From a virus: a stretch of DNA of 44,284 bases. The translations under genes and the position numbers were made by a program. This document shows, piece after piece, positions 1 to 44,284 of the stretch; position 1 is the stretch's first letter, and each line of letters starts with the position of its first letter. The notes under the pieces were generated by a model. That model had not been told where the DNA came from and ran no database searches. It saw only the letters and a list, made by a program, of their open reading frames with translations. The stretch spans positions 1 through 44,284 of the IMG/VR virus record IMGVR_UViG_3300036715_000723. One strand, written 5' to 3'.

Positions 1-247
1 TATGATTATATACATAACCAAATCCTTTAATAGTCATTACTCTTTTACAATTACTATTCATATTATTAAATATGATTTTAATTGTATCATTTTTTAGTCC
101 AGGATATGTACTTGTACAAATATAAGTACCTTCAAAATGTTTATCATCAGTACATATAGGAGCTGGAGAAGTTGTTGTCTTCTTCTTGCATTGAATAATC
201 ACTAATGTCATCATCAGTATCATCAATAATTTCATTATCTTTTTCAT
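1..247 (-). CDS. Partial lipoprotein, start inside another gene
   Basis: The reading frame is open from the ATG at 247-245 to the left edge (82 codons), so the C-terminus is missing. The N-terminus is a clear lipoprotein-type signal: MKKIMKLL, a hydrophobic stretch, then VIIQC with Cys20 as the candidate lipidated residue; the Q before Cys is unusual for a lipobox. After it come KKKTTTSPAP and a Cys-containing, probably beta-rich region. The start lies out of frame inside the 61-residue gene at 147-332. Directly upstream is a gene for a membrane-anchored coiled-coil protein (339-896). A membrane coiled-coil protein followed by an out-of-frame lipoprotein is the layout of Rz/Rz1 spanins, which fuse the inner and outer membrane at lysis; that role is inference. 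A surface lipoprotein (for example superinfection exclusion) is an alternative. Confidence 0.6.
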   Translation of the reverse strand, partial: MKKIMKLLMILMMTLVIIQCKKKTTTSPAPICTDDKHFEGTYICTSTYPGLKNDTIKIIFNNMNSNCKRVMTIKGFGYVYNH

Positions 248-332
248 AAGTTTGATTGTTTTTTGAATCTGTTAATAATATTTCAAGATAGTCATCTAAT
301 TGGCTACTCATCGATTGATTAGTGTTTTCCAT
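147..332 (-). CDS. Small acidic protein, unknown function
   Basis: A 61-residue, strongly acidic and Asn/Ser-rich protein with no membrane segment, no cysteines and no recognised family. It starts 6 bases after the stop of the 185-residue gene, and two tandem AAAACTAATTTAA-type motifs lie just before the start, as for other genes of this block. It ends in TGA. Its second half overlaps, in another frame, the signal peptide of the lipoprotein that runs off the left edge. Both frames look protein-like: this one by its start position, the other by its signal sequence. Either they are truly overlapping genes, or this frame is only a leader. I do not recognise a function. Confidence 0.5.
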   Translation of the reverse strand: MENTNQSMSSQLDDYLEILLTDSKNNQTYEKDNEIIDDTDDDISDYSMQEEDNNFSSSYMY

Positions 333-338
333 AATAAG

Positions 339-896
339 TTAAATTAGTTTTAAATTAGTTTTAAATTCTTTAATATAATCTGTTACTCCTCTATTTGTTC
401 CTTTACCATTAATATATGCTTCTTTAACAAATGCAATAACTTTTTGTTTATTATATAATAAGTTAAGTTTTTTGTTAAATTCTTCAATATTATTAGTATT
501 TAATTTAATTTGTTCTTGTAATTCTTTTTGATGTTCTTGATGTAAATTAGAATTTTTTTGTTCTAATTCAAGATTTAATTGTTTAGCTTCTTGTACAACT
601 AATTTAATTTTATTTAATTCATTTTGTAAATAATTTACATTTTCTTGAGTTAATGTTGATAATTTAAAATTTTCTATATATTTAGCATAAGTTCTTCTTG
701 AATTAATTAATTCATCTTGTAATTCATTAATTACAATATTTCTACCTTTAATTACTTTATCTTGAATTTCTGTATTATTTTCTATAATTGTATCTTTTTC
801 TTTTAACTGTTTTCTAAGTCTTATTATACTTAAAATACAAGAAAGAAGAATAAATAAAATTGATATTAAAATTGATATTAAAAATGTTATTGTCAT
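339..896 (-). CDS. Membrane-anchored coiled-coil protein, possible inner-membrane spanin
   Basis: A 185-residue protein with one N-terminal membrane segment (about residues 3-25, rich in I, L, F) followed at once by RLRKQLKEKD and a long helical, coiled-coil-like region (about 30-145) rich in Gln, Glu, Asn and Lys. The C-terminal 40 residues are mixed and end in KTNLKLI. Topology with a short inside end and a long outside coiled coil matches inner-membrane spanins of the Rz type, and a lipoprotein gene lies two frames downstream. No catalytic motif was seen. RmuC-like or structural coiled-coil proteins would look similar at this level, so the spanin idea stays a hypothesis. Confidence 0.65.
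   Translation of the reverse strand: MTITFLISILISILFILLSCILSIIRLRKQLKEKDTIIENNTEIQDKVIKGRNIVINELQDELINSRRTYAKYIENFKLSTLTQENVNYLQNELNKIKLVVQEAKQLNLELEQKNSNLHQEHQKELQEQIKLNTNNIEEFNKKLNLLYNKQKVIAFVKEAYINGKGTNRGVTDYIKEFKTNLKLI
340..361 (-). repeat. Tandem 11-bp repeat before a start codon
   Basis: Two exact copies of an 11-base unit (plus strand TAAATTAGTTT) lie head to tail at 340-350 and 351-361. Read on the - strand they give AAACTAATTTA twice, immediately before the start of the 61-residue gene and inside the last codons of the gene upstream. The same motif precedes several other starts in this block and the gene at 16216, so it may help translation start in a genome without Shine-Dalgarno sites. 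That role is inference. Confidence 0.5.
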
Positions 897-940
897 GTTT
901 TTATTTTTATTAGTTAGTTATTGATTTATTTATTTATTTA

Positions 941-1141
941 TTAGTTTAAACATACTCTAACTTTCATAGAGGTTTTAGGTGGATTAATAGTTAATTTTTT
1001 AATATTATTCATATCAAAATAATCAGCATTAGAATATTTGTAATTATCAATTTTACAAACTAACTCAACTGCATGATATTCAGATGTTGCTAAAACATTG
1101 TGGAATTCACCACTTGGGGATAAAATTTTATAAGGTTTCAT
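941..1141 (-). CDS. Small protein, unknown function
   Basis: A 66-residue protein beginning MKPYKILSPSGEFHN. The middle part (TSEYHAVELVCKIDN) suggests a small alpha/beta fold in which a residue run such as SEYHAVEL forms a helix; no known motif is recognised. The start is preceded by AAACTAATTAAT directly abutting the ATG. It sits 35 bases downstream of the 138-residue gene and 44 bases upstream of the 185-residue gene, all in one direction, so it is probably co-transcribed with them. Function unknown. Confidence 0.6.
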   Translation of the reverse strand: MKPYKILSPSGEFHNVLATSEYHAVELVCKIDNYKYSNADYFDMNNIKKLTINPPKTSMKVRVCLN

Positions 1142-1176
1142 ATTAATTAGTTTAATAAATTGTTTTTATATAATAA

Positions 1177-1593
1177 TTATTTATAGTTATTTACTTGTTC
1201 AAGTAATTGTTGAGTATGTTTAAATAACCACTCTTTATTATGTTTTCTAGGATTATCACCAAAATGTGCACAATCAAATCCTATAACCCAACCTTTTTTA
1301 TCTTCATGATAATCTGAATAAGTTATACCTCCATGAACTTTTAATTTATCTAATTTACTATCCCAATCATAATTGCCATTTTCATCACAGGTTCCATTTT
1401 CCGACTGTCCAAATAAAGGATGAGTTTTATCTAATATTACTATATACCCATTTCCCCAACCTGTTTCACACGCTTTTAACCATGTTATTTCTTTTAAATA
1501 AAAGTATGGTGTTTGAGTAGATTGATAATTTGTATCTATTAATATTACATATAATAAATAAAATACTATTAATATTATTATAATTACTTCCAT
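1177..1593 (-). CDS. Membrane-anchored phage protein with VHGGITYS / GFDCAH motifs
   Basis: A 138-residue protein with an N-terminal membrane segment (residues 2-20) followed by a soluble domain. That domain holds GWGNGYIVI, a HPLFG segment, VHGGITYS and WVIGFDCAHFGD. This pattern (a small domain with conserved His, Gly-Gly, Cys and Asp residues) recurs in many tailed-phage small proteins, usually annotated as hypothetical; here it is fused to a membrane anchor. The clustered His, Cys and Asp residues could bind metal or form an active site, but no activity is known to me. The start is preceded by AAAACTAATTAAA. Confidence is high that it is a gene, low for function. Confidence 0.75.
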   Translation of the reverse strand: MEVIIIILIVFYLLYVILIDTNYQSTQTPYFYLKEITWLKACETGWGNGYIVILDKTHPLFGQSENGTCDENGNYDWDSKLDKLKVHGGITYSDYHEDKKGWVIGFDCAHFGDNPRKHNKEWLFKHTQQLLEQVNNYK

Positions 1594-1610
1594 TTTAATT
1601 AGTTTTAAGG

Positions 1611-1694
1611 TTAATAATTTATTTTTTCTTTTTTAATTTTTGAAATTGACTTACTTTCTAATTTTGTGGCTTTACGATTACCATTTCTAGTCAT
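1611..1694 (-). CDS. Possible 27-residue basic peptide
   Basis: A short frame from ATG to TAA encodes a very basic peptide that begins MTRNGNRKATKLES and contains KIKKEK. Its start lies just 3' (on the - strand) of the structured element at 1709-1842 and has an A/T-rich leader, as for other genes here. Such a short peptide could bind nucleic acid, but the frame is short enough to be chance in an AT-rich region. No family is recognised. Confidence 0.35.
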   Translation of the reverse strand: MTRNGNRKATKLESKSISKIKKEKINY

Positions 1695-1708
1695 ATTATT
1701 AAATATTT

Positions 1709-1842
1709 ATTAATTTTCAATACTTATAGATTCGTCCATACAATAACAGAGGTATTATTTTCTTCATTTATTTTTACTTGTTATTTGCCTATTAGTTGAA
1801 GTCCTAAGTTAATGGAGAACTATATAAGTATTGAAAATTAAT
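1709..1842 (-). ncRNA. Putative structured RNA closed by a 20-bp stem
   Basis: A perfect 20-bp inverted repeat (1709-1728 with 1823-1842) encloses about 94 bases without a good reading frame. Inside are further complementary segments that can pair at the same time: TCCAT with ATGGA, AATAACA with TGTTATT (1742-1748 and 1779-1785), and a small TTAG/CTAA hairpin. The result is a branched fold in RNA from the - strand, which is the direction of the surrounding genes. It lies between the 55-residue gene and the 27-residue frame. There is no T-loop or CCA-like end, so it is not a standard tRNA. A processed non-coding RNA or a mRNA-stability element is the best guess. Confidence 0.45.
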
Positions 1843-1848
1843 TAGTTT

Positions 1849-2016
1849 TTATGTATTAATTGTTAATTTAAAAAAATTATAAATCTCTTGTATATTATAT
1901 AATTTATTAACTTCCATTCCTGATTTATCATGCATATAATATCCGCCATTTTTGCTATCTAATCTATTTCTGCCAAACCATTCAGCAAATGCACAACAAA
2001 TTAATTCATTTTCCAT
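1849..2016 (-). CDS. Small protein, unknown function (55 aa)
   Basis: A 55-residue protein starting MENELICCAFAEWFGRN. It has two adjacent cysteines near the N-terminus, a middle GGYYMHDKSG segment and a hydrophobic C-terminal part (IYNFFKLTINT). Its start overlaps the 3' end of the 87-residue gene by 11 bases, and an AAAACTAATTAATA motif abuts the start codon, both supporting real translation. The amino-acid composition is ordinary rather than a low-complexity AT artefact. The stop codon is followed directly by another AAACTAATT and the structured element. Function unknown. Confidence 0.7.
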   Translation of the reverse strand: MENELICCAFAEWFGRNRLDSKNGGYYMHDKSGMEVNKLYNIQEIYNFFKLTINT

Positions 2017-2269
2017 TATTAATTAGTTTTTTATTTAATATTCTAAAATTAAACATATTTTTATATTTAATATTATGATGAGTATCAATTAAGTTATGAT
2101 TTTCTATATAAAGTCTTTCTTTATATTTACAAATTATTGTATCACTTTGATAATTACTATCTTTTATAATTACTGTTGCACAATATTCTTTAGATTGTGA
2201 TTCAAAATGTAAGTATAATCCAAATAATATAATAAATGAGGTTATTACTGAGAGTGTTAATATTTTCAT
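2006..2269 (-). CDS. Small secreted or membrane-anchored protein
   Basis: An 87-residue protein with an N-terminal hydrophobic segment (about residues 4-21, LSVITSFIILFGLYLHF) that could be a signal anchor, followed by a soluble part with two cysteines (CATV and CKYKE) that might form a disulphide outside the inner membrane. It overlaps the upstream 103-residue gene by 4 bases (start inside the preceding stop region), a sign of coupled translation. It ends in TGA inside the next gene. No family is recognised. Confidence 0.65.
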   Translation of the reverse strand: MKILTLSVITSFIILFGLYLHFESQSKEYCATVIIKDSNYQSDTIICKYKERLYIENHNLIDTHHNIKYKNMFNFRILNKKLINNGK

Positions 2270-2577
2270 GAATTTTCTATTTTAGTTTTTAATTCTCTAT
2301 ATCTTGGAATTTCATTTAATGTTTTAGATATTGATTTATATTTTATCATTTGTTCAATAAATTCTTCTGATAATTGAGTAGGTTTAGTTAAATATTTATC
2401 TTTATATTTTTGTGCATCTAAATATATAATAGGATAAGTTTTATCTGTGACAAAATCTTTAATTAAATTATCTGTAATTAAAAATGAATTATCATTAGCT
2501 AAATCAAATTGTCCTTTATATGTTAAATGTTGTGTTGTACCATTAGTGGTAAAAGTTTCATAAGCTTTTGATCTCAT
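2266..2577 (-). CDS. Hypothetical protein (103 aa)
   Basis: A 103-residue soluble protein beginning MRSKAYETFTTNGTT. It has an N-terminal beta-rich half and a C-terminal helical half with many Lys and Glu residues (LSEEFIEQMIKYKSISKTL). It contains no cysteine and no membrane segment. The start is preceded by AAAAACTAATTAACC, about 15 bases before the ATG. It is the first clear gene after the 540-base mostly non-coding stretch, so its mRNA leader may carry the structured element at 2889-3101. Function unknown. Confidence 0.65.
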   Translation of the reverse strand: MRSKAYETFTTNGTTQHLTYKGQFDLANDNSFLITDNLIKDFVTDKTYPIIYLDAQKYKDKYLTKPTQLSEEFIEQMIKYKSISKTLNEIPRYRELKTKIENS

Positions 2578-2643
2578 ATTTACAGGGTTAATTAGTTTTT
2601 GTTTTATTTTTAAATATTTAATATCATCTAAAATTCTTATTTT

Positions 2644-2724
2644 TTAATCATTTTGATTATATGAAGAAACCCAAGTTTTTTTATTTTGTATTAATTTTAA
2701 TGTTGAATATAGATAAATTATCAT
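2644..2724 (-). CDS. Possible 26-residue peptide
   Basis: A short ATG-to-TAA frame encoding MIIYLYSTLKLIQNKKTWVS and six more residues. The start has an A-rich leader (AACATAAAAT) typical of starts in this window. There is no other support, and the surrounding stretch is AT-rich, so it may be chance. It is noted because it is the only plausible coding frame between 2578 and 3119. Confidence 0.25.
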   Translation of the reverse strand: MIIYLYSTLKLIQNKKTWVSSYNQND

Positions 2725-2803
2725 ATTTTATGTTGTTTAAAAGTTATTATTTGACAAAGTTAAGAATAAAATATGTTAATAGGTTAATTAGAAGATGTTA
2801 AAT

Positions 2804-2858
2804 AATGTGGAAATGTGGAAGTTAGATATTTGTAAATGTTTGTAAACGTTTGTTAGTT
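2804..2858. repeat. Iteron-like short tandem repeats in non-coding DNA
   Basis: Two repeat sets sit next to each other. AATGTGGA is present as two perfect tandem copies (2804-2819). A 10-base unit TTTGTAAATG / TTTGTAAACG / TTTGTTAGTT runs three times (2829-2858), the first two copies differing at one base; the junction makes the palindrome AAACGTTT. A 10-base period places the same DNA face to a bound protein in each copy, as in protein-binding iterons. The rest of 2725-2888 shows no gene. A regulator or replication-protein binding site is possible. Confidence 0.5.
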
Positions 2859-2888
2859 AAATTTAATTAATTGTAAGGTAGATTTTAT

Positions 2889-3101
2889 AGGAGTTTTTTA
2901 AGATTATAATAATATAATTAGATTATGATATTATAGCATATTTAAAATCATGGCTTAGAGAACTAGGCTCAGACACTCATTTACCTTCAACTCCTCTACA
3001 TAATTCATATAAAATATCAGGAGTTCTGTTGTTATAAGTTTAACCCAGACTAAAACAATTAATAAATGTAGATTTTATTCTACAATTAATAACAGAACTC
3101 C
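2889..3101 (-). ncRNA. Putative structured leader/intergenic RNA with competing stems
   Basis: Four alternating copies of one short sequence occur: AGGAGTT at 2889-2895 and 3019-3025, and AACTCC(T) at 2989-2995 and 3096-3101. GGAGTTCTGTT (3020-3030) pairs perfectly with AACAGAACTCC (3091-3101) over 11 bp, and that stem encloses a hairpin TGTAGA/TCTACA (3067-3084). The same 3019-3025 segment can instead pair with 2989-2995 over 7 bp. A further hairpin is GCTTAG-AGAA-CTAGGC at 2953-2968. The element lies between the 154- and 103-residue genes on the transcribed strand. Mutually exclusive stems suggest a switch or processing site; no known riboswitch core or tRNA pattern was found. Confidence 0.45.
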
Positions 3102-3119
3102 CAATATTTATTAAATCAA

Positions 3120-3584
3120 CTAACCAATTGACATTTCCTTTACTGGTATAAATACATAATCTAATATATAACCTTCTAAATCCTTCTCAGGATTGAAAAT
3201 ATATACATCAATTATATCATATACTTCATATAATCCTTTTACTTCATCTAATATAGCAATTTTATCATTAAATATGAACCTAAAATCATAAGATTTTATA
3301 ATAGTATTAAATTTATTACGATAATAAATACATTTCAGTCCATCATAATTTCTAAAATGAATTGTATATGAAACTCCAGCAATTTTGACACCTGTTGATG
3401 TTATCCATTTGGCTATTTGTTTTTCACCTAATGGTCTATTTTGAATAATACATATAGTGAACATAAATAAAACAAATAGATGATTAATTACATAATCTTC
3501 TTTCATTTTAATATATCCAAATCCTCTTACATCTTTATCTATAAAGATTAAAAAGTTTCTTTTTTTAATTAATTCTTTTCTCAT
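3120..3584 (-). CDS. Hypothetical protein (154 aa)
   Basis: A 154-residue protein. The N-terminal 60 residues contain a basic start (MRKELIKKRN), a hydrophobic stretch (NHLFVLFMFTICIIQN) and RPLGEKQIAKWITSTGV, which resembles a helix-turn-helix-like segment. The C-terminal half is beta-rich and aromatic (VYIFNPEKDLEGYILDYVF). It ends in TAG, the only TAG stop among the clear genes here, and a TAA follows two codons later in the same frame. Its upstream region carries direct and inverted repeats (3619-3656). A regulator is possible, but the family is not recognised. Confidence 0.6.
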   Translation of the reverse strand: MRKELIKKRNFLIFIDKDVRGFGYIKMKEDYVINHLFVLFMFTICIIQNRPLGEKQIAKWITSTGVKIAGVSYTIHFRNYDGLKCIYYRNKFNTIIKSYDFRFIFNDKIAILDEVKGLYEVYDIIDVYIFNPEKDLEGYILDYVFIPVKEMSIG

Positions 3585-3618
3585 TTTTAAATTTCTTTTT
3601 ATATTGGTTAGATTAATT

Positions 3619-3656
3619 TACGATTTAACTTGTCAATTTAGTTACGATTAGACAAG
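3619..3656 (-). promoter_or_regulatory. Direct/inverted repeats upstream of the 154-aa gene
   Basis: TTACGATT occurs twice (3619-3626 and 3642-3649) and CTTGTC at 3629-3634 is complementary to GACAAG at 3651-3656. The cluster lies 35-70 bases before the start of the 154-residue gene and after the terminator at 3685-3712, which is where an operator or promoter would be expected. No canonical Bacteroidota -7 box is visible here. Confidence 0.35.
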
Positions 3657-3684
3657 GTTAATAACTTTTAAAATAGTATTTAGT

Positions 3685-3712
3685 AAAAAAGAACTACCGT
3701 TATGGTAGTTCT
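3685..3712 (-). terminator. Rho-independent terminator
   Basis: A 9-bp perfect stem (AGAACTACC, 3690-3698, with GGTAGTTCT, 3704-3712) with a 5-base loop. On the - strand it is followed by six T. It ends transcription just downstream of the 22-residue frame and separates the small-gene cassettes from the 154-residue gene. Confidence 0.8.
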
Positions 3713-3718
3713 AAACTA

Positions 3719-3787
3719 TTAGATTAAATCTAATTGTAGTGCCTCTGTATATAACATAAGGACACCAAATACAAATACATACTTCAT
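3719..3787 (-). CDS. Possible 22-residue hydrophobic peptide
   Basis: An ATG-to-TAA frame encoding MKYVFVFGVLMLYTEALQLD plus two residues, with one short hydrophobic segment. It lies exactly between two terminators (3831-3868 and 3685-3712), as would a gene in its own small transcription unit, and is preceded by CAAATTAAACTAACCAAA. The compact setting argues for expression of a small membrane peptide, but size alone makes it uncertain. Confidence 0.4.
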   Translation of the reverse strand: MKYVFVFGVLMLYTEALQLDLI

Positions 3788-3830
3788 TTTGGTTAGTTTA
3801 ATTTGGGTTAATAATTAGGTTAATTAGTTA

Positions 3831-3868
3831 ATAAAGATTAGAGTAGTAAGCAAAGTACTACTCTAATC
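3831..3868 (-). terminator. Rho-independent terminator after the 155-aa gene
   Basis: A perfect 13-bp stem (GATTAGAGTAGTA at 3836-3848 with its complement at 3856-3868) and a 7-base loop, followed on the - strand by TTTATT. It begins 9 bases after the stop codon of the 155-residue gene. Confidence 0.8.
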
Positions 3869-3877
3869 AAATATTAT

Positions 3878-4345
3878 TTAAACTGGTAAATCATCTCCCG
3901 CATTCTCAATAGAGGATACTGAAACTGGAGCAATTGCAGTTTCTTGCGGATTACTACCAAATTTAGCAGTATAATAAGCGGCTTTAGCCATTCTTACATC
4001 TTCAGCTTGAACAGCAGAACTGATAGTAATACTATCATTCACTTTGGCATTATGGTCTGTTGTATAAGTTCCTTCACCTGTTAACCAAGCATCTCCAGCT
4101 TTTACAGCTTTATACTCGTATTCATAGGTAGCACCAATACAATCCATAGTAAAAATAGATAAAGGTTTATCTAACTCTTTAGCACGTTGAGCAAACACTT
4201 TACGGCTTAATTTGAAACGTTCAACAGGATTGTTGTCTTTATCTTTCAATACTTTACATTTAGTAGTATGTAAGATAACTAATTCTTGACCTTCTTTTGT
4301 AGTTACAAAAGTTACTTTTTTAATAATTACTGATTCTTTTGACAT
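3878..4345 (-). CDS. Conserved-looking 155-aa protein, possible ssDNA-binding protein
   Basis: A 155-residue soluble protein whose codon use and GC content are richer than those of its neighbours. The first 120 residues are beta-rich (VIIKKVTFVTTKEGQELVIL, YEYEYKAVKAGDAWLTGEG), followed by a helix (EDVRMAKAAYYTAKFG) and an unstructured tail ending AGDDLPV. Bacterial and phage single-strand binding proteins end in an acidic tail of the DDDLPF type after a beta-rich OB fold, so this tail invites the same reading; the last residue is Val, not Phe, and the fold is not proven. The gene has its own promoter-like repeat (4441-4467), a 95-base leader and a strong terminator, which suggests high, independent expression. 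Confidence 0.7.
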   Translation of the reverse strand: MSKESVIIKKVTFVTTKEGQELVILHTTKCKVLKDKDNNPVERFKLSRKVFAQRAKELDKPLSIFTMDCIGATYEYEYKAVKAGDAWLTGEGTYTTDHNAKVNDSITISSAVQAEDVRMAKAAYYTAKFGSNPQETAIAPVSVSSIENAGDDLPV

Positions 4346-4352
4346 AGCTTTG

Positions 4353-4392
4353 CGTAGTTTAGACGGATTGCACCGTAGTTTTAAATTAGTTT
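4353..4392 (-). promoter_or_regulatory. Repeated AAACTA motifs in the leader of the 155-aa gene
   Basis: Between the promoter-like repeat and the start codon the - strand shows AAACTAATTT (4383-4392), then AAACTACG at 4374-4381 and again at 4353-4360. CGGATTGCACCG in between can form a small hairpin. Regular repeats in a long leader suggest a binding site for a protein or a control element acting on this one gene. Confidence 0.35.
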
Positions 4393-4440
4393 ATAATTGT
4401 TTTTTTAAATAATGCAATGGAATATACTTTGCTTACATTC

Positions 4441-4467
4441 CAAAAATAAGTAGGGTGTTATTAGATG
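4441..4467 (-). promoter_or_regulatory. Promoter-like repeat, copy 1
   Basis: On the - strand this reads CATC, then about 15 bases ending ACACCCTACT, then TATTTTTG. TATTTTTG fits the Bacteroidota -7 box TAnnTTTG, but the usual TTTG at -33 is missing; the conserved CATC...CACCCTACT takes its place. It lies 95 bases before the 155-residue gene and just after the terminator of the gene upstream. Two more copies have the same layout. Confidence 0.65.
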
Positions 4468-4475
4468 AACTCTTA

Positions 4476-4511
4476 AAATAAATAGGTAAAGGATATAATC
4501 CTTTACCTATT
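4476..4511 (-). terminator. Rho-independent terminator after the 46-aa gene
   Basis: A perfect 14-bp stem (AATAGGTAAAGGAT at 4481-4494 with 4498-4511) and a 3-base loop, followed on the - strand by TATTTTAA. It starts 5 bases after the stop of the 46-residue gene. Confidence 0.75.
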
Positions 4512-4516
4512 AATTG

Positions 4517-4657
4517 TTAATTTGTTTTCTTAATAACTCTTTGATGATTTGGTTTACTACTATTACCAAATGAATTAACAGATTCTCTGTTCATTGTCTT
4601 ATGTAGGATTACGGCTATACCGATAACAGCTACGATTGCTAATAAAATTTCAAGCAT
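4517..4657 (-). CDS. Small membrane protein (46 aa)
   Basis: A 46-residue protein: MLEILLAIVAVIGIAVILHK forms one membrane helix at the very N-terminus, followed by a basic, Asn/Ser-rich tail (NRESVNSFGNSSKPNHQ, then VIKKTN). Positive charges after the helix suggest that the tail stays in the cytoplasm. It has its own promoter-like repeat (4704-4731) 46 bases upstream and a strong terminator downstream. Single-helix phage peptides of this size often act on the host membrane (inhibition, exclusion, lysis timing), but none is recognised here. Confidence 0.7.
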   Translation of the reverse strand: MLEILLAIVAVIGIAVILHKTMNRESVNSFGNSSKPNHQRVIKKTN

Positions 4658-4703
4658 GATTTCTATATTTTATGGGTTAATATTAATATGATTATAAACA
4701 TCT

Positions 4704-4731
4704 CAAAAATAAGTAGGGTGTTATGATGATG
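4704..4731 (-). promoter_or_regulatory. Promoter-like repeat, copy 2
   Basis: On the - strand it reads CATCATCATAACACCCTACT followed at once by TATTTTTG. The 20 bases ending in TATTTTTG (TAACACCCTACTTATTTTTG) are identical to copy 1. It precedes the 46-residue membrane-protein gene by 46 bases. Confidence 0.65.
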
Positions 4732-4738
4732 TTGTACT

Positions 4739-4771
4739 GATATAGAATAGACGATTGTCTTATTCTATATC
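4739..4771 (-). terminator. Hairpin overlapping the end of the 36-aa gene
   Basis: GATATAGAATA (4739-4749) pairs with TATTCTATATC (4761-4771); after a one-base bulge, GAC/GTC adds three pairs. The loop is GATT. The stop codon of the 36-residue gene lies in the hairpin. There is no T-tract after it on the - strand, so it is a weaker terminator or an RNA 3'-end-stabilising structure. Confidence 0.5.
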
Positions 4772-4870
4772 TTTATTACTATCCGAAGCGTCAAAACTAT
4801 AAGTATATAAAATACTTATTATAATAACACTACCTATAATAGTTAAAAGGAATGCTTCAATATTGTTCAT
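4760..4870 (-). CDS. Small membrane peptide (36 aa)
   Basis: A 36-residue peptide with one membrane helix (about residues 6-23, AFLLTIIGSVIIISILYT) and an acidic C-terminal tail (DASDSNKDIE). It repeats the cassette layout seen at 4517-4731: promoter-like repeat 71 bases upstream (4942-4968), one tiny gene, then a hairpin. The start is preceded by AATATTATG-type A/T-rich sequence. Function unknown; likely acts in the host membrane. Confidence 0.6.
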   Translation of the reverse strand: MNNIEAFLLTIIGSVIIISILYTYSFDASDSNKDIE

Positions 4871-4941
4871 AATATTATATGATTTAAAAGGTTAAAAATT
4901 ATTTGGACTTTTATATACAAAACATGACGGGGTACCTCATC

Positions 4942-4968
4942 CAAAAATAAGTGGGGTGGAGGTTGATG
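4942..4968 (-). promoter_or_regulatory. Promoter-like repeat, copy 3 (diverged)
   Basis: On the - strand it reads CATCAACCTCCACCCCACT then TATTTTTG. Compared with copies 1 and 2 the core CACCC(T/C)ACTTATTTTTG and the CATC 15 bases before the box are kept while the bases between differ, which points to selection on exactly those blocks. It precedes the 36-residue gene by 71 bases. Confidence 0.6.
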
Positions 4969-5044
4969 GGGTAGAGTTACGAACACATTTTTTCTAAACA
5001 AAATTTTTATTTTTTAAAATTTTTTAAAAACCCAAATAATTAAA

Positions 5045-5269
5045 TCAATTAACATCTTTTAATTCCCAATCTATTTCCTCATGTTCAGTTACTTCATATA
5101 AATCTTCTAATCTATTTCTTTTAATCCAATCTTCGGCTTTCTTTTTACTATCAAATTTTTTAGCATCACAATAATATACTTCTTTCTTTTTTAAATAATT
5201 AAGATAATGTCTTAATAACTGGTCTTTACTTTCTACAACATAAGTGTAAATTTTATCTTTACTTTTCAT
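5045..5269 (-). CDS. Small charged protein, unknown function (74 aa)
   Basis: A 74-residue highly charged protein: basic N-terminal two thirds (LLRHYLNYLKKKEVYYCDAK, then KKKAEDWIKRN) and an acidic end (VTEHEEIDWELKDVN). The middle looks like two helices around a short YYCDAKKFDS strand. It is the first - strand gene after the divergent region and reads away from the late operon. The start context is A/T-rich without a Shine-Dalgarno site. No family recognised; a small anti-host or regulatory protein is possible. Confidence 0.65.
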   Translation of the reverse strand: MKSKDKIYTYVVESKDQLLRHYLNYLKKKEVYYCDAKKFDSKKKAEDWIKRNRLEDLYEVTEHEEIDWELKDVN

Positions 5270-5444
5270 AACATTTTTAATTTTAAGTTTATATTAATAT
5301 ATAATTAGCGTTACATTATAAACGTGGAAGCGTGACAACAAACTCTAACTAATTGATTTTCAACCCTGTAAATAAGATTAATCGTGTACTATATATATAA
5401 GGTATAAATATTAATTTAAAAATAGTATAATAAATAAAATAAAA
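5270..5444. promoter_or_regulatory. Divergent intergenic control region
   Basis: This is the point where transcription diverges between the left and right gene blocks. It holds no supported gene. It contains a GC-richer direct repeat CGTG-GAAG-CGTG (about 5323-5334) that stands out in the AT-rich surroundings, and a TATATATATA-like run near 5390. Left-going promoter elements for the 74-residue gene must be here, but I see no clean TAnnTTTG box on the - strand. Confidence 0.5.
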
Positions 5445-5476
5445 TTTGCTTATTCTAAAAAGGTTTATTACATTTG
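5445..5476 (+). promoter_or_regulatory. Bacteroidota-type promoter of the late block
   Basis: TTTG at 5445-5448, a 20-base spacer, then TACATTTG at 5469-5476. This matches the Bacteroidota housekeeping promoter (TTTG at -33, TAnnTTTG at -7, spacing 19-21). Counting the box as centred on -7 puts the transcription start at about 5480, which is the A of the ATG of the 28-residue frame, so the mRNA would be leaderless. Confidence 0.75.
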
Positions 5477-5479
5477 AGT

Positions 5480-5566
5480 ATGCCAATGAATTTACCAATA
5501 ATAGAAGATGATATTAATCAAGATATTAATTCTATGATATTAATGGGTTTAGAAATATTTAATTAA
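5480..5566 (+). CDS. 28-residue leader peptide or small gene
   Basis: An ATG-to-TAA frame (MPMNLPIIEDDINQDINSMI and eight more residues), acidic, ending one base before the ATG of the 263-residue gene. Tight spacing suggests translational coupling. The predicted transcription start falls on its first base, so it could be read as a leaderless message or be a non-coding leader of about 88 bases. No family is recognised. Confidence 0.5.
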   Translation: MPMNLPIIEDDINQDINSMILMGLEIFN

Positions 5567-5567
5567 T

Positions 5568-6359
5568 ATGAGCAAAGAACATAAATTAGAAAATATTGTA
5601 GATGATATTCTACAAGTATGGAACAAAAATTGTAGTGATAATGGAGTAGATAAAGTCTATTTAGTTACCACTAATTTTAGAAGTAAAAAAATAAAATTTG
5701 CTGATAAAGAAAATAAAGTATTTGAAGGTACAGTAAATATTGGGGAGTTATGTTTAACTGAAAGTATTAATAGTGGTACTTTAACTAAACTTATTTATCG
5801 TACAGAGGTACCAAGTGAAAATTTACCACCTAAAAATTATAAAGGTAATGAGTATGCTTGGAAAGAACTTAATAATTATCAAGTTAAAACAAGTCTTTAT
5901 AATTCTTTTTTATATGAATGTATTGGTACATTTTGTGCTACTACTACTAAATTTTTTAATGATAAACAAATTGCTGAATATGATTTAGATTTAGATAGAT
6001 TAAAAGGTGATGATTTATATAAAGGGGTATTTATTGAAGTTGATAAAGCAAGTGATGAAGATTGGTTTAAAGTAGGAGATAAATATGAAGTATTTACTCA
6101 AACACAATCTAATAACTGGGGAGTATATTCTTACAGGCAAGATCACAAAAATGGTATTGGACAAATTCCTTTAACTCATGCTAAGATAGTTAAGGAAAAT
6201 AAAGAAGAATTTAAAGTTGAAATTTGTGAAACAAGAGAACAATTAAATAAAATTAAAAAAGTAAAAGAAATAGTTACTGAAACTTTAGAAGTTAAAGAAA
6301 AGGTAGCTAATAAATTAAAAGAAATTAAACCTAAAAAACAACGAGTTAAAAAAGTTTAA
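5568..6359 (+). CDS. First late-block protein, unknown function
   Basis: A 263-residue soluble protein. Residues 1-110 look alpha/beta (SKKIKFADKENKVFEG, YRTEVPSENLPP), 110-205 carry KGVFIEVDKASDEDWFKVGD and NWGVYSYRQD, and the last 55 residues are a Lys/Glu-rich helical tail ending KPKKQRVKKV, suited to binding nucleic acid. It is the first full gene of the right-going block, 1 base after the small leader frame and 1 base before the IHF-like gene, so the three are surely co-transcribed. Its place next to an IHF-like protein and packaging genes suggests a DNA-related or morphogenesis role. Not recognised. Confidence 0.7.
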   Translation: MSKEHKLENIVDDILQVWNKNCSDNGVDKVYLVTTNFRSKKIKFADKENKVFEGTVNIGELCLTESINSGTLTKLIYRTEVPSENLPPKNYKGNEYAWKELNNYQVKTSLYNSFLYECIGTFCATTTKFFNDKQIAEYDLDLDRLKGDDLYKGVFIEVDKASDEDWFKVGDKYEVFTQTQSNNWGVYSYRQDHKNGIGQIPLTHAKIVKENKEEFKVEICETREQLNKIKKVKEIVTETLEVKEKVANKLKEIKPKKQRVKKV

Positions 6360-6360
6360 T

Positions 6361-6678
6361 ATGTCTGTTCCTGTTGATTTTACTATAAATAAAATAATAG
6401 ATAATATCTATGCTAAACTTGATGGTAAAATAGATAAAGAAGTTATACAAAATGTTATTAACTTTCAAAGTTTTACTGTAAGACAAGGTATAGAAGATGG
6501 AGATAATATACATCTGAGATATATAGGTTCTTTTAAATTTAATCATAAAAGAGCATTTAAAATGCAAGAAGCTGGTAAAGACGCTTCTATGAAAGTAGAA
6601 CAAGAGATTGTAAAAAAAGAAGGATCTAAATCTTGGAAAGTAAAAGAAACAAGACGAATAGTATTTAAAAGAATATAA
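6361..6678 (+). CDS. HU/IHF-like DNA-binding protein
   Basis: A 105-residue protein of about the size of bacterial HU/IHF subunits. N-terminal helices (residues 5-45) are followed by HLRYIGSFKFNHKRAFKM, which corresponds to the HU/IHF strand-and-arm start (I.GFG.F.....R in the family), then a basic arm region (SMKVEQEIVKK) and a basic C-terminal strand (WKVKETRRIVFKRI). Crassvirales genomes carry conserved IHF-like genes near the packaging and head genes, as here. Such proteins bend DNA; in the phage they may organise the genome or assist packaging. It starts 1 base after the preceding stop. Confidence 0.7.
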   Translation: MSVPVDFTINKIIDNIYAKLDGKIDKEVIQNVINFQSFTVRQGIEDGDNIHLRYIGSFKFNHKRAFKMQEAGKDASMKVEQEIVKKEGSKSWKVKETRRIVFKRI

Positions 6679-6679
6679 A

Positions 6680-7354
6680 ATGTTTTTTAATGTAGAATCA
6701 GGATTACTAACTTTAGCAAAAGAAGAACTTAGAAATAATGTTCTTTTTCGTGCTGTATTAGAACGTGATAAAGGAAGTGATGGTGACCATGATGGAAGAA
6801 AAAAGTATAAAGCTTTTAAAGAATTTTATTATGTATGGTGGGTATGTGATGTTAGAAGCCCAGGAGTTCGTGCAGGTTATAATGATAAAGAATTATCTTT
6901 ACAGGGAATTAAAGAAGCCCGATTAGAAACGAATTATAAACCTGATAAATTAATTAAAGATGTTATTGCTTATTATAAAGAAGAACAAAGTAAGTTACTT
7001 ATAACTGGAACAGCAGTTACTAATTTAATTAAAGGTATTAGATTAGCTGATGTTTTATGTCAACGTATTATAGGTAATATGGAACAAATTCTTCAAAGTG
7101 AAAATGAAGAACAAAAAATGCGTGAAGATTTAATTGATAAAGGAGAAACTCCACCACCTATCAATATAATAGATATGGCTGGTAAGACTCAAGCTTTAAT
7201 TAGTCAATATGACCAATTAATAGCAATAGCAAATAAAACTCCTAAAACATTAGCTGTATTAGAAGAACTTGAAACTAAATTAAAAAAAGAAGAATCAGGT
7301 TCTATAACAGTAAGAGGTGGTCATAAAAAAGGTAATCGTTCAGACCCAAAATAA
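6680..7354 (+). CDS. Conserved crAss-type protein upstream of terminase, possible small terminase
   Basis: A 224-residue protein. The N-terminal half has aromatic and basic residues (KAFKEFYYVWWVCDVRSPG), followed by helical regions (about 90-200) and a basic, glycine-rich end ITVRGGHKKGNRSDPK. I recall similar RGG..KGNR-type ends in crAss-like genomes. It lies between the IHF-like gene and the terminase region. Helical content, size and position would fit a small terminase subunit, which recognises DNA for packaging, but no helix-turn-helix is obvious, so this is only a suggestion. It starts 1 base after the preceding stop. Confidence 0.6.
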   Translation: MFFNVESGLLTLAKEELRNNVLFRAVLERDKGSDGDHDGRKKYKAFKEFYYVWWVCDVRSPGVRAGYNDKELSLQGIKEARLETNYKPDKLIKDVIAYYKEEQSKLLITGTAVTNLIKGIRLADVLCQRIIGNMEQILQSENEEQKMREDLIDKGETPPPINIIDMAGKTQALISQYDQLIAIANKTPKTLAVLEELETKLKKEESGSITVRGGHKKGNRSDPK

Positions 7355-7357
7355 ACT

Positions 7358-7621
7358 ATGAGTTGTATTCCTTGTCAACAAGCTAAAGCTTTATTAAATA
7401 AATCCTATAATATAATAGAAGGGTATAGTAATTTAATATCTTCTACCCCTGAGATTGAACAAATGGCAGAAGCAAGATATAAAGTATGTTTATCTTGTTC
7501 TAATAAAAAACCTTTAATTATTGTTAGTCAAGTACAACATTATATATGTGAAATATGTGTATGTCCAATAGATGCAAAGATAAGAGCAACAAATGAAGTT
7601 TGCCCTAAAGGTAATTGGTAA
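7358..7621 (+). CDS. Small zinc-binding (Cys-rich) protein
   Basis: An 87-residue protein with nine cysteines in a metal-site pattern: MSCIPC at the N-terminus, then VCLSC, then ICEICVCPIDAKIR and a final VCPKGNW. Two CxxC pairs plus the CxCP and CP motifs indicate one or two zinc sites of rubredoxin/zinc-ribbon type. The pattern CxxCxCP..AK.R....CP.G.W occurs in many phages of Bacteroidota, always uncharacterised. It starts 3 bases after the previous stop. A structural or protein-binding role is likely. Confidence 0.75.
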   Translation: MSCIPCQQAKALLNKSYNIIEGYSNLISSTPEIEQMAEARYKVCLSCSNKKPLIIVSQVQHYICEICVCPIDAKIRATNEVCPKGNW

Positions 7622-7645
7622 ATTAAATAATTAAAAATAAATAAA

Positions 7646-7735
7646 ATGGATTGTCAAAAATTATTAATCGACAACAAAAACGCTTCAACCAAATCTAAAA
7701 TTACATCTAATAACATACCTTTTGGTATTAAATAA
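7646..7735 (+). CDS. Possible 29-residue peptide
   Basis: An ATG-to-TAA frame starting MDCQKLLIDNKNASTKSK. It has the AAATAAATAAA leader typical for starts in this genome and fills most of the 121-base gap before the wall-enzyme gene, ending 7 bases before that start. It is hydrophilic and of unknown function. The good start context supports it; its small size leaves doubt. Confidence 0.4.
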   Translation: MDCQKLLIDNKNASTKSKITSNNIPFGIK

Positions 7736-7742
7736 ATTACTT

Positions 7743-8366
7743 ATGGAAAAATTATCAACAGCACAACTTTTAGCAATGTTTAAGTCTAAAAGTTATATTT
7801 TAAATGATACGCCCTACTATCCAAACTTATTTGGTGTAAGAAAAGAAACAAATATACCTAATCAATTTGATGATTTTATTGGTGCAGTATGGAAAGATAA
7901 ATATGGTGCTTGGTTAAGTTGTTGTTATGAAGGAACAACTGATCCTGGTATGTATTGGTTAGAACACCCTATGAATGTTAATGGTACTGCTATTATAGTT
8001 CCTGATCAATATCTTGGAGTATATAAATTAGGGCAACATATGGGTTATGCTGCTTATGAAGAGATTAAACCTTTTACTTATGTAAGAGATACTAATAAAG
8101 ATAAAATATTAAATTGGTTATATCGTACAGTAGGTTATAAAAAATATGTAGAAAATGGTAAAACTAATTTACATCATGCTGGAGAACTTGTAAATAATCC
8201 TTCTACTTTTGTAGAAAAATGGAGTGCAGGTTGTCAAGTAGTAAAACGTATTTTAGAATTTGGTTGCTTATTAGAGTTAGGACAAAATTGGGTTAATTTA
8301 ATTAAAGGTATTAATTCTTTTAACTATACATTATTTGAAGAAAAAGATATATGCGAAGTAAAATAA
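7743..8366 (+). CDS. Putative YkuD-like (L,D-transpeptidase fold) cell-wall enzyme
   Basis: A 207-residue protein from the ATG at 7743; a TTG 7 codons earlier is possible but has a worse context. It follows a phage family with the pattern pY.P..FGVR....PN.FDD near the N-terminus, a G..YW..HP segment, KLGQHMGYAAYEEI, and the C-terminal NLHHAG (His144, His145) with WSAGCQVV (Ser161, Cys164). A His about 20 residues before S.GC recalls the H...SxGC site of YkuD L,D-transpeptidases, so Cys164 is the candidate nucleophile. Such a phage enzyme would cleave or modify peptidoglycan at entry or lysis. No signal peptide is seen. The fold link is from motif likeness only. Confidence 0.6.
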   Translation: MEKLSTAQLLAMFKSKSYILNDTPYYPNLFGVRKETNIPNQFDDFIGAVWKDKYGAWLSCCYEGTTDPGMYWLEHPMNVNGTAIIVPDQYLGVYKLGQHMGYAAYEEIKPFTYVRDTNKDKILNWLYRTVGYKKYVENGKTNLHHAGELVNNPSTFVEKWSAGCQVVKRILEFGCLLELGQNWVNLIKGINSFNYTLFEEKDICEVK

Positions 8367-8653
8367 AATATTGTCAAAATTATAAAGAGATACAAGAAAA
8401 TCAAATGCTAAGAAATGATGCATTAGTTTATAATCAGCATAATCCTTATTCTCCAATTGAAGTTCCTAAAAGATTAGAACCTGAATATAGTATAACATAT
8501 TATAATTTTAAAGTTATGAATGTATTAGATTTTGTTATTGAACCAACAAAAGATAAAGACATTATAGCAAATATCCACCCTAAAGGAGAATTAAGATTAG
8601 AATATAGTCCTTTAATTGAAAGTAAATTAAATTTAATATTTAATGGAGAATAA
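8351..8653 (+). CDS. Hypothetical protein (100 aa)
   Basis: A 100-residue protein starting MRSKIKYCQNYKEI, overlapping the end of the wall-enzyme gene by 16 bases in another frame, which suggests coupled translation. The N-terminal half is helical and polar; the C-terminal half is more beta-like (YSITYYNFKVMNVLDFVIEP, then LRLEYSPLIESK). No membrane segment and a single cysteine. Function unknown; part of the packaging/lysis neighbourhood. Confidence 0.6.
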   Translation: MRSKIKYCQNYKEIQENQMLRNDALVYNQHNPYSPIEVPKRLEPEYSITYYNFKVMNVLDFVIEPTKDKDIIANIHPKGELRLEYSPLIESKLNLIFNGE

Positions 8654-8654
8654 T

Positions 8655-8828
8655 ATGACTGTACAAGAAGTTAGAGATAAATATAAAGATAAAAAAATTA
8701 TTTGGGGTAGATTAGTAACTAAATCAAATAAAGCTTTAAATAGACAAAAAAGAAAAAATAAATTTACTTTTCTTATTAGTAAAAAAATTAAAAATAAAAC
8801 ATACCATTTAGTATATGCCATTCGATGA
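8655..8828 (+). CDS. Small basic protein before terminase
   Basis: A 57-residue, very basic protein (MTVQEVRDKYKDKKIIWGRL, then KSNKALNRQKRKNKFTF) from the ATG at 8655, one base after the preceding stop; an in-frame ATG at 8643 would overlap that gene. It overlaps the start of the terminase gene by 14 bases and ends in TGA. Position and charge would suit a DNA- or RNA-binding helper of packaging, but it is short for a small terminase. Function unknown. Confidence 0.55.
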   Translation: MTVQEVRDKYKDKKIIWGRLVTKSNKALNRQKRKNKFTFLISKKIKNKTYHLVYAIR

Positions 8829-10950
8829 TAACGGACTTTACCAATTTGAAGATATATCTTTTGTAAATACAAGTGAATTTACTAAAGCTGCTCAAACTTT
8901 TAAAAAACATGGGTTTTATATTGACCCTCGTATAGAAGGTACAAGAGAATATAATGAATTTTGGGATATAGAAGAAGATAGAAGAAAAAATGGAATGACA
9001 CTTCCTGGAAAATTAACTATTGATTCTAAAGGACGTTCTAAAATACAAGAAGTACATATTACAGGGGAACATTACGGGTTCTTAAACTATGCTCGTATTT
9101 TTAGAACTAAAGATGAAGAGAGTACAGAATTAAAACATATTGTTAAAAATTCACCATTATTAAAAAATGCAAGAAAAGTTGGAAAGAAAGATATGGATTT
9201 TCCAGCTTTTTTTGATGGGCAATATCATTATTTTAAAGCTAAAGAAGTAGCAAGAAATAATGGTCTTCATGTACTTGTAATGAAATCTCGTCGTAAGGGT
9301 TTTTCTTATATGGAAGGATGGGATGCTGCTGATACTATTAATCTTGATCCTTATTGTACTGTTCTGTTAGTTGCTCACGATTTAAAATATTTAACTAAAG
9401 GTAATCAAATCTTTGGTATGGCTAAAAGTTATTTAGAATTTCTCGAATTAAGTACTGATTGGAGTAGGGGTTTTTTAAAGAATGATAAAGAGTTTGTTAA
9501 ATTGGGTTATAAAGATGAGGGAAGTGTAATTGAAAAAGGTTATAAAAGTATGCTTTTTGCAGTTTCAGCAATGAATAATCCTGATTGTGCAGTAGGTAAA
9601 GATGCTGTTAAAATTAAATTTGAAGAGATTGGTAAATTTCCTAATTTAAAAGAAACACTTGATGTTACATTATCTACTACTGAAGCTGGTGAATTACAAA
9701 CTGGTCAAATAATTATGTTTGGTACTGGTGGTACTGATGAAGCAAATTGGGAACAAGCTGAACAGATATACTATAATCCAGAAGATTATGGTTGTATGGT
9801 CTTTGATAATATTTGGGATGAAGGAGCAAAAGGAACTAAAGCAAGTTTCTTTTTTCCTCAAAGTTTAAATCTTGAACCTTACATAGATGAACATGGTAAT
9901 AGTTTAATTAATGAAGCTAAAAGAGTTACAGAAGAAAATAGACTTAAAAAGAAATCAATAAGTAAAAGTGCTTATGAATATTCTAAATATGTAGGACAAC
10001 GTGCTGAATGTCCTAAAGAGTCTTTTGCTAGAAGTGGGGATAGTATATTTCCTGTTGCAGATATAATGATGCAACTTCAAAGAATTGAGAAAGATAATGA
10101 CTTTAAATACTTAGCAAGAGAAGGTCAATTAGTTAGAGAAAAAGATAAAGTTAAATTTAAACATAATAGTGAGTTAGAAGCTATGCATCTTCCTACTCAT
10201 CCTCCTGTTTATAGTGATAAAATTGGAAAAAATTCTGATGTTCATGGTTGTTATGTAGAATGGATTTCTCCTTATAGAGATAAACAAACTGGACAAATCC
10301 CTAAAGGTATGTATAGAATTTGGCATGATCCTTATGCACAAGATAAAGCAAAAGATAACATCACTATTAAAGATTCATTAGGTAGTGCTTATGTTTATGA
10401 AAGAGTTAATAATTTAACATCAGGTAATGGTGATATTTTAGTAGCTTCTTTAATAGGTAGACCTGAAAGAATGGATGATTATAATGAAAATTTACTTAGA
10501 CTTGCTGAATATTGGAATGCTGAGGTAATGTTTGAAAGTAATCGTGGAGATGTTAAAGGGTATTTTGCCCGTAAAAGAATGTTGCATTTACTTGCAGATG
10601 AGCCTGATTTAGAATGGGAAAAAGAAATTAAAAAAACAAGAACAAAAAGTAAAGGTATGGTTATGAATGATGCACGAAAAGGAAAAGGTGCAATATATCT
10701 TCGTGATTGGCTTACACAAAAAAGAGGAATAAGTGAAAATGGAGATGATAAATGTAACTTAGATTATATTTATGATGCGGGATTATTAAAAGAGTTGCTT
10801 AAATGGAATTTAAAAGGTAATTTTGATAGAGTTTCTACTTTGATAGTAGGAATGTATGATATGCATGAATGTTTTAATAAAGAAATTAAAACAGAAACCC
10901 CTGTTAATAGACAAGATTTTTTTAATAGAAAATTATTTACTAATAGTTAA
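8815..10950 (+). CDS. terL: Terminase large subunit
   Basis: A 711-residue DNA-packaging motor protein. ATPase part: a Walker A-like MKSRRKGFSYMEG (residues 156-168) in the form typical for crAss-type terminases, where the classical GKS/T is replaced; a Walker B-like VKIKFEEIGKF with Glu270/Glu271; and a coupling motif FGTGGTDE (about 302-309). Nuclease part: acidic residues in YRIWHDPYAQD (Asp505), VMFESNRGD (Glu574) and a C-terminal GMYDMHE (Asp682), the usual RNase H-like layout. It pumps DNA into the prohead through the portal and cuts it. It overlaps the small gene upstream and is followed 9 bases later by the portal gene. Confidence 0.93.
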   Translation: MPFDDNGLYQFEDISFVNTSEFTKAAQTFKKHGFYIDPRIEGTREYNEFWDIEEDRRKNGMTLPGKLTIDSKGRSKIQEVHITGEHYGFLNYARIFRTKDEESTELKHIVKNSPLLKNARKVGKKDMDFPAFFDGQYHYFKAKEVARNNGLHVLVMKSRRKGFSYMEGWDAADTINLDPYCTVLLVAHDLKYLTKGNQIFGMAKSYLEFLELSTDWSRGFLKNDKEFVKLGYKDEGSVIEKGYKSMLFAVSAMNNPDCAVGKDAVKIKFEEIGKFPNLKETLDVTLSTTEAGELQTGQIIMFGTGGTDEANWEQAEQIYYNPEDYGCMVFDNIWDEGAKGTKASFFFPQSLNLEPYIDEHGNSLINEAKRVTEENRLKKKSISKSAYEYSKYVGQRAECPKESFARSGDSIFPVADIMMQLQRIEKDNDFKYLAREGQLVREKDKVKFKHNSELEAMHLPTHPPVYSDKIGKNSDVHGCYVEWISPYRDKQTGQIPKGMYRIWHDPYAQDKAKDNITIKDSLGSAYVYERVNNLTSGNGDILVASLIGRPERMDDYNENLLRLAEYWNAEVMFESNRGDVKGYFARKRMLHLLADEPDLEWEKEIKKTRTKSKGMVMNDARKGKGAIYLRDWLTQKRGISENGDDKCNLDYIYDAGLLKELLKWNLKGNFDRVSTLIVGMYDMHECFNKEIKTETPVNRQDFFNRKLFTNS

Positions 10951-10959
10951 TATAATATA

Positions 10960-13296
10960 ATGGCAATTTACCCAAAACAAAAATTACCTCTTAATGAAAA
11001 AGATGATGCATGGAAGCATTCTAATGTAGATTACCTTGCTGATAATACAGATTTTTATGCTGGTGATAAAAGAGATTTTAGTGCTTTATATAGAGCTGCT
11101 TCTGGTAAGTTAGATAAAGAGGCTTATAAATATGTATTAAATCCGTATAATAGTACAGATGAAAATTTGCAGAATTATCCTGCAATGATGCGTAATATGG
11201 ATATTATTACTCCTATTATAAATTTATATATGGGAGAAATGGCTGATAAACCTACTGGTGATGAAGTCATAGTTAATAATGCAGATGTTTTAAGTAAATA
11301 TAAAGAAGGATTAAATCAACAAATGATGGCATTAGCCTCACAAGATTTTATTAATCAATTAAATGCATCTGGTCAAAATACTGGAATACCTTCACAAGAA
11401 TTACCTGATTTTAAAAAGTTTGCAGAAGAATATAAAGAAAATTGGAATGATCAAAGAGCAATATTTGGTCAAGAAGCTTTAGATTATATTAAATATAATT
11501 GTGATTTAAAAGATAAAATTCAAGATGCTTTTTATGACTGGTTAGTAACAGGTCATTGTTATTCTTTTAAAGAACCAAGAGATAAAGATGTCCATTATGA
11601 AATTATACCACCTTATGAATTATGGCATGGTATAAGTTCTACTAACTTTATTGAGGATGCAAATTTTGCTGTACGAAGATTTAGACGTACTCCTAATGCA
11701 ATAGTAGATATGTTTAGACATTATCTTAAACCTGATGATATTACTTGGTTAGAAACATTAAGTACAAGTGTAATTACAACAACTGATATTGGAGTATTAC
11801 CAAATGTAGATAATACATTAGATACAAGAGTTCCTGGTTTTTATGATAAAGGGTTAAATTTAATTGATATTTTTCATGCTACTTGGAAATCTTTTAAAGA
11901 GGTTGCTATATTAACTTATACAGATGAGTTAGGACAAGAACAAGAAATGGAAGTTAATCCTAATTATATTCTTAATGAAGAACAAGGAGATATAAAATTA
12001 ACTAAAGAGTATATTAGTGAAGTATGGGAAGGTTATAGAATTGATAAACATTTATATCTAAAAATTCAACCTATTTCTGCACAAAGAAATGAATTAAATA
12101 ATTCAAGTAAATGTAAATTACCTTATAATGGTAGAGTTGGTTATAATAAACATACTGCAACATCTTCTATTGTTAGACAACTTTTAAATTATCAAGCTTT
12201 ATATAATATATACCATTACAGGGGAGAACTTACATTAGCAAGAAGTAAAGATAAAATTATGACTATGCCAATAGGTTTAATACCTAAAGGTTGGTCACCT
12301 GAGAAAGCATTATGGTTTGCAGAAACTACTGGTATTATGTGGTTTGATGAAACTGCACCTAATGCTGCTGCTGTTTTAAGTGCTATTAAAGGAGTTGATT
12401 TAAGTCTTGGTAATTATGTTCAACAAATGCGTGAACTACTAAAAGATATTAAAGATGAAGCTTGGGATAGTGTTGGTATGAATAGACAACGTTATGGAGA
12501 TAGTAAAGCTAGTGATGGTAAAGGGGTAACTGACCAAGCTATTATGAGAAGTTCTACTATTACAAGAGAGTTATTTAGACGTTTTGAAAAATTTATTGAA
12601 ACTGATAAACAAGGTTTATTAGATATTAGTAAAGTAGCTTGGGTAGATGGTAAAAAATCAATGTATGTGACTTCTGATGGACGTAAGAAATTTTTTGAAG
12701 TTAATTCAGTTGACCATTTAGAGTCTGATTATGGTGTGTTTTATAAAGATAGTTCTGAAGAACAAGGTAAATTACAAGAAGCTAAAGGAGTTGCTAGAAT
12801 GATGGCTCAAAAAGGTGGGGTAGGTGCAAGTTTAATATTTGAAACTATTGATGCTAATAATTTTAGTCAATTAAAAAAATATGCAAGAAAGTTTGAAGAT
12901 ATACAACAAGAACAAGCTAAAGCTGAACAAGATGCTAATAGACAGAATGAACAAGTTTTACAAGATAAAATAGATAAAAATGATGCAGCTAATAGAGATA
13001 ATAAAATACAAGTAGCTACAATTACTACTAATGGTGTGATTGAAGCTGCTCAAATAAAAGCTCATACAGACATTACTACAACAGGTATGAATAATCAACC
13101 TGATGAAGAAGATACTGAAAAAGATAGTACTGGTTTAATAATGAGAGAGTATCAAAAAGCTAAACAGGAAAAAGATAAATTAGCTTTAATTGCTTCAAAA
13201 AATAATCAAGATGCATTAAATAAAGAAGCTGACTTAAATCTTAAAAATAAAAAAATAAATGCTGATATAAAAAAGAATAATTCAGCTCAAAAATAA
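10960..13296 (+). CDS. Portal protein
   Basis: A 778-residue protein directly after the terminase gene, the usual portal position. Residues 1-100 are typical of portals (FYAGDKRDFSALYRAASG; MMRNMDIITPIINLYMGEM), followed by the wing/stem region (residues 150-640), containing DWLVTGHCYSFKEP, VPGFYDKG and a helical KDIKDEAWDSVGMNRQRYGD. The last about 130 residues are Lys/Asp/Gln-rich and helical, forming a long tail like the barrel of P22-type portals. Portals form the dodecameric ring at one vertex through which DNA passes and on which the tail is built. Length is on the large side, as expected in Crassvirales. Confidence 0.9.
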   Translation: MAIYPKQKLPLNEKDDAWKHSNVDYLADNTDFYAGDKRDFSALYRAASGKLDKEAYKYVLNPYNSTDENLQNYPAMMRNMDIITPIINLYMGEMADKPTGDEVIVNNADVLSKYKEGLNQQMMALASQDFINQLNASGQNTGIPSQELPDFKKFAEEYKENWNDQRAIFGQEALDYIKYNCDLKDKIQDAFYDWLVTGHCYSFKEPRDKDVHYEIIPPYELWHGISSTNFIEDANFAVRRFRRTPNAIVDMFRHYLKPDDITWLETLSTSVITTTDIGVLPNVDNTLDTRVPGFYDKGLNLIDIFHATWKSFKEVAILTYTDELGQEQEMEVNPNYILNEEQGDIKLTKEYISEVWEGYRIDKHLYLKIQPISAQRNELNNSSKCKLPYNGRVGYNKHTATSSIVRQLLNYQALYNIYHYRGELTLARSKDKIMTMPIGLIPKGWSPEKALWFAETTGIMWFDETAPNAAAVLSAIKGVDLSLGNYVQQMRELLKDIKDEAWDSVGMNRQRYGDSKASDGKGVTDQAIMRSSTITRELFRRFEKFIETDKQGLLDISKVAWVDGKKSMYVTSDGRKKFFEVNSVDHLESDYGVFYKDSSEEQGKLQEAKGVARMMAQKGGVGASLIFETIDANNFSQLKKYARKFEDIQQEQAKAEQDANRQNEQVLQDKIDKNDAANRDNKIQVATITTNGVIEAAQIKAHTDITTTGMNNQPDEEDTEKDSTGLIMREYQKAKQEKDKLALIASKNNQDALNKEADLNLKNKKINADIKKNNSAQK

Positions 13297-13347
13297 TTAA
13301 AATAAATATAAAAGTTTATTTAAAAAGAAAGTAATTTTAATACTAAA

Positions 13348-13379
13348 TTTGTAAAATAAATAATAAACAACTAAATTTG
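13348..13379 (+). promoter_or_regulatory. Bacteroidota-type promoter before the scaffold/capsid genes
   Basis: TTTG at 13348-13351, a 20-base spacer, then TAAATTTG at 13372-13379. Both boxes are part of a 10-base direct repeat ACTAAATTTG spaced 28 bases apart. As at 5445-5476, the -7 box ends 3 bases before an ATG, so the predicted transcript starts on the A of the start codon at 13383. With the terminator at 16152-16184 it frames a scaffold-capsid unit. Confidence 0.75.
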
Positions 13380-13382
13380 ACT

Positions 13383-14648
13383 ATGGAAACAAAAAGAACT
13401 GACGGTAAAGATGTATCAGATGCATCAACCATAACAGGAGGAACACACGTACAAAGTACTGGAGATTTACCTAATTTTGATTTATCTGGAGTTGGTGTTG
13501 CAAAACCTGACAATACTGATGAAGCAGCAAAACTTGCAGAAGCTAAAAAAGTAGAAGATGATAAAAATAAAGCAACAGCAGATGCAGAGGCTATTAGATT
13601 AGCTAAAGAAGCAGAAGTTAATAATGGTAGTGAAGATAATAGAGAAACGTTCTTTGAATTTGAAGATAAAAAATTTAAACTTGATGATAAAGGTAATGCT
13701 TTAAATGAAGATGGTTCAATTTTTAAAACTAAAGATGAATTAGATGCACTTAAAACTACTGATATAGAAAATGAATTACCTCCATTAATTCAAGATGTTA
13801 TTAGATTAAATGGAGTTGAAATTCTTGATGAAACTGGTAAACCAAAAGTTTATGAAGATACAGAAGAAGGATTAGTACAATATGCACAAGATTTTGCAAA
13901 ACATGAAGTTGAGCAATCTCAAAAAGCATTTTTTGGACAACTTCCACAAGTAAAAGAATTGGCTCAATATTTAGTTAATGGTGGAACAGAAGAAGATTTT
14001 TATAAATCTAAATTAGCAAGTTGGAAAAATACTACATTAGATAAAAATAATGAAGTACAATTATCTGATATTGTTAAAAAAGATTTATTATTTAAAGGAC
14101 ATACTGACAAAGAAGCTGAGGAACTTATAGCTTTATTTAAAGATTCTAATAAATTAGAAGAAAAAGGAGAAGCAGCTTTAGAAAATCAACGTAGACTTGA
14201 AGCACAAAAAGAATCTGAAAAGAAAGCAAATGATATTGAAAAACAAAAAGCATATCAAAAATCAGTAAATGATTATTGGGATAATGTAAGTACTGTTGTA
14301 AAAACAGGTAAGTTAGAGCATATAACAATACCAGAAGTTGATAAAGATGCTTTTTTTAAATATATTGGAACAGCCGTAGATAAAAATGGTAATTCACAAG
14401 CTGATTTAGATGAAAAAAATGCTAAATTAGAATTTAATTTACAATTACAATATTTACGTTATAAAAAATTTGATTTAAGTAAACTAATTGCTAATACAGC
14501 AAATACTGAAAGAGCAAGAAATTTAAGAGAAAGAATTAGTAAAGAAAAAAAAGAAATAAATAATGGAGGAGGTGATGCTGCACCAGAGTTAGTTAAACCT
14601 TCTGATGTAAATATTTCTTTAAATTCTTTATTTAGTATAAAAGATTAA
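13383..14648 (+). CDS. Scaffold-like head assembly protein
   Basis: A 421-residue acidic, Ala/Glu/Lys-rich protein lying between portal and major capsid genes, the standard scaffold position. The first 90 residues are low-complexity and helical (AAKLAEAKKVEDDKNKATAD); the middle holds FFEFEDKKFKLDDKGNAL and helical segments; residues 260-300 form a coiled coil (NQRRLEAQKESEKKANDIEK); the C-terminal region ends in a helix LRERISKEKKEI and a short conserved-looking LVKPSDVNISLNSLF. The ATG at 13383 is preferred over an upstream TTG because the predicted transcript starts there. It probably guides capsid shell assembly and is then removed. Confidence 0.75.
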   Translation: METKRTDGKDVSDASTITGGTHVQSTGDLPNFDLSGVGVAKPDNTDEAAKLAEAKKVEDDKNKATADAEAIRLAKEAEVNNGSEDNRETFFEFEDKKFKLDDKGNALNEDGSIFKTKDELDALKTTDIENELPPLIQDVIRLNGVEILDETGKPKVYEDTEEGLVQYAQDFAKHEVEQSQKAFFGQLPQVKELAQYLVNGGTEEDFYKSKLASWKNTTLDKNNEVQLSDIVKKDLLFKGHTDKEAEELIALFKDSNKLEEKGEAALENQRRLEAQKESEKKANDIEKQKAYQKSVNDYWDNVSTVVKTGKLEHITIPEVDKDAFFKYIGTAVDKNGNSQADLDEKNAKLEFNLQLQYLRYKKFDLSKLIANTANTERARNLRERISKEKKEINNGGGDAAPELVKPSDVNISLNSLFSIKD

Positions 14649-14682
14649 AGATTAAAAACAACAAAATAAAAAAAAATAAATT

Positions 14683-16134
14683 ATGGCAAATCAAGCACAA
14701 GTAATGTATCACGATTCCTTTAATGGACATGGTTTTACAAATGAAAATTCACTTGCTAATGCTTTACTAACTAAACCTGATACAATTACACCTGTAATTA
14801 CTCACTTAGCTGGTAGAGAAAGTGATAAATTCCCTCTTACTTTCTTAACAGAAGGACAAGCAGGTGGAGTTAGACCTATTGAACTCAATGATGTTCAATA
14901 TGATTGGGGTGTAATGGGACGTATGAAACATACTGATAAGTTAGTTTCTACTATTTATGGAGCTGGTGATAAACCTGGTCTTAATAGTACTCCTTTTTAT
15001 ATTGTTTTTGAAACTAATTGGTTAAAACGTCAACATACTATTATTTCTCCTAATGGAGTACAATGTCGTATTCAAGGACAACCTAATCCAGTTGGTGCTC
15101 ATTATGAATATAAATTACAATTAATTAATCCTGATGCTTCTGCATTTTGTCCATTGTCTGAATTAGCTGCTGGAACAGCTTGGAGTATGACAGGTGGTGC
15201 ATCTGTCTCTGAATCATTCTCTATGGGCAATGAAAGTAATACTATGGCTCCTGGTAAATTAAAAAACCAAATTAGTATTTTAAGAAAGTCTTATCATTGG
15301 GGTGGAAATATTAAAAACAAAACTGTTGAAGTAGAGTTTAATATTGATGGTAAAAAAACTAATTTATGGATGCCTTTTGAAGAGTGGCAACACATGATGG
15401 AATGGAAACAATCAAATGAAGAACATTTCTGGTGGTCACAATACAATCGTCGTGCTGATGGTTCTATTCCATTAATTGATGAAGATAGTAATTTACCAAT
15501 TCCTATCGGTGCAGGTGTTGACCAACAAATACCAAATAGAGATACATATTCTATTTTAACTCATAAAAAGTTAAAACAAACAGTAGGAGATGTAATGTAC
15601 GGAGCAACTGATACTGGAAAAATGAATGTAATTCTTTATACTGGTATGGGCGGAGCAGATGAATTTGATGAAGCTATCAAAGATAAAGCATCTGGATTTA
15701 CACAAATTATTGGTGATAAATTTACAACTGGTACAGGACGTAATTTAAGATTAACTGGTTTCTATACTTCATTTGAACACGTTGATGGTCATGTAGTAAC
15801 ATTAGCTAAATTACCTTTATTAGATTTTGGTTCTCGTGCTGAAAATAGTCCTAAACATCCTGTTACAGGTCGTCCTATGAGTTCTTATGAAATGTATTTT
15901 GTTGATCAAAGTATGTATGATGGAGAACAAAATGTTCGTATGGTAACACAAAAAGGTCGTTCAATGATTCGTAAATGTGTTGCAGGTATGAGTGAACCAG
16001 GTATGGATTTTAATGGTAATAACCAATATATCGCAACTGAACAAGATAAAAGTTCTGTACATTTTTTAGCAGCTAAAGGTATTTGTATTCGTCGTGCAAA
16101 TCACTGCTTTAAGTTATCATGTAACTTATCTTAA
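14683..16134 (+). CDS. Major capsid protein
   Basis: A 483-residue protein with HK97-type capsid protein size and position (after scaffold, before a terminator). Recognisable crAss-type stretches include the N-terminal YHDSFNGHGFTNENSLAN, PLTFLTEGQAGGVRP, FETNWLKRQHTIISPNG and ALKLPLLDFG-like ITLAKLPLLDFGSRAEN. Higher GC and stronger codon bias than its neighbours fit very high expression, as does its own terminator and the promoter at 13348. It forms the icosahedral shell. The start context is A-rich (AAAAAAAATAAATT) with no Shine-Dalgarno site. Confidence 0.9.
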   Translation: MANQAQVMYHDSFNGHGFTNENSLANALLTKPDTITPVITHLAGRESDKFPLTFLTEGQAGGVRPIELNDVQYDWGVMGRMKHTDKLVSTIYGAGDKPGLNSTPFYIVFETNWLKRQHTIISPNGVQCRIQGQPNPVGAHYEYKLQLINPDASAFCPLSELAAGTAWSMTGGASVSESFSMGNESNTMAPGKLKNQISILRKSYHWGGNIKNKTVEVEFNIDGKKTNLWMPFEEWQHMMEWKQSNEEHFWWSQYNRRADGSIPLIDEDSNLPIPIGAGVDQQIPNRDTYSILTHKKLKQTVGDVMYGATDTGKMNVILYTGMGGADEFDEAIKDKASGFTQIIGDKFTTGTGRNLRLTGFYTSFEHVDGHVVTLAKLPLLDFGSRAENSPKHPVTGRPMSSYEMYFVDQSMYDGEQNVRMVTQKGRSMIRKCVAGMSEPGMDFNGNNQYIATEQDKSSVHFLAAKGICIRRANHCFKLSCNLS

Positions 16135-16151
16135 TATTAATAATGTAATAG

Positions 16152-16184
16152 ATAAGGGAGTAGAAACACTACTCCCTTATTTTT
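16152..16184 (+). terminator. Rho-independent terminator after the capsid gene
   Basis: A perfect 12-bp stem (ATAAGGGAGTAG at 16152-16163 with 16169-16180), a 5-base loop and TTTT after it, 18 bases after the capsid stop codon. Downstream late genes have no strong promoter of their own here, so it is probably partly read through. Confidence 0.85.
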
Positions 16185-16215
16185 AAACAAATAATAAATA
16201 AAAACTAATTTAAAA

Positions 16216-17220
16216 ATGGAAACAAATAAAGTAACAGACGCTACAAAAGATGTAGTTATAACTGCAAAAGATGTTAAAAAAGATTATGGTATTAAAGTTA
16301 AATCAAAAGAAGTTTGGATTAGACACAAACCTATAACAGGTAGTTTACCTTTTCAAAGTAAAGATGCTATTACATTAAATAAAATTGGATCTTCTTTTGC
16401 ATCTGGAGGTTCAGATGTTTTAAGAGGGTTAAGTAATGAGGAAGAAATGAAATATCTTCCAGATGTTATTGGTGGTAATCCTAAAAATGAAGGTTGGGAA
16501 AAAGCTACAAAAGATTATTGGATTAATATTACTAAAACTATCCCGCCTCCTGATAAAGATGGAACTGGTGGTTTAAAATTAGAAGTAGGTAGAACTTATT
16601 TTAGTCAAGAAGATGAAGACTTTGATATGTATTGTACAGATGAAAGTTTAAAACGTGGTAAACCTATTTCTATGTCTGATTTTATTCTTTGGCGTTATTG
16701 CTTAAAATATAATCGTGTTGCTAATTCAATAGATGATATTTATAAATCTCCAAAAATTGATTTTTATTTATATTCTAAAGAAGAAGAAATTAAAGCTAAA
16801 AAATCTAACTTTAAAATTATTAAAGATGCTAATCAATTATTTTATTCTAAAATGGCTGATAGGTCATGGGTTGATTGGGTATTACGAGTTTTTGTATCAG
16901 GTGATAAAGAAGCTACAATATTTATTAAAGATTTAGATTCAACAGAAGAAGATGAAAAAGATATTGAATTAGAAAAATATGTTAAAAAATCTCCTGAACG
17001 TTTTTTAACTATTGGGACTGATGCAAATCTTGAATTACGTTCATTTATTGAATTATGTGTAGCAACCAACAAATTAACACGTTTAGCTAATACAGATACA
17101 TTATTAATGGGTGATGTAACATTAGGTAATAGTACTAATGAGGCTATTGCATTCTTAAAAAATCCTAAAAATTCTAAAGTTTACGATACTTTAAAAGCAC
17201 AAGTAAAATTAGTACCATAA
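16216..17220 (+). CDS. Conserved head/vertex protein downstream of capsid gene
   Basis: A 334-residue soluble protein, mixed fold: a beta-rich N-terminus (VWIRHKPITGSLPF), a central part (VGRTYFSQEDEDFDMYCTDE, SMSDFILWRYCLKYN), a charged middle (YSKEEEIKAKKSNFKI) and a C-terminal half with FLTIGTDANLELRSFIELC. The start is preceded by AAAACTAATTTAAAA, the same motif as in the left block. It is the first gene after the capsid terminator. Crassvirales have several conserved head proteins in this place, one of them an auxiliary capsid protein; I cannot tell which one this is. Confidence 0.6.
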   Translation: METNKVTDATKDVVITAKDVKKDYGIKVKSKEVWIRHKPITGSLPFQSKDAITLNKIGSSFASGGSDVLRGLSNEEEMKYLPDVIGGNPKNEGWEKATKDYWINITKTIPPPDKDGTGGLKLEVGRTYFSQEDEDFDMYCTDESLKRGKPISMSDFILWRYCLKYNRVANSIDDIYKSPKIDFYLYSKEEEIKAKKSNFKIIKDANQLFYSKMADRSWVDWVLRVFVSGDKEATIFIKDLDSTEEDEKDIELEKYVKKSPERFLTIGTDANLELRSFIELCVATNKLTRLANTDTLLMGDVTLGNSTNEAIAFLKNPKNSKVYDTLKAQVKLVP

Positions 17221-17224
17221 GATT

Positions 17225-18316
17225 ATGACAGTCCAAGAAATGCATATTGGGATAGACCAGATTTTACAAAAAGTAAATTCTAAACAAACTGATAGTTTTA
17301 AATACCAAGAAAAAGATTGGGCTTTAAATGAAGAATGTTTAAGATTTATAAAACAAAGAACTAACCCTTTAAGTAATTCTAAACATCAAGGTCTTGAAAG
17401 CACTCAAAAAAGGTATGACGATGTAGCTGAGTTAATAACCTCAGCTACATTATCAACCTATTATAGAGATACTAATTCTGTATTTGGTTTTTTACCAGTA
17501 GATTATTTCAGTTTAATAAATGATAGGAGTTTTGTAAAAGATTTATGTGGTAATAATATTAATACTATTACAACAATTACAGAAACTAAAAAAGTTTGTG
17601 TGGTACCTTTTCCAGATGCTACTGAAACTTCAAGTCCTTATTATACTAATTTAAGTTTTATTAAAACTGATGATAATACTATTTTATTTGATATAAATAA
17701 TTATATTACAACTATAAATGGATTAAATAGTAAAGAAGAAAAATTTTATATTATTAATCTTGCATTAGAGGTAATGAATAAATTGTATCCTTTATATGAT
17801 GAATATGGAAAACAAAATTCTTTTGGTATTGAAGTTAAATGGGAAAATTTTAATGGTACATATTATAAAAACTCTTTTATATTTATAGTAACAAATTTAC
17901 CATTATTTACAGGGGTAACAATTCAACCCAATAATACAGTATGTACAAGTGTTGATACATTATTTAAAAAATATAATTTATTAAATACTAATGAAGTTCC
18001 AAATAGATTATGTAAAACAGAAGATTTATATACTTTAATGGGAACTAATTTTGCTACTACTTTTTCTCATAGTCCTATAAGTTCTTTATCAAGAGGTAAA
18101 ATAAATGTACATCATAAACAAAAGTTTATATTAAATTTTGTATCTATTGATTATATTAGGAAACCAAGAAAAATAGACCTAATTTTAAATCAAAGTTGTG
18201 AATTAAATCCTAATGTACATGAGGAAATAGTAGAAAATACTGCTAAAAGACTTGTTGGAATAACTAAAGGTGAAAATTATCAACAAATAATGAATGAAAC
18301 CTTATTAACAGAATAA
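17225..18316 (+). CDS. Conserved virion protein (363 aa)
   Basis: A 363-residue protein starting MTVQEMHIGIDQILQKVNS, an N-terminus I associate with a structural protein family of crAss-like phages. Residues 20-90 are helical and polar; 100-330 beta-rich with YYRDTNSVFGFLPVDYF and several Thr-rich strands; the end is helical. Four residues separate it from the gene before and 20 bases from the gene after. It is probably a head or portal-vertex component, but the exact place in the virion is not known from sequence. No enzymatic motif. Confidence 0.6.
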   Translation: MTVQEMHIGIDQILQKVNSKQTDSFKYQEKDWALNEECLRFIKQRTNPLSNSKHQGLESTQKRYDDVAELITSATLSTYYRDTNSVFGFLPVDYFSLINDRSFVKDLCGNNINTITTITETKKVCVVPFPDATETSSPYYTNLSFIKTDDNTILFDINNYITTINGLNSKEEKFYIINLALEVMNKLYPLYDEYGKQNSFGIEVKWENFNGTYYKNSFIFIVTNLPLFTGVTIQPNNTVCTSVDTLFKKYNLLNTNEVPNRLCKTEDLYTLMGTNFATTFSHSPISSLSRGKINVHHKQKFILNFVSIDYIRKPRKIDLILNQSCELNPNVHEEIVENTAKRLVGITKGENYQQIMNETLLTE

Positions 18317-18336
18317 TAACTTAAAAATAAAATAAA

Positions 18337-19320
18337 ATGAACAGTATAGTAATTGCAAAAGATAGTTTAGCTTATGCCGCAAAAATAGGTGGTAGTACTA
18401 TCGCAGGTATTAATGAAATTAATCTATTAGCTGATGGAGCAATAGCAGTTTTTACAAATAAAAGTGAACTTGTAACAGCAACTAACGTTACAACTATTTT
18501 AGCTGATAAAAAAGGTATTTTTATTGCAGTAGGTAGTGGGGATGCTACAAAAGGTGCTTATGTAACAACAAATATCAAACGTTTTGGTGCAGAGTATAAA
18601 AAACGTGCTTATCAAGCTCCACAAAAAGAATTGAAATTTATTGGATATGATGGAGCTACTGGTGCTTTAAATCTTCCTACTTTAATTGCTGGAGCAGAAG
18701 CATTTTTAAAATTAATTGATACTTCTAAAGGTTTAAGAACTATAGAAGCAGTCTATGAAAATGAAATTAAATCTTATTCTTATGTTTTAAAAACAGGAGA
18801 TACAGATACAATTATTATTACTAATTTAGTAAATCAAATTAATAATGATAATACAAGTTTTGTTGTTGCTGCTGTTGTAGGTACTACTCCAAATTTAGGT
18901 ATTAGTATTACTCCAAAATTATTTGGTGCTACTATTGCTATTTCTTTAGATGGTATTTTAATTAATGCAACTAAAGAAGTTGGTGGTGTAAGTAACTCTT
19001 TACCAGTAATTTACGGTGAGGGTAGTGATGCACAGGTATTAGCATTAGAAGATTTATTCTCTCCTAATCGTGGTAATACAAATAAAGTTTATCAACCTCA
19101 ATTTTGGTATTCAGTTCCATCTATGGTTGTATCTGGTAAAACTTATGATATGTATAACTTAAAATGGACTGGTGAACTTAATAGAGCAGTAGGTTCTCAA
19201 CTTACAACAAATCAACAAGTTATAGTAGCTTTACCAGTTGGTGTTACAGCACAAACAACTTTTGAAACTATTATGGCACGAGTATTTGGTAATGAGATGG
19301 AATTTGAAACTGGTTTATAA
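18337..19320 (+). CDS. Virion protein, possible capsid decoration protein
   Basis: A 327-residue, Ala/Gly/Thr-rich, mainly beta protein with better codon adaptation than its neighbours (MNSIVIAKDSLAYAAKIGG; ADKKGIFIAVGSGDATKG; NTNKVYQPQFWYSVPSM). It has no cysteine, signal or membrane segment. Composition and codon use suggest a protein made in many copies, such as a capsid decoration or an abundant tail protein. The upstream gap (AACTTAAAAATAAAATAAA) shows the typical A-rich start. Which virion part it builds cannot be told without a structural comparison. Confidence 0.6.
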   Translation: MNSIVIAKDSLAYAAKIGGSTIAGINEINLLADGAIAVFTNKSELVTATNVTTILADKKGIFIAVGSGDATKGAYVTTNIKRFGAEYKKRAYQAPQKELKFIGYDGATGALNLPTLIAGAEAFLKLIDTSKGLRTIEAVYENEIKSYSYVLKTGDTDTIIITNLVNQINNDNTSFVVAAVVGTTPNLGISITPKLFGATIAISLDGILINATKEVGGVSNSLPVIYGEGSDAQVLALEDLFSPNRGNTNKVYQPQFWYSVPSMVVSGKTYDMYNLKWTGELNRAVGSQLTTNQQVIVALPVGVTAQTTFETIMARVFGNEMEFETGL

Positions 19321-19332
19321 TAATATAAATTA

Positions 19333-20946
19333 ATGATATTAGAATTTAATATACTTTCTCCTAATAATACAGGCGCACCTGACTACGATATTTGTGGTCA
19401 AAGTGCGTCTGTTATTAATAATAATAATTTAAAAGTAGATTTAAAACTAAATGGTTTAAGTTTATTTACAACAAATGATTTAAGTACTGCAACTATACCT
19501 TCTACTCCTTTTACAGTTGGAACTAAAACAATATCTTTATTTACATACTCTTCTATAACTGGTTTTGTAATAAAAATTGCAGAACCTCAAATAATAGGAA
19601 TAGAGAATATTTTAGATGTTACTATAAGTAAAGTTGGTTATCAGTCTTTTACTAATAGTTTTAAATTATATAATTATGATATAGGTGGAAGTGGTAACCC
19701 TAATTTTGATTTTTATTTAATTAATAATATTAATAATTTAGATTCAGATGGTTTTCAAACAAAAGCATTTAGTCAATTTACAGTTATTAGAAAACCTTTT
19801 ACTAATGATACTTATTATTATAATTTAGTTGGTACACAAGGTATAATTACATACGTAGATTATACAACAAGTACTCCAATTCCTTTAACTACTGGACAAA
19901 ATGGAGTAGTATGTAATAATACAGCAATAAAAATTTTACAGACTATTACAGTAAGTAATATTTATTCAACTGTACAAGATAGTTGTAGTCTTTCTAAAAT
20001 AAGTCAATTTTTAGTATGGAAACCTAATATAAATACAACTGTAACTTGTACTCCTTCATGTAATGATAACTGTTCTTTAAATTTAGGTTCTGGTACTTAT
20101 CAAGTAATTGTTGATTTATCTAATTTAAGTTGTGTAAATGTAGATACAAAATCTACTTATGTTTATAATTATGACCCTAATATTTTTATAAACACTAAAG
20201 TTTATGACTATCAAGGAATTGAAATAAATAGTACTTCAACTAATATTGGAATAACGGATTGTGGGACATTATGTTCTCAAAGTCCTATTATACTAACTTT
20301 ACCAATATTACCTATATTAGGTGATATATTAATTAAAACAGAATTTATTGTAACTGATGGTGGAACAGGTGGTAATGCTATTAATTTAATAGATTGTTGG
20401 TATAGTACTCCAATATCGTTATGTTATCCTTATTCAATTAAAGAAACTGATAATTGTGGAGAATATATTGCAAGTAATTGTAGTTTTATTGATACAGTTT
20501 TAACTATTAAACAATTACAAGATGATAAAACATTTTTAATAATTGCACAAATACCTATATTAGCTTTAAGTACTATTACAACTATTTTACAAGTAGATGG
20601 AGTTTATTTATTTGAAAATCCTAATATAGATGGTATTAATACTGATTCTTATATAGTTATAAATTTTTGTAATTTTAAAATATGTTTATTTAGTTTTTTA
20701 AGTACTTTTATATGTAATAAAAAACAATGTACTTGTGGAGTAGATATAAAAAAATATTATGACTTTAATGCTTTTATATTAAATGCTCATACTTATTTTG
20801 CATTATTAAATGAAGAATATAATTTTAATTATATATATAATGCAATTACTGATACTAAAATAAATGATTTATATACTATTAAACAATATTTAGATAATAT
20901 GTCTACATATTGTGAAAAAGATTGCTCTCCCTGTAAATGTGATTAA
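19333..20946 (+). CDS. Cysteine-rich beta virion protein (537 aa)
   Basis: A 537-residue beta-rich protein with Ig-like strand patterns, many Asn, Thr and Ile, and 22 cysteines. Cysteines cluster in TCTPSCNDNC (mid part) and in the C-terminal CNKKQCTCG and YCEKDCSPCKCD. Such cysteine density suggests disulphides or bound metal and is striking for a cytoplasmically assembled virion protein. The C-terminal 130 residues are more helical and aromatic. It lies 12 bases after the 327-residue gene and 2 bases before the 196-residue gene. A fibre or host-contact protein is likely; no family recognised with certainty. Confidence 0.65.
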   Translation: MILEFNILSPNNTGAPDYDICGQSASVINNNNLKVDLKLNGLSLFTTNDLSTATIPSTPFTVGTKTISLFTYSSITGFVIKIAEPQIIGIENILDVTISKVGYQSFTNSFKLYNYDIGGSGNPNFDFYLINNINNLDSDGFQTKAFSQFTVIRKPFTNDTYYYNLVGTQGIITYVDYTTSTPIPLTTGQNGVVCNNTAIKILQTITVSNIYSTVQDSCSLSKISQFLVWKPNINTTVTCTPSCNDNCSLNLGSGTYQVIVDLSNLSCVNVDTKSTYVYNYDPNIFINTKVYDYQGIEINSTSTNIGITDCGTLCSQSPIILTLPILPILGDILIKTEFIVTDGGTGGNAINLIDCWYSTPISLCYPYSIKETDNCGEYIASNCSFIDTVLTIKQLQDDKTFLIIAQIPILALSTITTILQVDGVYLFENPNIDGINTDSYIVINFCNFKICLFSFLSTFICNKKQCTCGVDIKKYYDFNAFILNAHTYFALLNEEYNFNYIYNAITDTKINDLYTIKQYLDNMSTYCEKDCSPCKCD

Positions 20947-20948
20947 GA

Positions 20949-21539
20949 ATGTTAAGTACTTATAAAAGTCCTACGGACTTAGAAAATAATATAAATAATA
21001 CATTTAAACTTTACAAAAAAAGTATTGTAAGTAATTTCTTATCAGAAGTAAATGAAGAGCAATTAAAAGGTGAAAGTACTATTCAATATTCTAATTTTAA
21101 TATATATTTAGCAATATATTTAGTAACATTAGTTTTTTTAGAAGTAAAAAAATACCCAACAAAATCTTGGGATTATTTTGTAACTAAATATAAACTACAT
21201 AAATTAAAGGAGTGTCTTTCTTGTAAAGGAATAAAACTTGAAGATATATTAACCCAATTCCAATTACCTATGATTACAGGGGAAGGGATTGATTTTTTAG
21301 AAATTGAAAACACATTACAAATAGAACCTGGTGATTTAACACCTATTATACCTATAATAAATCAAATTAATATATTAACTTTAATAAATAATTCAAATTG
21401 TACTATAAATATAACTAAATGTCAAGAAATAAGAGTAGATAATGGAGGTAGAATATTATCAATAATTGGTAAAGTAACAACATTTAATGCTGATTATACT
21501 GGAAATTTATTTGATACAGCTTATAAATATGATTCTTAA
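20949..21539 (+). CDS. Virion-associated protein, unknown function (196 aa)
   Basis: A 196-residue protein: helical N-terminal half (NNINNTFKLYKKSIVSNFLS; LATYLVTLVF-like YLAIYLVTLVFLEVKKY) with ECLSCKG at about residue 85-91, and a beta-rich C-terminal half (ILTLINNSNCTINITKCQEI; GGRILSIIGKVTTFNADYTG). The CLSC pair may share a site with the cysteine-rich protein encoded just upstream, 2 bases away, so the two may interact. The hydrophobic stretch is too irregular to call a membrane helix. Function unknown. Confidence 0.6.
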   Translation: MLSTYKSPTDLENNINNTFKLYKKSIVSNFLSEVNEEQLKGESTIQYSNFNIYLAIYLVTLVFLEVKKYPTKSWDYFVTKYKLHKLKECLSCKGIKLEDILTQFQLPMITGEGIDFLEIENTLQIEPGDLTPIIPIINQINILTLINNSNCTINITKCQEIRVDNGGRILSIIGKVTTFNADYTGNLFDTAYKYDS

Positions 21540-21566
21540 AATAAACATAACTAAATATAAAAAAAA

Positions 21567-21624
21567 ATGAAAAAAAAGTATAACATTATTATTAGTATTA
21601 ATTGTATTTATAACTAATGCATAA
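21567..21624 (+). other. Signal-peptide-like mini frame that needs a one-base shift
   Basis: Between two virion genes, an ATG is followed by eight A. In the direct frame only 16 residues are coded (MKKKYNIIISINCIYN). If one A of the run is dropped, the frame reads MKKSITLLLVLIVFITNA and then TAA: a textbook signal peptide of charged start, hydrophobic core and cleavage-like end. It is either a worn-out gene for a secreted peptide or a case of slippage on the A-run. No other gene lies in this 109-base gap. Confidence 0.4.
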
Positions 21625-21648
21625 AATAATTATTAATATATAAATAAA

Positions 21649-21942
21649 ATGGATAGTCAATTATTAATGCAAATAATACAGGAACTACAATTAAGTGGTA
21701 CTCCTCCTTATGCAATACATTCTGATATATCAAATAGTGTAGTATATATTATATATAAAATACAAAATAAAGATACTTATTTAGGTTTTCCAGTTTTAAA
21801 AATAACAAGTATTAATGGAGGTAGTTATACTTCAGATGTAATAACTAAAGGTTTTTTAACTGAGACTGGATTATTTGATATTACATTATTTAATAGTAAT
21901 TTAATTACAGCATTAAATTCTGTAACTTTTACACAATTTTAA
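21649..21942 (+). CDS. Small fibre-region protein (97 aa)
   Basis: A 97-residue protein: short N-terminal helix (MDSQLLMQIIQELQL), then beta-rich sequence with a TLFNSNLITALNSVTFTQF end. Its stop codon touches the start of the next fibre gene without any gap, so translation is coupled. Size, fold type and position suggest a small fibre, chaperone or adaptor belonging to the fibre that follows. No known motif. Confidence 0.55.
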   Translation: MDSQLLMQIIQELQLSGTPPYAIHSDISNSVVYIIYKIQNKDTYLGFPVLKITSINGGSYTSDVITKGFLTETGLFDITLFNSNLITALNSVTFTQF

Positions 21943-22935
21943 ATGAAAGTTTTTTTTGATCCTATATTAAATAAATTAAGAAGAGATGATTATTCTCAAG
22001 CAGTGGCATATTTTAATTCTTTAGGAATTTATGCTGTTACAACTGTTGCTAATTACTCTGCATTACCTAATGTTAGTGCTGTTGCTGGTCATACTTATAT
22101 AGTGTTATCAAGTCAAGGTACTGCATGGTTACCTGGTGCTTGGGGTGGAACTTATTATCCTGATGGTTTTTATTATTCTGATGGTAGTTCTTGGTATTAT
22201 ACTAAAACTCCTTATCAAGCTACACAAACTACTGTAAATATTGGTACTGATAATAGTCAATTTATTACTTCTTTAACATTAACAAATGCTAATGTTATAA
22301 CTAATAAAGAATTAACTTCTAATAAAAGTATAACAACTGCTGATTCAGCAAGTAATATTAAGTTTCCAGTATGGAGTGCAGTTGTAAGTTATGTAACTGG
22401 ATTAGGTTATTTATTAGCAAGTACTGCTTCAAGCACTTACCAAACAATAATAACTTATACATCTTGGGGGACTTTTCTTCACGCTTCTACAAATAAAATA
22501 AATCCAATAGATGCTGATGAAATTGGGATTTGGGATAGTGTAAGTGGATTATTAAATAAAGTTTCATTAATTAATTTAAAAACATATTTAGTAGGTTACT
22601 TTACATCGTATCAAATAATAACAATTACAAGTAACGCTACACCAACTATTGCTACAGGTACTTTTCGTGAAACATTTGTAGCAATTACTGCATTAGCAAC
22701 TGCCATAACTTCATTCACTACTAATTTAAGCGGTACTCCTGCTAATGGAGCACGTATGACTATTAGAATAAAAGACAATGGTACAGCAAGAGCATTAACA
22801 TTTGGATCTTCATTTGAAGCATGTGGGGCTTCTTTACCTACAACCACTACAATAAGCAAAAGAACTACTATAGGTTTTGTATATGATACTACAACATCTA
22901 AATGGGGCTGTGTTGCCTCAGTAACCGAAGCATAA
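21943..22935 (+). CDS. Tail or head fibre protein
   Basis: A 330-residue fibre. The N-terminus FFDPILNKLRRDD matches the FDPxLxKLRxxD-type start common to fibres of phages of Bacteroidota, which probably anchors the fibre to the virion. Then come AYFNSLGIYAVTTVANYSAL and a Gly/Tyr/Trp-rich segment (AWGGTYYPDGFYYSDGSSWY), a triple-fibre-like middle, and a C-terminal beta domain with GARMTIRIKDNGTARALTFG and TTIGFVYDTTTSKWGCVAS, known from many phage tail fibres. It likely contacts the host surface. It is directly coupled to the 97-residue gene. Confidence 0.8.
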   Translation: MKVFFDPILNKLRRDDYSQAVAYFNSLGIYAVTTVANYSALPNVSAVAGHTYIVLSSQGTAWLPGAWGGTYYPDGFYYSDGSSWYYTKTPYQATQTTVNIGTDNSQFITSLTLTNANVITNKELTSNKSITTADSASNIKFPVWSAVVSYVTGLGYLLASTASSTYQTIITYTSWGTFLHASTNKINPIDADEIGIWDSVSGLLNKVSLINLKTYLVGYFTSYQIITITSNATPTIATGTFRETFVAITALATAITSFTTNLSGTPANGARMTIRIKDNGTARALTFGSSFEACGASLPTTTTISKRTTIGFVYDTTTSKWGCVASVTEA

Positions 22936-22956
22936 TTAATTTAAAACAAAAATATC

Positions 22957-23190
22957 ATGGGATTTATCACAGATTTAGAATTAGAAAAAAACAAAAAATT
23001 AGCAGCACAACAAGTTAAAGACTGGTCTGATAGTGCTATTAACGCATTAAATCAAGTACAAAATTATAAGCAATCATTAGTTGCTCAATTGGAATTAATG
23101 AAAGTTAATACAGTTGATTATACGGAAGTTGATTGTAATGAAGCTCAGGCTTTAATTGATACTATTAATTCAAAACTAACATCTATTTAA
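22957..23190 (+). CDS. Helical fibre-region protein, in frame with the next gene
   Basis: A 77-residue helical, coiled-coil-like protein (MGFITDLELEKNKKLAAQQV; ALNQVQNYKQSLVAQLELM) ending in TSI and a TAA stop. The following glycine-rich protein is in the same frame and its first possible start codon, TTG, comes directly after this TAA. So the two could be the N-terminal anchor and the adhesive part of one fibre split by a stop, or separate coupled genes. Sequence alone cannot decide; the preceding A-rich leader supports this start. Confidence 0.6.
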   Translation: MGFITDLELEKNKKLAAQQVKDWSDSAINALNQVQNYKQSLVAQLELMKVNTVDYTEVDCNEAQALIDTINSKLTSI

Positions 23191-23976
23191 TTGTCAGTAA
23201 ACGTATCATATTTAATTGTAGCTGGTGGTGGTGGCGGTGGTGGAGATGGCGGTAATTGGGGTGGCGGTGGCGGTGCTGGTGGTTTACTAACTGGCACTTC
23301 TATACTTTCAATAGGATCATATAGTATAGTTGTTGGAAATGGCGGAGTACATGGATTACAAGGCGGTAACGGTTCAAATTCATCATTTAATGGATTAACT
23401 GCTATTGGAGGTGGTGGAGGAGGGCATTATAATGGTTCCGCAGGTAGTTCAGGTGGTTCAGGTGGTGGTGGTGGAAATGCTTCTGGCGGATCTGGAACTT
23501 CCGGGCAAGGTAATACTGGTGGTTCATCAATGGGAGGTGGCGGTGGAGCTGGAGCTGTAGGAACTAATGGCAATAATGGTGGTGGCACAAGAGGAAATGG
23601 TGGGGCTGGTTTATCTTCTGCTATAAATGGTACTTCTAATTTTTATGCCGCAGGCGGTGGAGGTGGTGGGTCTGGAGGTATCGCTAATTCAGCAGGTTCA
23701 GGTGGTAGCAGTATAGGTGGAAATGGTAGTGATACTGTAGCAGCTACAAGTCCAATTGCAAATACGGGTAGCGGAGGAGGAGGTGCTAATACTTATGGTA
23801 GTAATGGTACAAATGGTGCAAATGGCGTAGTAATCTTATCTTATACAACGGGCGTAATGACTGCAACTGGCGGAACAATAACAACAAGTGGAGGCAATAC
23901 AATTCACACATTTTTAAGTTCAGGAACTTTTACGGTAACTGATTTACCAAGTGGAAATATGTTTTTAGTTTTTTAA
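23191..23976 (+). CDS. Glycine-rich adhesin-like fibre protein
   Basis: A 261-residue protein read from TTG at 23191, directly after the TAA of the preceding gene; no ATG or GTG start gives the whole domain. It starts SVNVSYLIVAGGGGGGG and continues with dense Gly runs, typical of the glycine-rich domain family found in phage fibres and adhesins such as Gp38-type tips, where Gly strands form polyglycine II layers. The end carries GGNTIHTFLSSGTFTV, also usual for the family. GC content is far above the neighbours because of GGN codons. It is probably the host-binding tip, and a candidate for recent exchange. Confidence 0.75.
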   Translation: MSVNVSYLIVAGGGGGGGDGGNWGGGGGAGGLLTGTSILSIGSYSIVVGNGGVHGLQGGNGSNSSFNGLTAIGGGGGGHYNGSAGSSGGSGGGGGNASGGSGTSGQGNTGGSSMGGGGGAGAVGTNGNNGGGTRGNGGAGLSSAINGTSNFYAAGGGGGGSGGIANSAGSGGSSIGGNGSDTVAATSPIANTGSGGGGANTYGSNGTNGANGVVILSYTTGVMTATGGTITTSGGNTIHTFLSSGTFTVTDLPSGNMFLVF

Positions 23977-23987
23977 TAAATATAAAT

Positions 23988-24290
23988 ATGGAAACAACAA
24001 TAGAAATAGTAAAAGAACCTTGGTATAAAACATTAGTTTTTTATCCGTTTAGAGTAATAACTTCTTTATTAAGTGCTTTATCTATGGATGAGAGTGGATT
24101 TTCACTTAAAAAAATATTAGCTACTGCTGGTACTACAACAGGAATTTGGATAACAAAAGAACACTCTTGTAAAGAAAATGCTATTGCATATTTAATTATA
24201 TGGTTAGTCTGGGTTGGTATTTTAGTAGGTATTTACTCTTTAAAAGATATTTCTAATGCTTTTACATCATATAAAACTGGAAAAATCTGA
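23988..24290 (+). CDS. Small membrane protein, holin-like
   Basis: A 100-residue protein with a hydrophobic stretch around residues 17-30 (LVFYPFRVITSLLSALS) and a strong membrane helix at 64-85 (AIAYLIIWLVWVGILVGIYS), plus FSLKKILATAGTTTGIW in between. The form GFSxKKxxA..... with a C-terminal double hydrophobic segment is usual in putative holins of Bacteroidota phages. Holins make the lysis pore. It lies among the fibres, 11 bases after the glycine-rich gene, ends in TGA and is followed by a hairpin. Role inferred from form only. Confidence 0.55.
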   Translation: METTIEIVKEPWYKTLVFYPFRVITSLLSALSMDESGFSLKKILATAGTTTGIWITKEHSCKENAIAYLIIWLVWVGILVGIYSLKDISNAFTSYKTGKI

Positions 24291-24301
24291 TACAAGTAAT
24301 T

Positions 24302-24338
24302 AAAAATTTTGCTATATTTGAATATAACAAAATTTTTT
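24302..24338 (+). terminator. AT-only hairpin with T-tract
   Basis: A 10-bp stem (AAAAATTTTG at 24302-24311 with 24328-24337) extended, after one mismatch, by TATATT/AATATA (24313-24318 with 24321-24326), and ending in six T. Nearly all pairs are A-T, so stability is lower than in the other terminators. It probably reduces transcription between the holin-like gene and the collar fibre. Confidence 0.5.
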
Positions 24339-24365
24339 AAAATTTTACATTTTAAATAAAATCTA

Positions 24366-25379
24366 ATGGCAATTATAAAAGAATTTAGAGAGTTTTTTCT
24401 AAGACACGTACAAGTATCAAGTGGAGCTAAACCTGACCAAGAAGTAGGATTCAATTTACAATATTTTATAGGGGGTATAGGACAAAAATTTAACCGTTTT
24501 TTAAAAGGTGATTTTCCAAATGAAAATGTATTTAAAAAACTATTTCAGAGTATTACTTTTAAATTAAATGTAGAAGATACTGCTGATAATGTTAATCAAG
24601 GATTAGTTAGAATCGCTACTGATACAGAAGCAGAAGCAAGAACTGATAATAGTACTGGAACATTTACAAATGTAGTTCAACCTCATCAATTACCTAATTT
24701 AGTACTTCATGCTGATAGTGATGATGTAGTAGTTGGCTCACCTATAATTTTAAATGGTCTTATTTTATTTGCTTTAAAAAGAACTATTGGTGGTAAATTT
24801 TGGAGAAATTTTAAAATTGCTATAAATTATGATAAAAGTATTGTTATAGGTACAGGAGATACATTAGAATTAGATGGAGATGATTCTACTCCTGGTAATA
24901 ATAAAGTATATGGTACAAATAATATAGGAATAAAAGGGTGGTATGATATTATGCCAAGTGGTAGTATTATAATGTTTAATAGTATTACTGCACCAGTAGG
25001 TTGGAATGTATGTGATGGTAGTAATGGTACTCCTGATTTAAGAGGTAAGTTTATTGTATCTACTGGACAAAATAGTACACCTGCCTCTGGAGACTTAAAT
25101 CCTACTTATGCTTTAAATGATACTGGAGGTGAAAATACACATCAATTAAATGTTAATGAATTACCTCAACACAGTCATGGAAATTTAAATATACCAAGAA
25201 GTCTTACAAATGGTAGTTCATATACTGTTGTAAATGGTGCAGGAACAAGTGGAGCATTTCCTGTTTCTTTACCATTACCTGCTACTGTTTTTGATGGTGC
25301 TGGAGGTACTGAAAGTACTTATAGTAGGCATGAAAATAGACCAACATTTTATGCTTTAACTTATATAATGAAATTATAA
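24366..25379 (+). CDS. Fibre with phage tail collar domain
   Basis: A 337-residue fibre. The N-terminal half has FNRFLKGDFP, a TDTEAEARTDN region usual in fibre shafts, and beta strands. From about residue 196 it holds a tail collar domain: PSGSIIMFNSITAPVGWNVC, GTPDLRGKFIVSTGQ, GGENTHQLNVNELPQHSHGN and the C-terminal RHENRPTFYALTYIMKL. In T4-type long tail fibres the HxH-type loops of this domain can bind metal; HSHG here fits that. It is likely a receptor-contacting or collar fibre. The start is preceded by TTAAATAAAATCTA. Confidence 0.85.
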   Translation: MAIIKEFREFFLRHVQVSSGAKPDQEVGFNLQYFIGGIGQKFNRFLKGDFPNENVFKKLFQSITFKLNVEDTADNVNQGLVRIATDTEAEARTDNSTGTFTNVVQPHQLPNLVLHADSDDVVVGSPIILNGLILFALKRTIGGKFWRNFKIAINYDKSIVIGTGDTLELDGDDSTPGNNKVYGTNNIGIKGWYDIMPSGSIIMFNSITAPVGWNVCDGSNGTPDLRGKFIVSTGQNSTPASGDLNPTYALNDTGGENTHQLNVNELPQHSHGNLNIPRSLTNGSSYTVVNGAGTSGAFPVSLPLPATVFDGAGGTESTYSRHENRPTFYALTYIMKL

Positions 25380-25382
25380 TGT

Positions 25383-25751
25383 ATGGACAAAGAACTTTTA
25401 AAATCTAATATATTAAATGGAGAAACAAGTGAACAATTTGTTTCTTTATTAATATGGGGATTAATTGGTTTTTTATTTTCCATTTTAATTGAATTAGGAA
25501 GACATAAAGATAAAATTCAAAAATTAGGTGGGTTTTCTTTAGGATATTGGTTAAAAGATAATATAATTAGATTTATACTAAGTATATTAACAATTATAAT
25601 AGGTTCTTTATTTTCTAATGAATTAATTGGAAAAAATATGAATAATTGGAGTGCTTTTCTTACTGGTCTTGTTACTGATAAAATTATAGAAGCACTAAGT
25701 AAATATAAATCTATAATTATTATTAAAAATGGAACAAAATCAACTTCTTAA
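25383..25751 (+). CDS. Membrane protein, holin candidate
   Basis: A 122-residue protein with two strong membrane segments, about residues 19-38 (FVSLLIWGLIGFLFSILIEL) and 61-80 (IIRFILSILTIIIGSLFSNE), and a short amphipathic part between them with GGFSLGYWLKDN. The C-terminal GLVTDKIIEALSKYKS is similar to the end of several small phage membrane proteins. It overlaps the next membrane-protein gene by 23 bases. Together they look like a two-part holin or holin/antiholin pair, placed after the collar fibre. Function inferred. Confidence 0.6.
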   Translation: MDKELLKSNILNGETSEQFVSLLIWGLIGFLFSILIELGRHKDKIQKLGGFSLGYWLKDNIIRFILSILTIIIGSLFSNELIGKNMNNWSAFLTGLVTDKIIEALSKYKSIIIIKNGTKSTS

Positions 25752-26079
25752 CACAAGTATTCCTTTATGGGGAATTATTACATTTGGTTTAACTGCTATT
25801 GGAGTTGCTATTTGGAATGGAATTAAATTGTATTTTAATGATAAAAGAATGACAATTAAAAGTATAGAACAAGATAACTCTTTAATAAAATTGGAAGGTA
25901 GATTAGATATAATTAAAACACAATTTCATAATGAATTAGAAAGCCATAAAAAAGAAACTGAAAGAGAATTTAGTAGAATAAATACTAAATTAGATACTCA
26001 AAATACAACTTTAACAGAAGTTAAAACTTATGTTAAATTATTAGTAGAAGATAAAATAAAGAAAAATGGCAACTCTTAA
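25729..26079 (+). CDS. Membrane protein with coiled coil, holin-associated type
   Basis: A 116-residue protein with one membrane segment (about residues 13-32, PLWGIITFGLTAIGVAIWNG), then a basic patch (FNDKRMTIKS) and a coiled coil (residues 45-110, LEGRLDIIKTQFHNELESHK). It overlaps both neighbours (23 bases with the membrane gene before, 14 with the vertex gene after). One helix plus a coiled coil recalls XhlA-type holin helpers or inner spanins. With the preceding protein it may form the lysis pore system. The exact role is open. Confidence 0.6.
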   Translation: MEQNQLLNTSIPLWGIITFGLTAIGVAIWNGIKLYFNDKRMTIKSIEQDNSLIKLEGRLDIIKTQFHNELESHKKETEREFSRINTKLDTQNTTLTEVKTYVKLLVEDKIKKNGNS

Positions 26080-26713
26080 TCAAATAGCTGAACGTATTGC
26101 TTATGCTTTAAATGATCCTTTAAATGTGGAGTTAAAGGAAAATGCAAAGTTTAGTATAAAATATTGGAGAGCTACTTTAATTAGAAGAGATGTTGCTCGT
26201 AATGGACAAAGTGATGAATTTTTACAAAGATTTTATTTCGATTTAGTTAAAGTTGATAAAGCAGACGCTTGTAATTTTAATTTAGATTGTTTAATACTAA
26301 GAAGTAAATTTGAAGTTCCTAAACCTATTAGATTAAATAATGATATATTATTTAAGTTTGTAGGTAGTGTAGATGGTAAGGCTTGGACATTTACAGAATA
26401 TGAGGAAGTTCCTTATACTGCATATAATAAATTTACATCATCACAAATTAGGTATGCTTATATAAATAATTATATTTATGTTTTTGGTAATACAAAATTA
26501 AAAAAAGGTGCAATACAAGCATCATTTGCTAATCCATCTGTTATTAATAATAGTTGTGATGCTTCTACTTGTTATTCTGATGATTCAGAATTTCCAATTG
26601 CAGAAGATATGTTACAACAAATAATACAAGGTATATTATCTACTGAGTTTAAAATGATGAAACCAAAAGATAATGAAGTTGAAATAGATACAGATAACTT
26701 AAAAACTGATTAA
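26066..26713 (+). CDS. Tail-vertex protein (ring/adaptor type)
   Basis: A 215-residue protein, start inside the preceding gene. N-terminus MATLNQIAERIAYALNDPLN followed by FSIKYWRATLIRRDVARNGQ, a helical start common to portal-vertex adaptor proteins of crAss-like phages; then beta-rich parts (SKFEVPKPIRLNNDILFKFV, QIRYAYINNYIYVFGNTKLK) and four cysteines near NNSCDASTCYSDDSEFP, and a helical end. It is the first of four genes (to 32359) in the fixed order of the short-tail vertex. It probably joins portal and tail; the exact ring is not assigned. Confidence 0.7.
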   Translation: MATLNQIAERIAYALNDPLNVELKENAKFSIKYWRATLIRRDVARNGQSDEFLQRFYFDLVKVDKADACNFNLDCLILRSKFEVPKPIRLNNDILFKFVGSVDGKAWTFTEYEEVPYTAYNKFTSSQIRYAYINNYIYVFGNTKLKKGAIQASFANPSVINNSCDASTCYSDDSEFPIAEDMLQQIIQGILSTEFKMMKPKDNEVEIDTDNLKTD

Positions 26714-26715
26714 GT

Positions 26716-27522
26716 ATGAAAATAAATACATCTGAAATGTTTATTAAGTATATTCAAAAAATTAAAGAAGAAACTAATAATCTAAAAAAAGAAAAAGAAA
26801 ATTTAATAAATAGTAAAAATTATTTATTAAACAATTTATCAGAATATAAAGATTTTTTAAATAATTTTTCTACTATAAAATATGATGAATTAGAATACCT
26901 AACTCATTCTTATTTGACAAGAAGTATTTTACAAAAAAGATATGAAAATAATAATGATTTGACTGAAATTGAAAATAAAGTAAAACGTCAAATTAATATG
27001 TTAATTGGAATAAAAAGAGAAAGTATAAAAATAGATGAAAGATTAGATGAATTAAAAAAACAACTTATATCATCAAGTGATTTTATTAATATTTTAAGTA
27101 CTTTTAATTTAACAATTGTTGATGAGATTTTAAAAGGGTATGTATTTAATCTTGGTTATGGTTTATCTTATATTAGAATAAAACGTAAAGATGTTAGTAC
27201 AAGAAAACATAAAAAAGTTGATTGGGGAGAAAGTAATAAAAAGAAAAAAGAAATTCTTGCAGAAAATAAATTACCTTATGAAGTTTTAGAAAGGAATGAA
27301 GAAGGTAAAATTTTAATAGATAATGGTGGAGAACATTGGCTAATTTATCATACTAAACAAATTGAATTTTTATGGCATTGGGCTAAAGGTAGATTTCCTA
27401 TTGCAAATAAGTTTTTTTATAAATTTAAACCTACTTATTGTGGTGCTGGTCAAAATGGTTGTGTACAAAAACTAAGACAATTAGAAAAAGAAAATTCTAA
27501 TAATTTAAAATATTATTACTAA
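26716..27522 (+). CDS. Conserved crAss-type tail-vertex protein with coiled-coil N-terminus
   Basis: A 268-residue protein. Residues 1-135 are helical and Lys/Glu/Asn-rich, a long coiled coil (KIKEETNNLKKEKENLINSK). The C-terminal domain has KLPYEVLERNEEGKIL, NGGEHWLIYHTKQIEFLWHW and FKPTYCGAGQNGCVQKL; the pattern GG..W.vy......f.W.kg....N...Y.F.PT is known to me from conserved structural proteins of crAss-like phages. It lies between two vertex genes with 2-base and 1-base spacings. Role in head-tail joining is inferred from order. Confidence 0.65.
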   Translation: MKINTSEMFIKYIQKIKEETNNLKKEKENLINSKNYLLNNLSEYKDFLNNFSTIKYDELEYLTHSYLTRSILQKRYENNNDLTEIENKVKRQINMLIGIKRESIKIDERLDELKKQLISSSDFINILSTFNLTIVDEILKGYVFNLGYGLSYIRIKRKDVSTRKHKKVDWGESNKKKKEILAENKLPYEVLERNEEGKILIDNGGEHWLIYHTKQIEFLWHWAKGRFPIANKFFYKFKPTYCGAGQNGCVQKLRQLEKENSNNLKYYY

Positions 27523-28241
27523 TGGTTTATAAAACAATAAGTCCAAAAGCTTTAATAGCTAAAATATATAGAGATTATAAACCTAACAATAGTAGTTGGA
27601 TTAATGATGCTTATGAATGGATGGGGGAAGCTATTGATTGTATTAAGCCTTTTATGGGCTATATAGAAAAATCTAAATGTATCAAAGTATGTGATTATAG
27701 GGCAAAAATACCTTGTGACTTAGATCAGTTATTAGGTATTGAATATAAACATACAAAACTTCAAAGAACTGGAGCAATTAATAGTAAACATCATTGTCAT
27801 GGTACTAAACATTTACCTATTTGTTTAGATGCTAGTTATTCATTAAATCCAAATTATATTCATACATCTTTTAAAGAAGGTGAAATTACTGTTTATTATA
27901 ATGGTATTGCAACAGATGATGATGGATTACCATTAATTATTGATAGTTATAATATTAAAGAAGCTATTAGTTGGTATATTTTAATGAAAATGTGTTTAAG
28001 GGGTTATAAACATTCAGTAGTAACTTTTCAAATGGCTGAGGCTGAATGGACTAAATTTTATCCAAGAGCACAAAATGAATGTAAAATGCCAGATATTGAT
28101 GGATATGATTTATTTAAACGTACTTATATGGGTTTAACTCGTAATACAAATATGTCTGATGAATTATTTCAAGATAATAGTGTAACTCATGATTTTCAAA
28201 TTAATGGATTACCCCCTGTAATAAATACTAACTTAATTTAA
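27522..28241 (+). CDS. Tail-vertex (hub/ring) protein
   Basis: A 239-residue protein, start overlapping the stop of the gene before (TAATG). It starts MVYKTISPKALIAKIYRDYK and has SWINDAYEWMGEAIDCIKPF, then a Cys-containing strand region (SKCIKVCDYRAKIPCDLDQ), FKEGEITVYYNGIATDDDGLPLI (the YYNGIxTDDxGLPLIP-like stretch is a sign of head-tail connector proteins in this group) and a helical end. His-rich HHCHGTKHLP may bind metal. It overlaps the muzzle gene by one base. Component of the portal-tail vertex. Confidence 0.7.
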   Translation: MVYKTISPKALIAKIYRDYKPNNSSWINDAYEWMGEAIDCIKPFMGYIEKSKCIKVCDYRAKIPCDLDQLLGIEYKHTKLQRTGAINSKHHCHGTKHLPICLDASYSLNPNYIHTSFKEGEITVYYNGIATDDDGLPLIIDSYNIKEAISWYILMKMCLRGYKHSVVTFQMAEAEWTKFYPRAQNECKMPDIDGYDLFKRTYMGLTRNTNMSDELFQDNSVTHDFQINGLPPVINTNLI

Positions 28242-31200
28242 TGAAAAAGTTATTAAAAGGTTTAAGAAGAGATGAAAGACCATTAGATCAACCTAATGGT
28301 ACATGGAGAGCTGCAAAAAATAAAGTAGTATATAATCAATTTGAAAGTATTTCTGATGAAGATGGGGTTTTAGATATTACTCCAGTTGCTAATGGACATT
28401 ATTATGATTTTCCTATTGGAAAAATTGTAATAGGTACTATTGTTACTAATATAGAAACAATTTATTTTTTTGCTTCTACTAATATAGGAGAGAGTGAAAT
28501 TGGTAAAGTAGATAAAAATAATAATTATTTACCTATATTAAAAGACTCTTTAACTGAAATTGTATTAAATTTTGATATAAATTACCCTATAAAAGGCACT
28601 TTTGAAACTAAATATAATGATGAATTAATTATAGCTTTTAGTGATTATTATAATCCTCCAAGAATTTTAAATACTAATTGTATTCCTTTTAGAGTTTTAT
28701 TAGATTATACAATAAATCCATTAGATACTGAAAAAGCAATAAATTCATTGCAACAGTTTCCTAATATGAAAAGTCCTTTAATAAAAGCTGATACAGATTT
28801 AAGAGTATTCGATGGCTCAGGAGTTTTAAAAAGTGGTACATATTATCCTATTGTAAGTTATGAATTAGCTGATGGTACTAATACTTTTTGGTGTAAAATA
28901 TTTAATCCAATTCCTTTATATGTAGATGCAGCCACTCAACAATTTATTAAAGTTGGTGGTTCTTTAGGAGGTATTCAAACAAATAAATATATTGATATTA
29001 CATTTACAGAAGTAGATACTAATTTTAAATATTTAAGATTAGGTTATATATATAAAGAAAATGGAATATCAAGAGCTTTTTATAGTTCTAAACAACCTAT
29101 TAGTTCTAGTACTGTACAAATGACTATTACTGGAGCTGAGGCTACTTTATCAGAAATAACTTTAGATGAAGTTTTAATACCTAATGCAGTATATATTAAA
29201 GCAAAAGGTATTACAAATTTACAAGGTAGATTATATGAAGGTAATTTAGAACAAGAAGATTCTCTAAATTTACAAAATATTGTAAATGAAATAACTATTA
29301 ATTGGGTAAAAGAAAAACAAATATCATTAAATTCAAGAGTTTTAAATACACAAAGTGGAGGTAGTATAACTACTTATGGTAGTTATAAAGACCCATCTTT
29401 AGTATTTTTTGATAAGTCATTTAAAGCTGGAGAATGTTATGCATTATATTTAGTAGGTAAATTAAAAAATGGATTATATACAGAGGCTTTTCATATTCCT
29501 GGTCGTGATTTAACAACAAGTGATAGAACTCCTTTAAATGGTACTAATGCTGAAATTGATGCTATATCTTTAACAGGTGTTAAAAATTTTCAATTAAATG
29601 ATACTACAAATAGTAGTGGACAAATGGGTGCTTGGGAAAATGAAACTGAAGAATACCCATTAGATATATCAGGTAATATTCATCCAGATTACTCCAATAT
29701 TACAGGGATAACTCCAACTAATAGAAAAGTAAGACATCATGTATTTCCTGATTTAAGAACTTTAAAAGGTTATGGACATAATTTTCAAATACCTGTAAGT
29801 TCTGCTACTTGTACTATGGTGGTAAATTCAGGGGGGCTTTATGGTAATCCTGATAGATTTACATTATATCCATTTTTTACTAATATTGTTAGTGGTAGTT
29901 GTTTTAGTTATACAGAGGATACTGATGAATCAACTAAAATTAGTGGATTTACTTCATCAGGTACATTAGACTTATCTTTTGATTTTGGTGATAATGGTGG
30001 TACAAGTACAGCTATTGTAGATTCTAATTCATGTCTTCTTATGACTAATACTAATGCTGGTGATGATTGTGTTAGTCATTTAAGTATTGGATGGAGTTTA
30101 TATTTTAATGGTGTTATTATTGCAGATTATACTTATGAAGGTGTAAATACAGATACAGTTGGAGTTCCTGGTGGTATTCAAGTAAATAATTTTCCAGTAG
30201 GTATTCAACATTTTATTCTTGCAGTAAGTCCTGGAGATGTTATTAATATACATTATAAAATAGGAATAAGTACAAATAATAATAGTTGTGGTAATGCTTA
30301 TAATATAGGGACACATAATGGATGTTTTATTAGAAATCATGTAGCTACTTTTAGTTTAAGAAATGTAGATACAGAAGTATTAGGTATTCAAATATCTAAC
30401 TTAAATATCCCATCTAATATTGCAGATAAATTAGATAGTTGGGAAATATTTTATGCTAAAAGAACTCAATCAAATATTAGAATAGCAGCTCAAGATATGT
30501 TGAAAGAAGGACGTTATCATAATTTTGATTTAATTAGTACTAAAGCAGTTGCTCAAGCAAATTATTTAAAACCCCAATTAGAATATAATGGAGTATCTAT
30601 ATCAGGAGAATTACAAGATACGTTAAATACTCCTAATATAGAAACTGCTTATCCAACAGAAGAATATAAAGTTATAAATGTTTTTCAATATTGTGGAGAA
30701 AATACATCTATTCCACAAAATAATGCTAATAGAGCTGAAAATATTTTTATAGCTGGTGGAGTAGGAGATTTTACAAGTAATACAATTGTGTCTGCTTATC
30801 AAAATAATAATACTCTTACAGATATTTGTATTTATAGAAAAAATATGTATTATCCTTTTGATGTACAAGAGATAATATCAACTGGATATTGTTTTAAAGT
30901 TAATACAAGTGGAGTACAACCAATTCAAAAAGTTTTTGGTGGTGATACTTTCATTAATATTTTTGGATTTAGAGATAGTACTATAAGTACAAATAATTAT
31001 TTATTATCTTGTGAAAGTGCTTCAAATATTGGATTAAGATATGATGAACCAAGTTTAAATAAAACTTATTACCCTAAATACCCGATTGCTACTCCAAGTT
31101 ACTATAAATATAATAGGGATTATAATTGTTTAAATGATTTAATTGCAATAATTAGTCATTATACTAATGGTAATTGTAATACAGATAAAATAACTAAATT

Positions 31201-32359
31201 ACATACAAGAGTCATATATAGTGTTGTTGATGCTAATGAAAGTAAATTTTTAAATTGGCGTGTATTTAAAGCTGGTGATTATTATGAAATGCCTAAAAAT
31301 AAAGGAACTATTTGGAGTTTATTAGGTGTAGATAGAAAATTATTTATTCATCACGAATATAGTTTATTTGTAGCTGAGATTAAGGATAGTATTGGTTCTG
31401 GATTAGATGAAGTATTTATTAAATCTTCTAATGTATTTGATAGACCACCTTTGGAAGCATTATCTATAAATGAAGGTTATGGTGGTACTCAATCACATTT
31501 TGCTATTATTTATTGTAAATTAGGTTATTGTTTTATAGATAGAAATGCTAAAAAAGTTTTTATATTTAATCAACAATTAAAAGAAATAAGTAATGAAGGT
31601 TTATATAATTTCTTTAAATCTCATGGAGAGAGTTTATTACCAAGTATAGATAATCCTTATATCGGTAATGGTTATATGATGGCATTTGATGAAACTTATA
31701 ATAGATTAATTATTACTAAAAAAGATAGTAATTATGAATTTACTTTAAGTTTTTGTAACTCGGTTTGGATAAGTGAACATGATTATTCTCCACATTCTTT
31801 AGTATATAATAGAAGTGGTTTATTTGCAGTAGATAATAATCTAAATAAACTATTTAAACATAATAATCCTTTAAATAAATGTATTTACTATGATGGACAA
31901 ATAAAAGAGTCCTATATTGATGTAGTATTTAATGAAAGTCCTGATATAACTAAAACATTAAGAAGTGTAAATTGGTTAAGTGATACTACAAAATTAGATG
32001 GTACAGTTTTAAGAGAAGAAACTTTAACTCATATAATTGTATTTAATAATTCACAATGTAGTGGAATAATAGATTTAAAAGCAAATAAAAATTTATGGTT
32101 TGGTTCTGATGCAAGAAATGTAGAAGAAACATGGAATTTTAATGATTTTAGAGATTTATTAAAAAATAATACTTTACCTATTTTAGATAATAAAAATGAA
32201 TTAATACTAAGTAATATTAATAATTCTAAATCTTGGTTTGATAAATCATTATTTATTAGTAAATTTGTAATAATACGTTTTATAAAAGATAATTTAACAC
32301 AAAATAATTTACATATTATAGGAGTTAATGCAACATTTAAAAAATCTGATAGAGTATGA
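28241..32359 (+). CDS. Muzzle/nozzle-like tail protein
   Basis: A 1372-residue protein, one of the biggest in the tail. The N-terminus LLKGLRRDERPLDQPNGTWR, followed by AAKNKVVYNQFESISDEDG, is the start of tail nozzle and muzzle proteins in phages of Bacteroidota, followed by beta-propeller-like repeats (residues 40-350) and large beta domains; the middle has Cys/Gly/Asn-rich loops, the end again beta-rich. In the crAss-like virion the muzzle closes the tail end and lets DNA and cargo out. Overlaps the gene before by one base; ends in TGA inside the next start. Confidence 0.8.
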   Translation: MKKLLKGLRRDERPLDQPNGTWRAAKNKVVYNQFESISDEDGVLDITPVANGHYYDFPIGKIVIGTIVTNIETIYFFASTNIGESEIGKVDKNNNYLPILKDSLTEIVLNFDINYPIKGTFETKYNDELIIAFSDYYNPPRILNTNCIPFRVLLDYTINPLDTEKAINSLQQFPNMKSPLIKADTDLRVFDGSGVLKSGTYYPIVSYELADGTNTFWCKIFNPIPLYVDAATQQFIKVGGSLGGIQTNKYIDITFTEVDTNFKYLRLGYIYKENGISRAFYSSKQPISSSTVQMTITGAEATLSEITLDEVLIPNAVYIKAKGITNLQGRLYEGNLEQEDSLNLQNIVNEITINWVKEKQISLNSRVLNTQSGGSITTYGSYKDPSLVFFDKSFKAGECYALYLVGKLKNGLYTEAFHIPGRDLTTSDRTPLNGTNAEIDAISLTGVKNFQLNDTTNSSGQMGAWENETEEYPLDISGNIHPDYSNITGITPTNRKVRHHVFPDLRTLKGYGHNFQIPVSSATCTMVVNSGGLYGNPDRFTLYPFFTNIVSGSCFSYTEDTDESTKISGFTSSGTLDLSFDFGDNGGTSTAIVDSNSCLLMTNTNAGDDCVSHLSIGWSLYFNGVIIADYTYEGVNTDTVGVPGGIQVNNFPVGIQHFILAVSPGDVINIHYKIGISTNNNSCGNAYNIGTHNGCFIRNHVATFSLRNVDTEVLGIQISNLNIPSNIADKLDSWEIFYAKRTQSNIRIAAQDMLKEGRYHNFDLISTKAVAQANYLKPQLEYNGVSISGELQDTLNTPNIETAYPTEEYKVINVFQYCGENTSIPQNNANRAENIFIAGGVGDFTSNTIVSAYQNNNTLTDICIYRKNMYYPFDVQEIISTGYCFKVNTSGVQPIQKVFGGDTFINIFGFRDSTISTNNYLLSCESASNIGLRYDEPSLNKTYYPKYPIATPSYYKYNRDYNCLNDLIAIISHYTNGNCNTDKITKLHTRVIYSVVDANESKFLNWRVFKAGDYYEMPKNKGTIWSLLGVDRKLFIHHEYSLFVAEIKDSIGSGLDEVFIKSSNVFDRPPLEALSINEGYGGTQSHFAIIYCKLGYCFIDRNAKKVFIFNQQLKEISNEGLYNFFKSHGESLLPSIDNPYIGNGYMMAFDETYNRLIITKKDSNYEFTLSFCNSVWISEHDYSPHSLVYNRSGLFAVDNNLNKLFKHNNPLNKCIYYDGQIKESYIDVVFNESPDITKTLRSVNWLSDTTKLDGTVLREETLTHIIVFNNSQCSGIIDLKANKNLWFGSDARNVEETWNFNDFRDLLKNNTLPILDNKNELILSNINNSKSWFDKSLFISKFVIIRFIKDNLTQNNLHIIGVNATFKKSDRV

Positions 32360-34437
32360 TGATAAATAATATAAAGAATACAACAAGATATTCTAAACTT
32401 CCAAGATATGCTTATGGTACTAAAAAAGTACCTAAATATGGAGCTGGTGTAGATTTAAGTAACTCAGAAGCCCGTAATGATGCTGATATATATAATCCAT
32501 ATATGTCTGCTTTAACTACATCAGAAAATCAAAAACAAAAAGCTAGAAATAAAGACCAAACAGCAGGTGTTGGAGATATGGTAAATGCAGGTGCTGAAAC
32601 TTATTTAAGTTCTACTCCTTATTATGGTATAGCTAAAGGTGCATCTGATATGGCTGTAAGTGCATTAGGTAAAAAGCAAACTGTTAATCCTGTTACAGGA
32701 GAAGTTACAGAAGGTTCTTCTTCACAAGAAGATCAACAAATGAATACTTTATTTACACCTACTCACACTACTGTAATTAATGATGCTAAAAAAGGTGATT
32801 GGGGTGGTGCAGCCGCAAATTTTGCTGGATTTGGTTGGTTAGATACTGCTATAAAAGGTAATAAAGAGTTTGATGATGCTAAAAAACGTAATGATGATTT
32901 AACATTAAAAATGAACGAACAAAAAACTAATCAAAAAAATGCATTAGAAGCTCAACAAAGAGATACTTATTCTCGTGCTTATATAGCTAGAAATCCTATT
33001 TATGGTGATTCTGGTGCATCTATTTATAAATATGGTACAGCATTACCTAAATATAATTTTGGTTCTAATAAAACAGTAGGCGGTGAATTACAACCTTTAG
33101 CTTCAAATGTTAAAAAAGCTATTGGTGATACACATGATGAAGATTCAGATAATGATGGTCAATCAGGTATTACATTACATGATAATAATGGTATACCAAA
33201 AGCAGAAGTTGAAAATCAAGAAGTTATTGTAGATAATAACAAGGTACTATCAAATCGTCTTCCTTTTATGGGGAAAGAAACTTTTGCTGATGCAGGAGAA
33301 AAACTAGGTAAAGAAAAAGCAAAAAATGAAAATGATTTAAAAACTGGTGATATGTTTACTAAAAATACTGCTAAACTAAATTTAAGGAATATTGATGATA
33401 AAATGAATAAATTATTCAAATATCAAGATATTGTTAGAAAAAATTTAGGTATTGAAGCAGAAGCACCTGTTAAAATGGCTTATGGTACAAGTTTACCTAA
33501 GTATTGGAAAGGTACTCCTGGTTCTGGTATTGAGGATGATGAAAATAACCCATTAGGATATAGACCTAAAACTCAATTTGAAGCAAATAAAATGTACCAA
33601 ATGGAAACAAACAGAGAAAATCCTAATTTTGCTAATTATGATAAAGTAATTAATACTACTACTGAACCAGTTATTCCAACATCTACTAATAAAAAATCTT
33701 TTAATACAAGTAAATATATGGATATGGCTGGAACTGCTATTCCTTATTTAGATAATGCTATAAATGCAAATTTAATAAAACAAACACCAAATATACCTAA
33801 CCCTGTAAAAAGAGAGTATTTGAATGAAGTTGCAATGCCTTTAAAAACTACTTTTAATATTAATCCACAACTTGCTGCAAATACTAGAGATTTAAGAGAA
33901 TATAATGCTAATATATTAAATAATAGTGCAACATCTAATGATGCAAGAAGTTATATAGCTAAAGGATTATCTGGAAAATTACAAAGTAATAATGCTTTAT
34001 ATGGTCAAAAAGAAAATACTGAAACTCAATTAAATAATGAAGATTCTTTAAATAGACAAGCAGTTAATAATAGAAATATTGGAAATCGTCAAAATATTAA
34101 TAATCAAAATAATGAATTAACTGATAAATATAATTGGAATGATATGTTAAGAAGTGATGATATTCGTCGTCAAAAATCAATATTAGGTAAAGAAACTACT
34201 GATGATATGATTGCAGGTGTTCAAGATAAACGTGCTGCAAAATTAGATAATGATAGAATTATGTTAGATTCGTCAAAATATTCTGATGGAGCTGGATTAG
34301 CAAGTATGATGGGTACTAATCAAATGGATAAATTATCTGAAACTAAAGATGGTAGAAAAAAGATTAGAGAAACACTTGAAAGAACAGGTCAAAAAGATGC
34401 ATTAAAGAAACATATTGAAAAATACGGACAAGATTAA
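32356..34437 (+). CDS. Cargo-like virion protein with repeated LPKY/YGT motifs
   Basis: A 693-residue protein of low complexity rich in Asn, Lys and Ala. A short motif of the form YGTxxLPKYxxG returns: tandem near the N-terminus (LPRYAYGTKKVPKYGAG, residues 15-31), then YKYGTALPKYNFG, and MAYGTSLPKYWKG. Between them are GDWGGAAANFAGFGWLDTAI and AEVENQEVIVDNNKVLSNRL, a segment known from crAss-like virion proteins. Helical regions fill the C-terminal half. It follows the muzzle gene with an ATGA overlap, the place of the internal cargo protein genes in crAss-like phages. It is probably packed in the head or tail and ejected. Confidence 0.65.
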   Translation: MMINNIKNTTRYSKLPRYAYGTKKVPKYGAGVDLSNSEARNDADIYNPYMSALTTSENQKQKARNKDQTAGVGDMVNAGAETYLSSTPYYGIAKGASDMAVSALGKKQTVNPVTGEVTEGSSSQEDQQMNTLFTPTHTTVINDAKKGDWGGAAANFAGFGWLDTAIKGNKEFDDAKKRNDDLTLKMNEQKTNQKNALEAQQRDTYSRAYIARNPIYGDSGASIYKYGTALPKYNFGSNKTVGGELQPLASNVKKAIGDTHDEDSDNDGQSGITLHDNNGIPKAEVENQEVIVDNNKVLSNRLPFMGKETFADAGEKLGKEKAKNENDLKTGDMFTKNTAKLNLRNIDDKMNKLFKYQDIVRKNLGIEAEAPVKMAYGTSLPKYWKGTPGSGIEDDENNPLGYRPKTQFEANKMYQMETNRENPNFANYDKVINTTTEPVIPTSTNKKSFNTSKYMDMAGTAIPYLDNAINANLIKQTPNIPNPVKREYLNEVAMPLKTTFNINPQLAANTRDLREYNANILNNSATSNDARSYIAKGLSGKLQSNNALYGQKENTETQLNNEDSLNRQAVNNRNIGNRQNINNQNNELTDKYNWNDMLRSDDIRRQKSILGKETTDDMIAGVQDKRAAKLDNDRIMLDSSKYSDGAGLASMMGTNQMDKLSETKDGRKKIRETLERTGQKDALKKHIEKYGQD

Positions 34438-34455
34438 TAAAAAATTAGGATTATA

Positions 34456-34488
34456 AAAAATATCTCACTATCTTAGTGGGATATTTTT
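34456..34488 (+). terminator. Rho-independent terminator between cargo genes
   Basis: A 15-bp stem (AAAAATATCTCACTA at 34456-34470 with 34474-34488, one G-U pair) with the 3-base loop TCT and T-run at the end of the 3' arm. It lies 18 bases after the 693-residue gene, so the following cargo genes depend on read-through or on an unseen promoter. Confidence 0.75.
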
Positions 34489-34518
34489 GTTTATAATAAA
34501 CAAATTAAAACAAATACT

Positions 34519-37029
34519 ATGGGACATTTATTTGATGATTTAAGTTATGCTACACCAAAACACCTATATGCTGGTGCACCTGTTGATGAAATAAAGAGTT
34601 TAAATGCTCAAAAATCAAAAGACTATCAAGAAGCTAGAGGAACAAGTGATGCTTTAGATATTGCTGCTAAAAATCTAAATGTTCGTGATGTTGATTATGA
34701 AGGAAAGAAAAAATATATTGAAGGATTAAAACAAAGTTTAGCTGATACAGTTGATAAAGGAGATTGGCAAAATGCAAAATATAAAATAGGTGATGAAGTA
34801 AAAAAATTTCAAACTGACCCTTTTTTAAATTCTGCTCAAAGTGCTTATAAAGCAAAACAACAACATTACCAAGATTTAAAAGGAGAATATGATAAAGGTA
34901 ATTTAAGCGAAAAAGCTATGAATTATGCTTTAGCAAAATCTAAAAATGAGGGTATAACTGTAAATCCTGATGGTACTGTATCAGGAGGTTATTCTGCTTC
35001 TAAAATATTAAATGATAAAGAAATTGAAAAACAAATTTCTGATGAAGCTGAAAAATTTATTAATGATTATAAAGCTGATACATTTATAGTTAATGGTGAC
35101 CAATATAAAAAATTAGGAAATGGGCAATATTTTTCAAATCTTAAACAAAAATCAGTTGGTTTTGATGAAGTAAAAGCTGGATTAGTTCAACAAATTAAAA
35201 ATAGACATCAAGATTTTTTACAACAAGAAAAAGCAATTGATTTACATAATTTAAAAGGAGGACAAAATAGACCAATTGAATTAAATGATTTTGCATCTTT
35301 AGGATATAATCCTGATAAACTTCAAGAAAATATTTTAAAAAGTCATGGATTATCTGATGAAGATATTAAAAAATTAGAAACAATTGACCCTGTAAAAGCT
35401 AGTATAGCTAAAAACAATCAAGAAACAATTAAAACCCAATTAAGTAATGAAGAAGGAAGAAATCAATTATTTAATAATTTATATGATGATAAACAATTAA
35501 ATAAATATTCTAATCCTTATGCTAATAAAGCAGCTTATAAAGAAGAAGATATAAAATGGGAATTAGACCATGATAGACAAAAAAATATAGATTTTTCTCA
35601 TGCTAAAGCATTAGCTGATTATGGTCAAAAATTAAAAGAAAAAGATGTACCTCCTACTATATTTGGGGATGCACCTTTAGAAAAATTAACTTCTAAACAT
35701 TTAGAAGGATTAAATGAAACTAATGATGAAATATCAAATAATATTAAACAAACAGAAGCAAATTTAAAAAATGCTCAAACAGATAAACAAAAAAATGAAT
35801 TAGCATTACAATTACAAAATTTAAAAAATCAACAACAAACAGGATATGGAGCTAAAGTTGAAGTATTAAAAAAACTAAATACTGCAAATCCTGAAGTATT
35901 AAATAAGTACATTACTTATGGTTTATATAATAAAAATAATAAGGATGGTGTATTAAATGAAATTATTAATAATCCTGATAAATATAATAGAGAAATAGGT
36001 GGATTTGCTCGAACCTTATTAAGTAAAATAAAAAATAATGAAGCATTAGCATCTAATAGGTTTTTTAAAGGTTCATCTTTAGATAAAACTAAAGAAATAT
36101 CTGACCAAGATATTCAAACTCTAAATTCTTTAATAGAGAAATCTCCTAATAAAGATATATTATATCAAAAAGCTGTAAATACAGTTGATAATAATAATGA
36201 AAATATTAGAAAATATGAAACAGATTATTTAGGTAAAACTGCTGGTAAGACTACTGGATTAATTCATGGGGATAATATAAAAAATTATTTAAAAGATGTT
36301 GAAACAAAAACTGTTGAAAAGAATAATATAATGACAGATTATGCAAATAAAAACTTTGCAATAACAAAACAATTAGAACCTGAAAATAATGCTTTAAAAG
36401 ATTTAGTTGTTAATGGTATGACTACATTAACAAGAAATGGTTTAAATTTAGACCAGTTTCTTTTATCAAAAGATTTAAAAACAGTTGATGGAAAACCTAT
36501 AACATCATTAGATTGGGAAAATTTAGATGTTAGACCCCAATTAAATTGGACAACAGGTGAACCATCTATTCAAGTAAGTGTTAAAAATGCTGTTGATGAT
36601 AGTAGTAAAGAAGGTCAAAATAATTTTCCTACTTATACTTTTAATGCTTCTGACCCTAATGTTATTAGAACATCTTTAAAACAAATGGGAGAAACATTAT
36701 ATAAATCTTCAAATTCTGAAGCTAAACAACAAGGAGCTAAAATATTATCTAATGTTGAATATGGGCAAGATGTAACAGTATTTAATCCAAAAGTAGGTGG
36801 TTTAAAACCACAAACAACTGTTTATATTAAAGGACATCCAGTAACTTTAAGAGGTAAATTAGTAAAAAGTAATGGAGCAGAAGACGTATATCAATTATTT
36901 ACTGTAAATGAAAATGGTACAGTTTCAAAAGACCCAATAGGATTAACACAAAGTAACGGAAAAGAATATACAAGTTTTAAATCTGCTGAAGATGTAGCAG
37001 ATGGGTTATTTAATACTTATAATAAATAA
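34519..37029 (+). CDS. Cargo-like virion protein, helical
   Basis: An 836-residue, mainly helical, Lys/Asn/Glu-rich protein without cysteine or membrane segment. It begins MGHLFDDLSYATPKHLYAG and has KYKIGDEVKKFQTDPFLNSA, coiled coils around residues 405-445 (NIKQTEANLKNAQTDKQKNE), and a beta-rich C-terminal 150 residues (VNGMTTLTRNGLNLDQFL; GHPVTLRGKLVKSNG). Position between the first cargo-like gene and the giant gene matches the internal virion proteins of crAss-like phages that are stored and ejected with DNA. Function in the host unknown. Confidence 0.65.
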   Translation: MGHLFDDLSYATPKHLYAGAPVDEIKSLNAQKSKDYQEARGTSDALDIAAKNLNVRDVDYEGKKKYIEGLKQSLADTVDKGDWQNAKYKIGDEVKKFQTDPFLNSAQSAYKAKQQHYQDLKGEYDKGNLSEKAMNYALAKSKNEGITVNPDGTVSGGYSASKILNDKEIEKQISDEAEKFINDYKADTFIVNGDQYKKLGNGQYFSNLKQKSVGFDEVKAGLVQQIKNRHQDFLQQEKAIDLHNLKGGQNRPIELNDFASLGYNPDKLQENILKSHGLSDEDIKKLETIDPVKASIAKNNQETIKTQLSNEEGRNQLFNNLYDDKQLNKYSNPYANKAAYKEEDIKWELDHDRQKNIDFSHAKALADYGQKLKEKDVPPTIFGDAPLEKLTSKHLEGLNETNDEISNNIKQTEANLKNAQTDKQKNELALQLQNLKNQQQTGYGAKVEVLKKLNTANPEVLNKYITYGLYNKNNKDGVLNEIINNPDKYNREIGGFARTLLSKIKNNEALASNRFFKGSSLDKTKEISDQDIQTLNSLIEKSPNKDILYQKAVNTVDNNNENIRKYETDYLGKTAGKTTGLIHGDNIKNYLKDVETKTVEKNNIMTDYANKNFAITKQLEPENNALKDLVVNGMTTLTRNGLNLDQFLLSKDLKTVDGKPITSLDWENLDVRPQLNWTTGEPSIQVSVKNAVDDSSKEGQNNFPTYTFNASDPNVIRTSLKQMGETLYKSSNSEAKQQGAKILSNVEYGQDVTVFNPKVGGLKPQTTVYIKGHPVTLRGKLVKSNGAEDVYQLFTVNENGTVSKDPIGLTQSNGKEYTSFKSAEDVADGLFNTYNK

Positions 37030-37033
37030 AATT

Positions 37034-40000
37034 ATGGCAAAGGGAAATGAACCAAAAGTAAAATCAAATATAGTACCTTTAGAAAATCTTATTAATAAAG
37101 ATAAAGACATTTTTACAGGGATAGCACCATCTACAATAGATAGAGAAAAAACAGGTATTAAAGACTCTGATTATGAAGATTATGGTATTCTTAGAAAAAA
37201 TACTGATATAAATAAAATTAGAGCTGATAATCAATCAGGTTGGGAACAAGCTGGTTCATTTTTAACTCGTTCAGCAGGGGAAATTGTTGGTGGAACTATT
37301 GGTGCAATTGGTGCAACATTAGAATTACCTGTTGCAATTAGTACTGAAATTAGTGGAGGTAATGCAGATTTTGAAAATTTTTTAACCAAATTTGGAGATT
37401 CAATTTCTGAAAAAAGTAATGAAATTGCTCCTATATATAGAGAACACCCAGGAAAATCATTTGATATTTCTGATAGTGGTTGGTGGGCTGAAAAAGGTGT
37501 TAGTGTAGCTTCAACATTATCTTTAATGTTTCCTGCTATTGGAGCTGTTAAAGGTTTATCTTTTTTAGGTAAAGTTGCAAGAGAAAGTCAAGTATTAGGA
37601 AAAGTTATGAAAGGGTTAGATACAATGTCTGATTTAAAGTATTTCTCTAAAATTGCTGTCTCTGCTGCTGTTTCTCGTAATGCTGAAAATTTTAAAGAAA
37701 GTTTTCAAGTAGTTAATGAAACTAAAAATAATTTATTAAAAGAATGGAATGAAAATCCAGATAAATTTAATGAAGTTTTAAATACTGATGTTGTAAAAGA
37801 ATTACAACAAGAAGGTAAACAAGCTACAAAAGAAAATGTAGCTGATTTTGTTGCCTCAAAAGCTGGTTGGCTTTCCTATGGTGTGAATAGTTTAAACATT
37901 GCATTTGATTTAGTTCAATTTGCTCCTTTATTTAAAGGATATAAACCTAAATTACAATTATCTAAAGGAGCAGAATCTTTAGATGTATTAAAAGCACAAG
38001 CATCAGCAATTGGAAAATCATTAACTAAATCAGATTATATAGCACATTTTTTAAGACCTACTGGAATTATTGTAGGAGAACAATTAAGTGAAGGTGTAGA
38101 AGAGGCTATTAATTATATAGGTACAGAAGAAGGTAAAAATTATGCAAATGAATTAGTTGGAAAAGACACTAAAAATTTATCAAATCGTTTATTAGATTAT
38201 GTAAAAGATGATAAAATGTGGGAAAGTGCTGCTTGGGGTGTAATGGGAGGTATTGCTTTTAGTGGATTATCTAATACTTTAGGTAATATTAAACAAAAAA
38301 TGCAAAATAAAGATGGTAATACATTAAAAAATTTAAGATTAGAAGAAATTTCTAATAGAATTAATAATATTCAAAATGTTTCTAATGAATTAAAAAAAAT
38401 TCAAGATGATGAAACATTATCAGATGAACAAAAAAAAGAAAATATAAATAAAATTAAATTTACAAATTCTATAAATAGTGGATTAAATGCTATTCAAGTA
38501 GGTAATTTTGATATGTATTTAGAACATTTAGGTTCTGCTAATATGCGAAAAGCCATGATTGATAATGGTTATGCTACTGAAGAAGATGTTGATAAAGCTA
38601 TTACATATTCTATAAATGATGTTAATACTGCTGCTGAATTATATAAAAAAAATTATAGTTTATTACAAACTAAGAATATTGATAATAATATTAAAAATCA
38701 TCAAATAATTTCAAAAAGTTATTGGGAAGCTCAAACAAAAAATGAAATAGAAAAATTAAATAATTTAAAAAAAGATGTTGAATTATTAAAAAATGATGAC
38801 ATTAATTACACAGATTTAGGTGTAAATAATATAAGTAGTGCTACAAAATTAGTAGCATTAAAAAAATTAGAAGAAATATATAAAGGAGTAGAACAAGCCT
38901 CATTAGATAATGAAGGTGCTTCTGCTATTAGTCAATATCAAAAAGTAATATTAGATAGGGTTTCTAATGAAGTAAAAGAGTTAGAAAAAATAGAAAATTT
39001 ACCATTAGATAAAGTAAATCCTGAAATTGCAATTAAACAATTTCATATAGAACATAAAAAAGCTACTATTGAGGCATATAACTATAAAACTAAATTTATG
39101 GGTACAGATGCATATACTAAAATTTTAGAAAAACAAACAGAAATAGAATTAAAAAACAGAGAAGATAAAAAAACTAATAATTTTAAAAATAAAATTGAAG
39201 AAGAAATTAAAAATGGTTCACATACTAAAGAATCTTTAAATTCTCTAAAAGATGAAATTAAAAATAAAGAAGAAAAAGATTTTTTAACTACTAAAATTAA
39301 AGATTTAGAAAATAATACTTCTGAAAATAATACAAAAGAAGAAATAAAGTCTGTTAAAGAATCTAAAAACCCTGTACAAGAAAATAATACAATTGAGGGT
39401 ATTGCAAATAAGATTATAAATAGAAAAGAAGGAGAGAATTTTAGTCCAGAAGAAGAACAATTTTATACTAATAATAAAGAACAAATTGAAAACCATATAA
39501 AAGAAAAAGCAAGTACTAAAAATCCTGTACAAGATAATAAAAATAATGAAAAAGCTAAACCAGAACATTTAGTTTTTGGTGTTTTTGATAAAGAATTTAA
39601 AAATCATACTATTGATGAAACTAAATTAAATAATCAAAAAAAAGAGGAAATTGATTCTTATTTACAGGGAGAAAATATTGGAGGATTATTAAATTTACAT
39701 TCTAAATTAAAAGGTACTTTAGAAGGTAATTACTTAGAAAATAAAATTACTGAATTAAAAGAAAAATTACAAAATGAATTTGATAATAAATTAGAAATTG
39801 CAGAACAAAATTCTAAAAAACAATTTACTGATGATACACAAATTAATGAGCAAGCTCAATGGGAATTAGATAATATAAATAAACCTAAAATAAATCAAAA
39901 TGCTGGATTAATGTTTAAAGAAATTGATAGTAAATCAGAAAATTCTGAAATTGCTACAATTAAACCTTTATTACATATTTTAAGACCTTTAGGATTTAAT

Positions 40001-43000
40001 GGAGAAATTCAATATTCAACAGATGAAAATAATAATTTAATTGTATCAAAAGAAATTGAAGATGCAGTTAAAGAATTATATAATTCTAAAATTGGAGATG
40101 AAATTGAAATTAAAATAGATTCTGAAAATGCTTATTATGAGAAAAATAAAGAAAATAGTAAAGATATACCTTTAGTTATTATTAAAAATGGTAAAAAAAT
40201 AGCTTATATATCTTCAACTTCTCAATTTAATTATAATGTTGAAAATAATGTAATTAAAAATGGTGAAGAAGAAAGTAATTTATTAAATAATATTAGAACT
40301 GAAATTGGTACAGATTTAAAAAAATCTGTAAAAATGACAATAAATACAACTCAAAAAGGTGATGTTATAAATACTAAAAATTATTATAACATTCAAGAAG
40401 TAGGATTAAATAATTTTAAATTTTGGTCTTTACCTACTGGAACAAGCAGTAAAAATACATTAGTTTCTTTAGATAAAGAAGAAAAAGAATATATTAGTAA
40501 TACTACTGAATATGGAAGATTTACTGATAATAATGGTAATATTCATTTTAAAAAAGGTTTAGTTTATTTAGAATTACAAAATGTAGATGGTAGTTTTTTT
40601 CCAACTCCTTTAAAAATAAATAAAATTAATGAAAAAGAAGCTAAAAAAATACAAGATTTAACTTTTAAATTATTAAAATTATTAAATGAAGGAGTAAATA
40701 CAACGGATGAAAAAATAATTAATTTAAAAGATGAATTAAAAAAATATATTAGAGTAGATGATACAAGAGATGCTAAAACTGATACAGATTATATAAAATC
40801 ATTAAGAGAAGAAAAATTTCAATTATCTAAAAAAGAACAAACTGAAGAAATATTAAATAAAATTAAATCTAAACAAGAAGAGATTGATAACTATTCAAAT
40901 AATAGAAATATAAGTTTTAGAATGCACCCAAAAACTGAAACTAAACCTGCAAGAATAGAAATTGGTTATTTATCTCCATCAACAGGAGAAAAAAGATTAA
41001 TTATAGTGAGAGAAACAGGTTTACAATTTATTGACAATAAAGGAAAAGTATTTGGTAATAATGTTTCAAGAAATATTGAAACTGGTAATATTGGTACTTT
41101 TATATTTAATGGAGTACAAGAAAATAATCCTTTATTAACTGCTTTACAATTTAAGTATCATAATATAGATTTTAAATCTCTTAAAAATAATGAAAATTAT
41201 AAAAAAGAACTTATAGAAAATGGAGTTTTTCAAACTAATGTAGGACAATTAAAAACTACAAAAGGGGAATTTATTTCTAATTTTACAAATTTTGCTATTA
41301 GAATAAGTAAAAAAACAGATTTAAAAGTTGAAAATAAACAAGAAAATACAGAAGAAAATAAACAAGAAAATAAACAAGAAACAGATAATCAAGGGTTTGA
41401 TGAATTATTTGAAAGTTTTAATAAAATTATTGAATCAGAAGTTAAAGAAGAATTAAAAAATAGTGATAGTGAAACTATTTTAAAAACTATTTTAGATAAT
41501 CCTCAAAGTCAAGATATAAAATTATCAGCAGAATCTATAAAAAATACTATAAAAAATAATAATATAAAAATTGAATTTGTAGATTCTCTACCTGATAATT
41601 ATACAGGTTCTTATATTATTAAAAATAATAAAATATTAATTAATAAAGATTATAAAAATTTAAAAGAATTACAAGAAACTTTATTACATGAAATTTATCA
41701 TAGTTTAACTATTCTCCCTGTAATAAAGTATATGAGTTTTGCTGTATTACCTGATGGTACATTAAACTACAATTCCTATGAATTTAAACCTAATACACCA
41801 CAAGAAATAAAAGATTTTATAAAACAAATAGAAAATCTTAGAGAATTTGCAGAAAAGAAAATAAAACAAAAATATCCTGATATTACTAAAGCTAAATTAA
41901 ATTTAAAATATGGTATAAAAAATAATTTTGAATTTATTTCAGAAGTTATGTCAAATCCTGAATTTAAAGAGGTTTTAAAAGACGGTGATATTAATATTAT
42001 AGAAAAAATAATTGATGCAATTTTAAATTTTTTAAATAATTATTTTAAATCTAATTTTAATACTTATAAAAATAAAAATTATGAAAATTCTGTTAAAGCT
42101 ATTTTAAATCTTATTAATACAAGAAATAAAATAGATTATTCAGAATTAAAAGGAGATATTCAATATACTTTAAATTCTCAATTTGCTTCATTTAATAAAG
42201 AAAAAGATAAAGTTTTTTCTAATGAAGAACTTGGAAATATTGTAAATTATGCATTTTATGAAACAAGTAAAATTTTAAAAAATAAAGCAGATAATAAATT
42301 TAATGAAAATTCAAAAGATGATGTTTTAGTAAAAACACAAGTTTTAGAAAATTTAAAAAATATTTTTATAAAGTTTGATAATAAATTTACAGATGAACAA
42401 AAAGAATTATCTAATAGAGTAATTAATAATTTTGATACTGTATGGAAAGCTATATCAAGAAAAATAAGTTCTGTTTATAATGTTAGTGAAGAAAATGATA
42501 ATTTAGAAATAGATTTAAACCAACAAACAGAATTAGCTGAAAATTGGGATAAAAAAGTTACAGACTCTTTAAATTTAAATAGCAAATTAAGTAAAGAAAT
42601 TAAATGGTTTTTATCATCTTTTCCATCTTATACAGAAAATAAATTAAATATTAATGCTGTTACAGGTTTACCAGTAATTATAGATTATGCTGATATAATT
42701 ATACCAATAAGAAAAAACTTATCTGGAGTACAATCAAGTTTTGAAATTATTAAAAACTTAAGAAATTTAGTAGAATTAGATGTTGTTTATGGTAAAATTG
42801 CTGATAAATTAGAAACTAATCTTAATTTATTAAATGGATTTGAATCTATATTCAAATCAGCTGAAACTAAACAAGTTGCTATACTTTTAACTCCAACAAA
42901 TGAAGGAGTTAAATTAGTAAGAGCAGATGAGATGAATAGTGCAAAAGATTATAAAAAATTTAAAGAAGAATGGCAATTATTAATAGATAATAATATTGAA

Positions 43001-44284
43001 GCAACAATTTTACAAAATAAAATAAATACATTAAAATCTAATAATAAAATTGATAAAGAATTAGAATTAAAATTAGAGAAATTATTAGAACAAGGAGCAA
43101 AAATTTATGATAATAAATTTTTAGAAGAAAAATTAAAAATAGATAAATTATTAATACCTTTTAAAAATAATAAAGAATCTGAAAATTACTTAAATAATGA
43201 AAATGGTATAACAGATAAAGGTAAAGAATTAGTTGAAATTTTTTCAAAACAATTAAATTTAATTGGTTTAGATATTAGTTTAGAAACTATTAAAACAGAT
43301 ATTAAAAATGCTCGAATATTAAGTGATACATTATTATCTGCTATTGATGGTTTATTTATATCTATTGATAAACAAAATAAAAAAAATGATACAGGAAATT
43401 TAGAAAAAATTGCTAAAATTGAAACTAAATTTAATTTTAAATATGCAGAATTACAAAGTAAAACAGTAACAGGAGAAACTATTAATAATTTTGAATTACC
43501 AAGTTTTTTATCAAATATTCTAACAAAATGGAAATCTGACGATTCTACTGTAAAAGAAGAGGTTGAAAGAGAATTAAGAGAATGGGCTGAAAATGGGGAA
43601 GATATACAATATGATAAAATGATGTGGAAAACAGAATCTTTTGATGGTTTATGGGAATATGAAGAACAAAATGGAAGAAAAATACCTACTAAATTAAATA
43701 GAGAGTTTTTAAAAAACTATATTAATGTTTTTCAAGAAGGTGGTGGAAAAAATACTATTACAAAAGATGCAGAATCTAATATAGATTTAACTCCAAATGA
43801 TTATTTAATTACTAATTTAGCGAATTATTTAATGTATGATTCTAAAAATAATAGTAATAATAAATTATTTAGTATGCCTTCATTAACTCCTTCAGATAGT
43901 CCTAAACAAACTTGTATTACTTTATTAAAAACAATATTAAAAAAAGACGATTTTTCTATAATTAAAGATGATAATGGTAATTTTATAAAAATTGAAATAA
44001 AAAGAACTTCTGAATGTTATAAAAGTATTGGGCAATTAATAAAACAAGAAGTTGTTAGAAGAAAACAAGCATTTGATTATATATTTGATGAAGTATTATC
44101 AGATAATAATATTATTAATAAAGAAAATAAAACAATAAAAGAAAAAGATAAATTAGTAATATATCCTAAATATTTTAATTATAATACAAATAAACTAACA
44201 AAAGAAGGTAAAATTTGGTTTAAAAGTTTAGAAAAATATTATCATTATGGGCAAATTAATTATTTAAAAGATGAAAAAGGTAAT
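37034..44284 (+). CDS. Giant virion polyprotein with metallopeptidase domain, cut by the window end
   Basis: An open frame of 2417 codons to the right edge, without stop; start 4 bases after the preceding gene. N-terminal 430 residues carry hydrophobic, possibly membrane-active stretches (GEIVGGTIGAIGATLELPVA; SVASTLSLMFPAIGAVKGL; AAWGVMGGIAFSGLS). Then come long helical regions. LLHEIYHSL (HEIYH, 1552-1556) with NNFEFISEVMSNPEF (Glu1633, Glu1637) forms the site of a zinc metallopeptidase as known in phage polyvalent proteins. From about 1850, SKLSKEIKWFLSSFPS and later FSMPSLTPSDSPK and IGQLIKQEVVRRK resemble segments next to virion RNA polymerases of crAss-like phages. The polymerase core, if present, lies beyond the window. 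Confidence 0.8.
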   Translation, partial: MAKGNEPKVKSNIVPLENLINKDKDIFTGIAPSTIDREKTGIKDSDYEDYGILRKNTDINKIRADNQSGWEQAGSFLTRSAGEIVGGTIGAIGATLELPVAISTEISGGNADFENFLTKFGDSISEKSNEIAPIYREHPGKSFDISDSGWWAEKGVSVASTLSLMFPAIGAVKGLSFLGKVARESQVLGKVMKGLDTMSDLKYFSKIAVSAAVSRNAENFKESFQVVNETKNNLLKEWNENPDKFNEVLNTDVVKELQQEGKQATKENVADFVASKAGWLSYGVNSLNIAFDLVQFAPLFKGYKPKLQLSKGAESLDVLKAQASAIGKSLTKSDYIAHFLRPTGIIVGEQLSEGVEEAINYIGTEEGKNYANELVGKDTKNLSNRLLDYVKDDKMWESAAWGVMGGIAFSGLSNTLGNIKQKMQNKDGNTLKNLRLEEISNRINNIQNVSNELKKIQDDETLSDEQKKENINKIKFTNSINSGLNAIQVGNFDMYLEHLGSANMRKAMIDNGYATEEDVDKAITYSINDVNTAAELYKKNYSLLQTKNIDNNIKNHQIISKSYWEAQTKNEIEKLNNLKKDVELLKNDDINYTDLGVNNISSATKLVALKKLEEIYKGVEQASLDNEGASAISQYQKVILDRVSNEVKELEKIENLPLDKVNPEIAIKQFHIEHKKATIEAYNYKTKFMGTDAYTKILEKQTEIELKNREDKKTNNFKNKIEEEIKNGSHTKESLNSLKDEIKNKEEKDFLTTKIKDLENNTSENNTKEEIKSVKESKNPVQENNTIEGIANKIINRKEGENFSPEEEQFYTNNKEQIENHIKEKASTKNPVQDNKNNEKAKPEHLVFGVFDKEFKNHTIDETKLNNQKKEEIDSYLQGENIGGLLNLHSKLKGTLEGNYLENKITELKEKLQNEFDNKLEIAEQNSKKQFTDDTQINEQAQWELDNINKPKINQNAGLMFKEIDSKSENSEIATIKPLLHILRPLGFNGEIQYSTDENNNLIVSKEIEDAVKELYNSKIGDEIEIKIDSENAYYEKNKENSKDIPLVIIKNGKKIAYISSTSQFNYNVENNVIKNGEEESNLLNNIRTEIGTDLKKSVKMTINTTQKGDVINTKNYYNIQEVGLNNFKFWSLPTGTSSKNTLVSLDKEEKEYISNTTEYGRFTDNNGNIHFKKGLVYLELQNVDGSFFPTPLKINKINEKEAKKIQDLTFKLLKLLNEGVNTTDEKIINLKDELKKYIRVDDTRDAKTDTDYIKSLREEKFQLSKKEQTEEILNKIKSKQEEIDNYSNNRNISFRMHPKTETKPARIEIGYLSPSTGEKRLIIVRETGLQFIDNKGKVFGNNVSRNIETGNIGTFIFNGVQENNPLLTALQFKYHNIDFKSLKNNENYKKELIENGVFQTNVGQLKTTKGEFISNFTNFAIRISKKTDLKVENKQENTEENKQENKQETDNQGFDELFESFNKIIESEVKEELKNSDSETILKTILDNPQSQDIKLSAESIKNTIKNNNIKIEFVDSLPDNYTGSYIIKNNKILINKDYKNLKELQETLLHEIYHSLTILPVIKYMSFAVLPDGTLNYNSYEFKPNTPQEIKDFIKQIENLREFAEKKIKQKYPDITKAKLNLKYGIKNNFEFISEVMSNPEFKEVLKDGDINIIEKIIDAILNFLNNYFKSNFNTYKNKNYENSVKAILNLINTRNKIDYSELKGDIQYTLNSQFASFNKEKDKVFSNEELGNIVNYAFYETSKILKNKADNKFNENSKDDVLVKTQVLENLKNIFIKFDNKFTDEQKELSNRVINNFDTVWKAISRKISSVYNVSEENDNLEIDLNQQTELAENWDKKVTDSLNLNSKLSKEIKWFLSSFPSYTENKLNINAVTGLPVIIDYADIIIPIRKNLSGVQSSFEIIKNLRNLVELDVVYGKIADKLETNLNLLNGFESIFKSAETKQVAILLTPTNEGVKLVRADEMNSAKDYKKFKEEWQLLIDNNIEATILQNKINTLKSNNKIDKELELKLEKLLEQGAKIYDNKFLEEKLKIDKLLIPFKNNKESENYLNNENGITDKGKELVEIFSKQLNLIGLDISLETIKTDIKNARILSDTLLSAIDGLFISIDKQNKKNDTGNLEKIAKIETKFNFKYAELQSKTVTGETINNFELPSFLSNILTKWKSDDSTVKEEVERELREWAENGEDIQYDKMMWKTESFDGLWEYEEQNGRKIPTKLNREFLKNYINVFQEGGGKNTITKDAESNIDLTPNDYLITNLANYLMYDSKNNSNNKLFSMPSLTPSDSPKQTCITLLKTILKKDDFSIIKDDNGNFIKIEIKRTSECYKSIGQLIKQEVVRRKQAFDYIFDEVLSDNNIINKENKTIKEKDKLVIYPKYFNYNTNKLTKEGKIWFKSLEKYYHYGQINYLKDEKGN

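Follow-up and report, generated by a model that had tools for sequence, protein, structure and literature searches.

An in-frame TAA/TTG junction between a two-helix protein and a glycine-rich, adhesin-like protein in an environmental crAss-like phage

The contig and its variable fibre slot

The window analysed here, 44,284 bases with a G+C content of 26%, is the virus contig of IMG/VR record IMGVR_UViG_3300036715_000723. Two open reading frames abut on its plus strand. ORF1 (22957-23190) begins with ATG at 22957, specifies 77 amino acids and terminates in TAA at 23188-23190; ORF2 (23191-23976) has the adjoining TTG (23191-23193) as its sole possible ordinary start codon, specifies 261 amino acids from there and ends in TAA at 23974-23976. 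The ORF1 stop is in frame with ORF2, and the preliminary description of a shared frame parted only by TAA and then TTG is borne out by the sequence and its translation. Read as a single chain the two would comprise 338 residues, or 339 if the stop position holds a residue, and would run ...INSKLTSI-x-LSVNVSYLIVAGGG across the stop. Codon statistics in the shared frame gave +0.40 bits per codon for ORF1 and +0.59 for ORF2, whereas values in the remaining two frames lay between -1.9 and -2.1; both ORFs are clearly coding, in the shared frame only, and ORF1 has abundant stop codons in its +1 and +2 frames. A frameshift joining the two was ruled out, since they already lie in the same frame and a single shift cannot connect them.

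Profile matches revealed the terminase (phrog_6681), portal (phrog_6547) and capsid (phrog_11589) genes in crAss-type order, and the window thus carries the homologous major capsid, portal and terminase genes in the conserved order that define the Crassvirales. Its capsid protein is 38% identical to those of Intestiviridae members and 66-71% identical to those of environmental contigs L064-L068. The nearest syntenic relative is L066/L067/L068, counted as one lineage of which dereplication retained one, with a major capsid protein 66% identical to that of the window. The capsid protein encoded by a 4.7-kb contig from another metagenome (L005, IMGVR_UViG_3300035182_000187) is 100% identical, so that this phage or a very near relative occurs in a second sample. 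An open reading frame of more than 2,400 codons (37034-44284) runs off the contig end, in the region where crAss-like phages have giant virion proteins, so that the contig is a fragment.

Under table 11 no large gene of the window is interrupted, the long 3' genes and those for capsid, portal and terminase among them, and 27 of the 30 plus-strand genes that end inside the window terminate in TAA. On these two grounds an altered genetic code was ruled out; no structural gene was found to hold the open internal stop codon by which altered-code crAss-like phages are recognised, and a search of the window for tRNA genes found none. The window is an AT-rich fragment of an uncultured, environmental crAss-like phage that uses the standard code.

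Upstream of ORF1 lies a gene for a tail-type protein (21943-22935, plus strand; phrog_3030, E-value=3e-17). Over its C-terminal 100 residues this protein shares 50% identity with a tail protein of Methylophilaceae phage P19250A and 41% with mycobacteriophage proteins; the segment is probably an exchangeable fibre module. Downstream of ORF2 is a gene for a 100 amino acid protein with hydrophobic segments (23988-24290, plus strand), which matched no fibre chaperone family in Pfam or PHROGs. It is followed by a gene for a tail collar-type protein (24366-25379, plus strand) with similarity to phrog_8469 (E-value=4.5e-18) and to Pfam Collar (E-value=2.6e-4, under the gathering cut-off).

The collar-type gene has homologs in contigs L066, L083 and L095 and forms the right-hand conserved edge of a slot which, between the conserved genes at 20949 and 24366 of the window, holds different genes in relatives. 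In L066 it contains a 582 amino acid fibre protein and a 143 amino acid protein, in L083 enzyme-like genes, and in L095 almost nothing. The L083 genes (17226-18506 and 18615-19202) resemble, by sequence alone, a glycosyltransferase and a methyltransferase and stand there instead of fibres. The slot is a variable fibre cassette, the ORF1-ORF2 version of which was seen nowhere else; no relatives of the pair were found in the collections searched. The syntenic slots of L066, L083 and L095 neither support nor refute the existence of two genes at the locus.

A glycine-rich head and a two-helix protein

ORF2 belongs to the Gly_rich_2 family (PF21722; E-value=1.8e-19, 71.1 bits against a curated cut-off of 24.3) and also matches phrog_2295 (E-value=4.4e-37). 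An AlphaFold model of the protein from the TTG, built on 35 sequences, shows a complete domain (pLDDT 93.8, pTM 0.91), the first strand of which occupies residues 3-10; the first ten residues have a pLDDT of 96. According to the model, the ORF1 stop falls at a domain boundary and leaves ORF2 with a complete fold. Towards the C-terminus ORF2 contains the motif TATGGTITTSGGNTIHTF-SSGTFTVT (window 23857-23943). In many relatives this motif precedes the glycine-rich part, a difference reminiscent of circular permutation or of excision of the domain from a tandem array.

The best fold relatives of ORF2 among solved structures are a glycine-rich tail-tip protein of mycobacteriophage Bxb1 (PDB accession number 9d93; Z=13.3 over 167 residues, 35% identity) and the tail fibre gp24 of Pseudanabaena phage Pam3 (7ypx, 7yfw; VIA-align Z=12.4-12.8 over 159-161 residues). 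Both share the head fold, and gp24 also supplied the only PDB sequence matches of the ORF2 head profile (E-value=8e-4). In the solved, trimeric structure of Pam3 gp24, a long and a short helix attach the fibre to the baseplate, and the glycine-rich domain has been put forward as the part that binds the receptor (PMC9608196). The two heads differ in that ORF2 has extra C-terminal strands and gp24 carries about 25 residues of strand-like sequence ahead of the glycine-rich motif. By this likeness ORF2 is most likely the receptor-binding tip of a short fibre, a predicted role.

ORF1 was predicted from its single sequence to form a long helix (residues 6-51) and a short helix (residues 60-76) with a pLDDT of 83. 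With the glycine-rich fold of ORF2, this agrees with the helical first half and glycine-rich tip half of the preliminary description. No relatives of ORF1 were found in viral contigs, genome contigs, phages, Pfam, PHROGs or PDB sequences; a fold search gave nothing above chance level in the viral library and yielded no PDB chain for comparison. Since gp24 likewise carries a long and a short helix before its head, ORF1 occupies the position where gp24 keeps its helical anchor and is possibly an anchor or partner of ORF2. In sequence the two show no similarity, for 966 of 1000 shuffles scored as high against the gp24 N-terminus, and the likeness seen in the predicted structure is one of layout only.

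What sets ORF2 apart is its N-terminus. Among 58 relatives drawn from viral and genome contigs, all 58 have at least 20 residues (median 59.5) ahead of the YLIVAGGG motif, an empirical trait of these relatives that lies outside the definition of the Gly_rich_2 family; ORF2 has about six and so is without a mount of its own. Similar total lengths (for instance 263 amino acids) occur among proteins of the viral structure library. The nearest head relatives, in L001 and L010, begin with Met-Ser, as ORF2 would, and continue with about 20 residues that ORF2 does not have, which is weak evidence compatible with the loss of a mount. In the Bxb1 chain the match begins at residue 59, so that, unlike ORF2, this protein keeps an N-terminal part of its own in one chain.

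The missing mount fits either a fibre split into two chains or a chain that was formerly single. In the latter case the TAA at 23188-23190 would be a nonsense mutation of recent origin, or else an error of consensus or assembly, in a fibre gene whose intact form had the helical anchor and glycine-rich head of Pam3 gp24. The N-terminal stretch common to the 58 relatives would then be accounted for, ORF1 has the helical layout described for the gp24 anchor (PMC9608196), and residue 1 of ORF2 aligns with residue 95 of gp24, where ORF1 and the stop position together give 78. Approximately 31% of the codons of this phage are also one change away from TAA. Against a broken gene stand the position of the stop at a domain joint, the shuffle result for ORF1 and the gp24 N-terminus, and several features of the junction itself that are described below. 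Pam3 gp24 is one uninterrupted chain of 280 residues, whereas here TAA parts the helical portion from the head.

The TAA/TTG junction

Between the ORF1 stop and the YLIVAGGG motif, the first conserved motif of ORF2, TTG 23191 is the only ATG, GTG or TTG; if ORF2 is a protein in its own right it therefore starts there. The other 30 plus-strand genes of the window all start with ATG, and it counts against two genes that this would be the sole non-ATG start among 31. A gap of zero was found at 2 of 30 neighbouring plus-strand gene pairs, both in the operon of ORF1 and ORF2. Among 11,467 interior codons of the phage 18 are TTG (0.16%, or 1.9% of leucine codons), and start-competent codons make up 1.6% of all codons; that such a codon directly follows the stop speaks against a broken gene. 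The rarity of TTG was at one point taken as decisive for a start. That argument was dropped: a zero gap and a TTG start are each uncommon for the real genes of this phage, the two combined are about as improbable if there are two genes as a TTG codon is if one gene is broken, and TTG by itself cannot separate the hypotheses.

The AT-rich stretch upstream of the TTG (23171-23190) lies inside ORF1, and its bases -20 to -4, a span that excludes the stop, have a score that falls among those of the 30 ATG starts and exceeds that of 92% of in-frame coding positions, with a density ratio of about 3.3 in favour of a start. Such a start-like context is a further point against a broken gene. Base -3 is T; 20 of the 30 starts have A at this position, and in this respect the site argues against a second gene. 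Flavobacterium starts are without Shine-Dalgarno sites and depend on the bases that precede them, an A at -3 among these (PMC6847099).

Junctions of the same type occur where no fibre is involved, again in conflict with a broken gene. In the same operon, a plus-strand gene for a 97 amino acid protein (21649-21942) ends in TAA and the ATG of the tail-type protein gene (21943-22935) follows directly in the same frame; this pair served as an internal control. In L066, L067 and L068 the gene for the large subunit of the terminase begins with a TTG that adjoins the in-frame TAA of an 87 amino acid open reading frame (3884-4147 in L066, with the terminase gene from 4148), and this TTG is its sole possible start. 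As at the ORF1-ORF2 junction, the gap is zero and a small open reading frame lies upstream; the downstream gene is here a terminase, not a fibre. An error is unlikely, since the terminase is essential and the arrangement is present in three assemblies. The terminase genes of L092 (TAA then ATG) and L083 (TAG then ATG) also have a zero gap.

Termination-reinitiation operates at overlaps and very short distances and drops steeply as the distance grows (PMC10666635). Like the pairs described there, ORF1 and ORF2 are co-directed with adjoining stop and start codons, and as a co-directed pair at near-zero distance they have the arrangement of a translationally coupled pair. They differ in having a distance of 0 with TTG, where the commonest distances are -4 and -1 (PMC10666635).

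The preliminary description had offered two accounts of the junction besides a recent mutation, namely a direct restart at TTG and read-through of the stop as a control of tip display. The restart is the supported option, with an exact precedent at the L066 terminase and a TAA/ATG neighbour in the operon; read-through as a control found no support. By that account most ribosomes would release ORF1 and a few would make a 339-residue fusion of anchor and tip, thereby setting the number of tip-bearing fibres. The two reading frames are indeed adjacent and in frame, and the domain order is correct for a fibre. The ORF1 stop is nevertheless TAA, the normal terminator of the phage, RNA folding around it showed no more structure than shuffled sequences have (z +0.5 to +1.2) and no stimulatory element, no tRNA gene was found in the window, the code is standard, and ORF2 has its own start and a fold that is complete from the TTG. 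A pattern search of the viral collection returned no variants of the junction with any codon at the stop position, and the joined chain gave only chance matches to glycine linkers in the PDB. We regard programmed read-through as extremely improbable.

Taken together, ORF1 and ORF2 are most likely two abutting genes, with TTG 23191 as the true start codon of the second. The balance is tipped by the precedents, the upstream context, the position of the stop at a domain boundary and the small prior probability of a broken gene. Weighing on the other side, next to the start codon, base -3 and the mount, is the absence of comparative proof, searches for relatives of ORF1 and of the pair having found none. 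A broken gene is a minor but real contender, judged unlikely. The junction most likely reflects the close packing of genes that is ordinary in phages, and not a regulated stop within one fibre.

Translation and assembly of the pair

If two genes are present, TTG 23191 is a real but weak start and the pair is probably translationally coupled. Ribosomes that finish ORF1 would re-initiate at the adjoining TTG, aided by the unstructured AT-rich stretch, in keeping with the independence of Bacteroidetes from Shine-Dalgarno sites, and the output of the adhesin would in this way be coupled to that of ORF1. ORF2 would fold alone and form the tip of a short fibre, with its place in the virion and its binding of a receptor suggested by its fold relatives. 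ORF1 may act as a helical mount to which ORF2 attaches non-covalently.

A split, two-chain fibre of this kind is plausible, since ORF2 is without the usual residues ahead of its motif and the two-helix ORF1 sits at the position of the mount. A separate glycine-rich receptor-binding tip protein that attaches to its fibre is known in gp38 of Salmonella phage S16 (6F45; PMC9608196), a comparison made through the literature alone, and the absence of 6F45 from the fold-search matches is uninformative on relatedness. Gp38 attaches to gp37 by N-terminal helices of its own, which ORF2 does not possess. In Pam3 a fibre chaperone gene follows gp24, whereas the gene after ORF2 matches no chaperone family.

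Given two genes, the chances that ORF1 is the mount of ORF2 are roughly even. The two may instead be unrelated neighbours, ORF1 an independent small protein and ORF2 carried on another fibre or on the collar protein, and to this, again given two genes, we assign slightly less than an even chance. A slot so variable in relatives does not require a partnership, and ORF1 has no relatives tying it to fibres. A partnership is favoured by the missing mount of ORF2 and by the zero gap, which suggests coupled output of the sort that is common for subunits of one complex (PMC10666635). It is also conceivable, though very doubtful, that a split fibre has a switch of stoichiometry, in which re-initiation at TTG would yield free tips and occasional read-through of TAA covalent anchor-tip chains, their ratio setting the display of tips.

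Since this phage group has in-frame TAA/TTG junctions at more than one place, including the essential terminase gene, such pairs should not be taken for nonsense mutations or recoding without further evidence. ORF2 is put forward as a likely receptor-binding protein of this environmental crAss-like phage, and the fibre, one chain in Pam3, may here consist of two.
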